From positions 131,182 to 195,181 of the forward strand of contig NZ_SJPK01000003.1 in assembly GCF_007859855.1 (NCBI RefSeq): a DNA stretch of 64,000 nt, read 5' to 3'. Every line of letters starts with the position of its first letter. Positions within the stretch are counted from its first letter, which is position 1. Source of the stretch: Allorhodopirellula solitaria. GTDB taxonomy: Bacteria; Planctomycetota; Planctomycetia; Pirellulales; Pirellulaceae. Below the pieces are notes generated by a model. It did no database searches and was not told where the DNA came from. It worked only from the letters and a program-made list of their open reading frames with translations. Position numbers and translations under genes: made by a program. This document shows, one piece after another, positions 1 through 64,000 of this stretch.

Positions 1-792
1 AACATGACGCTCGCTGGCATAATGTTGATACTGCGCTGACTGCTGTTGACCGGGGGCTGCCTCACTGCCCGCGACGACCAGTGTAATATTTTGGACACTG
101 GCGATCGCATCAATCGATGTCTGCAGGTTCTTGTTGTCGCGGAGGTGACCGTAGCACAGCACAACCGTATCACCAGGCGGAACCTGCAACTCCTGACGTA
201 ACTCCATCGATGTTTTCGTCGGATTCGGCATTGGATAATCACCATGCGGAACAACCGTGGTAGGGATACCGGGGGCACCATGATCCCTAAGATCGATGTC
301 ATGATGGACGAACGCATCGCAGAGAAATGAATAACCCGCACTCACAGAGCGTTGATGCCACCACGCCGGCCCCACTACGTAGTCTCTCGCTGGATCCAGT
401 ACCATCGCGCCAAACCAAACCCCCGATTCCCTGTAGCGTCGCAGCGGAGGCGTCCAGAGCGGAGCCAAATATTCCATATAGGATGCGAATAGCACATTCT
501 CGAATCCGCCTCGACGAATCGCTGCATCGCAGAGACTCGCATTCTTCCAGATTGCTTTCGCTGTCAGCCACCGACTTTTCATTCGCGAACTACTGCCGTG
601 CGGCGGGGGACTCACCAATGTTCGTTGCTGGCGATAGGACGTGTCCGTCTCCGCATGACGCCAATCCGGGGGGCAAAGAACCGTCACATCGATTCCAGCT
701 TCGCACAATGCCGTCGCCTGATGGTGGGCATTCATCGCCACACCGCCCAAACTGATCGGGCAGAAATGAAGTAAGCGTATTGCCTCATTCAT
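1..792 (-). CDS. Glycosyltransferase (GT4-like), cut by left edge
   Basis: This frame is open for 264 codons from an ATG at 790-792 to base 1 and has no stop, so the gene continues outside the window. The N-terminus (FCPISLGGVAMNAHHQA, about residues 10-27) has the glycine loop of GT-B transferases, and a second Rossmann segment starts near residue 214 (CYGHLRDNKNL) followed by a VVAGSE strand, as in group 1/GT4 enzymes. The likely role is transfer of a nucleotide-activated sugar onto the growing surface glycan in the cytosol. Its ATGA start overlaps the stop of the upstream methyltransferase, which indicates translational coupling. The donor sugar cannot be read from the sequence. Confidence 0.85.
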   Translation of the reverse strand, partial: MNEAIRLLHFCPISLGGVAMNAHHQATALCEAGIDVTVLCPPDWRHAETDTSYRQQRTLVSPPPHGSSSRMKSRWLTAKAIWKNASLCDAAIRRGGFENVLFASYMEYLAPLWTPPLRRYRESGVWFGAMVLDPARDYVVGPAWWHQRSVSAGYSFLCDAFVHHDIDLRDHGAPGIPTTVVPHGDYPMPNPTKTSMELRQELQVPPGDTVVLCYGHLRDNKNLQTSIDAIASVQNITLVVAGSEAAPGQQQSAQYQHYASERHV

Positions 793-1553
793 ACCTTGGT
801 AAACACTCCAACTTGCCCTGGCATCAACGCTGGCATAATGCCGTACAGGCCACCGACGAGCGCGCGCCGGATCGCCCCGGATGTGCTCTCCACATGACGG
901 CGATACCAATGCTCGCGCACCTGAAATCCGGAGACGCCGAACAAATCGACCAATTCAGACTTCGTCCATTCGCGCCAATGCAATCCGACACTTGTCGATC
1001 TGCCCGGCAACAACTGCATCTCCAAAGCCCCAATCGGACTTAAGTATCCCTTCCCGCGAAGCATGTACATACGGTTCTTTAAGCAGGCTAAGTTCGGCGT
1101 AGCACAATAGACCTGCCCTCCTGGTCGTAGCAAGCGTGCGAACTCTCGAAGCAACGGGATCGCATTGAAATTCAGATGTTCGATCACTTCGTTGAAAACG
1201 ATGAGATCAAACTGCGACGCGTCTATCGGAAAATCTGTCTCGGCAAGATCCAACGCAACGCGGTCCACTCCGAACTTAGAGAGAAACTGAGTCAGCTCCG
1301 GATCCTCGATCACGAACGGAATATCATGTGCCGTGACATCATGGCCGAGCGTGGAAAGTGTAGCGGAAACGACTCCCGTGAAAGCGCCGATCTCCAAGAT
1401 TCGTAAATGACTACCGATTCGCGCGATATCCTCGATCGTTCGCCTGTAGCGATATCGCATATGAGTGTTGTAATCACCGATATCGCCGAACGCTGGGCGA
1501 AGCGAGTTAGACTCCTCGATCGCTGTATCTAGCGCCTCCGAGACCTCAGCCAT
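789..1553 (-). CDS. Class I SAM-dependent methyltransferase
   Basis: This 254-residue protein has the SAM-binding motif LEIGAFTGVVSATL at about residues 53-66, an acidic strand end (AHD), the post-II motif FNEVIEHL near 120 and LRPGGQVYCATPN near 145, the layout of the Methyltransf_11/23 group. It probably methylates a sugar or lipid-linked glycan intermediate. It overlaps the preceding glycosyltransferase by 8 bases and the following one by 4 bases, placing it inside a tightly packed polysaccharide operon. The acceptor is unknown. The ATG at 1551-1553 is the natural start. Confidence 0.85.
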   Translation of the reverse strand: MAEVSEALDTAIEESNSLRPAFGDIGDYNTHMRYRYRRTIEDIARIGSHLRILEIGAFTGVVSATLSTLGHDVTAHDIPFVIEDPELTQFLSKFGVDRVALDLAETDFPIDASQFDLIVFNEVIEHLNFNAIPLLREFARLLRPGGQVYCATPNLACLKNRMYMLRGKGYLSPIGALEMQLLPGRSTSVGLHWREWTKSELVDLFGVSGFQVREHWYRRHVESTSGAIRRALVGGLYGIMPALMPGQVGVFTKV

Positions 1554-2799
1554 CGCTTTTCTCTCCTCGATCGGCTAGTAGAACGCTCGCAAACTTCTCA
1601 GCAGAAAAATACTGTTTCACCTCCTCAGCCCGGCCCTTGCTGTTTGCTGTTAGCTTCTCAATGTGCACCGTTGCGTCGAGCAGCGCATCTCGCAATTCTT
1701 CGCTGCTTCCCCCACTCGCGATACCCACGCGGAACGATTCCGCCAATGCCGCCACCCACGTATCGCTCGTATATACCATTGGCTTTCCTAACATCATGGC
1801 TTCGACCGCCACGCCGGAAATGCGAGCGAAATATGCTTCGCGGAGGTACGGCAGAACGATGAGATCCGCTGAGTTGAGCTCCGCGAGATACTCGGCACTG
1901 CTCAACGCCTCGCGAAACACATGGAATCGAATCTGATCCGATCCGTACCCTGCCACGTCATCCGGCCCGATAGTGCTGCCGTCAGGAAGTTTAAAAGCCG
2001 TCCGCCATTGCAGTAGGATATCGAGCGGTGAGCTTAACTCCTGCGTCGCTAACATTTGGACTGCCTCGAGTAGTCTGACGACCCCTTTTTCGTAGCGAGC
2101 GGGTCCCGGCAGGAAGACCCGCAGCGCTTGCGTGCCATCGGCTCCAGCCACATGCGGCATCGTCTCGTCGTTAGATCCGCCGACAAGTGATGGGTGCGGC
2201 AAGACCTCGAAGCGAATGCCAGTCAATTCTTCATATTCGTCGGCGAGTCGCTCACTGTCGGTTACTAGCCGCACGCTGCCATCCTCGAGCATCGGTGAGA
2301 ATCGACAGATCGCCCACTTCCAGAACTTGGCCGTGCTGCGAAAGGTGCGACTGCCCTCCGAATCGTACAGGGCAATGTTGTTTCGGACCAGCAGTACCAA
2401 CTGGCCGAAACGCTTGCCGGTATATCGCTTGGCGAGCGCGTGGTAGCCCGCTAAGTGATGCAGCACCACGGTAGGAGCGAAAACTGTATCGTAGTAGTCC
2501 GCCTGTTTCAGGTAGGCGGACAAGTCTCGATACAAGCGATAGTTGTGCTGCCCGATGCCAAAATATCGCCGCAATGCCTGAGGTTGGTTGTAAATTTGGT
2601 CCCAGACAGTGAACTGGAAATGAGGCATCGCCTCGAGTTCGCTAGCAACATCCAGCTCCATCGTTTGATGGCCCAACATGTCGACGTGAACATCACCAGT
2701 CGATTGCAAAGCCGCCTTGGTGGCCCGATTGTACTCAAACCAGTGACCTTCTCGATCACGAAGTGCTTCCTCGACAATCAATAAACGATGCGGCCTCAC
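1546..2799 (-). CDS. Glycosyltransferase (GT4-like)
   Basis: The frame stays open up to a TTG at 2832, but a GTG at 2797-2799 directly before RPHRLLIVEEALRDREGHW gives a compact N-terminus and is the preferred start (417 residues). The C-terminal half carries GPARYEKGVVRLLEAV, the phosphate-loop strand of GT-B enzymes, and LIVLPYLREAYFARISGVAVEAM, the donor-binding helix with an acidic residue near its start. This is the Glycos_transf_1 pattern. It ends 8 bases inside the following methyltransferase. It likely adds one sugar of the repeat unit. The preceding C-methyltransferase gene ends 80 bases upstream of the chosen start. Confidence 0.85.
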   Translation of the reverse strand: MRPHRLLIVEEALRDREGHWFEYNRATKAALQSTGDVHVDMLGHQTMELDVASELEAMPHFQFTVWDQIYNQPQALRRYFGIGQHNYRLYRDLSAYLKQADYYDTVFAPTVVLHHLAGYHALAKRYTGKRFGQLVLLVRNNIALYDSEGSRTFRSTAKFWKWAICRFSPMLEDGSVRLVTDSERLADEYEELTGIRFEVLPHPSLVGGSNDETMPHVAGADGTQALRVFLPGPARYEKGVVRLLEAVQMLATQELSSPLDILLQWRTAFKLPDGSTIGPDDVAGYGSDQIRFHVFREALSSAEYLAELNSADLIVLPYLREAYFARISGVAVEAMMLGKPMVYTSDTWVAALAESFRVGIASGGSSEELRDALLDATVHIEKLTANSKGRAEEVKQYFSAEKFASVLLADRGEKSDG

Positions 2800-2879
2800 G
2801 CAGCTACCCCTATTCGATGCAGCAACTCCCAACTGCCAATCGGATCAATTCTCAGAAAAGGTCTCATTGCTTTGTGCAT

Positions 2880-4130
2880 TTAAGATTTCCCAGCGACGCC
2901 TTCATACCCAACCACTCGCACGGTCGGGTTGGGGACGATGAACTGTCCTCCATCGGCTAGAAACGCCTTGTACTTTTCAATAAAAAACGGCAGGAAGTTC
3001 CAAGTCAGCACCAAGTAGTAATCGGGTGTCTCGGTCTGCTCATCTTCAGACTCCACCGGGATATGCATGCCCGGCGTGAGCTTTCCAATCTTGAACTTGT
3101 TCACCTCCACCGCTTTCTCGACCAGGTCCGGCCCAATGGAGCAGTAGTTCAGGAGCGTATTTCCCTTCAGTGGTGCTCCCAACGCCCAAACTCGCTTCCC
3201 ATCCGCCTTGAGCTGCTTCAAAAGCTTGACCAAGTCATCTCGATTGGCACGGACCCGGGTCGCGAACTCGTCGTAGGTAGAGGTGTCGTACAGACCGGCA
3301 GCTTTCTCACGAGAAATCCACTCGTCGACGCCTGGCGATGTCGGATGAGGGTTGGCGTTGCGGCCGACCGAAATCACGAAGGAACCACCATGCACATCAA
3401 CGTGCTCGACGTCGATCACCCGCATGTCATGCTCAGCAAAAAGGCGTTTGAGGGGCCCCACCGAATGGATCATCGTGTGCTCGTGATAGAAATGATCAAA
3501 CTGGCACTTCTCAATCACATCCTGAAGGTTGACACACTGCGCGATGAAGATGGTCTCATCATCCATTACCGCAGCCAATCCGCGGACAAAATTGTGAATA
3601 TCCTGAACGTGATAGAAAACCGCCGTGGCGGTGATCACCCGCGGCTTGAGGTTGAGCTGGCGTAGGGCGTTGCCGGTCGCCTCATTCCAAAACGTTTCGC
3701 AAACGGTCGTTCCCGCTTCACGGCACAACTTGCCCGTCAACCGTCCCGGATCCACGCCCAATACGCGCATGGAGTTGTCTTCAAACTTACGAAGAAGTGT
3801 TCCATCGTTGCAGCCGATATCGATCACCAGCGAATTCTCGGGAACCTGGAATCGACGTACAGTGTGCTTAGCGAGCCAATCAAAGTGATCGACCACCGGC
3901 ATATTGATCCCCGTGACATAGGGATGGTTGGAGAACATGAATTCCGGTGTGGGGAACTCCTCCAGCTGCACCTGCCCACACGAGCGACAAACCATCATCG
4001 CGAATGGGAAAACCAATTCGTCGGCCTTCGTGTCTGCCGTCGGAAAATGGTTTCCGTTGGGCTGATCGCCCAAATCGATAAAGCGATGCAGATCAAACGA
4101 TCCGCAATTCATGCAATGCAGGTTCTTCAT
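2880..4130 (-). CDS. Sugar C-methyltransferase (zinc-binding, NovU/TylC3-like)
   Basis: The N-terminus holds two CxxC pairs (C6/C9 and C48/C51), typical of the zinc-binding domain of nucleotide-sugar C-methyltransferases. A SAM site follows (VIDIGCNDGTLL, about 103-114), then FYHVQDIHNF, and the C-terminal domain has ALGAPLKGNTLLNYC, a hallmark of the Methyltransf_14 domain. The three-domain order and 416 residues match the family, which makes branched-chain deoxysugars by methylating C-3 of a 4-keto sugar. A ketoreductase and a 3,5-epimerase lie directly upstream in the same operon, so a C-methylated deoxyhexose is a reasonable product. The exact carbon and nucleotide are inference. Confidence 0.9.
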   Translation of the reverse strand: MKNLHCMNCGSFDLHRFIDLGDQPNGNHFPTADTKADELVFPFAMMVCRSCGQVQLEEFPTPEFMFSNHPYVTGINMPVVDHFDWLAKHTVRRFQVPENSLVIDIGCNDGTLLRKFEDNSMRVLGVDPGRLTGKLCREAGTTVCETFWNEATGNALRQLNLKPRVITATAVFYHVQDIHNFVRGLAAVMDDETIFIAQCVNLQDVIEKCQFDHFYHEHTMIHSVGPLKRLFAEHDMRVIDVEHVDVHGGSFVISVGRNANPHPTSPGVDEWISREKAAGLYDTSTYDEFATRVRANRDDLVKLLKQLKADGKRVWALGAPLKGNTLLNYCSIGPDLVEKAVEVNKFKIGKLTPGMHIPVESEDEQTETPDYYLVLTWNFLPFFIEKYKAFLADGGQFIVPNPTVRVVGYEGVAGKS

Positions 4131-4148
4131 AATTTCAATTTGCGTCCA

Positions 4149-5090
4149 TCAGTGGTGATGTGGCCTATCAGGCATTACGCCTTGGGCAGGGTGCTGTATC
4201 GATTGGCATGTTTCGAGAATCCGCGCTTCGTTACTTCGCGATGGTGTCCAGCCAACAACTCGGTTCAGTCGCGTGGTGTCGGCGACGATACGGTGAGGCT
4301 GATCGATCGGGTCGGGCAAGGTACCGAAATCGACCCGCTCATTGCCAACACATCTCGAAATCATACGGACGAGCTCTCCAATCGAAAGCTCACATCCTGA
4401 TGCAACGTTCACGGTGCCCTCGAATCCCGAATCAAACACCTCTGCAAAGGCGTCACCAACATCTTTGACGCACAGAAAATCCCGAATCAGGCTGCCACTA
4501 TCAAATGGGAGCGGCTCGCCGCTGCTGAGAGCTTGAATCAATCGAGGCACTAATCTCGCCGCATTCTCACCGGGTCCATACGGGCAGAAAATCCTTCCCC
4601 ATGCGAGCGAGAGATCATTCGTCGGAGTCCATTGCTGTAGGATATGATGCAGAGAGTTCTTGGCTGTGCCATAAAGCGTGCCGGGGACAACAGCAGATGT
4701 GTCCTCATGCAGCGTCTCGTCGCCACTCCAGTCATACTCGGCGCTGGTCCCCGCGATCACCACTCGTCGCCCACCGCAACGCACAAAGGCTTCGAGCAGA
4801 TGCAGGCTGCCAGCAACCCATTTCAGATTCTCCGACGACGTCCAATATGCGCCCGGAGTAGTGTCCCAGGCACAATGAATCAGACCCGCCGCTTGCTCTG
4901 ATGCGACTAGCGACTCAACATCTGCTTGATCTAGAAGGTTACAGGACCGCCACTGGATCGGACCAGAAGCATCGGCGTCAACGGGAACATTTCTCCGTCC
5001 CACTGCAATGACGCTGTGTCCCCTTCGAATGAGTCCTTTGACTACCCACTGACCGACGAAACCAGATGCCCCGGTGACTAAAACTCGCAT
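4149..5090 (-). CDS. NAD-dependent epimerase/dehydratase, probable 4-ketoreductase
   Basis: The NAD loop GASGFVGQ appears at residues 7-14 when translation starts at the ATG 5088-5090; the longer open frame to 5150 adds a tail that does not fit the family and overlaps the upstream gene far more. The catalytic YxxxK is YGTAK, with TSAEYDW upstream, so this is an extended SDR of 313 residues. Between the 3,5-epimerase (overlap 13 bases) and the C-methyltransferase, it most likely reduces a 4-keto-6-deoxyhexose at the end of the branched-sugar pathway. A true epimerase role cannot be excluded. Confidence 0.85.
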   Translation of the reverse strand: MRVLVTGASGFVGQWVVKGLIRRGHSVIAVGRRNVPVDADASGPIQWRSCNLLDQADVESLVASEQAAGLIHCAWDTTPGAYWTSSENLKWVAGSLHLLEAFVRCGGRRVVIAGTSAEYDWSGDETLHEDTSAVVPGTLYGTAKNSLHHILQQWTPTNDLSLAWGRIFCPYGPGENAARLVPRLIQALSSGEPLPFDSGSLIRDFLCVKDVGDAFAEVFDSGFEGTVNVASGCELSIGELVRMISRCVGNERVDFGTLPDPIDQPHRIVADTTRLNRVVGWTPSRSNEARILETCQSIQHPAQGVMPDRPHHH

Positions 5091-5617
5091 GAGTTCCAAT
5101 CCGGTGCCGCTGCGTCCTTCGCAGACAAAATGGGATCGCTGCATGGCCACTCGATGCCGATCGATGTGTCATTCCAGCTTAAAGCTCGTCCTGATTCAGG
5201 GCGATAGGCACCCTGAATTAGATAAGCGATTGTCGTACCTGATTCCAGCGTCATGAACCCATGGGCGCACCCAGCGGGGACCAAGACAGACAGGCCGCTG
5301 GCGGCGACGAGCTCTCGACCACACCATCGCCCGAACGTTCCCGATTGAGGACGCAGGTCCACGATCACATCCCAAGCCCGACCTTGAACACACGACACCA
5401 GTTTGGATTGTGCATAGGGCGATTTCTGAAAATGCATGCCCCGCAACGTGTGCGGACTTTCGTTGTACGAGAAACATCCGCTGTTGGGCTGGAACTCAAC
5501 CCCCAACCTCGAAAGCGACTCGTAATCAAAAGCTTCTTCGAAAGCCCCCCGGTCGTCGCAGAAGACGTCCGTCGTGATCAGCTTGGCACCTTCAACGGGA
5601 AGTGATTCTATCTCCAT
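5078..5617 (-). CDS. rfbC: dTDP-4-dehydrorhamnose 3,5-epimerase family
   Basis: This 179-residue protein has the length and motifs of the RmlC/RfbC cupin fold: DDRGAFEEAF at the N-terminus, TLRGMHFQ with the catalytic-base histidine, VIVDLRP with the partner aspartate, VPAGCAHGF, and a YLI-type strand. It epimerises C-3 and/or C-5 of a 4-keto-6-deoxy nucleotide sugar. Its ATG shares one base with the FkbM gene's stop. RmlA, RmlB and RmlD are not in the window, so the substrate may be made elsewhere or the enzyme may act on another keto sugar made for the adjacent reductase and C-methyltransferase. Confidence 0.92.
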   Translation of the reverse strand: MEIESLPVEGAKLITTDVFCDDRGAFEEAFDYESLSRLGVEFQPNSGCFSYNESPHTLRGMHFQKSPYAQSKLVSCVQGRAWDVIVDLRPQSGTFGRWCGRELVAASGLSVLVPAGCAHGFMTLESGTTIAYLIQGAYRPESGRALSWNDTSIGIEWPCSDPILSAKDAAAPDWNSCEF

Positions 5618-6384
5618 CAGTTCGAACTCGCTCCCATCAAGACACTGGGAATCGCAATAATATGATGGTAGCTCCCGTTGTGGTTCGCCATATCAGAAAG
5701 CTGTTGGATCTCGAATCCGTGATCCTGCAGGAACTTGTAAACCGATTCAGTCGATTCACCGAATTGCGGCAATGCATAGTCGTGAACCTCGATCAGCAAC
5801 GTGGGTCGGACACGATCGAGAAACCCGAGGCCGCTTCGCAGTACAGAGAGCTCGGCACCCTCGACATCAATTTTGACGAAACAATTTTGAGATTCAGTTA
5901 GCGCCGAGGTTGCAGAATCAAGCGATTGATTACCGACTCTAACAGCTACTCGCTCACCCGCAGAAGTGGCGATGGATGCACTGGGTTCTAAGGCGTCCGA
6001 ATCAACGTGCATCTCTATCGTCGCTTCATCGAGATCACTGACCGCAGAATCAACCACACTCACTCGATCGGAAAAACCGTTCAGCGAAATATTCCGCCGC
6101 AGCAGACGCAAATTCTCGGTTACCGGCTCGAAGGCAAGAACAGAACCACTCGCCCCCACGCGATCGGCCATGACGAGCGTGTGCAATCCGAAATTGGCAC
6201 CGACATCAACGGCGACGCCTCCCTCTTTGACGTTTGCTTCGATGCACTGACGCACCTCCGCTTCCTGATCAAAGTTCCACCGCCGCAGGCTCTCGTCGAA
6301 ACGAAAGCAGCGATCACCGACGGCTCTCGGAACACCTCGTCCCAAGTACCGAACGCGAAAAACAAAATCTCGCAATAGCTTCAT
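5617..6384 (-). CDS. FkbM family methyltransferase
   Basis: The 255-residue protein shows the FkbM pattern: VAVDVGANFGLHTLVMADRV at about 57-76, LAFEPVTENLRLLRRNI, and FVKIDVEGAELSVLRSG, followed by PTLLIEVH. FkbM enzymes are SAM-dependent O-methyltransferases, common in surface-glycan loci where they methylate sugar hydroxyls. It is followed by the RfbC-type epimerase with a TGATG junction. A 53-base gap separates it from the upstream GT2 gene. Confidence 0.92.
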   Translation of the reverse strand: MKLLRDFVFRVRYLGRGVPRAVGDRCFRFDESLRRWNFDQEAEVRQCIEANVKEGGVAVDVGANFGLHTLVMADRVGASGSVLAFEPVTENLRLLRRNISLNGFSDRVSVVDSAVSDLDEATIEMHVDSDALEPSASIATSAGERVAVRVGNQSLDSATSALTESQNCFVKIDVEGAELSVLRSGLGFLDRVRPTLLIEVHDYALPQFGESTESVYKFLQDHGFEIQQLSDMANHNGSYHHIIAIPSVLMGASSN

Positions 6385-6437
6385 ATCAATTCAACCGAGT
6401 CGCCAGCATCCAAACAAAACTCGCAAAGACGAGGAAT

Positions 6438-7445
6438 TTAAGATAGTTCACAGCACATCTGTCGAATCAACGTGCGTTGATGCTCGGTCATTGGCCCCGG
6501 ACAAAATGCTGGAATATAGCTATCACCGTATCGAGATCGCCGCCCCCGTTTGACTGCTCGAACAAAAGGCTTCGCAAGCGTATGCAGCACGAACATCGGC
6601 CTGGAAACCGTAGCGGCCAATCGATCCGTTTCCTCATGCCCTTGAACTCCCGCCGCACGCACGGCTTCAATCTTGCGAAAAGTAAAGGCAAGATCGGTTC
6701 TGGTATCGAGTCGTTCGGAGTCGTCGCAGAACTGTTGAACCGAATCGAGATAACGCACCCAGTCTATTCGTTGGGCAGTACTGTTTTGAGCTGAAATCTG
6801 TCCTTCCGGATGGACCCGATAGACCAGCAAAGTCTCGGGCGTGTGTGCGAAAACGGCGCCCGTTTTCGCAATTCGAAATAGTAGCTCGGAGTCATCCGCA
6901 CTCTTTATATTGGTTCGATACGGGCCGGCCTTCTCGAGCAGAGATTTCCGAATCAGGCAAGCTTGGAATACACTCACCCACCCTCGCATCACCCATTGCT
7001 TCATCCCTGCTGTATCAGGGACGGCACGCTGCTGGATAACAACTTTCTGGCAGTGAAGGGACGGTCCGTCGAAGCGAGTCTTCACCCACGGCCCATATGC
7101 AAAATCTGCACCCTCTGAATTCAGCACTCGCAACTGCGCCTCGTGCATGTTCGGCGACACAAGATCATCGCTGTCCATAAAATGAATGACATCACCGGTC
7201 GATTCCTGGAGTCCACGATTTCGAGCCGCCCCGGGCCCTTGGTTCTCCTGCTGAATCAACCGAACATCGGAACTAAATGCTGCCACGACATCGGCCGTAT
7301 TGTCTGTCGACCCATCGTCCACAACGATAATTTCATGGGGCCGGAGTGTTTGTGCCAAAACCGATTGAAGCGTTTCGCCAATGAGGTCGCTGCGGTTATA
7401 CGCTGGGATAACAACGGATACTTTCTCGAGATGCGCTCGACTCAC
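6438..7445 (-). CDS. Glycosyltransferase family 2
   Basis: The N-terminal half is a GT-A fold: SVVIPAYNRSDLIGETLQSV, EIIVVDDGSTDNT, and HFMDSDDLVSPN, containing the DxD-like metal-binding site (DSDD), within 335 residues. Family 2 enzymes transfer a sugar from a nucleotide donor to an undecaprenyl-linked glycan. The start is a GTG at 7443-7445 that overlaps the upstream GT4 stop (GTGA), supporting coupling. The C-terminal 100 residues are basic (RAVKRGRRSRYG) and may contact the membrane. Donor and linkage are unknown. Confidence 0.92.
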   Translation of the reverse strand: MSRAHLEKVSVVIPAYNRSDLIGETLQSVLAQTLRPHEIIVVDDGSTDNTADVVAAFSSDVRLIQQENQGPGAARNRGLQESTGDVIHFMDSDDLVSPNMHEAQLRVLNSEGADFAYGPWVKTRFDGPSLHCQKVVIQQRAVPDTAGMKQWVMRGWVSVFQACLIRKSLLEKAGPYRTNIKSADDSELLFRIAKTGAVFAHTPETLLVYRVHPEGQISAQNSTAQRIDWVRYLDSVQQFCDDSERLDTRTDLAFTFRKIEAVRAAGVQGHEETDRLAATVSRPMFVLHTLAKPFVRAVKRGRRSRYGDSYIPAFCPGPMTEHQRTLIRQMCCELS

Positions 7446-8677
7446 CCGCCCGACCCTCCATGCTCGCTAGCGCGACGCAGGTCCATTATCTCAGCAAACA
7501 TGGCTACATACACATCACTCACTCGCTCCCACGTGAAGTTGTCGAGAAACCTCTGGTGAATGCTGCGGGCACTCATTGCCACTTTCTCTGGATTGTTGCA
7601 GGCATCGCGCAGTGCATTGGCCAGTGCAGATTTCTCTTCCATATCGACGAAACAGTACTCATTGTCGCCCAGTATCCACTTCGCATTCTGATGTGGATGA
7701 ACGAAAACATGTCGCTCGCCACCCATCGCCTCTGCGATCGATCGCGGGAAGCCTTCCGATAGCGAACAGAGTGTCATCAGGTCACTCGCCCAGATCAACT
7801 CGGGAACCAATTCCTGAGGCACCGTGAGGAAGCGGACATTGCAGCGCAGATCAGCACTCAGTTGCTGTAGCTCCTCGCTGTCTCCCGTGGGCTGGCCGGC
7901 AACAATCAGTGTAAACTTCGCTTGATCCAAGGTCGCGAACTCTCGCAGCAACCAATCAACGCGTTTATGCGATTTGTTGTGCGCCGACAGTGATAGGACC
8001 ACCTTGGATCGCGGATCCACGTTGTAGCGGTTGAGCACCTCGCTGCGTGAGAACCCCACGGGCTGGCTGAGGCGTTGCGCCGAGAATCCGTTGGCAATTA
8101 ACCACGACCGCTGCTGCAGCGGTGTGCCTTCCGATGCCGCATAGTGCTCGTACGACTTTTGATGGACTGCCTCGAATCGTTCACAAAACTGATTCTCAAA
8201 AGGCGCCCCGTTCGAAAACACAACTGTTGGTTTGCGGGGTAACCAAGCCCGCATTTTCTGCAAATAGCCGGCCAAACAATGGTCTGGTGTAAACACGATA
8301 TCAGCCGGCCGCCGGAACAAGCTGCTGGCGAAGTGAACCGCGAACGACAGGTTTTCGTTGCGGTACCGAGCGTACTCTGAGGTACGGGAAAATGGCCAAG
8401 CTCGATACAAGGCTGCCCGACGGCCGATCGTTGTTACTGAGCGTTTTCCTGGAAAACTTCCCTTGCCTTGATACAACTGCACGTCGCCTCGGCTGGCAAT
8501 GGCAGCAAACAATTCGGAGACGGATGCCTCATAGCCTCGATTGACGTGCCCGATCCCCGAGCATGCTAAAACGACTCTTCCCTTCAATCGCTGCTCATGG
8601 GACGGCGCGGATTGGGCACTGCTTTCCACTGGTCTCTCAACAAGCGCGTTCACGAGATTCCGAAGATCCTCTTGCAT
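7442..8677 (-). CDS. Glycosyltransferase family 4
   Basis: This 411-residue GT-B protein has an N-terminal glycine-containing loop (CSGIGHVNRGYEASV), a central VVLSLSAHNKSHKRVDWLLREF that begins the donor-binding domain, and SLSEGFPRSIAEAMGG, the conserved EGFP..EAM motif near the C-terminus. The HNKSHKR segment is the usual phosphate-contacting basic patch. It follows the orphan methyltransferase fragment (overlap 28 bases) and precedes the GT2 gene (4-base overlap). It probably adds one sugar of the repeat unit. Confidence 0.92.
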   Translation of the reverse strand: MQEDLRNLVNALVERPVESSAQSAPSHEQRLKGRVVLACSGIGHVNRGYEASVSELFAAIASRGDVQLYQGKGSFPGKRSVTTIGRRAALYRAWPFSRTSEYARYRNENLSFAVHFASSLFRRPADIVFTPDHCLAGYLQKMRAWLPRKPTVVFSNGAPFENQFCERFEAVHQKSYEHYAASEGTPLQQRSWLIANGFSAQRLSQPVGFSRSEVLNRYNVDPRSKVVLSLSAHNKSHKRVDWLLREFATLDQAKFTLIVAGQPTGDSEELQQLSADLRCNVRFLTVPQELVPELIWASDLMTLCSLSEGFPRSIAEAMGGERHVFVHPHQNAKWILGDNEYCFVDMEEKSALANALRDACNNPEKVAMSARSIHQRFLDNFTWERVSDVYVAMFAEIMDLRRASEHGGSGG

Positions 8678-9030
8678 TTACTGGCCGTCGTCATCTGCAA
8701 ATCCCGCAGGGACTGCCGCACTGATTTGGAATTGCGGATCTCATACATCTCCGGATGAGCTACTGACAGAAAAGGAACGGTACATATCGGCTCAGCAATT
8801 TCGGCCATCCGGATTTTAGAAACATAAAGAATCATGTTCTGACGATAGGGAATGGAGATCCGCCGATCACGCCAAATGCGAGGCCGCACCGGATCGGTAG
8901 GCACATAGCCATGGCTACCAAATTTCTCCGCCCAATATGCTTGCCACTGCTCGTTAAGATGGTTGACACCACCTTGAAAGGGAATCGCTGTGGAGAACAG
9001 CACAAGATCGGACAATAGTGCATCAGTCAT
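8650..9030 (-). CDS. Orphan C-terminal half of a methyltransferase
   Basis: The 126-residue product reads VLFSTAIPFQGG then NEQWQAYWAEKF, VRPRIWRDRRIS and YRQNMILYV. In my recollection of the family these are the last third of class I sugar methyltransferases that act on glycans; the SAM-binding half that should precede them is absent. The ATG at 9028-9030 lies in an ATGACTGA overlap with the upstream methyltransferase-like gene, so it would be translated by coupling. The end overlaps the next gene by 28 bases. It is either a decayed remnant kept in frame or a separate subunit; I cannot decide from sequence. Confidence 0.6.
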   Translation of the reverse strand: MTDALLSDLVLFSTAIPFQGGVNHLNEQWQAYWAEKFGSHGYVPTDPVRPRIWRDRRISIPYRQNMILYVSKIRMAEIAEPICTVPFLSVAHPEMYEIRNSKSVRQSLRDLQMTTASKCKRIFGIS

Positions 9031-9949
9031 CGCGTGGATCAAATGGTTGAAACACCTCGTGATCGGCATTCACTCCTAGATGCATCCTGCCGTCACGAAC
9101 CCATCGCTCGACGGCTACCCGAGACATCGTGATCCTGCGTTTCATGCCATAGGGCAAGTGAGATGCAATGCGGCGTAGAAACGATTTTTGCTCTGGAAGA
9201 ACATTCAGTTCGTCACCAGCCACAGAATGGTCACTGCGAGACTCCCATTGCGAAACATAGTCGGGCTGTAGTGGTGACGTAGCAAACACGTCTGCGTCCG
9301 AGGTCTTCGTACCTCGTACAAGTAGGTAGGTCGACTTACAATTGACCTTCTCCGCCCGTCGACGAATTACTTCCGGGTCGGCAACCCGAAACCATCTCCT
9401 CGACTCGCGCCCTTCGTAAAGATAGATAGCGTCCGTCTGGAATCCATTCGCGGGGCTGAACGCACGAAAGTAGAGTTCAGGACTCAATTGGTAGAACCCA
9501 TGTCCCATTTCATTGTTCGCCGGGGTCGCTCCAAAGTAGGTACCTCCTATCTTCAACATTTTCATGCAGCTCTTCAGCGCGATCGGGAAATGGAAAACGT
9601 GCTCGAGTGTGCCACCATCAATCAGAAATGAATACTGACCGTGGAATGCTCGCGGAACCGGAGTGTTAAAATCATGAACATGCGTCGCGCCCTCGTAGTC
9701 TGAATAATCGAATGATTCGACCGTTCGAGCCCCCAATACTTTGAAGAGCTCGTCAGCATAGCCAGAGTTATGAGCAGCTCTGATCCGGTCAACGGGCAGA
9801 CGCAAGTCAAATTCGCCGTTCAAGATTTGCTCGCACTGCTCAACAGAAACGTGAATCCCCTGCCGACCGATCATTGCGGTCCTCTCAAAACGATTTCCCC
9901 GTTTGAATTCGCGGGCGAGAAACCGGAGCGCGTTCGGATTAATTCCCAC
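9023..9949 (-). CDS. Methyltransferase-like protein, SAM fold
   Basis: The frame opens at a TTG at 9985, but the GTG at 9947-9949 reduces overlap with the upstream gene to 11 bases and is preferred (308 residues). The central part has VLGARTVESFDYSDYEG (weak glycine motif), FLIDGGTLEHVFHFPIAL, where a methyltransferase post-II strand would lie, and MLKIGGTYFGATPAN. The classical GxGxG is degenerate, so catalysis is uncertain. The remaining C-terminal part is basic. It is coupled to the orphan methyltransferase fragment downstream, raising the possibility that the two act together. Confidence 0.7.
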   Translation of the reverse strand: MGINPNALRFLAREFKRGNRFERTAMIGRQGIHVSVEQCEQILNGEFDLRLPVDRIRAAHNSGYADELFKVLGARTVESFDYSDYEGATHVHDFNTPVPRAFHGQYSFLIDGGTLEHVFHFPIALKSCMKMLKIGGTYFGATPANNEMGHGFYQLSPELYFRAFSPANGFQTDAIYLYEGRESRRWFRVADPEVIRRRAEKVNCKSTYLLVRGTKTSDADVFATSPLQPDYVSQWESRSDHSVAGDELNVLPEQKSFLRRIASHLPYGMKRRITMSRVAVERWVRDGRMHLGVNADHEVFQPFDPRDD

Positions 9950-11081
9950 CGCAGGGTCGCCTATAGAAAGATTCGATTTCCACAATATTCTGTGCTGTCA
10001 AAACAATATCCTGGGTGGTTGCGAAGCTTCGGTACTCCTCGCAGACGGCAGGGTTGGACAAGGTGTCCCCCACCGCGTACTCATACGAATGCCCTAATGC
10101 CTCTGCCATGGACCAATAGTGCGTTCGATCGCCGACCGGATCATTGAAAAGTTCGAGAATCTGAAGTTCCGGCTGAGCGAAGTACATGTTCACCAGTCCG
10201 GCTCCGTGCGGGCCCGCGACGTGAGTCGCTTCCGCAAACAGCTTTGCTTGCTCCGCCTGCGAGAATTCCTCGAGACAGACCACTTGGACGCCGCATCGTT
10301 GAAACACGTCCTGTAGATCGTTCTCATTAACGACTCGCCGCGCCCACGCATTGCGACGCGACACGTATAGTTTCTTATCACCACGAATCGCATTCGGTGA
10401 GAAATGGCCACGCAGTCGATCACGCAGCCAGTCGGAGGAAACCGGCTCATCAAAACGCGTCGGCACGATAGGCGGGCAGAAGTGCAGACGCTCGACATGC
10501 ACTTCGACATGTGCGGCGAGCGGAACCATTCGATCTTTATTCACTCCGATCGCCTCTAACAGCGACCGCTGAGACAGTGTCATTCCCTCAGGCACAATCA
10601 ACCTGACACTCTCTGGCAACTGCGCCCATACTTGGTGCAAATGCAACAGCACATCATGAATCCAGTGATAATGCTCGCGACAAAACTTGGAGACAATCGA
10701 AAGATAGTCGCCGGGCCAATACTCTTTACGACACCGTGGTTGCCACCGCTGGAAATAATCCGGGTGATCGGTGACGTAAGCCAGATTGCGTGTGTGATAG
10801 TCAACGACGAAAGTTCCATCGGGCAAAATGACGAGCCCCGCGAAGCCCTTCACACGGGCATTCTCGATCACCGTCAGAGATCGTTCATTCGTTTCGAACG
10901 TTTGCTGGTCGACGAACCCACGGGGGCAGTCCCCACTCCCAACGGGTAAATCGCGACGGCAAACCTCAGCGGGTCTGAGGCGTTGCATCGGTACGTCGTG
11001 CTCACGACACCATGGGCGAATGTCTTGGCACACGCCCGGATCGCGTCGATTCACCGACCGCAAGGCCTCTTTCACTACCAT
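9939..11081 (-). CDS. Glycosyltransferase family 61 (DUF563)
   Basis: The C-terminal half has KKLYVSRRNAWARRVVNEND and GPHGAGLVNMYFAQPELQILELF, the signature of GT61/DUF563 enzymes (xylosyl or GlcNAc-type transferases in eukaryotes; capsule and LPS transferases in bacteria). The ATG at 11079-11081 leaves 19 bases after the upstream GT2 stop and gives 380 residues; the longer frame to 11165 overlaps the neighbour by 65 bases and is unlikely. The conserved histidine in HWIHDVL also fits. The donor is unknown. Confidence 0.88.
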   Translation of the reverse strand: MVVKEALRSVNRRDPGVCQDIRPWCREHDVPMQRLRPAEVCRRDLPVGSGDCPRGFVDQQTFETNERSLTVIENARVKGFAGLVILPDGTFVVDYHTRNLAYVTDHPDYFQRWQPRCRKEYWPGDYLSIVSKFCREHYHWIHDVLLHLHQVWAQLPESVRLIVPEGMTLSQRSLLEAIGVNKDRMVPLAAHVEVHVERLHFCPPIVPTRFDEPVSSDWLRDRLRGHFSPNAIRGDKKLYVSRRNAWARRVVNENDLQDVFQRCGVQVVCLEEFSQAEQAKLFAEATHVAGPHGAGLVNMYFAQPELQILELFNDPVGDRTHYWSMAEALGHSYEYAVGDTLSNPAVCEEYRSFATTQDIVLTAQNIVEIESFYRRPCGGN

Positions 11082-11100
11082 CGTCAATCGATTCACCGGC

Positions 11101-11985
11101 CTACAGGAATTTGTACTCGTTGACGTGCCACGAGGGCGGGTCTCCCGACAGCAGACCGTCTGCATCCATCACGATCTTCTGCGCGGAATACCCCAATGTT
11201 CGCCGCAACAAACTCCTAAGGACGGGAGCATTCTGGAGACCGGCTGAATAAACGAGTCGTCGCAACTGAGTCACGAGACCGTGATCGCAAAGGTGCTCCT
11301 CGCGCAGTACTCGATCTTGCTCACGTCCGGCCGCATGTCGCCAACGCTGATCCGCCCGCTGTCGCAGACACGCCAAAGGAATGTCCACCACATGACAATC
11401 GGAATGCTGGAAGAAGTGAAACCATAAGTCCATATCGGCTGCGTGGCTATGCCGCGTCGGAATCTGGCCGCCTACGGCTTTGTCGAAAAGCGAGCGTCTC
11501 CAGAATGTTTGCTCCTGTTGGATGAAATTGCTACCACGACGAACATTCTCACAATAAGCATCGCCTGACATCCCAGCATCACTATGGGCCTGCAGCACGC
11601 CATACTCACTACAAATCACGAGCATGCGACTGGTCAGCCACTGCACATCAGGCAAAGACTGAAAAATGGACCCCAGTGCCCCGAGACACCCTGGCAGTAG
11701 GAAGTCGTCGGAGTTGATCCACCCCAGCACTTCGCCACTGGCACGCTCAAACCCCTTGTTGATCGCGTGGTACTGTCCCTCATCAGGTTCCGAGACCCAA
11801 TACGCAAGTTGGCTCTCGTACTTTTGGATAATATCCACGCTACCATCGGTACTACCACCATCGATAACAATGTACTCGAGATTCGGATAGCCTTGGCTGA
11901 GCACCGACTCGATGGTTTGCTGAATGAACGGAGCCTGATTGTAATTCACCGTAATGAGGCTGATGCGAGGAGGAACCGTGTTCAT
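11101..11985 (-). CDS. Glycosyltransferase family 2
   Basis: The first 110 residues have every GT2 landmark: ISLITVNYNQAPFIQQTIES, EYIVIDGGSTDGSVDII, and GQYHAINKGFERASGEVLGWINSDD, ending in the metal-binding aspartates. The rest (294 residues in all) is shorter than polymerising GT2 enzymes and has no membrane segments, so it is a simple transferase. The ATG overlaps the preceding GT4 stop in an ATGA. Enzymes of this subgroup often act in O-antigen loci on undecaprenyl-linked acceptors. Confidence 0.92.
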   Translation of the reverse strand: MNTVPPRISLITVNYNQAPFIQQTIESVLSQGYPNLEYIVIDGGSTDGSVDIIQKYESQLAYWVSEPDEGQYHAINKGFERASGEVLGWINSDDFLLPGCLGALGSIFQSLPDVQWLTSRMLVICSEYGVLQAHSDAGMSGDAYCENVRRGSNFIQQEQTFWRRSLFDKAVGGQIPTRHSHAADMDLWFHFFQHSDCHVVDIPLACLRQRADQRWRHAAGREQDRVLREEHLCDHGLVTQLRRLVYSAGLQNAPVLRSLLRRTLGYSAQKIVMDADGLLSGDPPSWHVNEYKFL

Positions 11986-13265
11986 GAGACGTCCAAGTCC
12001 TTCATTGACGCCACCTTACGATACAGCGTCATGTAATCGCTGAGCATATCCTGGAAATCACGAACACTCCGACGAACTAAGTCCATCGGCGGTAGTGTTT
12101 GGGTCGTCAACAGAGAACATGCCTTGCGAACGAATCCTTGAAAGTCGCGATCTGCAACGAGATACCCATTAGTAACTCCGTCAACAAGCTCTTTAGTGCC
12201 GCTGTTGTCGAAAGCGAGTACAGGCACCCCACACGCCTGTGATTCGAGCACGGTATTTGGGCAGTTATCCTGCAAAGACGGAAACAGCACGAGATCAACT
12301 GCAGAATACAGAAGAGAGAGGTAAGATGACGGCAGACTCTCTACAATAGTTACCTCTGGACGTCTCCCAATTGAATGCTTTGAATCACCGACAATCAACA
12401 AATGAAACGGAAGTTTTCCTAGCTTTTCAAGCTGATCTAGCAAGGCGTGGGCCCCCTTACGCTTCGGCGCCCCATCACTGCCGAATACCAAGGCGATAGG
12501 CGCCGATTTGTGAACATTCAAAAACTCGCGACAAAAACCGCGATCCACCCGTCGGAACAGAGACTTATTTACTCCATTCGGTATAATGACCCTGGGAAAC
12601 CGCTTGAATATCGGGCTTTGGGCTACCAGTGAATCCATCCATTCGCTCTGCGCCACAATTGTCATGAGTTCAGAAGGGATGCGTGCAATGCACTCCCCCT
12701 TTAACCGAAAATTTGAAGCAATTCGCTGCTTGGCTTTCTCGTCGTGTATCTGCGGGCAACCACGACACCCGTTCAGAAAACCATTGCAGAAGTCTGGATA
12801 GTGGCAACCACCCGTCATCGGATTCAAGTCAGCAAATCGCCAGACAATAGGAACCTCAGGACTGGACCGAAAGAAGTCAGCCCAATCAATGAGATGCGAC
12901 GTCCAGTTCAACTGAATCAAATCAGTATCGGGTGGTATCCTGGACCAGATCCCCTTAGGCCTCGCCTCTACATCGGAAAACATGTCTATCCCACACCCTC
13001 CGTCCAAGACATGCCGCATCCTAAACTCCCAGTCTTCCGAGACCATCCTTTGCCAAAGCCCTCGCTTACCTGGGCCACTCACTGCAATAGTCCTCTTGCC
13101 GTTGGCATTGCCATTCAAGCATAGAAGCCGTGAGTCGACACCTAACTGAACCAATCCATTGTGGATGCGGTTTGCAGCTAGACCTGCGCCTCCAGACTTC
13201 TCGTAGGTCGACAAATGTATAATTTTCAGAAGATGTCTCTTCTTGTAAAAACGGCACCTGGGCAA
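11982..13265 (-). CDS. Glycosyltransferase family 4
   Basis: The protein begins LKIIHLSTYEKSGGAGLAANRIHNGL, with the GGAG loop of GT4 enzymes, and includes GCRGCPQIHD (a four-cysteine patch around residues 160-170) and a donor-domain strand LVFGSDGAPKRKGAHALLDQL. Near the end are FPSLQDNCPNTVLESQACGVPV and FDNSGTKELV, the standard ExxxxE-like donor site. No ATG precedes this N-terminus; the TTG at 13263-13265 is the only conventional candidate I see. The cysteine patch is common in WcaC/colanic-acid-like transferases that use fucose or galactose. Confidence 0.88.
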   Translation of the reverse strand: MPRCRFYKKRHLLKIIHLSTYEKSGGAGLAANRIHNGLVQLGVDSRLLCLNGNANGKRTIAVSGPGKRGLWQRMVSEDWEFRMRHVLDGGCGIDMFSDVEARPKGIWSRIPPDTDLIQLNWTSHLIDWADFFRSSPEVPIVWRFADLNPMTGGCHYPDFCNGFLNGCRGCPQIHDEKAKQRIASNFRLKGECIARIPSELMTIVAQSEWMDSLVAQSPIFKRFPRVIIPNGVNKSLFRRVDRGFCREFLNVHKSAPIALVFGSDGAPKRKGAHALLDQLEKLGKLPFHLLIVGDSKHSIGRRPEVTIVESLPSSYLSLLYSAVDLVLFPSLQDNCPNTVLESQACGVPVLAFDNSGTKELVDGVTNGYLVADRDFQGFVRKACSLLTTQTLPPMDLVRRSVRDFQDMLSDYMTLYRKVASMKDLDVS

Positions 13266-13352
13266 GCCCGCAGAAGCGGCACAGAACCGAACCTGGTATT
13301 ATTAGTCGACGCAAAGACACCGAGCAATTCCGTGTCACAAGAACGCAAGGTT

Positions 13353-14210
13353 CTAGACCAGTTTCAGTGACTCAACATAGATTGAATCAGGCTTATACGG
13401 ACTTCCATCGGGCTCAATGTCGATCCCAAATTCATCCCAGTTTCTAATCATACTCTCTAATGGATCCTGGACACGAAAATCCACGAAGCCGTGAGACGTC
13501 AGCAGCGACTGCAGCTGAATGGCGTCATACATCCACTTGTGCACTTCACCGGACATCCGAAACCTCCCAATAGAGCAAGCCGCAGATGAGTATTCCGGGC
13601 ATAGCTTGCTCACCAGAAATCGCTTCAACCGCCCCTTTATGCCCCCGAACGAAGTCTGAGTATGCTGCCTTGGAGCGACCGAGGGACTTGAAGCGTGAGT
13701 CTGCTTGTCCTCATCCCCATTCCTCTCCACCCAAATACGACGCGCGGTACTGCTAGTGTTAGCAAGTTGCTTTAACACTGATTTCTCCACAGAATTGAGC
13801 ATCTCTTTCATCTGACCTCCTGACTTCTCTCTCGCCAACTGGTCAACAATCTGAATAACAGACCAGTCAAGCTCCCACAATTCCCCCCCCTGCCTTACGC
13901 GATTCAACACGCCAAGGTACTTACGACAGAGAAGCTCCAGGTCCGGGACAACGATGCGCACAACCCCGCCAGGTTTCAAAATACGCATGCACTCTTGAAT
14001 AAACTGATTTGCTTCTTTGCGGGTAAAGTGCTCTAAAACGTGAGAGCTATAGACCACATCGAAAAAACTGTCCTCGAACGGGAATGACTCCCGAAGGTTT
14101 GCGGCTAGCACCGCTCGATCAGCCGGCACAAAGTCGACGTTCACCCATCCTTCACGAAATCGATTCCCACATCCGAGGTTAAGACATTGGTATTCTTTCG
14201 GAGGCGTCAT
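13353..14210 (-). CDS. Class I SAM-dependent methyltransferase
   Basis: The motif LNLGCGNRFREGWVNVDF begins at residue 10 and is followed by SFPFEDSFFDVVYSSHVLEHF and ILKPGGVVRIVVPDLE, a clear Methyltransf_11-type layout. The 285 residues include a poorly conserved polar middle part (about 140-190) rich in serine, threonine and lysine. It is one of several methyltransferases directly downstream of the exporter, fitting methyl decoration or chain capping of the glycan. It shares one base with the next methyltransferase gene upstream. Confidence 0.88.
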   Translation of the reverse strand: MTPPKEYQCLNLGCGNRFREGWVNVDFVPADRAVLAANLRESFPFEDSFFDVVYSSHVLEHFTRKEANQFIQECMRILKPGGVVRIVVPDLELLCRKYLGVLNRVRQGGELWELDWSVIQIVDQLAREKSGGQMKEMLNSVEKSVLKQLANTSSTARRIWVERNGDEDKQTHASSPSVAPRQHTQTSFGGIKGRLKRFLVSKLCPEYSSAACSIGRFRMSGEVHKWMYDAIQLQSLLTSHGFVDFRVQDPLESMIRNWDEFGIDIEPDGSPYKPDSIYVESLKLV

Positions 14211-15154
14211 CAGCTACTCGTCGATTCGTTCGTCTTGCGAAATTCAATATAAATACTCTGCCCGGTTAGCAAACGTCGCAACGGTGATCGTGTGACTGCC
14301 TGCACAGTGCGTTTTCCTAAGCTACGCAACTTGCGAGGGAGATGGGAAAACGCTACGTCAATTCGATGGTTCTGAACCGACTCGAAGCCAGGGCGATGCA
14401 CGCAAGACAATGGCTCACGACGAACCCGCAGAACACGAACAGGAAGAACCTCTGAAAGAAATCGGAGAGACGTCTCTGACCACTGCAGCATATGATGCGG
14501 GGGGATGTCCAAAAGATTATCTTGTGAACCAAGGAAGCTGTCATTGTTGGGGACTGCAATCACCAACCGGCCACCGGTCTTGAGCGTTCTCAGAGCGTCG
14601 TTCACGAACCCAAGAGGATCCGACACATGCTCAAGAACCTGAAATGCGCAAACCACGTCGAATGCCGCAGGGTCGCTTGCTACGAACTCTGAGATTCCTC
14701 CATGAAACACGTCCAGGCCACGACGTCTCGTGAACGCAACTGATGCACCATTCAGCTCCACTCCCACCGCTTCCACTTTCCTTGCCTTGCAAGCGTCGAG
14801 AAATGCTCCCGAACCACACCCCACCTCAAGAACCCGAAGGTCCCCAGAGAGGCCTGCCAAGACCTCACGATGCTCCCAACGCGGCTTTCGGTAATACTCG
14901 TCGCCCCAGTGCTCCAGTTTGTGCGTGTGGAACTCTGAGTAAAACTGATCGCTACCTGCTATATTTAGCGGAGTAAAGAACCTAATCGTCGAGTGCTCAC
15001 CTTGCATCAAAGAAATCTGAGACTTCTTAGCAATCAACTCTGAAGAAATATCGATTTCATAATTCTCTTTCCATCGCCGGACGATTTCGCTTGTGTCGAA
15101 TGTTCTAATGCAAACAATATCTTCTAGTGCCAACGGACTCATATCTGCTTTCAT
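14210..15154 (-). CDS. Class I SAM-dependent methyltransferase
   Basis: The SAM site VLEVGCGSGAFLDACKARKV lies near residue 107-126, with AVGVELNG, AFDVVCAFQVLEHVSDPLGF and TLKTGGRLVIAVPNNDS following, the classic Methyltransf_23 order. The N-terminal 100 residues form an extra domain with a FHTHKLEHWGDEYYRKP segment. The ATG overlaps the Wzt stop by 4 bases. Direct coupling to an ABC exporter ATPase carrying a C-terminal glycan-binding domain resembles O9a-type systems, where a methyltransferase (WbdD) caps the chain before export; that analogy is inference. Confidence 0.88.
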   Translation of the reverse strand: MKADMSPLALEDIVCIRTFDTSEIVRRWKENYEIDISSELIAKKSQISLMQGEHSTIRFFTPLNIAGSDQFYSEFHTHKLEHWGDEYYRKPRWEHREVLAGLSGDLRVLEVGCGSGAFLDACKARKVEAVGVELNGASVAFTRRRGLDVFHGGISEFVASDPAAFDVVCAFQVLEHVSDPLGFVNDALRTLKTGGRLVIAVPNNDSFLGSQDNLLDIPPHHMLQWSETSLRFLSEVLPVRVLRVRREPLSCVHRPGFESVQNHRIDVAFSHLPRKLRSLGKRTVQAVTRSPLRRLLTGQSIYIEFRKTNESTSS

Positions 15155-16440
15155 ACGACCGAACTATCAGCATTCTGGCTAGCCGACCATGCGCAGTCGA
15201 CCTGGACAACACCAATATCTGCTCCTACATACCTGCTGAAATGAAAACCATCGTCAAATGCTGAGAATCGAACGACGCTTTTCAGACTTTGCAGAATCTG
15301 GCTATTCGGCACAAATGCAGCCACAGTAACTGAGTATTCCCCTGCGACGAGCGTATTTGCTGGAATCGCAACGGACTCACTGTAAAACCCGACCTGCATC
15401 TGCTGCTTGAAATGCTGAGATCTTTCAACAGTGAACAGGCGAGTCTCGTAACTATTAAATATCGCGACAGCAATTTCGAGCCCGGGCACCTCCTGCCGGC
15501 ACTCATATTCTAAACTGATTCGGACTGGCTGCCCTATGCTAAACCGGAATGCGTTTCTACCTTCGTCACTGCAGAGTTCTATTTTATGAAATTGAAATGA
15601 ACTGTTCGGAGTCAGTGAAATCGTCGCACTGGTCTCGGGGTTCTGTGATTGCTCATTGAGTTGCAGATATCGCTTGACTGCGAGTTTTGTAGGCATGGGT
15701 GGCTCGGCGACTCCGTTAACCAATATGCAGGATCGATCACACAGTCCCATCACCGATCCCATGTTATGGCTGACGAATACTACCGTCCTTCCGAGCTGAC
15801 CTGAAACCTGTTTCATTTTGCCAATGCATTTTTTTTGAAATCCGGCATCACCAACTGCTAATACCTCATCTACCACCAGGATCTCGCACTCAAGGTGTGC
15901 CGCAACAGCAAACCCTAACCTGACTGTCATGCCGCTACTGTAGCGTTTGACGGGAGTGTCTATGTATTTCGCACAGCCGCTAAAGTCAACGATAGCGTCA
16001 AGCTGCCTGGTGATCTCACGGCGCTGCATGCCGAGTATTGCGCCGTTGAGATAGATGTTTTCGCGACCGGTCAGTTCGGGGTGAAAGCCGGTGCCGACTT
16101 CAAGTAAGCTAGCGATTCGGCCTTTGGTTTTAATGCTGCCGGTCGTCGGGGCTGTAACGCGGGAGAGCAGCTTTAATAGAGTGCTTTTGCCAGCACCATT
16201 ACGACCAATGATTCCAAGGATTTCACCCTGCTCAACAGTAAAGTTGACGTCTTTAAGCGCCCACACATACTCACCACCTCTTTCTTCTCGATCGTTTAAC
16301 GCCCCCACTTTACCGAACGGATCAGGCTTACCTCGTAATCTCGCCCAGGCGCGGTGCAGGTCGTGCGATAGCGTACCGGTTCCAACTTCGCCGAGGCGAT
16401 ATTGTTTCGAGATGTCTTCGAACTGAATCGCTACGCTCAA
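15151..16440 (-). CDS. wzt: Polysaccharide ABC exporter ATPase with C-terminal binding domain
   Basis: The first 250 residues are an ABC ATPase with Walker A GRNGAGKST, signature YSSGM, Walker B ILVVDEVLAVGD and the H-loop FVSHN. The remaining 180 residues are beta-rich (LTPNSSFQFHKIELCSDEG, EYECRQEVPGLEIAVAIFNSY) and match the position of the Wzt C-terminal domain, which in E. coli O8/O9a binds the modified non-reducing end. The start is a TTG overlapping the Wzm stop (TTGA). Together with Wzm it exports the lipid-linked glycan. Confidence 0.95.
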   Translation of the reverse strand: MSVAIQFEDISKQYRLGEVGTGTLSHDLHRAWARLRGKPDPFGKVGALNDREERGGEYVWALKDVNFTVEQGEILGIIGRNGAGKSTLLKLLSRVTAPTTGSIKTKGRIASLLEVGTGFHPELTGRENIYLNGAILGMQRREITRQLDAIVDFSGCAKYIDTPVKRYSSGMTVRLGFAVAAHLECEILVVDEVLAVGDAGFQKKCIGKMKQVSGQLGRTVVFVSHNMGSVMGLCDRSCILVNGVAEPPMPTKLAVKRYLQLNEQSQNPETSATISLTPNSSFQFHKIELCSDEGRNAFRFSIGQPVRISLEYECRQEVPGLEIAVAIFNSYETRLFTVERSQHFKQQMQVGFYSESVAIPANTLVAGEYSVTVAAFVPNSQILQSLKSVVRFSAFDDGFHFSRYVGADIGVVQVDCAWSASQNADSSVV

Positions 16441-17294
16441 ACCGTATCCATGAATGTTCGTTCGACTCGGTTGAACACCGCTGTGGAAACGATGAACATC
16501 ACGACTGCGAATGCAATTGAGTACGCAAGACCGCTGACGCTGTAGTTCCCCGCGCCCAGAAAGCCGTATCGCGTTGCTTCAAATAGTGGCGTCAAGGGAT
16601 TCCAGGCTAAGTACTTGGCCACACTTGCGGGAATCTCCGAGGCTGGATAGATCACAGGTGTTGCGTACATCAGGAGTTGAACGCCGAAGCTGAGCAGGAA
16701 CACCATGTCCCGGTACTTGGTCGTCATCGCCGAAAAAAGCATGCCGAAGCCTAACCCCATCGTCGCCATGGTCGCCACAATAATGGGAAACCATAGCACC
16801 GCCGCGTTGGGATGAATCTTGCCCTGCCACCAGTACCAAAAGCAAAAGCCGAGAAAGAGCGAGAACTGGATGGCAAACCGGATCAAATTGGACGCGACAA
16901 TCGACAAGGGTGCAATCAACCGAGGGAAATACACTTTGCCAAATAGTTGTGCGTTGTCCTTGAACACAGTCGCAGTCTTGTTAAAGCACTCCGAGAAGTA
17001 GTTCCAGAACGTGATCCCACATAGGTAAAACAGGATCTGTGGCAGCCCGTCAGTGGACAGGCCTGCAATGCGACCGAAAACAAGGACGTATACAAGCGTT
17101 GTGAAGATCGGTTGGATGAAGAACCACAGCGGCCCCAGAATCGTTTGCTTGTAGAACGCGACGATGTCCCGACGCGTGAACAGGTATAGCAGATCCCGAT
17201 ACCGCCAGACTTCGCCGAGCTGCAGGGTGAAGACGGAGGAATTGGGCCGGATGACCAGATCCCAATCTCCGTCGTCATCGTCTGGTGAGTTCAT
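16437..17294 (-). CDS. wzm: Polysaccharide ABC exporter permease
   Basis: This 285-residue membrane protein has the ABC2_membrane/Wzm arrangement: an N-terminal cytoplasmic start (LGEVWRYRDLLYLFTRRDI), about six hydrophobic segments, and conserved features such as LGPLWFFIQPIF. TagG/RfbA-type permeases partner the ATPase encoded next to them, here overlapping by 4 bases. The start ATG is at 17292-17294, and it stands after a 415-base gap, so the exporter may have its own promoter in that gap. Confidence 0.95.
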   Translation of the reverse strand: MNSPDDDDGDWDLVIRPNSSVFTLQLGEVWRYRDLLYLFTRRDIVAFYKQTILGPLWFFIQPIFTTLVYVLVFGRIAGLSTDGLPQILFYLCGITFWNYFSECFNKTATVFKDNAQLFGKVYFPRLIAPLSIVASNLIRFAIQFSLFLGFCFWYWWQGKIHPNAAVLWFPIIVATMATMGLGFGMLFSAMTTKYRDMVFLLSFGVQLLMYATPVIYPASEIPASVAKYLAWNPLTPLFEATRYGFLGAGNYSVSGLAYSIAFAVVMFIVSTAVFNRVERTFMDTV

Positions 17295-17689
17295 GAATGC
17301 TGGTTGACACGGTTAACGATTAAGCAGAGGTAGAATACCTCCGCCGGCGCGGACTTCGTCCACTTGGGTGACATTCGCTGGCGAATGAGACACCCCATGG
17401 TGTTCGGTTGTAACGGGGCTCGGCCTCGCTGCGACAATTCGCAGTTCGAAGCAGGCTTCCAATCGGCTGGACGGTCCCCGCTATGGCTTCAGTCAAACGC
17501 GGGGACAGCAGCGAAAGAACCCGCCATGCCCTCAAAGAATACCTTGTCGGCAAAATCTGACTGACAAAATCATGGTTAGACGATTGATGTATTCTCCTGC
17601 CAGGTCAAATCAAAGGGTTTTGCGGCTTGGTCGGATCATTCGCACTGCAGGAGGGCTGGCTGAAACGGGCGGGAGGTGACTTGTTAGCT
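17295..17689. other. Intergenic gap within the polysaccharide cluster
   Basis: No convincing gene is present in these 395 bases. Short open frames exist on both strands, but they share no family motif I recognise and their composition is like the other repeat-rich spacers. The position, after the aminotransferase and before the exporter genes, makes it a candidate for an internal promoter on the minus strand; I cannot point to clear promoter boxes. Confidence 0.5.
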
Positions 17690-17709
17690 CAGACGGGCGG
17701 AGCCGTCTG
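17690..17709 (-). terminator. Hairpin just after aminotransferase stop
   Basis: CAGACGG at 17690-17696 pairs perfectly with CCGTCTG at 17703-17709, with a 6-base loop, one base past the aminotransferase stop codon at 17711. No T-run follows on the minus strand, so it may attenuate or stabilise the transcript rather than be a strong intrinsic terminator. Confidence 0.4.
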
Positions 17710-17710
17710 G

Positions 17711-18829
17711 CTACGATGGGGTTGCTAGGCAGTGCTTGAGGGCGGAGGTGACTTCGGAGATGTCGGTTGCCGTGAGCCCCAACCCGCTGGGGATGTAGAA
17801 CCCCCTTCGAGCGATCCTCTCTGCCACCGGATAGGACTCATCGGCGAAGAGGCCTTGCTTGCGAAAGACGGGTTGTTCATGGACGGGCCAAAAAAACGGT
17901 CGCGTTCCGATTCCTCGATCAGCCAATTGCCGCATGATTTCCGTCGCATCGATCTGACGGGCTGCCGTCAAAACAATACCGAAAACCCAGTAGATGCTCT
18001 CCGCATAGTCGGTCTGGGCGAGTGGCAACTGGATGCCGGAGAGATCACGCAAGGCAGCTTGATAGGCCGCTCCCATCTCACGTTTGCGCTGGATATGAGC
18101 ATCCAAGTTTTCGAGCTGGGCCAACCCAATCGCGGCCTGCATGTTCGTCATGCGGTAGTTCCAGCCGAGTTGTTCGTGAACAAACCGGCGGCCGGGCTGG
18201 AAGCACAGGTTGCGCAGGCGCCGGCAATCTTCGGCGATTGTATCGTCATCGGTGAGGACCATGCCGCCTTCGCCACACGTAACATGTTTGTTGGGATAGA
18301 AACTGAAGGTGCTCAATTCCCCAAAACTGCCGCAGGGCCTATCACGGTAGGTCTGCCCATGCATTTCCGCTGCGTCCTCGATCACTTGCAGCCCATGGCG
18401 GCGGGCAATGTCGAGCAGCGGGTCCATCTCAACGGGTAGACCATAAAGGTGAACGACAAGAATAGCCTTGGTGCGCGGTGTGATCCTGGCTTCGATCTGT
18501 GCAACGTCCATGTTCCAGCTATCCGGGTCGCTATCAACGAGCACCGGGGTCGCGCCTGCCCTGACCACCGACGCTGCTGGTGAAATGATCGTGAAGGTGG
18601 GCATGATGACTTCGTCGCCGGGGCCAATTCCTGCAGCAGCCACTGCGATATCGAGGGCGCCCGATCCGTTGGCGCAGGCGATGCCGTGCTTGCGGCCGAC
18701 CGCCGCAGCAAAGGCCTGCTCAAACCGGCCGACGAATGGGCCTTCACTGCTGATCCACCCGCTGTCGACACATTCAAGGAGATAAGCTCGCTCGTTGCCG
18801 TCGAGCAGCGGCGTGTTGACCGGTATCAC
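17711..18829 (-). CDS. DegT/DnrJ/EryC1-type sugar aminotransferase
   Basis: The 372-residue protein has the PLP-dependent sugar aminotransferase pattern: ACANGSGALDIAVAAAGI, GDEVIMPTFTIISPA, VHLYGLPVEMDPLLDIA, VIEDAAEMHGQTY, and FSFYPNKHVTCGEGGM, where the lysine (near 186) forms the Schiff base. Enzymes like GDP-perosamine synthase (PerA/RfbE) act on GDP-4-keto-6-deoxymannose, exactly the product of the Gmd enzymes encoded upstream, so perosamine is a plausible product. The start is a GTG overlapping the upstream stop. The substrate is inferred from context. Confidence 0.92.
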   Translation of the reverse strand: MIPVNTPLLDGNERAYLLECVDSGWISSEGPFVGRFEQAFAAAVGRKHGIACANGSGALDIAVAAAGIGPGDEVIMPTFTIISPAASVVRAGATPVLVDSDPDSWNMDVAQIEARITPRTKAILVVHLYGLPVEMDPLLDIARRHGLQVIEDAAEMHGQTYRDRPCGSFGELSTFSFYPNKHVTCGEGGMVLTDDDTIAEDCRRLRNLCFQPGRRFVHEQLGWNYRMTNMQAAIGLAQLENLDAHIQRKREMGAAYQAALRDLSGIQLPLAQTDYAESIYWVFGIVLTAARQIDATEIMRQLADRGIGTRPFFWPVHEQPVFRKQGLFADESYPVAERIARRGFYIPSGLGLTATDISEVTSALKHCLATPS

Positions 18830-19611
18830 AGCTCACCTTTCCATGCGTTCTTTTGGGCGACGAACGTCACCCCCCAAGTCTGCTCCGACGGCGCGTGACC
18901 GGTCATCCACTCCTCACGATGAACGATCTCGAAGCCGGTTTGCTCGGCGATCAAATCGAGTTCAAGTGGAAAGTAGTACCGCATGGGGTGACACTCGGTG
19001 AATTGCTCGACGGTGCCGGTCGCCTTGTCGCTAACGAGCATCGTGTAATGAACGTCGACGCGGTTGGCGCAAATATTCATGCTCGGCTCGGCGATTCGCA
19101 ACACGCACACTGTATCGTCTTCCAAGCGTTTAATACGCACCTCGGGTTGCTGAGCGAGCACAGCGGGACCAAACCAAACGTCGAACACGAAACAGCCACC
19201 TGCTAGCAAATGGTGCGAGGCCGTTCGAAACATGTTCCGAATATCCGCGTTGCTGATCTGGTAACTAGCGACATGAAACAGCGAGATCACGGCATCAAAT
19301 TGCTGATCGCTGCGAAACGTCCGCACATCTCCTTGATGGAATGCGAAAGCGGCCTCTTCCTCCACCGCTGCGGCACGACGGTTTGCAATCTCGAGCATCG
19401 TCGCACTCCGTTCCACCCCCGTCACCTGCGGACCACGACCGGCAAGTAGCTCAGCGTGCCGCCCGGTACCCGAGCCTAGCTCGAGCACCGTGTTCACGGC
19501 AGGCCGAAACCGCCCCAGCAGTTCAGCGACATACTCCGTTTCAGCCTCGTAATCCTTGTCCTGATAAAGCAGGTCGTAGTAGCGGCTGTAGGCTTGAAAG
19601 TGCTCAGTCAT
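18826..19611 (-). CDS. Class I SAM-dependent methyltransferase
   Basis: From the ATG at 19609-19611 the protein reads MTEHFQAYSRYYDLLYQDKDY, a typical family start, then VLELGSGTGRHAELLAGRG (SAM motif), FAFHQGDVRTF and FDAVISLFHVASY. The longer frame to 19668 overlaps the upstream gene by 65 bases. Proteins of this kind next to GDP-deoxysugar genes often N- or O-methylate the aminosugar or a hydroxyl. It overlaps the cupin gene by 8 bases and the aminotransferase by 4, so the three are likely co-translated. Confidence 0.87.
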   Translation of the reverse strand: MTEHFQAYSRYYDLLYQDKDYEAETEYVAELLGRFRPAVNTVLELGSGTGRHAELLAGRGPQVTGVERSATMLEIANRRAAAVEEEAAFAFHQGDVRTFRSDQQFDAVISLFHVASYQISNADIRNMFRTASHHLLAGGCFVFDVWFGPAVLAQQPEVRIKRLEDDTVCVLRIAEPSMNICANRVDVHYTMLVSDKATGTVEQFTECHPMRYYFPLELDLIAEQTGFEIVHREEWMTGHAPSEQTWGVTFVAQKNAWKGEL

Positions 19612-20035
19612 TGAATCGAATTCGGTCAGCGTCAATCGGCTCAAATCGCGTCTTGTCTTGGTCGCCACAGTACGGACCTTGTTTGACTTCGATCATTTCG
19701 GTGGGTTCGAGCATCTCAAAACCGTGCCCTCCCGCTGCCAAGAGCAGCACGTCACCGGTGCTGACCACGCGGCTTTCAAGATAGTGTCGGCCATCGGTAA
19801 AAAAATCGACACGGACCTTGCCCGACTTTATAAACAAGACCTCTTGGGTCCAAACCACCGCTCGCTCAACAGGATTATGAACATGCGGATCGATTTGATA
19901 GCCTGCAGGCCGGTTCATATACCCGAGCTGCTGCGAAAACATACTCGGCGTGAAGAACTCAATGCCGTCGTTATGATATCCCGATCGAATAATGATCCCG
20001 ATCGTCTGGTCGATGTGCTTGATAGTCTCGATCAT
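19604..20035 (-). CDS. Cupin-domain protein in GDP-deoxysugar operon
   Basis: The ATG at 20033-20035 gives 143 residues with a single cupin barrel: PHVHNPVERAV holds two histidines, followed by EVLFIKSGKVRVDFFTDG and GDVLLLAAGGHGFEML, where another histidine completes a metal site. Small cupins in sugar loci can be ketoisomerases (FdtA/WxcM-like), epimerases or regulators. It sits between gmd and a methyltransferase, so a step on a GDP-keto sugar is possible, but the function is not established by sequence alone. Confidence 0.75.
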   Translation of the reverse strand: MIETIKHIDQTIGIIIRSGYHNDGIEFFTPSMFSQQLGYMNRPAGYQIDPHVHNPVERAVVWTQEVLFIKSGKVRVDFFTDGRHYLESRVVSTGDVLLLAAGGHGFEMLEPTEMIEVKQGPYCGDQDKTRFEPIDADRIRFND

Positions 20036-20083
20036 GGGCTGCAACAGAATAGCATGCTGGGGAAATCACTCTCGGCGATGGGT

Positions 20084-21094
20084 TTACGACTTTTCGCCAG
20101 CTTCTTGCTTGGCCAGTGCCATGTCGCTTTGAACCATCAGTTCGGCAAGCTCGCGACAACTCGTCATCGGCTCCCACCCGAGTTTGGCTTTGGCTTTGGA
20201 ATAGTCGCCTAGCAATAGATCAACTTCGGCCGGGCGGAAGTAGCGGGGGTCGATCTCAACGTGTTTCTCCCAATCGATATCGAGGGCCCCGAATGCATAG
20301 TCGAGGAAGGTGCGAATGGTTTGCGTCTCCCCGGTGGCGAGCACGAAATCGTCAGGCTCGTCGTGCTGGAGCATCCGCCACATGCCCTCGACATAGTCCT
20401 TGGCGTAGCCCCAGTCCCGTTTGGCGTCGAGATTGCCCAGAAACAGCTTGTCTTGCAAACCAAGCTTGATACGGGTGGCGGCACGAGTGATCTTCCGTGT
20501 CACGAACGTTTCGCCCCGACGCGGCGATTCATGGTTGAACAAGATTCCGTTGCTGGCAAAAAGATCATAGGATTTGCGGTAGTTGACCGTCTGGAAAAAC
20601 GCATACACCTTCGCACAAGCATACGGGCTCTGCGGGCTGAACGGTGTGGTTTCGGATTGCGGCGTCTCAACGACCTCACCAAACATCTCACTGCTGCTGG
20701 CTTGATACACCCGCGTGGGCTTGGTTTTATTCAGCTGCCGCGCCGCCTCGAGCACGTTGAGGGCGCCGATGCCAGTGGCTTGGACGGTATAGGAAGGTGC
20801 ATCAAACGACACCCGCACATGGGACTGGGCACCGAGATTATAGATTTCGTCCGGCTGCACATCGAGCACGAGATTGGTCAGGTTTTGGCCGTCGGTGAGA
20901 TCGCCGTAATGCAAAAACATCCGCGTACCGGCTTCGTGCGGGTCGCGATAAATATGATCGATCCGGTCGGTATTGAACGTACTCGAACGGCGAACAATGC
21001 CATGCACCGTGTAGCCCTTCTCGAGCAACAATTCGGCCAGATACGAGCCGTCCTGGCCAGTGATTCCAGTAATGAGTGCGACTTTGGAGGTCAT
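20084..21094 (-). CDS. gmd: GDP-mannose 4,6-dehydratase
   Basis: The protein starts [24 protein letters not shown] (NAD loop), and has [26 protein letters not shown] (catalytic serine and glutamate), YACAKVYAF (YxxxK), [19 protein letters not shown] and [20 protein letters not shown], all diagnostic of Gmd. It converts GDP-D-mannose to GDP-4-keto-6-deoxy-D-mannose. Length 336 is slightly shorter than the E. coli enzyme (about 373). It is downstream of fcl and a second Gmd-like gene, which supports GDP-fucose and/or GDP-perosamine or rhamnose synthesis. Confidence 0.97.
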
Positions 21095-21123
21095 CGAAAT
21101 AAAGACTCAGGGAAAAAGAGGTC

Positions 21124-21178
21124 GCTAGAAGCTAGAAGCTAGAAGCTAGAAGCTAGAAGCTAGAAGCTAGAAGCTAGA
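21124..21178. repeat. Heptanucleotide tandem repeat, about 7.9 copies
   Basis: The unit GCTAGAA is repeated perfectly seven times plus a partial copy. The right part of the array forms the last codons and stop of fcl (LASSF then TAG on the minus strand), so the repeat has grown at or into the gene's 3' end. Because 7 is not a multiple of 3 and the unit contains TAG, any copy number still yields a stop within 21 bases. Confidence 0.97.
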
Positions 21179-22101
21179 TACGCTTGATAAGTGGATTGCA
21201 GGCCTTCGTCGAGGTCGATTTTGGGAAACCACCCCGTGGAATTGATCAGCGTCGTGTCGGTCCGCTTAACCGGTGTGCCATCGGGTTTGGAAAGATCCTG
21301 CTCGACCCGCCCCGAGTATCCCACCACACTTGCGATTTTAGTCGCCAATTCTGCGATCGTCAGATCGGTACCGCTGCCGACGTTGACCCAGTCCGGCGGG
21401 TCGGGCAAAGCGATCAAATGCAACAACGCTCGAGCGAGGTCGTCGACATGCAGGAACTCGCGCCGGGGCGTGCCCGAACCCCAAACACGCACCGTCTCAT
21501 CACCTGACCGCTTGGCAGCATCGATCCGACGGATCAGCCCGGGGATCACGTGAGAGTTTTCCGGGTGATAGTTATCGCCTGGACCGTACAGATTGGTCGG
21601 CATCGCAGAATGAAACAGCACTCCGTACTCCTGACGATAGTATTGGCAGAGTTTGAGGCCCATGATCTTGGCCAACGCATAGGCTTCGTTGGTTGTCTCC
21701 AATGGGCTGCTCAACAAGCTCGACTCCACCATCGGCTGGGGAGCGTTTCGCGGGTAAATGCATGTGCTGCCGAGGAACAGGAAACGCTTCACACCCTGAC
21801 GATACGCCGCGTCAATGGCGTTGGTTGCCATCATGGTGTTTTCGTAACCGAACTGGGCTGGGTAGGTCGCATTGGCGAGAATTCCCCCCACCCTCGCTGC
21901 AGCGAACAAAACGCAGTCCGGCTTCTCGGCAGCGAAGAAAGCGTCGACTGCGGATTGGTCGCATAGGTTGAGTTCGGTCCGCGAGCGGGTCACGATTTCT
22001 GGCTTCGGCGCCGTCCCAATATCCGCAGCAGCGAGCTGGCGCAGGAGAGCACTCCCCACCATACCTCGGTGCCCAGCGACGAAAATTTTATGATACGGCA
22101 T
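21160..22101 (-). CDS. fcl: GDP-L-fucose synthase
   Basis: The protein has the WcaG pattern: [18 protein letters not shown] (NADP loop), [29 protein letters not shown], and [20 protein letters not shown] (YxxxK), plus [22 protein letters not shown]. It epimerises and reduces GDP-4-keto-6-deoxymannose to GDP-L-fucose. Length 313 fits the family. The last residues come from a heptanucleotide repeat and are unlikely to matter for function. It lies between two Gmd genes. Confidence 0.96.
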
Positions 22102-22137
22102 GGAGTTTCGAGTTCAGAAAAATGCAAGGGTTCCAAA

Positions 22138-22163
22138 AGCTAAGAGCTAGCAGCTAGCAGCTT
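22138..22163. repeat. Degenerate heptanucleotide repeat at gene end
   Basis: Three imperfect 7-base units (AGCTAAG, AGCTAGC, AGCTAGC) lie over the stop codon and last codons of the second gmd gene (LLAASS then TAG). The unit resembles the array at the end of fcl. Confidence 0.8.
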
Positions 22164-23147
22164 CTTCACATCATGATCGACCATTCTCTCAGCGATCTCT
22201 TGACAGCTCTCGGGTGGCTGCCACCCCAACTCCCGAATGGCCTTGGAGGGGTCGCCACACAAATCCGCGACATCCGTCGGGCGGAGGAATCGTGAATCGC
22301 TAACGACGTAGTCTCGCCAATCCAGCCCCACATGGGCGAACGCATATTGCAGGAAGTCTGCGACGCTGTGCGTACGGCCGGTAGCGATCACATAATCATC
22401 CGGCGTGTCCTGTTGCAACATCATCCACATCGCGACGACGTAGCGTTGAGCATCCCCCCAATCCCGCCGGGCATCGAGATTGCCAAGTCGCAATTCGGAT
22501 TGCCTGCCCAATGAAATCGCCGCAGCCGCTCGTGTAATCTTGCGGGTTACGAAGGACTCACCCCGCCGCGGGGATTCGTGGTTGTAGCAAATCGCATTGC
22601 AGGCGAAACAATCGAAGGAACTGCGATAGACCTGCACCATCTGCGTCGCAAACGCCTTGGCGACTCCGTAAGGCGTGACGGGGCGCATCGGTGTCTGCTC
22701 ATCCTGTGGAGAGTTTTCCGGCCGGCCAAAAATCTCACTGCTGCTGATATGCAACAGCTTGGGCTGTTTCTCCAGATCGCGGATCATCTCGAGCAGGCGC
22801 AGCGTCCCCATCGCGGTGAACTGGCAGGTGGACTCGGGAATCTCAAAACTCAGTCCAACGTGGCTCTGGCCCGCCAAATGATAAATCTCATCAGGCTGCG
22901 TTTTCATCAGGATCCGCCGAATCGTAGTCGCATCATCGAGGTCGCCGTAGTGCAGAAACAGCGAGCGTTCGTAGACGTCTTTATTGCGAAACAACGAATC
23001 CAATCGCGTGCGCACCGTGTTGCTGGTCCGCCGCACCAACCCGTGCACGACATACCCTTTCTCCAACAGCCATTCGGTCAAATACGATCCGTCTTGGCCG
23101 GTGATCCCGGTGATTAAGGCGACTTTTGGTGAGGATGAAGAGCTCAG
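22140..23147 (-). CDS. gmd: Second GDP-mannose 4,6-dehydratase-like enzyme, unusual start
   Basis: The frame encodes [37 protein letters not shown] (YxxxK), [20 protein letters not shown] and [16 protein letters not shown], so it is a full-length Gmd/RMD-type protein. The only conventional start, TTG 23079-23081, falls after the NAD loop and would delete it. Between an in-frame TGA (23157-23159) and the loop I find no ATG, GTG or TTG; CTG at 23145-23147 is the best candidate and is used here. It may be a GDP-mannose dehydratase paralogue or the related GDP-4-keto-6-deoxymannose reductase (Rmd). Confidence 0.85.
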
Positions 23148-23422
23148 GGGAACGACTCAGGGTTCAATGGGCGGGGATGCTGATATATCTGGCCAGCGTT
23201 CGCGTGGCAGCGACGGACCAATCACCGGGATCCTTTCAGGTTCCGCAATACAAGGTACACCGCAGGTTTGAGAGTTTGCTTGCTCCCCTTGTCGCGGGTG
23301 ATCCAAGGGCCGATATTAGTGGGTCAATGGCTGAGATTGTGCCGCTTTATGCCGATTTTGCTGATCGCCTCGCAATCCCAACTCTCGTCATCCCCCGAAC
23401 CATCCAACCCCATTCAATCGAC

Positions 23423-24742
23423 ATGACCGCTTTTCCCGATGTACCTGTCATTCAATACGAAGGCCCTCAGAGTGACAATCCACTCGCTTTTCGCTGGTAC
23501 AACCCGGATGAAGTGGTCGAGGGCAAGACGATGCGCGATCATCTGCGGTTCAGCATTGTGTATTGGCACACGTTCCGGGGCACCGGCAGCGACCCCTTCG
23601 GCCCCGGCACGGCCCTGCGGCCATGGGACGACGGCAGCGAGAGTGTCGACAACGCCAAGAAACGAGCGGTGGTGGCCTTCGAGCTGTTCACCAAGCTGCA
23701 AGCTCCCTACTACGCGTTTCATGATCGTGACGTCGCCCCGGAAGGCGATTCCCTATCCCAAACCCACGCCAACTTCGACGCCGTCGCCGACGTGCTCGCC
23801 GAGCAACAACAGGCCTCCGGCGTCAAGCTGCTCTGGGGCACGGCGAACATGTTCAGCAACCCCCGCTACATGCACGGTGCAGCCACTTCCTGCAATGCCG
23901 ATGTGTTCGCCTACTGCGCGGGCCAAGTCAAAAAGGCACTGGAAGTAACCCATCGACTCGGCGGTGAGAACTACGTGTTCTGGGGCGGCCGCGAAGGCTA
24001 TCAGAACCTCTACAACACCGACATGAAACGAGAACTCGACCATCTCGCCAAGTTCTTCCACATGGCCGTTGACTACGCGAAGGAAATCGGATTCACGGGC
24101 CAGTTCCTGATTGAGCCCAAACCGAAGGAGCCGACCAAGCACCAATACGACAGCGACGCGGCAGCCTGCATGAACTTCCTCCGCAGCTACGGCCTGGAAG
24201 ATCACTTCAAACTCAACATCGAAACCAATCACGCGACCCTCGCTGGGCACACGATGATGCACGAGCTTGACTACGCGGGCATGCAGGATGCCTTGGGCAG
24301 CATCGACGCCAACACCGGCGACATGCTGCTGGGCTGGGATACCGATCAGTTCGGCACCGACTACTACCTGACCGCACAAACGATGCTGATGATCCTCAAG
24401 CACGGCGGACTGGGCAGCGGCGGAGTGAACTTCGATGCCAAGGTGCGGCGTGAATCGCACGAGCCGATCGATTTGTTCTACGCCCACATCGGCAGCATGG
24501 ACGCCTACGCCAAGGGGCTGAAGATCGCTGCAGCGATTCGCGAAAGTGGCGAGCTCTGCGATTTCGTCAAGAATCGATACTCCAGCTGGGACGAGGGAAT
24601 CGGCGCCAAGATCGAGAGCGGCCAGGTCGGCTTTGCCGAGCTCGAGCAGTATATGCTCGACAAGGGCGAGGTCGAAGCCAATGCGAGCGGACGCCAAGAA
24701 ATGCTCGAGAACGTATTTAACAAATACATCGACCGCGTATAG
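23423..24742 (+). CDS. xylA: Xylose isomerase
   Basis: The ATG at 23423 gives 439 residues, the usual length of the class II enzyme. Motifs include [28 protein letters not shown] (catalytic histidine and aspartate), [49 protein letters not shown] (metal-binding glutamate), [13 protein letters not shown] and [10 protein letters not shown]. It interconverts D-xylose and D-xylulose in the cytosol with Mg or Mn. The open frame extends to 23126 but the extra 99 residues do not resemble the family. No xylulokinase gene is adjacent. It is divergent from the sugar cluster. Confidence 0.97.
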
Positions 24743-24870
24743 GCACCGGGAGAACAAAACGTGGCGTAAGCTTCCAGCTTGCGGGCGGCAAAATATCGCA
24801 ATCTCGAAGCTTCGCCCACTTGGAAACACGGCACTTACTTGTTGCCGCGTTCCTAACGGTTTGTCGATGG

Positions 24871-24991
24871 AATCGACGTTGTCTCCGCAACGGTGAGCCG
24901 AGAGCCGGTAAGGCCCCGGGTAGCGCCGCCTACTCGGCCGCTTAGGCGCCTCGGCTCAATCATTCGACAGGGCCCTAAGTAACCAGCACAC
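24871..24991. repeat. Dispersed element, copy A (GAGCCGAG/CTCGGCTC)
   Basis: This 120-base stretch aligns over its length with 54359-54476: a GAGCCGAG block, a TAAGGCC segment, a GGCCGCT core, a CTCGGCTCAAT block and an AACCAGCACAC end. The outer blocks are inverted repeats of each other, suggesting a foldable, non-coding mobile or REP-like unit. Confidence 0.8.
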
Positions 24992-25373
24992 CGCCGGGGG
25001 TCGTGCCAAGTAGAAAGTCGTTTGACTCCGCCCTTTGGCGCGCCGGCCAACGCGGGGAAGCATGTTTCATGGTTCTTCTCGGAACTGAGTGGAATGGAAA
25101 CCGCAGGTGGACCGATCGATTCTCGGATCCAGCGTGGTTGATTTCCCAGGCATCTGGTCCTGCCCCAAGTAGTTTTTGCATATGCAGGGACCACTCCGAT
25201 ACATTGGTAGATGCCGGAAAAAACGGACTCAGGCAATGCGGGGACGCGGGCCTGGGAAGGGATATTCCGGTCGCCTGTCATTTCCTGCGTAAGCTGGGCG
25301 CCAGTGGTGCGGTTGATGCTCGGCACGTTCACGCTTGCCGGGCATCCGTTTTTCGCTCACTCGACGCAGGCGC

Positions 25374-25418
25374 CCATGCCTCAAAAATCCAACATCCTGG
25401 ATACCTGCCACTCAGTGC
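25374..25418 (-). repeat. Dispersed element, inverted copy of 29189-29242
   Basis: Read on the minus strand this is ACTGAGTGGCAGG, TGTTGGATTTTTGAGG and CATGG in order, nearly identical to the plus-strand copy beside the IS630 element. A shorter relative occurs at 59248-59270. No coding function is apparent. Confidence 0.8.
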
Positions 25419-25825
25419 CGTGAAGCACCATCATGCGACTTGCTATAGAATAGTTCCCACACAGCTGTTTCAAGACCTGGATTTTCAATCGTCAGGATTG
25501 GAAGGCTGTGTTGAGATCTCGGCAGTGCTGATGCGGCCAGGCGTACCGATTCACAGCAGAAGGCAAGAAGCTGACGTGGCGGTATGGCTGGACGGCGCTA
25601 CCGTCAGCATGGCGTTGGCTAAGCGGCTGCCGGAACCGGAAACAACGCAAAACTGGATGAGCTATGGGAGCGAGCAGAGACATTGGACGAAATGACTTCA
25701 AATGGGGCGGTTTGACTGATCAGCAGTTCGGAGGAAGTGCTGGAACGGAATCTCAAGGAGGCGAGCCTCTCCGCGACTCGCAATTCCCAGCGTCTCGGGG
25801 AGACGCTGCCACTTGGTTTCACCGC

Positions 25826-26473
25826 ATGACTCGGTCGTCAACTTGCCCGTGGCTAATGCTGATATGCTTGCTGATTGCCGGATGCAGCCGAAGCAAGGAA
25901 GATCAACTGCGTTCGGCCGTGAAGGAGGTGCGGGCCGGGCATACGACTGAGATTGACCTGAGTGAAAGCCCACTGGAGGACGATGCACTGTTGAGCGAAC
26001 TGCAGGGGCTCGATGGCTTGGAAAGTTTGAATTTGGACCGAACACCCGTTACCGACGATGGGCTAGCGGCAATGGGGCATCTGCCGAACCTGCACCTCTT
26101 GTCGCTGGCACAGACACGGGTCTCCAACGCAGGGATCGCTACATTGGTGACCAACTTTCCTAAACTGGTTTCTTTGCGTCTCGATGAAACCGTGATCACC
26201 GATCCGGGTTTTGCGGAACTCGCCCATGCGGAGCACTTGGAGATGCTTTCTTTGCATCGGGTTCCGGTGTCCGACGCTGGCTGCAAACAGATCGCCAAGA
26301 TCTCGACGCTCACGACCTTGGGGTTGGACCAGACCATGATCACCGATCGCGGGCTCACCTCGCTGAAATCACTGCCGCAACTGAAGCGACTGTCGATCTG
26401 GCAATGTCAGCTCAGTGAGTCAGGTATCGAGCGATTTCAACGCGATCAACCGGATGTGGCGGTGAATCGATGA
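25826..26473 (+). CDS. Leucine-rich-repeat lipoprotein
   Basis: From the ATG at 25826 the first 20 residues are a lipoprotein signal (LMLICLLIAGC, lipobox cysteine near 20), so the protein is probably anchored in a membrane. The rest is a run of about six LRRs of the GLxxLxxLxxLxLxxTxVTDxG type, for example LPNLHLLSLAQTRVSNAGI and SLPQLKRLSIWQC. This short LRR class is abundant in planctomycetes; partners are unknown. The 215-residue product overlaps the next gene by 4 bases (ATGA), so the two are coupled. The upstream in-frame extension to 25664 lacks support. Confidence 0.85.
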   Translation: MTRSSTCPWLMLICLLIAGCSRSKEDQLRSAVKEVRAGHTTEIDLSESPLEDDALLSELQGLDGLESLNLDRTPVTDDGLAAMGHLPNLHLLSLAQTRVSNAGIATLVTNFPKLVSLRLDETVITDPGFAELAHAEHLEMLSLHRVPVSDAGCKQIAKISTLTTLGLDQTMITDRGLTSLKSLPQLKRLSIWQCQLSESGIERFQRDQPDVAVNR

Positions 26474-28089
26474 CTGGCGAGAGTGAAGACGTCGAGAAAA
26501 CGGCTCAACGACCGGAGGGAGCGTGCGATCACGGAATAATCACGCGGCACTGGAAATGGTTTGCCTTCGTGGCGGCACTGACGGTCGGAATTCGCTGTAT
26601 CGGATTGCTGGCTCGCTGTATGTGGTTCGATGAATCGATGTCCTGGCGGACCGTCATCCTGCCTTGGCCGGAAATGATCGAATCGGTGCAAGTCAACACG
26701 CATGCTCCGCTGTTCTTTATCCTGTTCAAGGGCTGGGGCGATGTGTGGGGCGAGTCGCTCGTCGTGCTGCGCGGTTTCAATGTGTTCCTAGCCGTGGCGA
26801 CCCTGCCCGTGATCGCTTGGTTCATGCAATGCACCAGGGCTCCTTTGTGGGCGCCCTCCCCTGCTCAGAGCACGCACGATCGTGCCGTGCCCGAGGCTGC
26901 GGTTTGGTCGCCCTGGGATGCCGCGGTGATCGCGATGTTACTGTTTGCGGTCAACCCGTATCAGATCCGGATGGCGTCTCAGATGCGGATGTATCCGTTA
27001 ATGGCGATCTTTTCGCTTCTCTCTTCGCTGCTACTCTTTCGCGCTATCGAGCGTCCCGCGAGGATGCGGCGTTGGTTCAGCTTTGCCGTGGTGGCATTGC
27101 TGATGATGTACACGCATTACTTCGGGCTGTTTTTTGTAGCAGCTCAATTCGTGTTTCTGGCAGGTTGGTTGTGCAAGTCCCTGCTCGCACGTGAGCGGCC
27201 GGTGAGCATCCAGGCGATCCAGGGAGTGTTTGTCGCGGCGGTATCGGTAGCATTAGGATGGTTGGCTTGGCTGCCGACGTTCTTGGATCAACGGCAACGG
27301 GTCCAGGACGATTGGTGGACAGGGCCGCTCAATAGCTGGAATTTTATCAACGTCGCGGTCGATTGGATGGCTTCCACACGAGCGGTCGGTGCCTCCGCGG
27401 ACATCGTCGCGATGTTGGTTGCCGTCCTGACGGTTGTCATTCTGTTGCGATTGCTGTCCGTCGGCGGCGTGATGGGCTACTACCTTGCCTGGATGATCTT
27501 ATTTCCTGTGGTGATGGTAGTGGGTTATTCAGCGATGAAGACGAATATCATGGTATCGCGGTATTTTGCGCCCATTCAAGTACTGTGGTTGATGGGATTG
27601 GCAGTCTCCATCGCCAGCATTCCCGGGAGCGTTGCCCGCGACGCTGCGCGAGACTTGGCAATCTTTTTTTCGCTGGTAGCACAGTCTACGCATCTGTATA
27701 ATGAAGATGTCTGGCAGCGCGGTGGGATTCGCGATGCGGTCGCGTGTGTCGAGCGTGAGCTCCGTCCCGACGAGACCGTTATCGTCGATTCCAGTCTGAT
27801 CTATTTTCCGGCGACCTTCTACGCCCACGACCGGTCGCGTTGGCGGATGATGAGCGATGTCGAGGGACTGGTCTTTTCAACAGGAATGCCAGTCACCACG
27901 GAAGCGGACTTTGCAAATCCGCAGGAGATGGATAGTCCGAGCAGCCAAGGTTTGTGGGTCGTGTCATCGCAAGGACGTGTTGATTTTGATCCTGGAGACC
28001 AATGGACGATCGCGGACCAACAATATTTCCAGGGATCACAACCGTTTCAAGAGTTGGTGATGGTTACCCATTTCCAGCGTTCCATGTGA
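26470..28089 (+). CDS. Membrane glycosyltransferase, GT39/PMT_2-like
   Basis: This 539-residue protein has about nine to eleven hydrophobic segments. The first periplasmic loop holds WFDESMSWRT, the Asp-Glu pair expected of the catalytic loop in GT-C transferases that use polyprenyl-phosphate sugars, followed by NTHAPLFFILFKGW, typical of the DUF2029/PMT_2 families. The C-terminal 120 residues are soluble (VECVERELRPDETVIVDSSL). It likely glycosylates a lipid or protein outside the membrane. It is coupled to the LRR lipoprotein gene, which may be its substrate or partner; that is speculation. Confidence 0.82.
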   Translation: MTGESEDVEKTAQRPEGACDHGIITRHWKWFAFVAALTVGIRCIGLLARCMWFDESMSWRTVILPWPEMIESVQVNTHAPLFFILFKGWGDVWGESLVVLRGFNVFLAVATLPVIAWFMQCTRAPLWAPSPAQSTHDRAVPEAAVWSPWDAAVIAMLLFAVNPYQIRMASQMRMYPLMAIFSLLSSLLLFRAIERPARMRRWFSFAVVALLMMYTHYFGLFFVAAQFVFLAGWLCKSLLARERPVSIQAIQGVFVAAVSVALGWLAWLPTFLDQRQRVQDDWWTGPLNSWNFINVAVDWMASTRAVGASADIVAMLVAVLTVVILLRLLSVGGVMGYYLAWMILFPVVMVVGYSAMKTNIMVSRYFAPIQVLWLMGLAVSIASIPGSVARDAARDLAIFFSLVAQSTHLYNEDVWQRGGIRDAVACVERELRPDETVIVDSSLIYFPATFYAHDRSRWRMMSDVEGLVFSTGMPVTTEADFANPQEMDSPSSQGLWVVSSQGRVDFDPGDQWTIADQQYFQGSQPFQELVMVTHFQRSM

Positions 28090-28131
28090 ATTCAACCCCC
28101 AGCAGTCACCTTCCCTACCGGAGACTTGACA

Positions 28132-29142
28132 ATGAATACACGACACATGGGGCCGCGACGCGCCTTCACGCTCATTGAATTGCTGGTGGTCATCGCGATT
28201 ATTGGCATCTTGGTTGCCCTGACCCTGTCCGCCATTCAAGCCGCCCGGGAGGCAAGTCGCCGCGTCACGTGCAGCAACCATCTGAAACAAATTGGCCTGG
28301 GGATCAACAACTATGTCTCCGCCTTCCAGGCTTTTCCTTTCGGCGTCGGTGGCGACGGCGATCAAGTCACATCGACCTATGGTTCGCTCAACCATCGGCG
28401 TTACTCGACGCACTCGCAGTTGCTACCGTTTCTCGAATTGCAGTCGCTCTATGAGAAAATTGATTTCAACTACAGCCCGTTTTATCCCGACCTGAGTGGC
28501 AATCCCGAGCGTGTGACGGGCATGGGACCAAATGAAGAGGCGGCACAGACGGTGGTGCCGCTGTTCTTGTGTCCCTCCGATTTCAATAGCATGGGGCGTC
28601 CCTGGGGCGGCAATAGCTACCGGTCGTGCAACGGCAGCACTTGGGAAGGTCGAACCGGCAACGGCATTTTTGGGCAAGCAAAACTGCTTCGGCCGGGGGA
28701 GATAGTCGATGGGATGAATTACGTGGCCGCCTTCAGCGAGCGGATGATGGGTGATGGAACCAACGCAGGTGTTGAACTGCGGAGCGATCTGTTCGGAGAC
28801 GGTGGCCAGTGGACCGAGCCCAGCCTGCGAACCTGGTGCGCAGAGCTGACACCGCAGTCCGCCTCGTCGCTAGCCCTGCAAGACTCCAACGGCGGCATGA
28901 CTTGGCTCGAAGGCAACATGAACTGGACCAGGTACAACCACGTCGCTCCCCCGAATCAACCAAGCTGCAAGAATGTGATCACCTGGGATGGAACCATCAT
29001 GACCCCCAGTAGCCGGCATCAAGGTGGCGTGTTCATGCTGCTGGCCAGTGGCACGGTACGCTTCGTGTCCGAGAGTATCGACGCCGAAACCTGGTCGGCG
29101 TTGGGCGACGTGCGCTCGAGCAAAGTGGTGGAAGAGTTTTAG
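28132..29142 (+). CDS. DUF1559 prepilin-like protein
   Basis: The N-terminus has a type IV prepilin-type signal RRAFTLIELLVVIAIIGILVALTL, cleaved before FTLIE, then REASRRVTCSNHLKQIGLGINNY, the start of the DUF1559 domain. Near the end is GVFMLLASGTVRFVSESID, matching the C-terminal H-x9-DG block. These pseudopilin-like proteins are hugely expanded in Planctomycetes and may form surface or periplasmic fibres. The ATG at 28132 follows a GGAG a few bases upstream. Length 336 is normal. No assembly genes are nearby. Confidence 0.95.
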   Translation: MNTRHMGPRRAFTLIELLVVIAIIGILVALTLSAIQAAREASRRVTCSNHLKQIGLGINNYVSAFQAFPFGVGGDGDQVTSTYGSLNHRRYSTHSQLLPFLELQSLYEKIDFNYSPFYPDLSGNPERVTGMGPNEEAAQTVVPLFLCPSDFNSMGRPWGGNSYRSCNGSTWEGRTGNGIFGQAKLLRPGEIVDGMNYVAAFSERMMGDGTNAGVELRSDLFGDGGQWTEPSLRTWCAELTPQSASSLALQDSNGGMTWLEGNMNWTRYNHVAPPNQPSCKNVITWDGTIMTPSSRHQGGVFMLLASGTVRFVSESIDAETWSALGDVRSSKVVEEF

Positions 29143-29188
29143 GAAACGTCCGAAAACACCGGAGTCGACATGCTGAAAAATAGAACGG

Positions 29189-29242
29189 TTCTTCTCGGAA
29201 TTTAGTGGCAGGCATCTAGGATGTTGGATTTTTGAGGCATGG
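29189..29242 (+). repeat. Dispersed element next to IS630 end
   Basis: The segment contains TTCTTCTCGGAA, AGTGGCAGGCATC and TGTTGGATTTTTGAGG. An inverted copy lies at 25374-25418 with partial matches at 25071-25093 and 59248-59270. It stops only a few bases before the TA at the IS630 left end. Confidence 0.8.
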
Positions 29243-29245
29243 CTC

Positions 29246-30485
29246 TAGTGGTCTGTTACATCTTAATTTTAGGGTAGATCGAGTCGAGCTTAATCCGCGC
29301 GTCGTCGATCTTCATTTGCCAATCAACGCCGCGTTGGGTTGAGTTAATTTCGTCGTACCAAGCAGTTGCCTGCTCGCGAAGTTCTTCCTCGCTACCAATG
29401 CGACGCCCCGATACGCACTGACTGGTCAGGCAGCTTAGTTCATTCTCTGCAATGTTGAGCCAACTGCCGTGCTTGGGGGTGTAGTGAAATTCGATCCGGC
29501 TGACCAAGGCTCTTGCGCGTGCCGGTTCAAACGCTTCATAGAAAGCGCCAATCGTGTGCGTGTTGAGGTTATCGCAGACCACAATCACTTTCTCGCAGTC
29601 CGCGTAGCGACCTTCGAGCAATGCTGCCATCTCGATTGCCCAATCGACTTTTGTCTTCATCGTTCGCACCGAGACATGACGCCAACATGCCAACGGTTCC
29701 GCAAACATAAACACATTGGCTACCCCCGCCCGCTTGTATTCGTAGTCAACTCACTCGGGGTGCTCGGCCGTTGCCGCGATCGGCTGACGCGTCTCCTGGA
29801 CTAGCTGAACGGGCTGTTCGTCCATGCAGAGCACCGGAACGTTGGCGTCATAGGGACGGGAATAAACGTCCAGAACGTCTTCCATGTGTGCCGCAAACTC
29901 GGCGTTGGCTTTGGGCGGGATGACCCAGTACTCGAGATTGCGATTGGTATTCATTTTGTTTTTTTTAGTGTCCGCCGAACCGTTTGGTGGCTGATCGGCG
30001 GAGTGATTTCCAGTTCGACGACCTTCCGTGCCAACAGACGCAGCGTCCATTTTCCAAAACCTTTGGGCGGATCGCCCAAACGCATCGCAATGATCTTCGC
30101 CTCTTGTTCTCCATCAAGCAGCTTCTCAGTGGGCGGTGATTGACGCGGCTTCCGATCGAGCGTTTTCTCAAAGCCGTCTTCGACAAACCGTTTCCGAATG
30201 TTCTCGACGGTCTTGGTTCGACAATCGAGAGCCTCGGCGATCTCCGCGTCCGACCAACCCAGGTCAGCCTTAAGCAAGATGTTCGCTCGCTTGACTTTCT
30301 GACTGGTTCCTTTGAGTTTCTTGACAACACTTTGGCAGAGCTGACGTTCCTGTTCAGACAACTCTACGATAAACTTTTTAACGCTCACTGCGACTTCCTT
30401 GGCGACGAATCGAAACATGATTCATCCCGTGTCGCAGAAAATAGAAAACAGCGTAACCCTAATTTTTAGCTGGACCAGACCACTA
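29246..30485 (-). mobile_element. IS630-family insertion sequence
   Basis: The element is bounded by TA dinucleotides (29246-29247, 30484-30485), the target duplicated by IS630/Tc1-type elements. Inside them the ends are inverted repeats beginning GTGGTCTG and sharing AATT-like and TTAGGGT blocks (about 22 of the first 28 bases match). It contains one transposase gene on the minus strand in two frames with an extra nonsense codon. Size is 1240 bases. A wider CTAG is also present at both junctions. Confidence 0.9.
29256..30388 (-). pseudogene. IS630 transposase, two-frame, with one nonsense codon
   Basis: The first part (GTG 30386-30388 to about 29960) is the helix-turn-helix half (LGWSDAEIAEALDCRTKTVENIRKRF). 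At the A8 run (29969-29976) an A_AAA_AAA slippery heptamer precedes an early TGA, and the -1 frame continues with WVIPPKANAEF and VLCMDEQPVQL (first catalytic Asp). A TGA at 29751-29753 then interrupts, after which the same frame goes on with VVCDNLNTH (second Asp) and HGSWLNIAENEL (Glu). The frameshift is typical of intact IS elements; the nonsense codon suggests this copy is dead or recently mutated. Confidence 0.88.
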
Positions 30486-30653
30486 GCAGCTTTCACCAAC
30501 TTTCGCGTGCAGAAATCAGCAGCAGAGAGCCGAAATAGGAAAGGTGCGGACCGACATCGGCTAGACAAGTTGATCAGCGGGGAACTTGTTGCGCGCGAGC
30601 TGACAGCTCATCGACTCGGCCGCCATTCGCTGTGAAATCCATGAAGCCAGCAT

Positions 30654-31067
30654 TCACTCGGCACTCGGCAAACAAAGTGCTATGTCCCTCTGAGTCTCTT
30701 GTAGCGAGCCATCAGTCCAAGAGCGTCCGCTGCGGGAAAACTGACCGACCAACTCCTTCTTCTTCGTGTCCACGCTCAAGATCGGCCATCCGAGCCGTTC
30801 GTACTGCTGGCGAAGCTGCTGCAACCGGTCGAACTGTGGCTGGCGAAACTCGCTAGCCCCCAGAGGAATGTCTTTGGAGATCTTGCAGCAGTTCCCGGCG
30901 GAACCCATCCGTTGGGTGGATAGGCCGCAGGCGAACCGCAATGGTTGAGTTTTGGAGGGTGTGATCGGTGATGTTGCTCCGATTGTGGGCGTCGAGCAGC
31001 GCTGTTTCGACTCGAGTTCATGCTGGTGTTGGCGCAGTTGGGCGGCTACTTGAACAAAACAGGGCAA
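30654..31067 (-). pseudogene. ISAzo13-type transposase remnant
   Basis: The translated frame has PQFDRLQQLRQQYERLG, PILSVDTKKKELVGQF and GRSWTDGSLQETQRDI, which I recognise as the core of the ISAzo13 ('Rhodopirellula transposase') DDE domain. Neither the helix-turn-helix N-terminus nor the catalytic C-terminus is present, and the first 75 residues do not look like the family, so this is a fragment. It lies about 170 bases from the IS630 right end in a region where elements seem to have accumulated. Confidence 0.7.
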
Positions 31068-31180
31068 GGACCGCCCGGTTCCACCGTAATCTGGCGTGGA
31101 CTGCGGCGACTGCAGGCGTACCGCGAAGCCTATATTGCATTCGGAACGGGCTAAAAAAAGATGTGTAGGATAAAGAGGGG

Positions 31181-31216
31181 GCTAGCCGCGGGTTCTCGCT
31201 GTTAACCGCGGCTAGC
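31181..31216. repeat. Perfect 11-base stem-loop
   Basis: GCTAGCCGCGG (31181-31191) is followed after 14 bases by its exact reverse complement (31206-31216). No T-run follows, so it is more likely a dispersed palindrome than a terminator. The surrounding 30486-31385 holds no gene apart from the ISAzo13 remnant. Confidence 0.85.
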
Positions 31217-31385
31217 GCCGTCGGCTCACAAGAGTTGTGTGGAATCATTTTCCCGATGTGTTTAACAGCCCTGGAGACGACGGAAAGCCGGGATTTCTGA
31301 GCCCCCCACTTGTTGGTCGCCGTGCTAGAATGGGCGTCTCTGTCTGGCGTTGTGGTCCTGCCCTCTTGAATCGGTGAGTTGTTCG

Positions 31386-34208
31386 ATGAAGCCTGCGCTA
31401 TTCGTGTTCCGGTCTGTCATCCTCGCATGGTTGGCGGTCAGTGTGATCGGCGGCGGCAGTTTGTTTGCCGATCCCGGCAGAACCGCAACAGCGGGAGAGT
31501 TAGGGCGAGAGGTCCAGTCGCTGCCTCAGCGGTTTGCCGATCCGGAGGCCACCGGTGCTCCTGATTTTCAAAAGCACGTGATGCCGCTCCTCGGTCGCTT
31601 GGGGTGCAATGGTCGGGCTTGTCACGGATCGTTTCAGGGGCAAGGCGGATTCCCACTGTCGCTCTTTGGATATGACTTTCGAGCCGATCATGCCGCCTTG
31701 CTTGCAGAGGATGCAGGGCGAGTGGACACCGATGACGTCGATGAAAGTTTGATCCTGGTCAAACCGACCGATGCGGATATGCACGAAGGCGGCGAGCGGT
31801 TTGAAGTGGGCAGTTGGCAGTACCACGCACTTCGCCGTTGGATTGCAACAGGAGCCAAATCGGCCGGAGATCGCTTGCACGTACTCGAGCGACTCGAGAT
31901 CAGTCCCTCAGAGATTCTCTTTGACGCGAGTGAACAAGACCAGCAGCTCGAAGTGGTTGCTCATTGGGACGATGGTTCGCGAGAAGATGTCACGGCTCTG
32001 TGTCGGTTCTCCACCAATGACGATGCGGTCGCTGCGGTTGATGAGAACGGCCGGGTGCGGAGCGGATTGGCGGGCGATACGCATGTCGTGGTGGCTTACG
32101 ACCGAGCCGTTGTGCCCGTCTCGGTCATTCGCCCGGTGCAGACTGATTCAACCGTCATGGCACCTCGCCCATCGGATCATCCGATTGACCGGCTCATCGC
32201 GGACAAGCACAGCAAGTTGGGGATCACGCCTTCGCCGATCTGCACGGATGCCGAGTTCATTCGCCGAGCGAGCTTGGATATCACAGGCACGCTTCCCGCA
32301 GCCGAAGAGGTGCGCCAGTTTCTTGGCAACGATCACCCTGCCAAGCGTGAGCAACTGATCGACGATCTGCTCGACGCTCCCGGCTACGCGGCCTGGTGGG
32401 CAATACGGTTCTCAGACTGGACGGGAAACAGTGACGAGCAGCTTAATAATGTGTTGCCCGTCCGTGGTGCCGCCACGCGGCTGTGGTACGAATGGCTGCG
32501 GGTGAGACTCGATGACAATATTCCCTACGACGAGATTGTTGCTGGCATTGTGACCGCGAACAGCCGCCAGGAAGACGAGTCATATCTCGAGTATTGTGAG
32601 TCGATGACAGCCGCCTGCGAGCCAGGTAAGGAAGATCTGTATGCGGCCCGCGACGGCATGTCACTCTTTTGGGCACGTCGAAATCTGCAACAGCCCGAGG
32701 AGCGGGCGATCGGATTCGCATACGCCTTCTTGGGAATCCGAATTGAATGTGCCCAGTGCCACAAACATCCCTTCGACCAATGGTCCAAGGACGATTTTGA
32801 TCAGTTTGCCAAACTGTTCGGGAATCTCAACGCGAGGCCGAACACTGTCGCCCGCGATGCCGTCGAAACGCGTCAAGAGCTACTCGATGAGTTAACCGAT
32901 GGCAAGAAGATCAACAACGGGGAACTTCGCAAACTGATCTACCGGCGGGCTGCCGATGGCGAGGTCGTTCCCTTTCCCGAGCTGGTTTACAAAGAGCCGA
33001 AGACCCCCAACCGCCGTGGCAAAGGTGGGCGAAAGAACGCCGCGAACAAGAATCGGCAGCGCCAGCCCGCCCCGGTTCCCCAAGGCTACGTGCTCGGCGA
33101 ATCGGCCCCACTTCGTATTGACGAGGACCCTCGTCCGGAGTTGATGCGGTGGTTGCGATCGGCCGACAATCCCTACTTCAGTCGGGCCATCGCCAATCGC
33201 GTGTGGGCGAACTACTTCGGCGTCGGGTTGGTCAATCCCACCGACGACATGAACCTCGCCAATCCGGCGAGCAATCAGCCGCTACTGGATTATCTGGCGG
33301 CGGGGTTGCGTGAGCATGACTTCGACCTGCATTGGTTGCATCGAGAGATCACGACCAGTGATGCCTATCAGCGCAGCACGCTGACCAATGCCAGCAACAT
33401 TCATGATCGGATGCACTTCAGCCGCCATGTGCCTCGGCGGCTACCGGCCGAAGTGATTCGTGACGCGGTATTGTTGGCGACCCAGTCAACGCAGCAGACG
33501 TCTAGGATGCGTTCGGAATTGACTGACATGGCGATCGCAGCGGACGTTCCGCAACGCCGCAACCAGCCCGATTTCACGCTGCAGGTCTTTGGTCAATCGC
33601 AGCGGGAGAGTAACTGCGATTGTGACCGCAGCGATTCGCCGAGTCTCCTGCAATCGATCTACCTGCGAAATGATATGCAGATGTACCAACAGCTCGCTTC
33701 CAAGGACGGTTGGGTAGCCCAGGCGTGTGCGAGTTTGGGCGAACCGGGGCCGGATCAGCGCGGCCGTCCTGCCCAGGACCAAATCACGCAGAAGGCGGAG
33801 CAAATCCGGCTGCAAACGATCGCGAGGTTCCAACGTTTTCAATCGCTCAACGCAGTCCGGCAGTCGCGGCAACGAGAGAAGCTCGTCCAGTCCTACCGGA
33901 CGGTCCGCCGCCGCTTTGCCGACTATGGTTTTGTGACTCCCTCCTTTGCCAAACTGCTGGCCAACCCCAATGCCTGGCAGCTGACGCGGGCCGGCCGAGC
34001 GGGCGCACCAGGCTCGGCAAGCGATGGCGGCGAGTCGCTCCAAAAGATCATCGACAATGCTTACCTGCGGACGTTGTCGCGGCATCCCGATGCGGAGGAA
34101 GTCGCGATCACGACGCAGTATATCAACGATTCCGAAACGGTCGCCGACGGGCTGTCGTCGGTGGTTTGGGCATTGGTCAATACCAAAGAGTTCATCATCA
34201 CTCACTAG
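31386..34208 (+). CDS. Cytochrome-like DUF1549/DUF1553 protein
   Basis: From the ATG at 31386 a signal peptide (SVILAWLAVSVIGGGSLFA) leads to an exported 940-residue protein. It has GCNGRACHGS, the planctomycete CxxxxCH variant of the c-type heme motif, a Big_2-like stretch (EVVAHWDDGSREDVTALC), the DUF1549 domain with a second heme-like site CAQCHKHPFDQW, and DUF1553 (FSRAIANRVWANYFGVGLVNPTDDM) to the end. The pair with the downstream DUF1501 gene, 9 bases away, is a fixed planctomycete module, thought to act in polysaccharide or sulfatase-linked metabolism; the biochemical role is not proven. Confidence 0.93.
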   Translation: MKPALFVFRSVILAWLAVSVIGGGSLFADPGRTATAGELGREVQSLPQRFADPEATGAPDFQKHVMPLLGRLGCNGRACHGSFQGQGGFPLSLFGYDFRADHAALLAEDAGRVDTDDVDESLILVKPTDADMHEGGERFEVGSWQYHALRRWIATGAKSAGDRLHVLERLEISPSEILFDASEQDQQLEVVAHWDDGSREDVTALCRFSTNDDAVAAVDENGRVRSGLAGDTHVVVAYDRAVVPVSVIRPVQTDSTVMAPRPSDHPIDRLIADKHSKLGITPSPICTDAEFIRRASLDITGTLPAAEEVRQFLGNDHPAKREQLIDDLLDAPGYAAWWAIRFSDWTGNSDEQLNNVLPVRGAATRLWYEWLRVRLDDNIPYDEIVAGIVTANSRQEDESYLEYCESMTAACEPGKEDLYAARDGMSLFWARRNLQQPEERAIGFAYAFLGIRIECAQCHKHPFDQWSKDDFDQFAKLFGNLNARPNTVARDAVETRQELLDELTDGKKINNGELRKLIYRRAADGEVVPFPELVYKEPKTPNRRGKGGRKNAANKNRQRQPAPVPQGYVLGESAPLRIDEDPRPELMRWLRSADNPYFSRAIANRVWANYFGVGLVNPTDDMNLANPASNQPLLDYLAAGLREHDFDLHWLHREITTSDAYQRSTLTNASNIHDRMHFSRHVPRRLPAEVIRDAVLLATQSTQQTSRMRSELTDMAIAADVPQRRNQPDFTLQVFGQSQRESNCDCDRSDSPSLLQSIYLRNDMQMYQQLASKDGWVAQACASLGEPGPDQRGRPAQDQITQKAEQIRLQTIARFQRFQSLNAVRQSRQREKLVQSYRTVRRRFADYGFVTPSFAKLLANPNAWQLTRAGRAGAPGSASDGGESLQKIIDNAYLRTLSRHPDAEEVAITTQYINDSETVADGLSSVVWALVNTKEFIITH

Positions 34209-34217
34209 TGAAATATC

Positions 34218-35537
34218 ATGCGATTGCACAAAACATGCGACGGCGCGTCTCGCCGTGATCTGCTGCGACTCGGCGTGCTCGGTACCGGCGCTGTCGGCAT
34301 CGGCGGACTGACGCTGCCGGCTTGGCTACAGATGGCTGGCGCGGGCGAGCTGGAGCCGCGCCGGGCCACCCGGGCGATTTTCATAGAGCTCGTTGGCGGT
34401 CCCTCTCACATGGACACGTTTGACTTGAAACCCGATGCGCCCCGAGAGGTGCGGGGGCCGTTCTCGCCGATCCGTACCAATGTGCCCGGGATGGAGATCT
34501 CCGAGCATCTTCCTCAGCTCGCCAAAGTCGCTGACAAGTACGCGATACTGCGAGGTGTTTCCCATACACTCGCCGCCCACCAGCTCGGCCGGGAATACGT
34601 CAATGCAGGCAGCCGCCCAATCCCATCGCTGCAGTACCCCAGCTTCGGATCGGTTGTCTCGGCGGAGCGATCGGGCGACCTCAATCTCCCGCACCACGTC
34701 GCCATCCCGCAGGCGGGGCACGGACCGGGGTTCCTCGGCCTCGAGAATGCAGCTCTGGAAACCAAAGCGGCTCCCCGTTTCGATCAACCGTTTTCCGTCC
34801 GCGGCATCTCGCTGCCAGGCGATCTATCGGTCGATGAAATTTCACGCCGTCAAACCTTGCTGAAACGTCTCGACCGCCGCTTTGCGGATTTGGAATCCGA
34901 CGATCAGCTGTTGCAGGGGCTCTCGCGATTCGGTGAGCAGGCCTACGCGATGATCACCTCGCCGCGGGCTCGCAACGCCTTCGACATCACGCAGGAACCC
35001 GAAAGTTTCCGGCGCCAGTTCGGTGAGGATAGTTTCGGCCAGAGTTGTTTGTTGAGCTTGCGCTTGGTTGAGTCCGGTGTCAACTTCGTTTCGCTGCAAC
35101 TCGGCGGTTGGGACACCCATCTAGATAATTTCACACGGCTGCAGACCGGGCTGCTTCCGCGACTCGACGTCGGTCTGAGCGGGTTGCTTATGGGATTGGA
35201 ACAACGGGGGCTGCTCGAATCGACTGCCGTGATGGTAACCGGTGAGTTTGGCCGGACACCGAAGATCAACAGTCGCAGTGCCGAGGGCGGTCGTGATCAT
35301 TATCCGCGCTGCATGTTCATGTTGATGGCCGGTGGTGGCGTGCGAGGTGGCCAGGTGATTGGTGAGAGTGACGATACAGCGGCCGCGCCTCGCCACGACG
35401 CGCTCTCGCCCGATGACGTCGCCGCGAGCTTCTACCACAACCTGGGCATCGACCCTTCCAAGGAATACGATTCCGGCACGGGCCGCCCCATCACACTGGT
35501 CCGCAACGGGAAAGTGATCGACGCGTTGTTTTCGTGA
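34218..35537 (+). CDS. DUF1501 protein with Tat-type signal
   Basis: The N-terminus has twin arginines (SRRDLLRLGVLG) and a hydrophobic stretch, a Tat-like signal. The mature domain shows FIELVGGPSHMDTFDLKPDAP, PQLAKVADKYAILRGVSHT, NFVSLQLGGWDTH, VTGEFGRTPKINSR and AEGGRDHYP, the DUF1501 pattern, which belongs to the alkaline-phosphatase/sulfatase superfamily but lacks the sulfatase cysteine motif. 439 residues is normal. It is co-transcribed with the DUF1549/DUF1553 gene and probably works with it in the periplasm. Confidence 0.95.
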   Translation: MRLHKTCDGASRRDLLRLGVLGTGAVGIGGLTLPAWLQMAGAGELEPRRATRAIFIELVGGPSHMDTFDLKPDAPREVRGPFSPIRTNVPGMEISEHLPQLAKVADKYAILRGVSHTLAAHQLGREYVNAGSRPIPSLQYPSFGSVVSAERSGDLNLPHHVAIPQAGHGPGFLGLENAALETKAAPRFDQPFSVRGISLPGDLSVDEISRRQTLLKRLDRRFADLESDDQLLQGLSRFGEQAYAMITSPRARNAFDITQEPESFRRQFGEDSFGQSCLLSLRLVESGVNFVSLQLGGWDTHLDNFTRLQTGLLPRLDVGLSGLLMGLEQRGLLESTAVMVTGEFGRTPKINSRSAEGGRDHYPRCMFMLMAGGGVRGGQVIGESDDTAAAPRHDALSPDDVAASFYHNLGIDPSKEYDSGTGRPITLVRNGKVIDALFS

Positions 35538-35767
35538 ACGTCCGAATTGGCGCTGGGAGTTGGCCGGCGCGGTGCCGCAGGCAGGGGAAAGCCGATCGAT
35601 GCCGCGGCCTTCTCGTCGCAAGGGGTGCTTCTCGGCGGTCGAGCTAAGCTTTGCCAGGCTTTTGCCTCGATTTCGTGTCTAATTTGATGCCGACGGAGGC
35701 TGGCGGTGGAACTATAATGTCGGGCGTGTCCCATCCCACCCCATCCCCCCACGTTTGCATTGCCCCC

Positions 35768-37147
35768 ATGACTACGAGTTCGTTTTGCCCCCGCCTCGGC
35801 GGCCCGTCCCGCGCCGCGTCGTTCATCCTAAGCGTCAGTCTGCTGGCGTTACTCATTGGCCTTCCCACATCGCCTGCGTTCGGCCAAGACACGGCGGCGG
35901 ATTCGGCGGGCGAGTCGGCAGAGACCACCGACGAAGCCTCCGATGAAACACAAGACGGCGGTGACGCCGAGCCCGCAGAGAACTCAGAGCCCGAAAAGGC
36001 GGATGAATCAAAATCCGGCGAAGGTGAAAGCAAACCAGCCGATGATGGCGAGAAACCGTCTGAGCCGACGTCGGAAGATGCTGCCGCCGATGCGGCTCAG
36101 TCCAAGGATGCGGAGTCGGAGCCCGTGGCGGACCCCGAATGGGTGGCCAAAGGGGTGTGGACGCTGCCACCGACCGAAGGCCCAGCAGCGATCGATTTTT
36201 CACTGGTAGGTGAATACGTCGGCGATCTCGGGGCAACGCAGGCCGATGGAGATGATTCCGCGGACGAGTCCGCTGAATCGTCAGACAACAATCGTTTGGG
36301 AGTTCAAATTCGCAACCTGGGCGACGGTGAGTTCGAAGCCCGCGCTTATTCAGGTGGCCTGCCGGGGCAAGAAGGCTATGTCAATGAAAAGCCGATGGTG
36401 TTGCTGGGGCGTCGCAGCGGCAAAACGCTCGTGCTTTCGGGCGGCCCCTGGGCCATGTTTGCTTCGCCTGACGGGTGCAAGATCATTGATGTGACCGGCT
36501 CCACGCTCGCTGAGTTGGAGCGGGTCGAGCGACGTAGCCCGACCTTGGGGGCGGCGGCGCCCGATGGTGCCACCGTGCTCTTCGACGGCAGCGACACGTC
36601 GGCATTCTCCCAGGCCGAGATGAACGAGCAAGGCCTACTGCAACAGGGGGCTGATATCCGCGAGATGCTGAGCGATTTCGATCTGCACCTGGAGTTCCGG
36701 ATTCCCCACATGCCCAAAATGACTGGACAAAAACGCGGCAACAGCGGGCTCTACCTGCAGGGCCGGTATGAATGCCAGGTCCTCGATTCGTTCGGGGAGG
36801 AGAAGGTTTTCAACGGCCTCGGCGCCCTGTATCGCTACAAAACGCCGAAAATCAACATGGCGTTCCCACCCTTGGTGTGGCAGACCTACGACATTCACTT
36901 TACCGCAGCCCGCTATGCCGCCGACGGCAGCAAAGTACGCAACGCTCGGGTGACTTCATGGATCAACGGGGTCAAAGTTCAAGATGATCAGGAACTGACT
37001 GGTCCGACCGGCGCCGGGCAAGACGAAACCCCGACGCTATTGCCAACCAAGATCCAGAACCACGGCGATCCCGTCCGCTTTCGCAATATCTGGGTCATCG
37101 ATCGAGGCCTCACCGGCGGCATCCAGTTCCCGCAGATGGCGAAATAA
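35768..37147 (+). CDS. DUF1080 (3-keto-disaccharide hydrolase-like) exported protein
   Basis: Starting at the ATG 35768, the signal SVSLLALLIGLPTSPAFGQ is followed by an acidic, low-complexity linker of about 95 residues (Asp, Glu, Ser, Ala). The second half has GLYLQGRYECQVLDSFGEEK, VWQTYDIHFTAARY and NHGDPVRFRNIWV, the DUF1080 beta-sandwich that ends in HG-P-FRNIW. The family binds or hydrolyses sugars and is expanded in planctomycetes. An upstream in-frame extension to 35651 has no signal-like property. Confidence 0.9.
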   Translation: MTTSSFCPRLGGPSRAASFILSVSLLALLIGLPTSPAFGQDTAADSAGESAETTDEASDETQDGGDAEPAENSEPEKADESKSGEGESKPADDGEKPSEPTSEDAAADAAQSKDAESEPVADPEWVAKGVWTLPPTEGPAAIDFSLVGEYVGDLGATQADGDDSADESAESSDNNRLGVQIRNLGDGEFEARAYSGGLPGQEGYVNEKPMVLLGRRSGKTLVLSGGPWAMFASPDGCKIIDVTGSTLAELERVERRSPTLGAAAPDGATVLFDGSDTSAFSQAEMNEQGLLQQGADIREMLSDFDLHLEFRIPHMPKMTGQKRGNSGLYLQGRYECQVLDSFGEEKVFNGLGALYRYKTPKINMAFPPLVWQTYDIHFTAARYAADGSKVRNARVTSWINGVKVQDDQELTGPTGAGQDETPTLLPTKIQNHGDPVRFRNIWVIDRGLTGGIQFPQMAK

Positions 37148-37415
37148 GACTGCTGACTCTGACTTTTCAATATTGCCCATTTGCTCTATTTCCCCAGGAG
37201 TGCGGCGAGCCGCTGCGCCACTGGGGCGGTTGAATTAGCCGCCCGAGACTCGGTTCTGGCAATCGTGGAATTTGGCTTGTGGACGAGTGGCTGGCTTTCG
37301 TAATGTCGCTTGCGGACGGGTCACCCTCGTGTGGATCGTCCGTGCTATTAAGTGCATTTCGACCACCATTGTATTGCAAAGTCGCCTGTTGGCTGCTGTT
37401 GTCCACCACACCGTT

Positions 37416-40400
37416 TTGCCACCGCGGCCCAAGCAAAAAAATTATTTTGCATGGACGCGGTTCGTCGCTGCGCCGTGGGCTACGACGGTGGCAATGGGCT
37501 TGCTAATGCTATTCTCGCCTGCTGCTGGGGCGGAGGAACCGGGCCGCGAAACCCTGCGACCGGTCCCCGCGGTCGCGATCCCCCAGGGGGCCGCCTTGAG
37601 TGTTCATGGCCAGACCGTCTACCGCTGGCAGCGTGAGCCAAGTTCCGCCTCGGCGACACCGATCGCTACCGCCGCAACCCCCATCGCAACGGGCACCGCA
37701 TCGCAATTGCCGCAGGATTGCACGTTATTACGAGGCGACTGTGTGCTCGAATACCAAGGAAAACGCTTTGAGGCGGAATCCATCCTGATGGTTGTCGACG
37801 GCCACGGTGACGCGATCCAAGTTCGATTGCTGATGGATCGGGTGGGCCTCGGGTCGGGCCAGACCACACGTGAACCGATCGTGGCCAGCCTGCGGTTGTC
37901 GGCGCCGCCGCAAATTCGCGCCCAGCAGTATCGAGGCCAGACGGAGGTGCCGGCGGACTGGTGGGCCAAGTGCGGCGTGGCACCGACCAACGCCGCTTCC
38001 ACGGGCCCCGCCTCCCACATTGCTCCGGTGCAGTACAGCGAACCCATTCCAGCGGGCGGGCCCACTCCAGCGGCGGAGTCTGTCTTGCCAGGCGATCCCC
38101 ACGCGTTCGTTCAACCGCTGCCCGCGCCCGCGCCCGAACCCGACATGCAGATGATGCCGCCGAGCGGTTTGACGTGGGATGAATCGGGAATCACCTCCGA
38201 CCCCGCGTTGCGTTCGCCGTCACAGCTCAATGGTCCTGTGAGGAGTTATGCGTCGCCGACACCGGCCGGTCCGACCGAACTCAACCCCGTCGTCCCGTTG
38301 CCTGAACCACCGATCATGACGGACTCCGGCGGCACAACAGGCGGCTGGGCCTATTCGATTGGTGGAGGTAGCAAGAGCATCGAGTTGCTCTCACGCGGAA
38401 CCTCCCACCCCACCGATTTTCAAACCATCGATCGAACCGAAAGCAACGAAACCATTGTGGTGGCGACAGGCGGGATCACCGTCTTGGTTCGTGATGTCAT
38501 GGCGCAAACTCCCACGGGGCTGCGCGTGCCGATTGGAACGGTTTCCCTGTCGGCCAACCGAATCGTTGCTTGGACGCCTCCGCTCGGGGATATTATCACC
38601 GGTGCGGCCGGCGTCTCGGATGCCGAGGGAGAGCTGTATCTCGAAGGGGATATCGTGGTCCGGCAAGGTGATCAAATCATCTATGCCGATGCGATGTATT
38701 ACAACGCGGCCCGCGAGGTCGGCGTGATCCTCGACGCCGAGGTGATTGCGACGATCCCACAAACCCAAGGCACCGCGCGAGTAAAAGCTGAGGTGATGCG
38801 TCAGGTCGCCCGAGGCAACTTCGTCGCCAACAACGCCGCCGTCACCAGCAGCCGGCTCGGCGTCCCACGCTATTGGTTGCAGAGCAACGAGCTGTCGCTG
38901 ACCCAGCGTCCCGTCTCGCGTGTCGATCCCGATACCAACCAAGTCATCTCCGATACCGAACCGTATGTCTCGAGCAGCGGTAATTTCGTGTATCTCGGCG
39001 GCGTCCCCGTGCTCTACTGGCCGCGGTTCTCCACCCCGCTGCGAAAGCCAACGTCGTACCTAAACGGCGCCAGTATCAAGAGTGACCAAATCTTTGGCCG
39101 ACAGGTGATGCTGGAATGGGATACGTTCCAACTCCTCGGCATGAATACACCCGACGGTGTGGAATCGAGTCTGTTAACGGACTACTTGAGCGAGCGTGGT
39201 CCCGCTCTCGGTTCGCACACCGACTACACGCTCCCCGGGCTCTTCGGTGTCGCCGGCCCCGTCGTGGGAACCTATGACAGCTATATCATCAAAGACCACG
39301 GGCTCGATAACATCGGCAACGGTCGCAATAACCTCGTTCCCGAAGAGGATGTTCGCGGTGCGGCCGTGTTGTTCCACCGGCATGATTTGGCCAATGGGTG
39401 GGAGTACACAGCGGAGTTAGGGTTCATTAGCGATCGCAACTTCCTCGAGCAATACTTCGAGAATCGCTGGGACCAGCGGGCCAATCGGACGACGGGGATG
39501 CGGTTGCGTAAATATCATGGTTCGCAACTGTTTGACGCCAATTTCAATGTCCAGGTCAACGATTTCTTTGAGGAAACTGAGCGGCTTCCTGAACTGAACC
39601 ACTACGCCCTCGGCGGATCGCTGCTCGGCGACCGCTTGACCTGGTCGATGCATAATCAGGTTGGCTACCAACGGCTCAATCCAGCCGACGCGCCTTTAGA
39701 TCCGGCGACCGCAGCGGTCACGGCGACCCTGCCCGGCGAGGTCAGCAGCGAGGGGATTGTCGCTCGCACCCGACAGGAGATATCGATGCCCATCGATGCT
39801 GGGCCTGTCAAAATTGCCCCCTTCGCTATCGGCGAAGCATCCCAGTACGGTCAAGACATCAATGGTGATGACCTGACGCGATTGTGGGGTGGCGGCGGGA
39901 TCCGCGCAAACCTGCCGCTCTCACGAATCGATCCCACCGTCCAGAGCAGCCTGCTCAACGTGCGTGGCCTGGCGCACAAAGTGAATCTCACGGCGGAATA
40001 CTTCTATGCCGACAGCAATACAGACTACGACGAGCTGCCCTACTACGACCCGCTCGATGATCATACCCAGCAGCAGTTCCGCAGGTCGTTCATCTACACG
40101 ACTTACGGTGGCATGCTCCCCGACCGGTTTGATCCACGCAGCTACGCCCTCCGGCAAGGTATCCAGGGGAACGTTACCAGCCCCAGTGACACGATCGCCG
40201 ACGACCTCCAGCAATTCAAGCTGGGGATGAACCATCGCTTCCAGACCAAGCGGGGTTTGCCCGGCCGGGAACGCATCGTCGATCTGTTTCGTTTCGACAT
40301 GCAAACCATCCTGATGCCCGAAGCGGATCGCGATAACTACGGCGAACTGGTCGGCCCGACGATTTTCGATGCCCAGTACAATCTTGGGGATCGGGTGGCG

Positions 40401-40811
40401 CTGCTCGGCGACGGCTACATCGACTTTTTCGACGATGGGTTGAGATCGCTGAGCGGCGGTGTCCGGACCAGTCGTCCGGGTCTCGGCGATCTCTACGTCG
40501 GCTTGCTGTCCCTCGAAGGGCCGATCAGCAGTACGGTCCTGCAAGCCAAAATTGACCACCGTTTGAACGAGAAATGGATCGTCTCAGCGGGCACTGTTTA
40601 TGACTTCGGTTCCACAGGCAGTAACACGCAATCGTTCGGGTTGACCCGGATCGGCGAGTCGTTCCTGTTCCAGATCGGAGCCAACGTTGACGCCGGCCGC
40701 GACAACACGAGTTTTGGGTTCACGTTTGAACCGCGATTCCTGCCCTCCTCACGGCTCGGGCTTCTCGGTGGGCAAATGATCCCACCGCCCGGTGTCGAGG
40801 GTCTCGAGTAG
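37416..40811 (+). CDS. lptD: LptD-like outer-membrane LPS assembly protein
   Basis: The frame is open from 37272. No ATG lies near; TTG at 37416 gives a basic n-region and the hydrophobic VAMGLLMLFSPAAGA signal, while ATG 37494 is an alternative. An OstA/LptA-like beta-jellyroll follows (DAEGELYLEGDIVVRQGDQIIYADAMYYN, RVKAEVMR), then a C-terminal beta-barrel region of about 550 residues with many aromatic, alternating strands, ending in a C-terminal strand. A proline-rich linker of roughly 150 residues precedes the jellyroll. The likely role is insertion of LPS into the outer membrane. Confidence 0.85.
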   Translation: MPPRPKQKNYFAWTRFVAAPWATTVAMGLLMLFSPAAGAEEPGRETLRPVPAVAIPQGAALSVHGQTVYRWQREPSSASATPIATAATPIATGTASQLPQDCTLLRGDCVLEYQGKRFEAESILMVVDGHGDAIQVRLLMDRVGLGSGQTTREPIVASLRLSAPPQIRAQQYRGQTEVPADWWAKCGVAPTNAASTGPASHIAPVQYSEPIPAGGPTPAAESVLPGDPHAFVQPLPAPAPEPDMQMMPPSGLTWDESGITSDPALRSPSQLNGPVRSYASPTPAGPTELNPVVPLPEPPIMTDSGGTTGGWAYSIGGGSKSIELLSRGTSHPTDFQTIDRTESNETIVVATGGITVLVRDVMAQTPTGLRVPIGTVSLSANRIVAWTPPLGDIITGAAGVSDAEGELYLEGDIVVRQGDQIIYADAMYYNAAREVGVILDAEVIATIPQTQGTARVKAEVMRQVARGNFVANNAAVTSSRLGVPRYWLQSNELSLTQRPVSRVDPDTNQVISDTEPYVSSSGNFVYLGGVPVLYWPRFSTPLRKPTSYLNGASIKSDQIFGRQVMLEWDTFQLLGMNTPDGVESSLLTDYLSERGPALGSHTDYTLPGLFGVAGPVVGTYDSYIIKDHGLDNIGNGRNNLVPEEDVRGAAVLFHRHDLANGWEYTAELGFISDRNFLEQYFENRWDQRANRTTGMRLRKYHGSQLFDANFNVQVNDFFEETERLPELNHYALGGSLLGDRLTWSMHNQVGYQRLNPADAPLDPATAAVTATLPGEVSSEGIVARTRQEISMPIDAGPVKIAPFAIGEASQYGQDINGDDLTRLWGGGGIRANLPLSRIDPTVQSSLLNVRGLAHKVNLTAEYFYADSNTDYDELPYYDPLDDHTQQQFRRSFIYTTYGGMLPDRFDPRSYALRQGIQGNVTSPSDTIADDLQQFKLGMNHRFQTKRGLPGRERIVDLFRFDMQTILMPEADRDNYGELVGPTIFDAQYNLGDRVALLGDGYIDFFDDGLRSLSGGVRTSRPGLGDLYVGLLSLEGPISSTVLQAKIDHRLNEKWIVSAGTVYDFGSTGSNTQSFGLTRIGESFLFQIGANVDAGRDNTSFGFTFEPRFLPSSRLGLLGGQMIPPPGVEGLE

Positions 40812-40817
40812 AACGTC

Positions 40818-41192
40818 ATGATCCAGACTTGGTTGCACAAATTCCGGGTCGCGTTCGCGGGACTGTTCTGGGCCTTGCGTGACCAGCCGAGCTTTCATGT
40901 CCACCTCAGTGTCGCAGCCGCCGTGATCGTCGTCGGGGTCCTACTGCCGCTGCAGCTCTGGCAATGGGCCGGGTTGATCTTCGCCATTGGGGCGGTCATC
41001 ACCGCCGAGCTATTCAACACCTCGCTGGAACTGCTCGTCGCGGTCATCCACCCCGATCGCGACCCCCGCATCGGCCGCGTCCTCGACGTAGCCGCCGCCG
41101 CAGTCCTAGCAGCCTCCCTCGCCGCCATCGCCATCGGCCTCCTGATCCTAGGCCCCGAAATCTACCTCTGGTTCGCGCCATCACAAGCTTAG
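40818..41192 (+). CDS. dgkA: Diacylglycerol/undecaprenol kinase
   Basis: This 124-residue membrane protein has the family's short form: FAGLFWALRDQPSFHVHLSVAAAV, AVITAELFNTSLELLVAVIHPD, DPRIGRVLDVAAAAVLAAS, with the ELFNTSLE box in the second helix and three transmembrane segments. It phosphorylates diacylglycerol or undecaprenol in the inner membrane. It starts 6 bases after the lptD stop, so the two are likely co-transcribed, joining LPS assembly to lipid carrier recycling. Confidence 0.93.
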   Translation: MIQTWLHKFRVAFAGLFWALRDQPSFHVHLSVAAAVIVVGVLLPLQLWQWAGLIFAIGAVITAELFNTSLELLVAVIHPDRDPRIGRVLDVAAAAVLAASLAAIAIGLLILGPEIYLWFAPSQA

Positions 41193-41461
41193 AACTCGCT
41201 GGCCTGCGTCGCCCGCTGCGTGAACCCGTTGAGAGAGTCCTGTCCCCCCACGCCCTCATGCCTGGTTGCACACGTCATTCCACGGCGAGCGCGTTTTAGA
41301 ACATAGCCGGTGGTTGGCGGGCGAGCGAAGACGACCGGAGACGTCCGGGAGAGCGGCTGGCGCGAAAAAACCCCGCCTAGCCGACCTAGCCCTCCAGCGG
41401 ATATCCTCCACGCATCGACCGTTGATCACCCGCACCTCATTTTCCCGTTTTTCCGCAAGCC

Positions 41462-43422
<1,961 letters not shown>

Positions 43423-43544
43423 AAACGGACGCCCCGGGGTTGGGATCGTTACCCGACACGCCTTTTTGAGCCAATCCCGACAGGGATTTTGGACAATGGC
43501 CGGTGGTTTGAGCGTAGCGAACACCAACGCAATGAGGAACTTTG

Positions 43545-46500
43545 ATGGCCCACACGCCACGGTCGTTTTCGCTGTTCTCCGTGATTCGTGCGACGCTGAG
43601 GTATCGCTCTGCGATCACCTTGGCAGTTGCTTTGGGAGTGGCCACCGCCACGGCGGTGATCACGGGGGCGCTGTTGGTGGGGGATTCCATGCGGTCCAGC
43701 TTGCGAGCCCTGACCGTCGAGCGACTCGGCCGCATCGAATCGATTTTGGCACCCGGTCAGTTCTTCCCCATCGATCGAGTTGAAGTTAGTGGCGGGTCGA
43801 TCTCGGCCAGCGATAAGTCAGCGGTCAGCGTGATCCTGTTCCCCGGCGGCAGTGTTGAAACGAAGATTATCAAGCCCCTCGAACCCGCTGCCGATGCGGA
43901 GCCACCGAGCGGGTTGCCGCGAATCCGTCACGTCGGCGGCGTGCAGATTGTCGGAGCGGATGAATCATTCTGGGATCTCGACGTATCCGGGGTCCGCCCC
44001 GACGTCATGCCGGGTGAAACCAGCGTGGTGCTCAATCAGTCCGCTGCCGATGAACTCGAGGTCAGCGTGGGTGATGAAGTCACACTGCGTTTGCCCGTCG
44101 AAGCGGCCGTGCCGGCCGACAGCCCGTTAGGCAAACGGGAGATCCAAGGCGAGGGTTTGCCCCGCATGGAGGTCGTCGCCATCGTCCCGGATCGTGGGCT
44201 CGGTCGATTCTCTTTGACCGCCAGCCAGAGCGCGCCCAAGACCGTTTTCGTATCGCGTGAAGTCGTCGCCGATGTCCTCGATCGGCCCGGCCAAGCCAAT
44301 GCGATATTGTTCGATCACCCGCTCGATGCCGATGCGGTCGCGCTCAATCTGGAAACATTGCGGTGGAATCTGCAACGCGTCGAGCCAGGCCCGGCGGTCG
44401 ACTACATTTCACTCTCGAGCGACAATCTGTTGCTCTCGCAGGCCGCGGTGGATCGAATCAAAGAAAGCCTGCCGCCCGGTGACGTGACCGAGGTAATGAC
44501 CTACCTCGCCAATGCGATCGAGCGAGAGGCCGAGCCCGAAAAGGTGTCCGACACCATTGTGTCCGACACCATTGTCGCGAGTGTTCCCTATAGCACGATT
44601 TCAGCCATCGATTCGGGGCCGACGTTGCAGCTCGATTTTCGGCCCCCTGAGGGAATGAGTCTGGAGGACCGGATTCCGATCGTGCTCAATCGCTGGGCGG
44701 CGGATCGCTTGGGTGTCGAGGTGGGTGCCGCGGTCCAGGTTCATTACTACGAGCCTGAGGTGGAGCGTGGTAAAGAGGTCGAGCATTCCTTCGCGGCCGT
44801 GCTCACGCAGATCGTTCCGCTGACGCCCCGCGCCGGCCCGTATCGGCCTGGACGTCCCGGTGACTACGACGAACCGATCACTGCCTACAACGATCCTAAT
44901 CTGACACCGGAGGTTCCCGGTGTGACGGATCAAGCGTCGATTGGCGATTGGGACCTGCCGTTCGCCTTGGAGAGGAAGATTGAACCAGAGGACGATCAAT
45001 ACTGGAACGAGCATGGCTTGACGCCCAAGGCCTTCATTCCGCTGGCGGCGGGACAGAATCGATTCGGCAGCCGATTTGGCGAGACGACCAGCCTGAGGAT
45101 CTCCCCCGAATATGACCTCGCCGAGCTCGAGTCGATGATCACGGCGGCGATTGCGCCGATTCGAGCGGACCTGGGCTGGGTGCCCCGTTCGATTCGTAGC
45201 GAGCAGCTCGCCGCGTCCAAAGGCACGACGCCCTTTGATGGGTTGTTCTTGGCGTTGTCGATGTTCGTCATCTTCGCAGCGATGATGTTGATTGCGTTGT
45301 TATTGCGATTGGGAATGCTGCAGCGGATCGATGAATTCGGCACGTTGCTCGCCGTGGGTTTCTCGCCACGGCGGGTGATGGGGTTGGTGTTGGGTGAGTC
45401 TGCGATCACATCGACGGTCGGGGTTCTCATCGGGCTGGTCGGAGGCGTGGGCTATGCTGCGTTTGTTCTGTGGGCGCTGCGTTCCTGGTGGGTCGGTGCG
45501 GTCACGGTACCGTTCTTGCGTTTTCACGCTACGCCGCTGTCGATCGTTTTGGGCGGTGTCGGCGGCTGGCTGGTGTGCATGGCGACGGCAGCATGGACAT
45601 TGCGGTTTCTGCTGCGACTCAACCCCGCAGCCCTGCTCGGCGGGCACCGCGTGTCGGACAAGACCAACCCGGCAGACGCTTCGCGATGGTGGGACCGCGT
45701 TCGTGTGCGTCCGGTCGCCATGGGGCTGTTGGTTCTACTGGCGATGGGGGCAGCGGCGGCAGGTGCTCGGGGCAGTGCGCAAGCTGCCGCAGGAGGTTTT
45801 GTCGGTGCCGGGATGCTGCTGTTGATCGCCTCCCTGCTGGGCATCTACGGATGGCTGGCTCGACGTCGCACGATGCGGCTTTCGCTGCCGGCGCTGGCCA
45901 CTGCCAATGCGCAGCGCAACCCGCTACGCAGCACACTGACGATTGGGCTCGTCGCGACGGCCGCCTTCCTGATCTTATCGATCACGGCGTTTCGCATGTC
46001 GCCGTCGGAAGAGGGGACGGGCGGATTCGATCTAATCGCCGAAGCGGGAACACCGATTTCACTCGACCTTCATGACCCCGTCGTGCGGGAGGATCTACTC
46101 GGTCGCGATGCCGAGTCGCTAACCGAGGCGACGATCGTGACCTGCCGGATGCGCAGCGGTGAGGACGCCAGTTGCAATAATCTCTATCAAGCGACCCGGC
46201 CGACCGTGTTGGGGATTCCCGCAAAGAGCGATCTGGAAAGTTTTGGTTGGGCAGCGTCCGGTGCCGACGCTGGGGAGGCACCCTGGCAGCTGCTCGAGCG
46301 ACCGGCCAGCGGGACGATGGATGATCCGATCCCGGTGGTAATCGACCAGAACACCGCGATGTGGAGTTTGCAGATGACGGGCGGAATCGGCCAAGAGAAA
46401 ACGTTTGATTACGGCGAGGGCAAGTCGCTCACGTTCCAGGTCGTTGGCTTGCTCGCCGGATCAATTTTGCAGGGCAAGTTAATGATCGGCGAGAGCAATT

Positions 46501-47069
46501 TTGAAGCTGCGTTTCCCAGCGAGAGTGGTTACCGCTACTTTCTGATTCGCTCGGGTAAGGGCGAAGATCCCGAGACCATTTCCGCGGCTTTGGAATCTCG
46601 GTTGGTCGATATTGGCATGGATGTGAAATCGGCACCCCAGGTACTCAGCGGGATGCTGGCGGTCCAGAACACCTATCTACGCACCTTCCAAAGTCTCGGG
46701 GCGCTCGGGTTGCTGCTCGGCACGATTGGGTTGGCGATTTCCCAGCTTCGCAGCGTGCTCGAACGCCGCAATGAACTCGCGGTGCTGCGGGCCGTCGGGT
46801 TCACCCGGGCACGCTTGGCGAAACTCGTCATGGGTGAGAATTTTGTGTTACTGATCTTGGGCATGGGCTGTGGTGTGGTGACGGCGATATTAGCGGTGCT
46901 GCCCTACGCATGGATGACAGGCAATTCGGTACCGATCGCTGAACCGCTGTGGATCCTGCTAGGAATTCTGACCTTTGGGATGCTAGCGGGCTTGATCGCA
47001 GTTTGGCGGGTCGCGACATTGCCGCTTTTGGAATCCCTGCGAGCCGAACATGCTGCGATTGAACTTTGA
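43545..47069 (+). CDS. FtsX-type ABC transporter permease, large
   Basis: This 1174-residue membrane protein begins with a helix and a large periplasmic MacB-like domain (LVGDSMRSSLRALTVERL), then FtsX-like segments (MLIALLLRLGMLQRIDEFGTLLAVGFSPRRVM; a second set near the C-terminus, LGLAISQLRSVLERRNELAVLRAVGF), the duplicated layout of lipoprotein-type or macrolide-type exporters. The ATG at 43545 follows AATGAGGAAC. No ATPase gene is adjacent, so the partner must lie elsewhere. An in-frame 15-base tandem duplication lies at 44544-44573. The last 20 bases overlap the lipoate-ligase-type gene. Confidence 0.9.
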   Translation: MAHTPRSFSLFSVIRATLRYRSAITLAVALGVATATAVITGALLVGDSMRSSLRALTVERLGRIESILAPGQFFPIDRVEVSGGSISASDKSAVSVILFPGGSVETKIIKPLEPAADAEPPSGLPRIRHVGGVQIVGADESFWDLDVSGVRPDVMPGETSVVLNQSAADELEVSVGDEVTLRLPVEAAVPADSPLGKREIQGEGLPRMEVVAIVPDRGLGRFSLTASQSAPKTVFVSREVVADVLDRPGQANAILFDHPLDADAVALNLETLRWNLQRVEPGPAVDYISLSSDNLLLSQAAVDRIKESLPPGDVTEVMTYLANAIEREAEPEKVSDTIVSDTIVASVPYSTISAIDSGPTLQLDFRPPEGMSLEDRIPIVLNRWAADRLGVEVGAAVQVHYYEPEVERGKEVEHSFAAVLTQIVPLTPRAGPYRPGRPGDYDEPITAYNDPNLTPEVPGVTDQASIGDWDLPFALERKIEPEDDQYWNEHGLTPKAFIPLAAGQNRFGSRFGETTSLRISPEYDLAELESMITAAIAPIRADLGWVPRSIRSEQLAASKGTTPFDGLFLALSMFVIFAAMMLIALLLRLGMLQRIDEFGTLLAVGFSPRRVMGLVLGESAITSTVGVLIGLVGGVGYAAFVLWALRSWWVGAVTVPFLRFHATPLSIVLGGVGGWLVCMATAAWTLRFLLRLNPAALLGGHRVSDKTNPADASRWWDRVRVRPVAMGLLVLLAMGAAAAGARGSAQAAAGGFVGAGMLLLIASLLGIYGWLARRRTMRLSLPALATANAQRNPLRSTLTIGLVATAAFLILSITAFRMSPSEEGTGGFDLIAEAGTPISLDLHDPVVREDLLGRDAESLTEATIVTCRMRSGEDASCNNLYQATRPTVLGIPAKSDLESFGWAASGADAGEAPWQLLERPASGTMDDPIPVVIDQNTAMWSLQMTGGIGQEKTFDYGEGKSLTFQVVGLLAGSILQGKLMIGESNFEAAFPSESGYRYFLIRSGKGEDPETISAALESRLVDIGMDVKSAPQVLSGMLAVQNTYLRTFQSLGALGLLLGTIGLAISQLRSVLERRNELAVLRAVGFTRARLAKLVMGENFVLLILGMGCGVVTAILAVLPYAWMTGNSVPIAEPLWILLGILTFGMLAGLIAVWRVATLPLLESLRAEHAAIEL

Positions 47070-47853
47070 GAGCGCCGCGCCGCCGCACGAACTGGCGCGT
47101 GATGAAGCGATGCTGCAGTGGGCTGACCGGGTCGTCGAAAACGCCGTTGTTCGAAGTGGGGACGGCGGCAATCGCGGACTGCACGAGCGTGAGGAACAGG
47201 CAGAGGCGGGGACCGACACGGCTTTGTTTCGGGTGTGGCGGTTTCGCAGCCCAACGGTGATCCTCGGCAGGAGTTCGCGGATCGATGAGGAGGTCGACCG
47301 CGTTTGGTGCGCCCGGCAGGGAATGGACGTCTTGCGCCGCTGCACCGGGGGTGCCTCCGTCGTCGGTGGTCCGGGATGTCTGATGTACAGCGTCGTGGTG
47401 GGGGTGCCCTCGAGCGGTGGGCTTCGCAATATCGACGCAGCTCACGACTATGTGATGCAGCGGGTACTTGGGGCTGTCCGCAGGCAGTTGCCTGATGCCG
47501 AGCGGCTGGGAATTTGCGATCTGACGTGGCGGGGGCGCAAGTTCTCAGGAAACAGTCTGCGTGTGGCCCGTCATCACCTGCTCTATCACGGCACCATCCT
47601 GATCGATGCCGACCTGGATCGGATTGCCAAGTCTTTGACTTATGCACCTCGTCAGCCCGAGTATCGTCGTGGCCGTGACCATCGTAGTTTCATCTGCAAC
47701 GTCGACTTGGACGAAGCCAGGTTGGTGCAGGCGTTGGCGGAGGAATTTGGGGTGCGGGGCGAATCGGCGGGGCTGGAGGATACGATTGCAGGGATCGCCG
47801 CTGAGCTGTGGGAATCGCGGTATCGCGACCCCGGTTGGCACGAGCGTCGTTGA
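47050..47853 (+). CDS. Lipoate-protein ligase/octanoyltransferase family protein
   Basis: The 267-residue protein has the BPL/LplA/LipB fold: RFRSPTVILGRSSRI, VLRRCTGGASVVGGPG (RRxTGG lipoyl-binding loop), CLMYSVVV and RKFSGNSLRVARHHLLYHGTIL with the conserved lysine (RKFSGN). It attaches or transfers lipoyl/octanoyl groups to carrier proteins. The C-terminal half beyond SLTYAPRQPEYRRGRDHRSF resembles LplA/LipM accessory helices. Which of ligase or octanoyltransferase it is cannot be told. The ATG overlaps the FtsX gene's end by 20 bases, suggesting coupling. Confidence 0.85.
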   Translation: MLRLNFESAAPPHELARDEAMLQWADRVVENAVVRSGDGGNRGLHEREEQAEAGTDTALFRVWRFRSPTVILGRSSRIDEEVDRVWCARQGMDVLRRCTGGASVVGGPGCLMYSVVVGVPSSGGLRNIDAAHDYVMQRVLGAVRRQLPDAERLGICDLTWRGRKFSGNSLRVARHHLLYHGTILIDADLDRIAKSLTYAPRQPEYRRGRDHRSFICNVDLDEARLVQALAEEFGVRGESAGLEDTIAGIAAELWESRYRDPGWHERR

Positions 47854-47988
47854 GGTTCGGAGAATTTCTTCCCATTGCCCGGAAAATTTGATACAGTACG
47901 ATTAATCGATCATGCGAGCGTGCGGAAATGCCCTCATGGGGGTTTTAGCATCGCTGCTTATTCACATTATTGTTTTGGAAGGAATCTG

Positions 47989-48270
47989 ATGAAAACACGT
48001 ATCCCGTTGAGCCAAGCCGAAGAAGACGCCCGCCTCCGCCGCGAGCGTTTGGACTTGAGTATCGCTGAGATGGGTCTCTCGGTACGGACGACCAATTGCC
48101 TCGAGGAAACCGGCATCCTGACTGTTCGTGACCTGCTCAACGCGACGCCCCGTCGATTGTTGAAGATCAGCAACTTTGGCGAGAAAACACTCGACGAAGT
48201 TTACGACGCCTTGGAACTACTCGGATTCTTCCGTCCGGGTCGCCAAGTCGTGACCTCCAAAGCTCACTAG
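47989..48270 (+). CDS. Stand-alone RNA polymerase alpha C-terminal domain protein
   Basis: The ATG at 47989 follows GGAAGG, a good ribosome-binding site, and gives 93 residues. Residues 25-80 (IAEMGLSVRTTNCLEETGIL, VRDLLNATPRRLLKISNFGEKTLDEVYDAL) are an alpha-CTD helix-hairpin-helix fold with no N-terminal alpha domain. In true RpoA this domain binds UP elements and activators. A free copy might regulate transcription or compete with RpoA; no partner is evident here. Start at 47875 would add an unrelated N-terminus. Confidence 0.88.
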   Translation: MKTRIPLSQAEEDARLRRERLDLSIAEMGLSVRTTNCLEETGILTVRDLLNATPRRLLKISNFGEKTLDEVYDALELLGFFRPGRQVVTSKAH

Positions 48271-48284
48271 AGCGGCGAGCCTTG

Positions 48285-49502
48285 GTGCGACGGTCTCGAC
48301 GAACTTGGCATTGGCGACCTTGGAGCAAAAAGCTCGGACGTCGCTTGCGCACGGGACCGTTTCGCGGTGTGCTCGGCGAACTCGCCTTCTACCTCGGTCT
48401 AATTTTTGTTGGCGTGTTCGTCTTCACGCTGGTGGTGGTGGCGTATTGGATGGTGCCTCAAATCGGGATTGATTTGCCCGACGAGGCTCGTGTGGTGCTG
48501 GATTCTGACCTCGCTCGTGGTGGCGGTTTCCACTGGGGGCGTTGGCTGGTCGCATTGATTTCGCTAGCGACGATTGGCTCAGGGGCCTTCGGACTGGGCT
48601 ATCGGTTGATGCACCTCGGATTCAGCCAAGAGCGGATTTCGGCCCAAAAGGGCCGGATCGCAGGCTGGGGTGCTCGATCGCACTCGCACGCGAAGGGGAA
48701 TTCGGCAGCGCGTGATAACGCTGCTGCGAACGAGGGTTCCGCCGATCAGCAAAACAGCGGACAGGAGGAGCCTGCGAATGATTCGAGTCGAGTTGAGGAG
48801 TTCCCTCGCTTGCCGACCGTGCCGCGTGGGCCGACGCTCAACGAGAGCCCGGGTGAGCGACTGCGATATCGCTTGGCATCGATTTCGACGGGCCGTTGGT
48901 CGGTGTTTGGCTCCGCGTCGCTGGCGTTGATGTGGAATTCGGTCTGCGTGGTGTTGCTTGCCGTTGCCATCTCAGGATGGTGGTATGGCAGCCCTCGACC
49001 CGTTCTCGCCATGCTGTTGGTGCCCTTTTCCGGTGTCGCAGTGTGGGCATTGAAATCTTTCCTGCGCCGCGTCCGCCAGATCGCTGGTGTGGGGCCCACG
49101 GTGGTCGAGATCAGTGACCATCCACTACAGCCCGGCGGAACCTATCAGCTCTTCGTGATGCAGATGGGTCGCATGCGGTTGCGGAGTTTACGGATTAGGC
49201 TGGTCTGTGAAGAAGAGTCGTTTTTCCGGCAGGGAACCGACGTGCGTTCGGATCAACATATTGCCCTTAGCAAAGATTTACTCTCAGAAAGCTCTGTGCG
49301 TGTTGACCCCATGACCCCTTGGGAGCAACAATTAGAGTTCGACCTACCGCACGATGTGATGCATTCCTTTCGCGCTACGAATAATTCCGTGCGGTGGCGA
49401 TTGATCGTTTCTGGAGAAGCCCGCCCTTGGCCATCGTTCTGCCGAAGTTTCCCGCTCGTCGTCCACCCACCGCTCATGGTTCCACCAAACAGCCCGCGGT
49501 GA
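48285..49502 (+). CDS. Unknown membrane protein with beta-rich C-terminus
   Basis: I do not recognise this family. The N-terminus is basic (RRSRRTWHWRPWSKKLGRRL), followed by two hydrophobic segments (LAFYLGLIFVGVFVFTLVVVAYWM; ALISLATIGSGAFGLGYRL), a polar linker, another two segments near 205-255, and a soluble part after 285 with alternating strands (QPGGTYQLFVMQMGRMRLRS, VRWRLIVSGEA) of arrestin-like or immunoglobulin-like appearance. GTG at 48285 is preferred over the TTG at 48282. The stop is coupled to the next gene (GTGA). Confidence 0.7.
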   Translation: MRRSRRTWHWRPWSKKLGRRLRTGPFRGVLGELAFYLGLIFVGVFVFTLVVVAYWMVPQIGIDLPDEARVVLDSDLARGGGFHWGRWLVALISLATIGSGAFGLGYRLMHLGFSQERISAQKGRIAGWGARSHSHAKGNSAARDNAAANEGSADQQNSGQEEPANDSSRVEEFPRLPTVPRGPTLNESPGERLRYRLASISTGRWSVFGSASLALMWNSVCVVLLAVAISGWWYGSPRPVLAMLLVPFSGVAVWALKSFLRRVRQIAGVGPTVVEISDHPLQPGGTYQLFVMQMGRMRLRSLRIRLVCEEESFFRQGTDVRSDQHIALSKDLLSESSVRVDPMTPWEQQLEFDLPHDVMHSFRATNNSVRWRLIVSGEARPWPSFCRSFPLVVHPPLMVPPNSPR

Positions 49503-50002
49503 ATGTATCGTTGTGCCGTGACGACGCGACCTACTCCGCGGGCGGCTACCTGCGAGCGAGTTGGCGGGTCAGTCGGGTCAAGCTGGAAGAGCTCAGTAGC
49601 GTGGAGGTGTCTGTACTTTGGTACACTGAGGGAAAGGGCGATGAAGACCTAAGTGTCCACTATTTCCGGCGTTATGATGCCGCCAACCTGCGGAATCTCG
49701 GGATCGGCGATAGCCAGCCCATCCATTGCCGCCTGCCCCCCTCACCGCTGAGCTATCGCGGTCACCTATTGAAGATCCAGTGGGGGATTCGGGTGCGGGT
49801 ATTTGTTGAGGAAGGCCGCGAGGCAGTCGCTGAGCACCCGTTCTATGTGGTTGCACGCAAGCCGGAGGCATTGGAGATGAGTGAAATGATCCAGTCGGAA
49901 TTGGCTCGGGTCGACGCTCCGGCAAAGTCTCCTTTGCATCGACGCCTGCCCGCCGTGATGCGACGTTGGCGATCCCGACCGGCCGGGTCAGCCCGTTCCT
50001 GA
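49499..50002 (+). CDS. Unknown protein coupled to upstream membrane gene
   Basis: Taking the GTG at 49499 (overlapping the upstream TGA) gives 167 residues with strands VSLCRDDATYSAGGYLRASWRV, LEELSSVEVSVLWYTEGKG and LKIQWGIRVRVFV, the same beta-rich, arrestin-like look as the C-terminal part of the preceding protein. Charged helices end it. The two could be one function split in two chains. No family name is offered. Confidence 0.65.
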   Translation: MNVSLCRDDATYSAGGYLRASWRVSRVKLEELSSVEVSVLWYTEGKGDEDLSVHYFRRYDAANLRNLGIGDSQPIHCRLPPSPLSYRGHLLKIQWGIRVRVFVEEGREAVAEHPFYVVARKPEALEMSEMIQSELARVDAPAKSPLHRRLPAVMRRWRSRPAGSARS

Positions 50003-50044
50003 TCATTTTGGCAACCGATATCACGTTTGCGACTTCAACCTGGG

Positions 50045-51157
50045 ATGAAGATGAATCCTGTTCTCCGCTGCGTCTCAGGTCTTGTGCTGTTGATCCTGGT
50101 CACCTGTCTGTGTGGGCTGCCGGTTTCTTACGGTGAGGAATCGGCTTCGCCAGCGGCACCCCCTTACCTCTTGCAGATGATCCGCGACGACGCTGTCCAC
50201 GAAGAACTCGGGCTGGACGAAACAGCGATTCAGGGCGTCGATGAGGCGCTAGCGGAAGTGGATCCAAGGTGGTGGGTGAGCCGGATTCTGCCAGCGGAGG
50301 AACAGGCGGCTGAGGTCAGCCAACTGACCGAGATACTCAGGGGCCGTCTCGCCGAGGTGCTCGACGAGGGGCAGCGAGAGCGGCTCATCGAGCTCGAACG
50401 TCAGGCCGCTGGCACTCGCGTGCTCGAGCAAGATGACACGACGAGGCAGCTCGCGATTACACCGACTCAAGCCCAGCAGTTAAGCGATCGGTTCGACACC
50501 ACCGACGCTGAGGTCGCTCGCATCCAACAGGAAATCGCCGATCAAAAAATCGATACGGACCAAGCCAGTCAGCAGACGACGGCGATCCAGCAAGAGGAGC
50601 GGCAGGCACTACTCAGCATTCTTTCAGACGATCAGCGCCGCAAGATCGGTTCCCTGATTGGCGAACCGTTCGATTTTTCGAGTGTGAAACGCACCTATCC
50701 CCGAGCCCCCGAGCTGATCACCGAAGACGCCACGTGGCTGGATGGCGATGGCGTGCAGTTGACGGACCTGCGGGGCAAGGTGGTGGTTGTGTTTTTCTAC
50801 GCATTCCAGTGCATCAACTGCCAGCGCAACTTCCCCCACTATCTCGCGTGGCAGCGTGACATGGCCGACGATGGGTTGGTCGTGATCGGGATTCAGACCC
50901 CCGAGACGTCTGCTGAACGCGATCGTAACAAGGTGGCCGCGGCGAAGGATGCCGACGGATTCGAGTTCCCTGTCCTCTTCGATCAGGCGGCCATGAATTG
51001 GCAGGCGTGGGGGACGACGATGTGGCCATCCACCTACGTGATCGACAAAGACGGCTTCATCCGCCGCTGGTGGCAGGGCGAGATGAACTGGAAAGGCACG
51101 CCCGGAGAGCAGCAGATGCGAACCACCATCGAGGAATTGCTTGCCGAGCCGCGGTAG
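50045..51157 (+). CDS. Thioredoxin-fold (redoxin) exported protein
   Basis: The ATG at 50045 starts a signal sequence (CVSGLVLLILVTCLCGLPVSYG). A helical, glutamine- and glutamate-rich region covers about residues 30-205. The C-terminal domain (from LTDLRGKVVVVFFYAFQC) has the CxxC FQCINCQRNFPHY, GLVVIGIQTPE and WPSTYVIDKDGFIRRWWQGE, the AhpC/TSA/redoxin pattern, with the cis-proline loop in WPSTY. It is likely an extracytoplasmic disulfide-reductase or thiol-oxidase. The helical N-terminus is the unusual part. The preceding gene ends 42 bases away. Confidence 0.88.
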   Translation: MKMNPVLRCVSGLVLLILVTCLCGLPVSYGEESASPAAPPYLLQMIRDDAVHEELGLDETAIQGVDEALAEVDPRWWVSRILPAEEQAAEVSQLTEILRGRLAEVLDEGQRERLIELERQAAGTRVLEQDDTTRQLAITPTQAQQLSDRFDTTDAEVARIQQEIADQKIDTDQASQQTTAIQQEERQALLSILSDDQRRKIGSLIGEPFDFSSVKRTYPRAPELITEDATWLDGDGVQLTDLRGKVVVVFFYAFQCINCQRNFPHYLAWQRDMADDGLVVIGIQTPETSAERDRNKVAAAKDADGFEFPVLFDQAAMNWQAWGTTMWPSTYVIDKDGFIRRWWQGEMNWKGTPGEQQMRTTIEELLAEPR

Positions 51158-51602
51158 ACAGGTGGCCGAGGAACGTGGGGACTGCTCTGCACACGGCGAC
51201 AATTTTCGATGACGTGCTCAATCTCTTTGCTCACCCCCATTCGGTCTTGAGCGACGCGAAAGCCTATGACTCGTCGGATTTTAGATCCTGATTCGCGTAG
51301 CAGCCTTTCACGTCTTTCGTCAGGTGGTTCGCACTCGCTTCCGCTGTGGCGCTGACGATTGGTCATGGCGGATCTCGGTTGTGAATGGCCCCCTCACCCC
51401 CAACCCCTCTTCCTCGAAGCGGCGGCGAGGGGAGACTCCATTGTTTTGCAATGGAGGAACAAAAATGCAATTCGAAGAGAAGGTGTTTCCGGTGGTGTTC
51501 GCTGCGCTTGACCACCGGCTATTTTCTTTACCGCGGTCGGCGTGAGAAAACTTGTGGCAATGAGCAGTTCGTCGCCTCTTGGTCATTCCCCACAAAGCCA
51601 GA

Positions 51603-51740
51603 TCCCCTGTCAGCTTGTCTGGCAGGAATCCCCGTTTTGCGATTAGAGCAATGGAGCGTTCGCCCCGCTCCCATGTGGGCTTGCCCCCATGACAGCAAAG
51701 TTTGTCGGCTTGGTTTCCCGTCAGTTAAGCTGACAGGGGA
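51603..51740. repeat. 138-base element with perfect 14-base inverted ends
   Basis: TCCCCTGTCAGCTT (51603-51616) is repeated as its exact reverse complement AAGCTGACAGGGGA (51727-51740). The interior does not encode a protein. No clear target-site duplication flanks it. Confidence 0.8.
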
Positions 51741-51828
51741 ATGCGCATCGATGCCGCGGTTCTCTAACTTCAAAACGTCGCTTCCCGTGTGACAAGCACA
51801 CGGGGGAGCAAACTTGTGGATAACCGAC

Positions 51829-51865
51829 GCCTCGTCCACTACGACAGAAATTGATCGTGCGTTGC
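51829..51865. repeat. 37-base dispersed repeat, copy 1
   Basis: This matches 54537-54573 with two differences over 37 bases. Copy 2 is directly next to a 15-base hairpin. Both ends include GACAGAAATTGATCG. No coding role is apparent. Confidence 0.85.
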
Positions 51866-52123
51866 TTAGATACCCATTTGGGCGAGCATGTGAGCGATGC
51901 GTCCGACGTTGTTTGTCAGCGACGGATGTGATTCCTGGAACTCGGCGGTCGCTTCGCTCAACCGATCGGCGAGCGATTGGGAGCTGACGTCGTGTTGGTC
52001 GAGGCTTTCTTCGATCTCATTGACGGTGACTTGCAGCTGCTCGCACTGCTCTGGGTCGAGACTGTCGAGGCTGGCCAGTTGAGCGCGGAGGTGCTTGAGT
52101 GTTTCATCGAGTTCGGTTCGCAT
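51866..52123 (-). CDS. DUF4404 small protein
   Basis: The ATG at 52121-52123 gives an 85-residue protein (GTG at 52130-52132 is a possible alternative, overlapping tyrS by 4). The sequence reads RTELDETLKHLRAQLASLD and LTNNVGRIAHMLAQMGI, a helical, coiled-coil-prone profile that I recognise as DUF4404. It is a small cytoplasmic protein of unknown function. It is downstream of tyrS on the same strand with close spacing. Confidence 0.85.
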   Translation of the reverse strand: MRTELDETLKHLRAQLASLDSLDPEQCEQLQVTVNEIEESLDQHDVSSQSLADRLSEATAEFQESHPSLTNNVGRIAHMLAQMGI

Positions 52124-52128
52124 GATTT

Positions 52129-53466
52129 TCACTTGGGAGAGGCGTCGGACGAGAGTTTCAAGAGGGCATATTTTCGTTTGCCGCGGCGCAGCACGATCAC
52201 GGTGCGGCCCGCGAAGTCATCGCGAGTGATTCGCTTTTGCTCGTCGCCGATGCGAACGCTGTTGAGCGAGATACTGTTCTCCTTGACGCTGCGACGAGCG
52301 TCACCGCCGCTGGAGCAGAGCCCAGCGAGCTGTAGGGCTTCGATGATCCACAGTCCCTCGCCTTCGATTTGATCAGCGGTGATGTCCTGGCTCGGGACGT
52401 CCGCAAAGATTTCTTGTAGTTCGTTGTCGGGCGTGTTTCCGATATCGCCTCCAAAGAGAATCTTCGTTGCCCGTTCGGCCGATGCCAAGCCTTCGTCGCC
52501 GTGGACGAGTTCGGTCATCCACTGCGCCAAACGCTTTTGGGCGGCGCGTTCACCTGCGGCCTGCTCGGTTCGTTCGGCCAGCTCATCGTATTCGGCTTTC
52601 TCGATTTCGGTCAGGTAGGCGATACAGCGCATCACGTCTTCGTCGTTGACGTGGACCCAGTACTGGTAGAACGCATAGGGGCTGGTCCGTTCGGCATCCA
52701 ACCAGATGGCACCGCGTTCGGTCTTGCCCATTTTCTTCCCGTCACTCGTTGTCAGTAACGGTGCGGTGAGCCCAAAGAGTTGCTCGCCGGTCATCCGCCG
52801 ACCGAGGTCGATTCCGGCGGTGATGTTGCCCCACTGATCGCTGCCTCCGGCTTGAATCCGGCAGCCATGCTCGCGAGAGAGGTGCACGAAGTCGTAGGCT
52901 TGCAACAGCATGTAGCTGAACTCGGTGTAGCTCAGTCCCGCGTCGCTGTTGATGCGGCTGCGGACCGATTCCTTGCCCATCATCGCACCGATAGGGAAGT
53001 TCTTGCCGACGTCGCGGAGGAACTCCAGGTAAGAATAGCCCTGCATCCAGTCAAAGTTATTGAGCAGCAGGGCGCCGTTGCTGCCCGTGAAGCCGGCTTC
53101 GCCGTCAAAGTCCAGGAAGCGTCGCATTTGAGCGGCCACGCCATCGACGTTGCGTTGCAGTTGCTCGGCCGAGAGCAGGTTGCGTTCTTCGCTCTTGCCG
53201 CTGGGGTCACCGATCATGCCGGTGGCGCCACCGACCAGGGCGATGGGGCGATGGCCAGCCCGCTGGAATCGCCGCAGCATCATGAGTTGCATTAGGCCGC
53301 CGACATGGAGGCTTGTTGCGGTTGGATCAAACCCGATGTAGATGCTCTGTTGTCCCGACGCGAGCAACTCGGCCAGGCCTGTTTCATCGGTGCTCTGGTG
53401 GATCAAGCCCCGCCACTGAAGTTCGTCGAGGAGATGGTCGGTTGGGGACGATGCTGGCTGCGTCAT
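52129..53466 (-). CDS. tyrS: Tyrosyl-tRNA synthetase
   Basis: The ATG at 53464-53466 gives 445 residues. The class I motifs are present: YIGFDPTATSLHVGG, the HIGH-like box reading HVGG, and KKMGKTE as the KMSKS-like box, with LLQAYDFVHLSREHGCRIQAGGSDQWGNI in between and a C-terminal S4 domain (AGLCSSGGDARRSVKENSI). It charges tRNA-Tyr in the cytosol. A longer frame to 53514 adds only a non-conserved tail. No T-box leader is visible. Confidence 0.97.
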   Translation of the reverse strand: MTQPASSPTDHLLDELQWRGLIHQSTDETGLAELLASGQQSIYIGFDPTATSLHVGGLMQLMMLRRFQRAGHRPIALVGGATGMIGDPSGKSEERNLLSAEQLQRNVDGVAAQMRRFLDFDGEAGFTGSNGALLLNNFDWMQGYSYLEFLRDVGKNFPIGAMMGKESVRSRINSDAGLSYTEFSYMLLQAYDFVHLSREHGCRIQAGGSDQWGNITAGIDLGRRMTGEQLFGLTAPLLTTSDGKKMGKTERGAIWLDAERTSPYAFYQYWVHVNDEDVMRCIAYLTEIEKAEYDELAERTEQAAGERAAQKRLAQWMTELVHGDEGLASAERATKILFGGDIGNTPDNELQEIFADVPSQDITADQIEGEGLWIIEALQLAGLCSSGGDARRSVKENSISLNSVRIGDEQKRITRDDFAGRTVIVLRRGKRKYALLKLSSDASPK

Positions 53467-53517
53467 GTTCGTGTGGTTTCGCGTGGTTTGTTTTCGGTAT
53501 CCTCCCAGCGACAATGG

Positions 53518-54237
53518 CTAGGAGAGGTGGGTTCGGGATTGCAGCAAGGCTTCGGCGACCGCTAGGTCTTCAGGATAAGTGATCTTGAGATTGTCCGCGG
53601 CACCGGCCACGAGGGCTACCGGATGCCCGGTTCGCTCGACCAATTCAGCGTCGTCGGTCGCCGGTCGCCCACGATGGCTTGCGTAGGCCTGGCGGAGCAA
53701 ATCCAACGAGAAAACCTGCGGCGTCTGAGCGACCCATATTCCCCTGCGATCGAGTGTTTGGCAAGCGGATTGGTCTCTTGCGCCGCGTTTGAGGGTCCCG
53801 GTCACGGGTGTGGCGAGGATAGCGGCCCGCGTGTGAGCGGCGCACGCCAAGACGGAGCTCACATCCTCCGCACGGAGCAGGGGGCGAGCGGCGTCATGGA
53901 CCGCTACCCACTGGATCGATGCCTCGGCTGCTTGGGCGACGGCGTCGAGTGCGGCAGCAACACTGTCACTCCGCTCGGCTCCGCCGTTCACGAAGTGGAT
54001 TTTATCGGGGCGTGACAACATCGCTGCTTGTTCTTCCAATTGCTCCCGGTCTCCTGGGGAGACGGCGAGCCACAGGCAACTGACTTCGTCGCGGCGCAGT
54101 AGCGTTTCGGCTGCGTGCGTCCACAGCGGCCGCCCGGCCAGGGGAGCGAACAGCTTGTTGGACTGGTCACCAAACCGCTGGCCGCTGCCCGCCGCGGGCA
54201 AGATGACAGCAACGCTCGCGTCGGGAAGGGTCGTCAT
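53518..54237 (-). CDS. ispD: 2-C-methyl-D-erythritol 4-phosphate cytidylyltransferase
   Basis: From the ATG at 54235-54237, the 239 residues show VAVILPAAGSGQRFGDQSNK (CTP-binding glycine loop with Lys), FAPLAGRPLW, FVNGGAERSDSVAAALDAV, VAVHDAARPLL and VTGTLKRG, all IspD motifs. It makes CDP-methylerythritol in the MEP isoprenoid pathway. The open frame runs to 54474 but the extra part is repeat-derived. It ends 51 bases before tyrS begins, so the two may be co-transcribed. Confidence 0.95.
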   Translation of the reverse strand: MTTLPDASVAVILPAAGSGQRFGDQSNKLFAPLAGRPLWTHAAETLLRRDEVSCLWLAVSPGDREQLEEQAAMLSRPDKIHFVNGGAERSDSVAAALDAVAQAAEASIQWVAVHDAARPLLRAEDVSSVLACAAHTRAAILATPVTGTLKRGARDQSACQTLDRRGIWVAQTPQVFSLDLLRQAYASHRGRPATDDAELVERTGHPVALVAGAADNLKITYPEDLAVAEALLQSRTHLS

Positions 54238-54358
54238 AACGCTCGGTGTCGTCCTGTCCAGTCGTGGGCAATGGGGTTTAAGCAGGTGTGGGCCAATGGT
54301 TCGTGTTCGGCCGGGGGCCGGCAAAATCCCTGCCGGTGGCGTCACAGGCTGACGATTC

Positions 54359-54476
54359 AATCGATGTTGGCTCCACAATGTTGAGCCGAGGGCCGTAAGG
54401 CCTCGGGTATCACCGCCTTCCTGGCCGCTGACACATCTCGGCTCAATAAATCGACAGCCCGGTAAGCAACACACGA
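54359..54476. repeat. Dispersed element, copy B (TTGAGCCGAG/CTCGGCTCAA)
   Basis: Aligns end to end with 24871-24991. TTGAGCCGAG (54381-54390) pairs perfectly with CTCGGCTCAA (54438-54447). A truncated, weaker relative follows at 54580-54640 (GCACCGGGTAGTGCCGCC and TCTCAATAATC). It lies between ispD and rpsT, where a promoter for ispD could also sit. Confidence 0.85.
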
Positions 54477-54500
54477 TGAGTAAGTGTCGGTTTTCGTAGT

Positions 54501-54545
54501 GGACGAGGCGACGAGTCCTGCGGCTTTGGGCTCGTCGCCTCGTCC
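54501..54545. repeat. Perfect 15-base hairpin
   Basis: GGACGAGGCGACGAG (54501-54515) pairs exactly with CTCGTCGCCTCGTCC (54531-54545) around a 15-base loop. The second arm begins the 37-base repeat that also occurs at 51829-51865. Placed downstream of rpsT (minus strand), it might help end that transcript, but a T-run is missing. The remainder of 54574-54979 shows no gene. Confidence 0.85.
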
Positions 54546-54573
54546 CCTGCGACAGAAATTGATCGTGCGTTGC
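54537..54573. repeat. 37-base dispersed repeat, copy 2
   Basis: Matches 51829-51865 with two differences. It begins inside the right arm of the 15-base hairpin and contains GACAGAAATTGATCG. Confidence 0.85.
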
Positions 54574-54979
54574 GAAGGCACCGGGTAGTGCCGCCCACCC
54601 GGCCGCTTGCGCGTCTCAATAATCCGACGCATTGGCGACGCATTCGATGTGATCCCTCGCTAACCGGCGTGTTATGATTTCCACACGATTTCACCAGCGT
54701 CGGTGAAACCCGCAGACGGTGATGCCGTCGGCAATTCCTGCTATCGGCTTGCGTCCTAGAAGATCCGCTGTGCTACTCAAACTTCGGGGGCTTTTGTCCC
54801 AAGAGAAAAGTACTCCACAGCGTTACCCAACGGGACAGCTCGAAGAACGGATCAACGCGGAACGGCGGTTTAAGTGGCACCGGAAGAGTCCCCTCTTCCT
54901 GCTTCGCGCACGAGATAACGAGTCCTCTCAAGGAGGACCGCGCGCCTCGTCCTCGACGACGTCCCAGATCCGCTACCGC

Positions 54980-55252
54980 TTAGGCAGCTTGGGTGGCTTT
55001 CTTGAGAGCCGAGCTGAGTCGGCTCTTGGTGCGAGCGGCGGCGTTGCGATGGATGACGTTGCGGGCAGCAGCTTGATCGAGCTTTTTGCATGCCAATCGA
55101 AATTCGCCTTGCGCCTTTTCGTGATCGCCGGCAGCGATGGCTTCGCGGACACGACGAACGGCGCCCCGCATGTTACTGCGGACGCCGCGGTTGCGGAGAC
55201 GGCGGACTTCGTTCTGACGGAGTCGTTTCTTGGCGCTCTGGGTGTTTGGCAT
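54980..55252 (-). CDS. rpsT: 30S ribosomal protein S20
   Basis: The 90-residue basic, helical protein reads MPNTQSAKKRLRQNEVRR, then VRSNMRGAVRRVREAI and KKLDQAAARNVIHRNAAARTK, the S20p pattern, with KSRLSSALKKA at the end. It binds 16S rRNA in the small subunit. The ATG is clear. It is divergent from the cobA-hemD gene, with a 196-base gap that should hold both promoters. A larger plus-strand frame over the same DNA is a shadow. Confidence 0.97.
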   Translation of the reverse strand: MPNTQSAKKRLRQNEVRRLRNRGVRSNMRGAVRRVREAIAAGDHEKAQGEFRLACKKLDQAAARNVIHRNAAARTKSRLSSALKKATQAA

Positions 55253-55448
55253 TTGTTTGGCAGCGGGGGTGGGGTGCTGCCCCGTTTGGAGACTACTGAA
55301 AATGTTGATTTCGCGGCAGGGAATCTGCCTACGAGTGAATTGGCAAGCGGGGTATTATGCCGATCGAAGCGTCCGCTGTCCAGATCCATGAAAAACTTCC
55401 ATAATCGTTCGAATCCTATCGAATCTCTGGAAATCCTTTGCTTGGAAA

Positions 55449-56993
55449 TTGCCCGCAGTGACCGCTTCTCAAAACAATTCCGGGGTGACTGTCCCCAACG
55501 GGTTTGTCGCTCTGGTCGGTGCCGGCCCGGGCCACCCGGAACTTCTCACCCTGCGGGGGCAGTACTGGCTCGGCCGCTGTGATGTGGTCCTCTACGATGG
55601 CCTGACCAATGCTGAGATGTTGGCCCATGCACCTCAAGCGGAATGCATTTGTGTGGGCAAGCACGGCCAGACGCGGATTTGGACCCAGCCCGAGATTATT
55701 GCCGAAACGCTTCGGCATGCCTCCCGGGGCAAGTGCGTGGTGCGGCTCAAGGGCGGCGATCCTGCTGTTTTTGCCCGCACGAGCGAGGAGGTCGAGGCCC
55801 TGGTCGAGGTGCAGATCCCCTATGAAATCGTCCCCGGAATCACCGCCGCCCTGGCGGCAGGGTCCTACGCAGGAATCCCCATCACGCATCGTGGGATCGC
55901 CTCCGCAGTGGCCTTGGTGACCGGGCATGAGGAGCCTGGTAAATCGAAATCCGCTTTGGACTGGAACGCCTTGGCCGCTTTCCCCGGCACGCTGGTGATC
56001 TACATGGGCGTGACGACAGCTGAGACCTGGACGCGGGCCTTGCTCGAGGCGGGGAAGCCTCCTGAAACTCCCTGTGCACTGATCCGTCGCTGCAGTCTCC
56101 CGGACCAACAGCAGATCGCTTGCCGGCTCGACGAAGTCGTCGACCAGCTCACCCCCGCCAGCCGGTTTCGGCCGCCGGTGATCACGATCGTGGGTGAGGT
56201 GACCCAGTTGGCTGAAACAATGGATTGGTTCCGCCGCCGCCCGCTGCATGGCCAGAGCGTGCTGGTGACCCGTCCCTCGGCCCAGGCCGATGAACTCGCT
56301 CGGCCGCTCGCCGAACTCGGTGCCAATATCGTGCGCCACAGCGTGATCGAAGTGAAACCGCCCGGCGATTGGTCGGACGTTGATGCGGCCATCGATCGCT
56401 TGTCCTCGTTCGACTCGATCGTTTTCGCCAGCGCCAACGGGGTGCGGTATTGGATGGGGCGTCTACTCGAGCGTGGCCTTGATCTGCGATGCCTCGCCGG
56501 ACTTCGCATCGCTGCAGTGGGCAGCGCGACCGCGGCGGCGCTCGGCGAGTTCCACCTCGTTGCCGACGTGATCCCCGACTCGTTCGATGCCGCGGGTTTG
56601 GTCGCTGCACTTGGCGCGAGCGTGCAGGATGAACGCGTGTTGATCGTGCGAGCGAGTCGCGGCAGTTCGCTGCTGCCCGACGGACTACGAGCCGCCGGAG
56701 CCGATGTCCAAGAGGTAGTGGCCTATCAGAACGTCGATGTGCAGTCCGCCCGTCCCGACGTCTCGGAAATGCTCCGCCGGGGCGAGATCGACTGGGTCAC
56801 CGTCACCAGCAGCGCGACGGCTGAGAATCTCCAGCGGCTCTTTGGCGACGATCTCGATCAGTGCCGCTTCGCAGCGATCAGCCCCATCACCGCCGAGGTC
56901 CTCGCCCAACAGGGACGCCGGGTCGACGCCGTTGCTAAGACAGCATCGATGCCAGGCATCGTCGACGCGATCACCGCCGCTTCGATCCCCTGA
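55449..56993 (+). CDS. cobA-hemD: Uroporphyrinogen-III methyltransferase/synthase fusion
   Basis: The first 255 residues form CobA: FVALVGAGPGHPELLTLRG, VVLYDGLTN, VRLKGGDPAVFARTSEEV and PGITAALAAGSYAGIPITHR, with SAM-binding glycines. The rest is HemD (uroporphyrinogen-III synthase): GQSVLVTRPSAQADELARPL, VFASANGVRYWM and LRIAAVGSATAAAL, ending TVTSSATAENLQRLF. It closes hydroxymethylbilane to uroporphyrinogen III and methylates it toward precorrin-2. Start is TTG 55449 or GTG 55458. Other heme or cobalamin genes are not in view. Confidence 0.95.
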   Translation: MPAVTASQNNSGVTVPNGFVALVGAGPGHPELLTLRGQYWLGRCDVVLYDGLTNAEMLAHAPQAECICVGKHGQTRIWTQPEIIAETLRHASRGKCVVRLKGGDPAVFARTSEEVEALVEVQIPYEIVPGITAALAAGSYAGIPITHRGIASAVALVTGHEEPGKSKSALDWNALAAFPGTLVIYMGVTTAETWTRALLEAGKPPETPCALIRRCSLPDQQQIACRLDEVVDQLTPASRFRPPVITIVGEVTQLAETMDWFRRRPLHGQSVLVTRPSAQADELARPLAELGANIVRHSVIEVKPPGDWSDVDAAIDRLSSFDSIVFASANGVRYWMGRLLERGLDLRCLAGLRIAAVGSATAAALGEFHLVADVIPDSFDAAGLVAALGASVQDERVLIVRASRGSSLLPDGLRAAGADVQEVVAYQNVDVQSARPDVSEMLRRGEIDWVTVTSSATAENLQRLFGDDLDQCRFAAISPITAEVLAQQGRRVDAVAKTASMPGIVDAITAASIP

Positions 56994-57084
56994 CACATCG
57001 CTTGCGTGAGCTGCGCTGCAGCTGATAGCGTTTCCCGAATTGGTCGACGGAGCAACCAACCCCCTTCCCCTTTTCGTCGTTTGT

Positions 57085-57393
57085 TCATGTTTTGTGCCAG
57101 TCCGCACCGCAATGAAAGCACTGCTCGGCATGACGGCAGAGCAATGGTTGGCCGCAACACGCACATCGTGGCATCGGATAGATCAGCGCGAGGGCCACGC
57201 CAAACAGATAGGCAAGTCCGGCCATTCCGAATACCCAACCCGATAGGATCGCGAGCCATAGCGGCACGGCGGCGATCAGTCGTTGAAGCGACGTTAGTTC
57301 AAAGCGGTCTCCGATGTATCCAAGGGCAAGACCCGTTATCGCACCGGGAATCACCGCAATGTAGATGAACGTTGAGAGGTGTGAATAACCCAT
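57085..57393 (-). CDS. Small membrane protein with terminal zinc-ribbon
   Basis: The 102-residue frame has two or three hydrophobic segments (FIYIAVIPGAITGLALGYIG; LIAAVPLWLAILSGWVFGMAGLAYLFGVALALI) and ends in CACCGQPLLCRHAEQCFHCG, which has two CxxC pairs spaced as in zinc ribbons. I know no family name. The ordered, hydrophobic-then-cysteine layout argues for a real gene. The start ATG at 57391-57393 has no strong ribosome site. Confidence 0.65.
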   Translation of the reverse strand: MGYSHLSTFIYIAVIPGAITGLALGYIGDRFELTSLQRLIAAVPLWLAILSGWVFGMAGLAYLFGVALALIYPMPRCACCGQPLLCRHAEQCFHCGADWHKT

Positions 57394-57565
57394 CCAGGGT
57401 GAAGAGTTGAGGCCGTGTCAATTTCAGTCGAATAACGGTAGAAATCACGGGGAACGGGCGGAAAACTTGCAAGCAGACGAGAAAACGGACCACCCGTTCT
57501 CCCGTACACTTCATGGTTCCACGCCGGCCTGGGTTCAACGAATTGCGTCACGTCGCGCCTCTGGA

Positions 57566-57832
57566 TCACGCCCGAGCATTGGCAATCAGAGACGCCACGG
57601 CCAGCACAATGCCAGCGACAAAACCACCGAAACTGCCTTGAGTCACGCCAAGGCCGATGCCAACGGCAAGTTCGTCCAAACGCTGCGGTTGAACGTCTGG
57701 GAACATAGCACGATAGTAAGCTGGGTTATACGTCCCCATCAAATACCCAACGGCAGCGCCGCCTATGCACCCTAGAATCGTCAGTGTCACGACGAAAGCG
57801 ATTGGCGTCTTGAATTGTTCGAGTTCGGGCAT
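57566..57832 (-). CDS. Small membrane protein, unknown
   Basis: The 88 residues hold two long hydrophobic helices (TPIAFVVTLTILGCIGGAAVGYLMG and LAVGIGLGVTQGSFGGFVAGIVLAVASLI) with many glycines, linked by a polar YNPAYYRAMFPDVQPQRLDE loop. It resembles short planctomycete hypotheticals, with no assigned role. It and the neighbour at 57085-57393 lie on the same strand 172 bases apart and may form a unit. Confidence 0.75.
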   Translation of the reverse strand: MPELEQFKTPIAFVVTLTILGCIGGAAVGYLMGTYNPAYYRAMFPDVQPQRLDELAVGIGLGVTQGSFGGFVAGIVLAVASLIANARA

Positions 57833-58278
57833 TGCAAATGGTTCGGTCCAGGTAGCAGAAGGGTAGCCAATGTCGGCGAACGGTAGACATCAATGGGGAC
57901 GGCAGAGCGAAGTTCACCTGCCAAGACGTGAACGTCGTCCTCCATTGCATGGCGTTGGATGGTTTAGGCTTTAGCGAAACGCCGTGAGGTGGCCAGCAGC
58001 AACCAGTCTTACGGGCATTGTATCGGTGTGGGATTCACGACACAACTTCGGACCTGGGGTTCGCCAGGCGTTGGAGTTGTCACGCCTTGGGATTGGCACG
58101 CGTTGGATTCATCAGGCGTTGGAGTTGATCGGCACTGGCTTCCGCAGTGTCGTGCTGCGGACATCGTGTTCGGCTACCACGGCAATTGTCGCCGTGCCGA
58201 TCGTTGGGTCGAAACGCTAACGGGAGCGCAGATTCGACAAGCGTTGCACGACGCCGCTAAATCAAATAACGGTGGCCG
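57833..58278. other. Intergenic region with short direct repeats
   Basis: No gene is supported. CAGGCGTTGGAGTTG occurs at 58065-58079 and again at 58113-58127, with a third, looser GCGTTGGATTC between them, giving a roughly 48-base periodic block. The overlapping plus-strand frames look repeat-derived. Confidence 0.6.
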
Positions 58279-58797
58279 TCACCTAGGACGGACGATTGAT
58301 TTTCCATTGGTATAATCGCGCAAGCCGTCCTTAGGTGCACGGCTTGGTTCTGGCTTTCTTTCGTGCTCGTGCTCAGCATCGCGGTGCTCGTGCTCGTAAT
58401 CGTTCCCCAGCTCATAGTCTACCGACGGCTCCCTAACGCCGTCAAACTTCATCGCCATTCGAGTTAGCATCGAGACAATTCGTTTGAGCATCCGTTTCAG
58501 TTCTCGACTCGCCACGTCCTCCAAACCGTCCGTCGCAACCAGAACATCTTGAATCGCAGCACATTCAAACGCAGATCCGCGAGCAATGTCGAAAAATCGA
58601 GCACGATCTTTCAAGCTGCGCTTGCCGTTACCCTCGGCGATGTTCAGCGGAATCGATTGAGCAGCGCGAAGCCATTGATCACGAGCGTGGCGATGCAAAC
58701 CGCTCAGCGATTTCGAAACGTCGAATGCAGCAGCGACGTATCCGATTGACAAACGGTAGACGTCGAGTCGATCGTGGTCGAAGATTGGTTCGGTCAT
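58279..58797 (-). CDS. S23/four-helix-bundle protein
   Basis: The 172-residue protein starts IFDHDRLDVYRLSIGYVAAA and has QWLRAAQSIPLNIAEGNGKR and DRARFFDIARGSAFECAAIQ, the signature of the S23 (IVS-encoded, PF05635-type) four-helix-bundle family, which is related to Avd accessory proteins. Residues 1-115 cover the bundle. The C-terminal tail (DYEHEHRDAEHEHERK) is His/Glu-rich and encoded by the left arm of a long inverted repeat whose other arm lies just upstream of the start. Function in this family is not established outside 23S rRNA insertions and retroelement partners. Confidence 0.85.
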   Translation of the reverse strand: MTEPIFDHDRLDVYRLSIGYVAAAFDVSKSLSGLHRHARDQWLRAAQSIPLNIAEGNGKRSLKDRARFFDIARGSAFECAAIQDVLVATDGLEDVASRELKRMLKRIVSMLTRMAMKFDGVREPSVDYELGNDYEHEHRDAEHEHERKPEPSRAPKDGLRDYTNGKSIVRPR

Positions 58798-58858
58798 GGT
58801 TGCGCCATTTCGATTACGAGCACGAGCACCGTTTCACTGAGCACGAGCACGAGCACGA
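58361..58858. repeat. 42-base inverted repeats bracketing the S23 gene
   Basis: The arm at 58361-58402 and the arm at 58811-58852 are reverse complements at 37 of 42 positions: 21 identical bases (CGATTACGAGCACGAG...), 5 differing, then 16 identical. The right arm carries one further GAGCAC unit. The left arm is inside the S23 coding region, the right arm lies just upstream of its start. A second short hairpin (CAAGCCGT/ACGGCTTG, 58321-58346) lies in the gene's last codons. Confidence 0.85.
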
Positions 58859-59953
58859 TGGCCACTTTGTGCCAGAACGAGGTAATTATCGCTGGTTGTG
58901 GGGGTGATAAGTTGATCCGCGGGGGTGTTATCGCCGGTTGGACCTTCGGTTCCCTCGGTGGCACGGAAAGTGCTGTCGCCGGTTCGAGGGAGTCTTATCG
59001 CCGGTTGGCTTGGCTTGAGTATGAGGGCTCTGAATTCTTGGGTCAAGGAAATTCTCGAACGAGTTTCTGGCGAAAACAGGTAGCTTGCAGTTGCCGCTCC
59101 GCCCGGACAAGCCGGACGGAAGCGAACATAGATGCCCGTGAAAATCGAGTAAAGCTGCTTAAGTCCACGCCATTCTTGCTTGAGTCCGTTTTATCGGGCA
59201 TCTGCAAATGTTTCGGTCCATCCGGGTTTGTCGTAGGTAACTCCAGCGTGTTGGATTTTAGAGGCATGGCGGTGGCGTCCGAAATGAGCGATGCCGTCAC
59301 AGAATGAATGCTGGCGGCGGACGCGTCCGCTGCCAGCCGAAGTGGCTCATCCGACGGAAGTGTGCGCGGAGCACAGGGGGAAGGTTTTTCTAGGCATGGC
59401 TCTCGTATCCAATAATCTTACAAAAATGGGTGCCCGACGAACGAATGTCCGCCAGGGACCGGCAACACCATTGGCGTACCATCGACCGAGATATCCCTTG
59501 CCAAGCCAGCACCTCTGCAGAGTTCGGCTCCGTTTCTCCCGGCAGCTCCAGGCTAACATCCACTATCACCTCCGACAAATCAATCATTGGATACTGGAGC
59601 CATGCCTCCAAAACCTCCAGCGCACGCTTCCGTCGGATGAGCCGCCGAAGTCACCTTTCGGCTCATGTGCGACCGAGATATTCCTAGGCAAGTTGCTTCC
59701 CAGCCGCCGCAGGCCACAAGTGCCCAAATGATACCAAGGAACTGGTTTTGAGTATCTTGGAATATCCGCGGCGGGTCGTGAAGGCTGTTCTCTACATGGT
59801 ATCTCGTGCCCGTTTCTCAGCCTGGTCTCGGGAGTTTGCTTGAAAATGACCTTGGTGGCTCGCCGAAAAGCGTTGACCCCGTTTGAGGGAATAACAGAGC
59901 CTTACTCCCGCGCCTGCCGCGTTTTTCCGTTCCCCCTTTACCGGGGATTCGTC
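58859..59953. other. Repeat-rich region, no supported gene
   Basis: The 14-mer TTATCGCCGGTTGG appears at 58928-58941 and 58995-59008, with a degenerate third copy at 58886-58899, spaced by 40-70 bases. GTGTTGGATTTTAGAGG at 59248 matches the dispersed element next to the IS630 copy. Frames such as 59291-59731 and 59043-59300 have no family motif. The region seems to be a landing zone for small repeats between an S23 gene and a decayed IS110. Confidence 0.6.
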
Positions 59954-60591
59954 ATGGCCAAGAAATCGAAACCTCAAAAACCGAAACGACGTTCGCGTGT
60001 CGGATCTCCCGACAATAACGCGCGTGTCCGCTGCTTTAGTAAGTTTACCGCCGATCTCGAATCACTCGCCGATTGGCTGGACGACTGTGGCATGGAGACC
60101 GTAGCAATGGAGTCAACCGGCGTGGCTCTTCAAGGAAATTGGCGTGAAGAACATCTCTTTGCACTGCAACAGGCTCTTGAGCTGTATCGTTACTACGGGA
60201 CGAAGCTGGTGGAGCTCGATAAGAAACAGGAGCAGCACCTGAGTACGTTTGAAGACCTTAGCGAGGGCGAGGTACTGCCGAAGCTCCAAGCCCCCATGGC
60301 AGCAAGCAATAGCCCTGCCTTCGACATGCGAAATCACCTATACCGAATCCTGGGGATGGATCTAACCACCATCGACGGAATCGGCGGCCAAACCGCTATG
60401 ACGCTGATTTCACTGCTACTGCGCACAAACTCGCAAAAATCGTCTATGGGATGCTAAAATACGGCAAGAAGTACATCGACATCGGGAAGGATTACTATGA
60501 AAAGGAGTACCAAGAAAGGGTAAGGAGAAATCTCGAAAAAAGAGCGGCTGCTCTCAATTTCAAGCTGGTTCCAAACGATCCTGCCGGGTGA
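59954..60591 (+). pseudogene. IS110-type transposase remnant with internal deletions
   Basis: An N-terminal piece (RCFSKFTADLESLADWLDDCGMETVAMESTGV) matches the RuvC-like start of IS110 transposases. It jumps directly to the middle helix region (EEHLFALQQALELYRYYGTKLVELDKKQE), then GMDLTTIDGIGGQTAMTLI, the Transposase_20 start. After a frame change near 60410 the C-terminus (AHKLAKIVYGMLKYGKKYID to NFKLVPNDPAG) follows. So at least two blocks are deleted, and the catalytic set is incomplete. The stop at 60589-60591 is 29 bases from the fumC stop. Confidence 0.82.
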
Positions 60592-60619
60592 AGAGTTCCT
60601 TGAGAGCTGAGGCGCAGCA

Positions 60620-62044
60620 CTAGGCTTGCGGCTCCGTCATGGACCAGGGGTCGAGAGCTTCGTTGAGCTGGTCGGCGGGCAGAAGGTTCTTCTGCTCGCA
60701 GAGTTCGCGGATCGTTTGGCCGGTTTTGAAAGCTTCTTTGGCGAGCGCCGCTGCTTGCTCGTAACCGATCAGCGGATTCAGACTCGTGCACATCGATAGG
60801 GACTGCTCGACGGCGGCGTTGCACGCTTCCTCGTTGGGCAGCATGCCATCGAGGCAGAAGTCGATGAAGGCGGCGCAGCCGCCATCGAGCAACCGAATCG
60901 ACTCGAGCACGGTGTGCGCCATCACGGGCATCATGATGTTGAGCTGGAAGTTGCCGCCACAGCCACCACTGACGGTCATGGTGGCATCGTTGCCGATCAC
61001 GCGGGCGGCGATCTGCATGAGCGATTCGCACATCACCGGGTTGACCTTGCCCGGCATGATCGAGCTGCCTGGTTGTCGCGTTGGCAACTTGATTTCGTAG
61101 TAGCCACAGCGGGGGCCACTGCCGAGCCAGCGGATGTTATTGGCGATGCCGAGCAGCGTCTGGGCGATGCACTTGAGCTGGCCATGGGCTTCGACCAAGC
61201 CGTCGCGGTTGGCATTGCCCTCGAAATGATTGACCGCTTCAACGAAGTCGATCCCGGTTTGTTCGGCGAGTTGCTCGGCGACGCGGGCGCCGAATTCCGG
61301 GTGGGTGTTGATTCCACTGCCGACAGCTGTGCCTCCGACGGGTAGTTCGAGCACGGCGTCGCGGGCTCGCTCGGCGCGGCTGATCGACATTTCAATCTGC
61401 CGTGCGAAGCCGCCGAATTCCTGACCCAGACGCAGTGGTGTGGCGTCCATCAGGTGGGTCCGGCCAATCTTGATGATCTTGTCCCAGGCCTTGGCTTTGT
61501 CTTCGAAAGACGCATGCATTCGCTCGAGGGTCGGGATCAATCGGTTTTGAATCTCGACTGCGGTGGCGACGTGAATGGCGGTGGGAAACGTGTCATTGGT
61601 GCTCTGCCCCATGTTGACGTGATCGTTGGGATGGATCGGCTTGTCCTCGGACATCCGGTCGCCACCATCGATCTCAATGGCGCGATTGCTGATCACCTCA
61701 TTGATGTTCATGTTGCTGCTGGTGCCACTGCCCGTCTGGAAGACATCGACGGGAAATTGATCAGCGAGTTGGCCGTCGGCGATTTCTTGGGCGGCCGAAA
61801 GCATCGAGCGCACTTGTCGGTCGCTCAGCGGGTTTTTCCCGCTGCCGGTGAGTTTGCCGAGCCCTTTGTTGGCGATCCCACAAGCCCATTTGACGCGGCC
61901 CATCGCAGAGATCATCGCTGGCGGCATCTCCCAGCCGCTGACGGGGAAATTGTCAACGGCACGCTGCGTCTGGGCGCCGTAGTAGGCGTCTGCGGGAACG
62001 TGAACTTCGCCCATCGAGTCACGTTCGGTCCGAGTCTTGGTCAT
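60620..62044 (-). CDS. fumC: Class II fumarate hydratase
   Basis: The ATG at 62042-62044 gives 474 residues, the usual length; the frame is open to 62152 but the added tail is not family-like. Motifs: RTERDSMGEVHVPADAYYGAQTQRA, GSGTSSNMNINEVISNRA, HPNDHVNMGQSTNDTFPTA, THLMDATPLRLGQEFGG and GSSIMPGKVNPV (the family signature). It interconverts fumarate and malate. The next gene upstream on the strand is the DisA-like cyclase. Aspartase is the main alternative, but the sequence fits FumC better. Confidence 0.95.
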   Translation of the reverse strand: MTKTRTERDSMGEVHVPADAYYGAQTQRAVDNFPVSGWEMPPAMISAMGRVKWACGIANKGLGKLTGSGKNPLSDRQVRSMLSAAQEIADGQLADQFPVDVFQTGSGTSSNMNINEVISNRAIEIDGGDRMSEDKPIHPNDHVNMGQSTNDTFPTAIHVATAVEIQNRLIPTLERMHASFEDKAKAWDKIIKIGRTHLMDATPLRLGQEFGGFARQIEMSISRAERARDAVLELPVGGTAVGSGINTHPEFGARVAEQLAEQTGIDFVEAVNHFEGNANRDGLVEAHGQLKCIAQTLLGIANNIRWLGSGPRCGYYEIKLPTRQPGSSIMPGKVNPVMCESLMQIAARVIGNDATMTVSGGCGGNFQLNIMMPVMAHTVLESIRLLDGGCAAFIDFCLDGMLPNEEACNAAVEQSLSMCTSLNPLIGYEQAAALAKEAFKTGQTIRELCEQKNLLPADQLNEALDPWSMTEPQA

Positions 62045-62148
62045 CTGGTTGATCCGATCTTGGGTTGTGAATGGTCCTTCCAAACCCGAAAGCAAGGCAG
62101 TGAGCGAGGACATCTGTTTCCCAAAAACTAGCAAATCGAATTGCGCGG

Positions 62149-63093
62149 TCAATCCTCGCTCGATTGCGGTGGCGGCTCAAAGGCGAACTCCTGCCACTTG
62201 ACGGCTTTATCCATGGGCACAATCTGCAGAATCAGGAAGCCGTTTTGGTACAGTCGAACGGTCCCGGTTGATTGGCTGATCACGACCGAAACCGCTTTTG
62301 TTTTCCGCGTGATGGCGGCGGCGGCCCAATGTCGCGAGCCGAGTCCCTTGGTCATTTTCAAGTCTTCGTGGGAGACCTCGAGCATCTGACGACTGCGTTC
62401 GATCACCCCTTCGCTGGTGACGACGAAGGCCCCGTCGAGCTGGGCGACCTCTTTGGCATCTTCCTGAACCTTGGGGTCGAGCAGATTGCGGTGTTTCTTG
62501 TTGTAGCCACGAAACGGGTCGACGCCGCCGTCATTGGAGTGTTCGAGCACCCGGCGGTGATCACCGACGACGAACATCGTTCCCACGGCCTTGCCCTCAC
62601 GGCCTTCCCGGCCAATCTGCGATGCCAGGTCGACGACCGCTTTGATTGTCTTCAGCGGCACGCTGCTTTCGAGGGTTTGCAGGTCGCGCACCGTGAACCG
62701 CCGCATGCGTTCGTCGAGCTGCAGGTAGCTGATCGAGTCGAGTCGCCCCTGCTGAAACCCGCTATAGACGGCCACGACCTCACCGTTGGTGCGAATCATC
62801 TCGTCGGCAGCTGCCTCCAAGAGGGCTTCTTGCAAGCGTTCGAGCAGCGGCGCTTTTTCTTTGTTTAACGCCAGTGGGTGCAGCCCCGCTTCGGCAGCCC
62901 CATCGAGATCTTCGAGCGTATCGACCGCAATGATGACCGTGCTTTTGGCCGCATTGGTCAATCCGGAGACGCGTTTCCAATCCGTCCCGCCGTCCAAGAG
63001 CAGGAGCAGGGCGTCCGCGTTCCGGTCGGCTTTCAACGCAACACCCGCGAGGATCATCGACGCGTTGTGTTTGGTCAGTCGTTGAGTCGCCAT
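62149..63093 (-). CDS. DisA-like diadenylate cyclase (DAC) protein
   Basis: The N-terminal 150 residues (MILAGVALKADRNADALLLLLDGG) resemble an alpha/beta domain found before the DAC domain in planctomycetes. The DAC domain has SQIGREGREGKAVGTMFVVGD, then DGAFVVTSEGVIERSRQMLEV (DGA motif near residue 220) and KGLGSRHWAAAAITRKTKAV, where the canonical RHR is RHW (near 254). It should make cyclic di-AMP from ATP, though the altered third residue raises doubt. Length 314. No other c-di-AMP gene is adjacent. Confidence 0.85.
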   Translation of the reverse strand: MATQRLTKHNASMILAGVALKADRNADALLLLLDGGTDWKRVSGLTNAAKSTVIIAVDTLEDLDGAAEAGLHPLALNKEKAPLLERLQEALLEAAADEMIRTNGEVVAVYSGFQQGRLDSISYLQLDERMRRFTVRDLQTLESSVPLKTIKAVVDLASQIGREGREGKAVGTMFVVGDHRRVLEHSNDGGVDPFRGYNKKHRNLLDPKVQEDAKEVAQLDGAFVVTSEGVIERSRQMLEVSHEDLKMTKGLGSRHWAAAAITRKTKAVSVVISQSTGTVRLYQNGFLILQIVPMDKAVKWQEFAFEPPPQSSED

Positions 63094-63262
63094 CGGTGGA
63101 AATTTTTTACAGCAGTGAGCAGAGAAGCGAGCGAGATGCCCCCCAGTCTACTTCATTTCGCAGGGTTTCCATAGCGCCGTTTGGCACGAACTGATCCATC
63201 GGCTGCTGAGACGGTAAATCGCGGCGTCGCTGGAGCGGAGTCAATCACTGTTCCAACGACCA

Positions 63263-63964
63263 TTAGAAATACGAGCCAAAGCCACCGCGTGGTATCTCAT
63301 CCACGTCCTTCCCCTCAAGGCCAGCGATCCAGACCTCAGGATCGTCGCCAAAATCTTTCCCGGTATTCTCTCGCAGGGCGCTGATGACGAGGCTCTGTGT
63401 GGCCGGATCGCGGTCTTCCAGAGCGAGTTTAAGTGAGTTTGTGGCAACCTGGCCGGGGTGCTCCGCCAACGCGGTGATGGCGGCATGGCGGACGTCTTTG
63501 TTTTGCGACTTGCCGATCGTCTCTGCTAATAGAATCGTCGCTTCGTCCTCTCGGCGATTTCCCAACGCCCGGCAGGCCTCCATCCGCACCTTGATCACGT
63601 CATCCTCGAGCCCGCTTTCGATCAAGCTTAAGACGGCGGGATCGGACGATTTTCCTGCCGCGACGACAGCCAAACGCCGCATCTCCGCACTTTCGTCATT
63701 GGCAAAAATCTGCTCGAGATGTTTGGACCAATATTCTTGTCGCTCCGGTGGCAAGTTTGGCATCGTCTTGACGAGTGACTGCAGTTCGGTGCGTCGTTGA
63801 TGGTCGGTGACCCCGATTTCTTCGTCCCGTGCCCATTGCCGCATCGTGAAGTAAGGGTTGACTGTTTTGAGCGCATACATCGGCCCATCCTTGCAGCCGG
63901 ACGTTGCGCCGCTCGTACCGGCAGCCAAGACAGCGAGCAGGAGCGCGCGTCGGCCGATTCCCAT
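63263..63964 (-). CDS. HEAT-repeat lipoprotein
   Basis: The ATG at 63962-63964 (an upstream TTG at 63970 is less likely) begins a lipoprotein signal (RRALLLAVLAAGTSGATSGC, lipobox TSGC), so the protein is probably membrane anchored. The body has HEAT-type repeats: MRRLAVVAAGKSSDPAVLSL, VKVRMEACRALGNRREDEA-like units and VRHAAITALAEHPGQ, ending with a conserved DEIPRGGFGSYF tail. Such scaffolds bind other proteins; the partner is not identified. It is the last gene before the right edge. Confidence 0.85.
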   Translation of the reverse strand: MGIGRRALLLAVLAAGTSGATSGCKDGPMYALKTVNPYFTMRQWARDEEIGVTDHQRRTELQSLVKTMPNLPPERQEYWSKHLEQIFANDESAEMRRLAVVAAGKSSDPAVLSLIESGLEDDVIKVRMEACRALGNRREDEATILLAETIGKSQNKDVRHAAITALAEHPGQVATNSLKLALEDRDPATQSLVISALRENTGKDFGDDPEVWIAGLEGKDVDEIPRGGFGSYF

Positions 63965-64000
63965 TGGCAATCGTGCGGATGAGTTGGTGATTGCGGAGGT

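Follow-up and report, generated by a model that had tools for sequence, protein, structure and literature searches.

The S23-family gene of Allorhodopirellula solitaria is framed by inverted arms, and arms of a similar kind frame most of the relatives examined in several bacterial phyla, which suggests that arms and gene form one compact mobile unit. The unit was studied in a stretch of 64,000 nucleotides, referred to here as the window. We consider it probable that the feature in the window is an integron gene cassette (58270–58877) carrying an S23 unit, and that S23 units are compact, mobile in their own right and recognised as foldbacks. The gene is small and lies between mirror-image arms within an apparent gene-capture cassette (Table 1).

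Table 1. Coordinates of the S23 unit and of the cassette features around it, in window positions.
Feature	Position	Strand	Basis and remarks
Whole S23 gene cassette	58270..58877	(-)	Ends common to nine copies; crossover read between G and TT
S23-family gene, PF05635 four-helix bundle, 172 aa	58279..58797	(-)	Last codons extend into the attC site
5' arm, hexamer repeats directly upstream of the start codon	58811..58852	(-)	Pairs with the 3' arm at 37/42; present in nine full copies, with hexamer indels
3' arm, codes for the Glu/His-rich tail of the S23 protein	58361..58402	(-)	Repeat finder, inverted 42-mer scan and copy alignment
attC of the S23 cassette	58268..58353	(-)	Covariance model 90.4 bits, E 1.8e-25, partly by construction because the S23 type is a model seed; DNA fold z -6.3
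Second attC, end of the next cassette	57879..57963	(-)	Covariance model 61.3 bits, E 2e-16
Third attC, end of the cassette with an 88-aa ORF, 57566-57832(-)	57434..57522	(-)	57.3 bits, E 3.4e-15
attI-like repeat region upstream of the S23 cassette, units like ACCGGCGATAAC	58880..59060	(-)	Similar before the first cassette at several genome sites

In a profile search, the S23 ORF matched the 23S_rRNA_IVP family PF05635 (E = 8.2e-20, 71.4 bits; cut-off 33.8) and also TIGR02436. The solved structures 2gsc (XCC0516, Xanthomonas) and 2rld are related to the family profile, and a single-sequence structure prediction of the protein gave a mean pLDDT of 50 and was set aside. The earlier note had described inverted repeats that frame the gene and match at 37 of 42 positions, one arm being coding, and had placed the gene away from any rRNA. 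Both descriptions were confirmed: the arms were recovered by a repeat finder (88% complementary) and by a scan of the window (37 of 42), and no rRNA was matched within window positions 57500–60500. In gene orientation the right arm lies directly before the ATG, whereas the left arm encodes the His/Glu-rich tail. A chance repeat was ruled out, as no second inverted 42-mer pair was found in the whole 64-kb window (ungapped, at least 34 matches, 360–760 nt spacing). The folding of the transcript that the note had proposed showed the arms closing a long stem. The window unit has the S23/IVP-family ORF and the complementary termini of an intervening sequence (IVS), but not its site inside 23S rRNA. 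A group II intron was also considered and rejected (Rfam E = 0.14, 15.8 bits versus a gathering score of 49, opposite strand). Elsewhere in the window, a dispersed repeat of about 300 bp at 59344–59643 has inverted repeats at or near its ends (arms of 24 and 31 nt), recurs at several loci of the same genome at 80–98% identity and looks like a MITE, and the ORF at 59840–60457 resembles what we take to be a fragment of an IS110-type transposase.

A DNA search of the genome revealed eight other copies of approximately 58267–58879 on several contigs at 97–100% identity, as well as two nearly full-length copies of the cassette at 73–74% and many pieces. Aligned in gene orientation, the nine copies have sharp ends, GTTCTGGCAC... 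and ...CCGTCCTAGGTGACGGCAACCGTT, with single substitutions, and the GTT boundary is common to both ends of copies at different places. By convention, integron crossover is placed between G and TT. Some of the nine copies have gained or lost hexamers in a single arm while the partner arm stayed as it was, so rapid mutual correction of the arms does not take place, a point against the mobile-unit reading. The earlier note had offered two explanations for the arrangement. An IVS-like mobile unit at an intergenic site was largely right, in that sharp-ended repeats occur at nine places, though the likeness holds for the gene and its complementary ends and fails for a location in rRNA; an inverted remnant of another S23 gene's tail as the source of the right arm was wrong, the arm lying inside the cassette in all nine copies. 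The unit extends further than had been described, to the full cassette, whose nine genomic occurrences have common ends apart from single substitutions. Missing from the note was the unit's likely vehicle here, an integron cassette that ends in an attC site.

The attC site of the S23 cassette shows the anatomy of a 3' attC, in which outer and inner arms are both paired, bases bulge out and a spacer stays unpaired. When it is folded as DNA (-26.3 kcal/mol, z = -6.3), its outer CCAGAAC is paired with GTTCTGG at the start of the same cassette; the fold also has two inner arms, two bulged bases and the unpaired spacer. The covariance model was built from five seed attC sites, all from this genome; the S23 type is among the seeds, while the other two sites of the window are not. 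With this model, 81 matches were obtained at E values up to 1, distributed over 32 loci of the same genome.

The flanks of the nine copies differ yet group in classes. The window copy and the copy at C4:315k have attI-like repeats upstream in common, and the copies at C3:286k, C4:396k and C14:4k have another upstream sequence in common. Those at C12:152k, C12:154k, C12:183k and C3:572k directly follow the attC of another cassette, and two of the C12 copies have similar downstream flanks. Neighbouring cassettes adjoin in tandem at CCGTT; in one instance a diverged S23 copy comes directly after an S23 copy. The upstream sequence shared at C3:286.6k, C4:396.3k and C14:4.2k contains a palindrome (AGGTCGTATT...AATACGACC) and is perhaps a second kind of insertion site; on C14, no attC match besides that of the S23 copy itself was found in the 4.1 kb examined.

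An integron integrase is encoded at C12:180843–181790 (TIGR02249, E = 1.3e-123), divergent from an array in which an S23 copy is the second cassette. IntI thus lies beside an array that holds the cassette in this genome, while the window copy is on another contig, on which the nearest integrase matches are more than 100 kb away. From the three attC sites, the attI-like repeats and the distance to an integrase, the window unit appears to be an S23 cassette in a small attC cluster without an integrase of its own; "attI-like" is our reading of 58880–59060 from its position and repeats. Regions of this type recur at C4, C8 (two), C6, C2, C12:149.9k, C17, C13 and C9, nearly all with no integrase match nearby, and several directly precede a cassette. 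One such site adjoins a second integron integrase frame (L010 677–1999, on C12 of the same genome), which looks degenerate because only its C-terminal part matches the family model and the middle is missing by eye. Through its attC site the S23 cassette would be open to movement by the integron integrase of this genome, and such mobility would explain the nine near-identical copies, a support drawn from anatomy. On sequence evidence, the integron is not the source of the inverted arms, which belong to a widespread compact unit composed of 5' arm, S23 gene and 3' arm, to which the integron of Pirellulaceae would add its own mobility.

To place the arms in a wider frame, we compared S23 genes from several collections. 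DNA similar to the cassette was found in 22 of 60 genomes, including its own, in many cases limited to an arm or to the attC end. Scanning with the protein left 80 of 91 window-family loci, mostly from Planctomycetota such as Neorhodopirellula, Roseimaritima and Rhodopirellula. Of 41 related loci, 22 had an attC at the 3' end of S23; the eight non-Planctomycetota loci among the 41 gave no match to the attC model, which is derived from this genome and may miss distant attC sites. Complementary arms framed the gene in 43 of 48 window-family loci, one arm directly before the ATG and the other in or after the C-terminal tail. The arms are of types GTGCTC, GTACTC, ATCGNN and others, so that their sequence varies by locus while the partners match within a locus, and arms of different sequence frame the gene at the eight loci tested outside Planctomycetota.

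In total, 126 of 148 S23 genes reached an arm score of 14, a threshold chosen after the nulls were known; the 22 genes without arms by this test count against the mobile-unit reading. The earlier note had proposed that other S23 genes of the genome be checked for the same arms and that their lack, combined with a right arm that is merely the 3' end of a degraded second S23 gene, would refute it; since the other genes do carry arms, that objection falls, and within the same genome 16 of 17 S23 genes are armed, nine of these being the near-identical copies and the sole failure running into a gap of N. The Planctomycetota set was picked blind to arms and comprised 70 loci from 61 genomes (30 automatic and 40 hand-picked among the matches listed, ranked by E value); 56 scored at least 14, compared with 8 of 840 cross-locus pairs and 1 of 41 other ORFs. 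Arms were found at 21 of 25 loci on viral contigs (cross pairs 12/250) and at 14 of 16 mostly cyanobacterial plasmid loci (7/160). The viral set was reduced from 35 loci by ten near-duplicates or partial matches, and the plasmid set from 28 records by twelve that were duplicates, relatives of included units, partial matches or four Riemerella records; L261 and L262 in the plasmid set are one insertion in two records. When these three broad sets were pooled, 91 of 111 own pairs reached the threshold versus 26 of 1110 cross-locus pairs. The window-family set (37 of the 80 loci) had arms in 35 of 37 loci, and its cross pairs also scored often (164/370) because the arm motif is common to the family. 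Eleven loci belong only to the separate 48-locus test: eight armed (seven further copies of two species, and L104) and three unarmed, of which L117 and L118 are cut by contig ends and L125 is a partial match. Loci that share a species or a plasmid lineage cannot be treated as independent in these counts, and the samples were capped. At random positions in the same loci, scores were at most 12 in 110 of 111 cases, with one at 31.5, and further random positions gave at most 12.5 in 126 and in 76 cases.

The arms are mostly built from degenerate tandem repeats of 6–8 nt. Among 120 arms of at least 20 nt, the period was 7 nt in 66, 6 nt in 30 and 8 nt in 14, with a mean identity at the best period of 0.74 versus 0.44 in shuffled arms. 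At the 56 armed Planctomycetota loci the median arm was 32 nt, the 5' arm ended a median of 24.5 nt before the start codon taken, and the outer span was about 446–542 nt between quartiles. Counted on unaligned flanks, the arm type agreed between both sides in 40 of 45 loci, disagreed in one and was undefined in four. On the S23 protein tree of 41 armed loci, arm type required 2 changes, the minimum, a concordance that is favoured by reading arm types on aligned arms. This tracking fits co-diversification of protein and arm, and equally plain common descent. The non-planctomycete loci with arms and the total of 126/148 rule out a peculiarity of one lineage. The S23 relatives L293, L294, L295, L298, L311 and L315 are without arms; L294, L295, L298 and L311 have a different motif, Q-L/I-NRASLS, and a tRNA gene lies within the stretch examined in L294, L298 and L311. 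A search of a phage collection with one query found no S23.

Empty sites, which the earlier note had suggested looking for, were found on plasmids. In cyanobacterial plasmids S23 genes lie inside operons, between cas6 and cas4 or cas10 and cmr3, and in transfer regions, and related plasmids without S23 include those of Picosynechococcus 7002 (cas10-cmr3), Nostoc C057 and Calothrix; for the Trichormus unit there are six plasmids without S23 at about 98% identity. S23 genes in cas loci have been noted earlier (18 genes), with no mention of arms in the passage concerned (PMC3936711). One empty plasmid was aligned per case. L262 differs from L272 by a 423-bp insert whose ends are the arms and which has GTAAT on either side; L279 differs from L267 by a second insertion with the arms at its ends and no clear duplication. 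In both clean pairs of filled and empty plasmids, which concern relatives of the window unit, arms and gene were jointly present or jointly absent, with inverted repeats at the insert ends as in foldback elements and MITEs; that a target-site duplication is suggested at the first site only counts against the mobile-unit reading. In L264/L273, L255/L274 and L266/L271, the divergence between filled and empty member was too great to place the ends exactly. At the L262 site, L275 carries a shortened copy, and related units (78–82%) with similar ends occur at other plasmid sites. An S23-less element of approximately 170–200 bp with the same arms is nearly alike on two Nostoc plasmids (L280, L281) at two different sites; by eye, its arms surround two apparent small inner hairpins. 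At the site of the L264 unit, the Nostoc ATCC 53789 plasmid (L276) has inverted heptamer-like repeats around other DNA without S23, so arms can exist without the gene, which we count against the mobile-unit reading. In the Pseudanabaena plasmid L258, the S23 gene lies between cas6 and cas4 and is flanked by long AAAAGCT and AAAAGCC heptamer arrays; these arrays are direct rather than inverted, and this too counts against that reading. In the genome of A. solitaria, comparison of the flanks of the S23 gene at C21 gave short pieces, and at C1 flank homology stops near the arms, with other DNA in between.

The comparisons document arms in most tested S23 genes, complementarity specific to the locus, joint presence or absence of arms and gene, and S23-less mini-versions with the same arms. 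From the arms on most S23 genes and their joint presence or absence with the gene at two plasmid sites, S23 genes that stand free appear to be compact mobile units with the arms as their ends, in the manner of the S23 intervening sequences in 23S rRNA; they measure about 420–540 bp and lie between genes in several phyla. In the mechanism that we propose, the arms would be the ends of the unit and would fold back on each other as single-stranded nucleic acid, an S23 oligomer may recognise this foldback, probably at the DNA level, and host or other enzymes would cut and join. The unit encodes no recombinase or nuclease, which counts against the reading as a mobile unit; the genome has 16 Y1-transposase matches.

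The unit could instead act at the level of RNA, with the arms pairing in the transcript and RNase III excising the S23 RNA from host mRNAs as in 23S rRNA, so that a site within an operon would be harmless and pairing would be kept by selection on RNA. The long stem in the folded transcript and the units inside cas operons would suit such a process, and the Coxiella 23S IVS, with its terminal stem of 28 bp, is cut by RNase III in vitro (PMC4990558). We regard it as unlikely, since selection for a paired RNA stem should clearly raise G·U above A·C, whereas the arm mismatches on the S23-sense strand comprise 134 G·U and 110 A·C. This comparison would not register pairing in RNA made from the other strand, a limit that bears on units lying antisense to adjacent genes, and it is compatible with RNA folding itself. 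A further point against the RNA reading is that no rRNA was found at the 20 S23 loci scanned. The near-equality of G·U and A·C, together with the agreement of arm types, leads us to infer that a DNA-level foldback recognised by S23 is the favoured form of the mechanism.

S23 might also be a passenger, with another enzyme or heptamer-repeat recombination moving units bounded by inverted heptamer arrays while the protein plays no part. The S23-less units with both arms at two plasmid sites point in this direction, as does the fact that 12 of 26 plasmid records matched by one unit match it over only about the length of one arm. Heptameric tandem repeats of Nostoc, Xanthomonas and Beggiatoaceae, often inverted pairs in Xanthomonas, are described as mostly intergenic with a mechanism of spread that is unknown, and without a link to S23; the term S23 is absent from the main text of both papers (PMC4692102, PMC4679880). 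The Xanthomonas heptamers described in PMC4692102 include GGGAATC. Mini-elements are, however, equally expected if S23 acts in trans, and arms accompany S23 in several phyla, with arm type following S23 clade, so that a mere passenger role seems rather improbable. Far less credible is the insertion of S23 units into pre-existing inverted heptamer repeats, which would make the arms a target lying outside the unit itself. Some cyanobacteria are rich in heptamer arrays (PMC4692102, PMC4679880), and the S23-less repeats of L276 could be either such a target or an S23-less derivative, but the clean empty sites L272 and L267 have neither arm, and related units at two other plasmid sites (L277; L278 and L279) carry similar arms. 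A plain integron cassette, with arms that are no more than low-complexity repeats incidental to one gene lineage, would account for the complete cassette anatomy and the simple hexamers of the local arms, but it is contradicted by the cross-locus test (91/111 versus 26/1110) and by eight non-planctomycete loci that lack an attC-model match yet have arms of other sequence, and we give it hardly any credence.

The proposed mobile unit resembles several known systems in part. Like the S23/IVP intervening sequences of 23S rRNA, it has one S23-family ORF, a small size (about 450–540 nt from arm to arm in Planctomycetota) and stem-forming complementary ends; unlike them, the scanned units lie in intergenic or intra-operonic DNA without surrounding rRNA, and their arms are mostly tandem repeats of 6–8 nt that vary by locus. 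The Coxiella IVS is 428 nt long with complementary ends, and such sequences have been proposed to be remnants of transposition (1990) or mobile elements with an ORF that aids mobility (1993) (PMC4990558); S23 ORFs also occur in rRNA insertions of CPR bacteria (PMC11270868). With integron cassettes and attC clusters away from an integrase it shares one ORF plus attC, G/TT ends, copies in arrays and elsewhere, and a true IntI in the genome, but here the cargo has inverted arms of its own and related S23 units occur at loci without an attC-model match. The usual integron core has the consensus GTTRRRY, whereas the core here is GTTCTGG. The 7-nt units, frequent inverted pairing in Xanthomonas and mostly intergenic siting recall the heptameric tandem repeats, although here such repeats terminate S23 units and their S23-less derivatives. 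MITEs and foldback elements are likewise short, with terminal inverted repeats, and have counterparts to the S23-less derivatives and the one possible 5-bp target duplication; in contrast, the S23 unit is without a transposase and its arm sequence is not conserved between subfamilies. The Avd accessory protein of diversity-generating retroelements has a related fold (PMC10053308). Among the matches listed in a search of titles and abstract starts in the open-licence literature, we found no published link between free-standing S23 genes and flanking inverted repeats or integron cassettes.

Where S23 intervening sequences come from and how they move is a long-standing question, and arms that match in a locus-specific way, together with empty sites, make the hypothesis of an S23 mobile element directly testable outside rRNA. 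More broadly, and as a tentative proposal that we regard as possible rather than probable, S23/IVP genes may be a widespread class of minimal mobile elements, each consisting of one four-helix-bundle protein and two co-diversifying foldback arms of 6–8 nt repeats, with rRNA intervening sequences, insertions in cas and conjugation operons and many cyanobacterial heptamer repeats as complete, captured and decayed forms, and with an integron cassette as a further form in Pirellulaceae. The abundant heptamer repeats of bacteria would thereby gain a candidate source and a candidate binding protein, and in A. solitaria a gene with its own ends would have been captured as a cassette, now present in nine near-identical copies.
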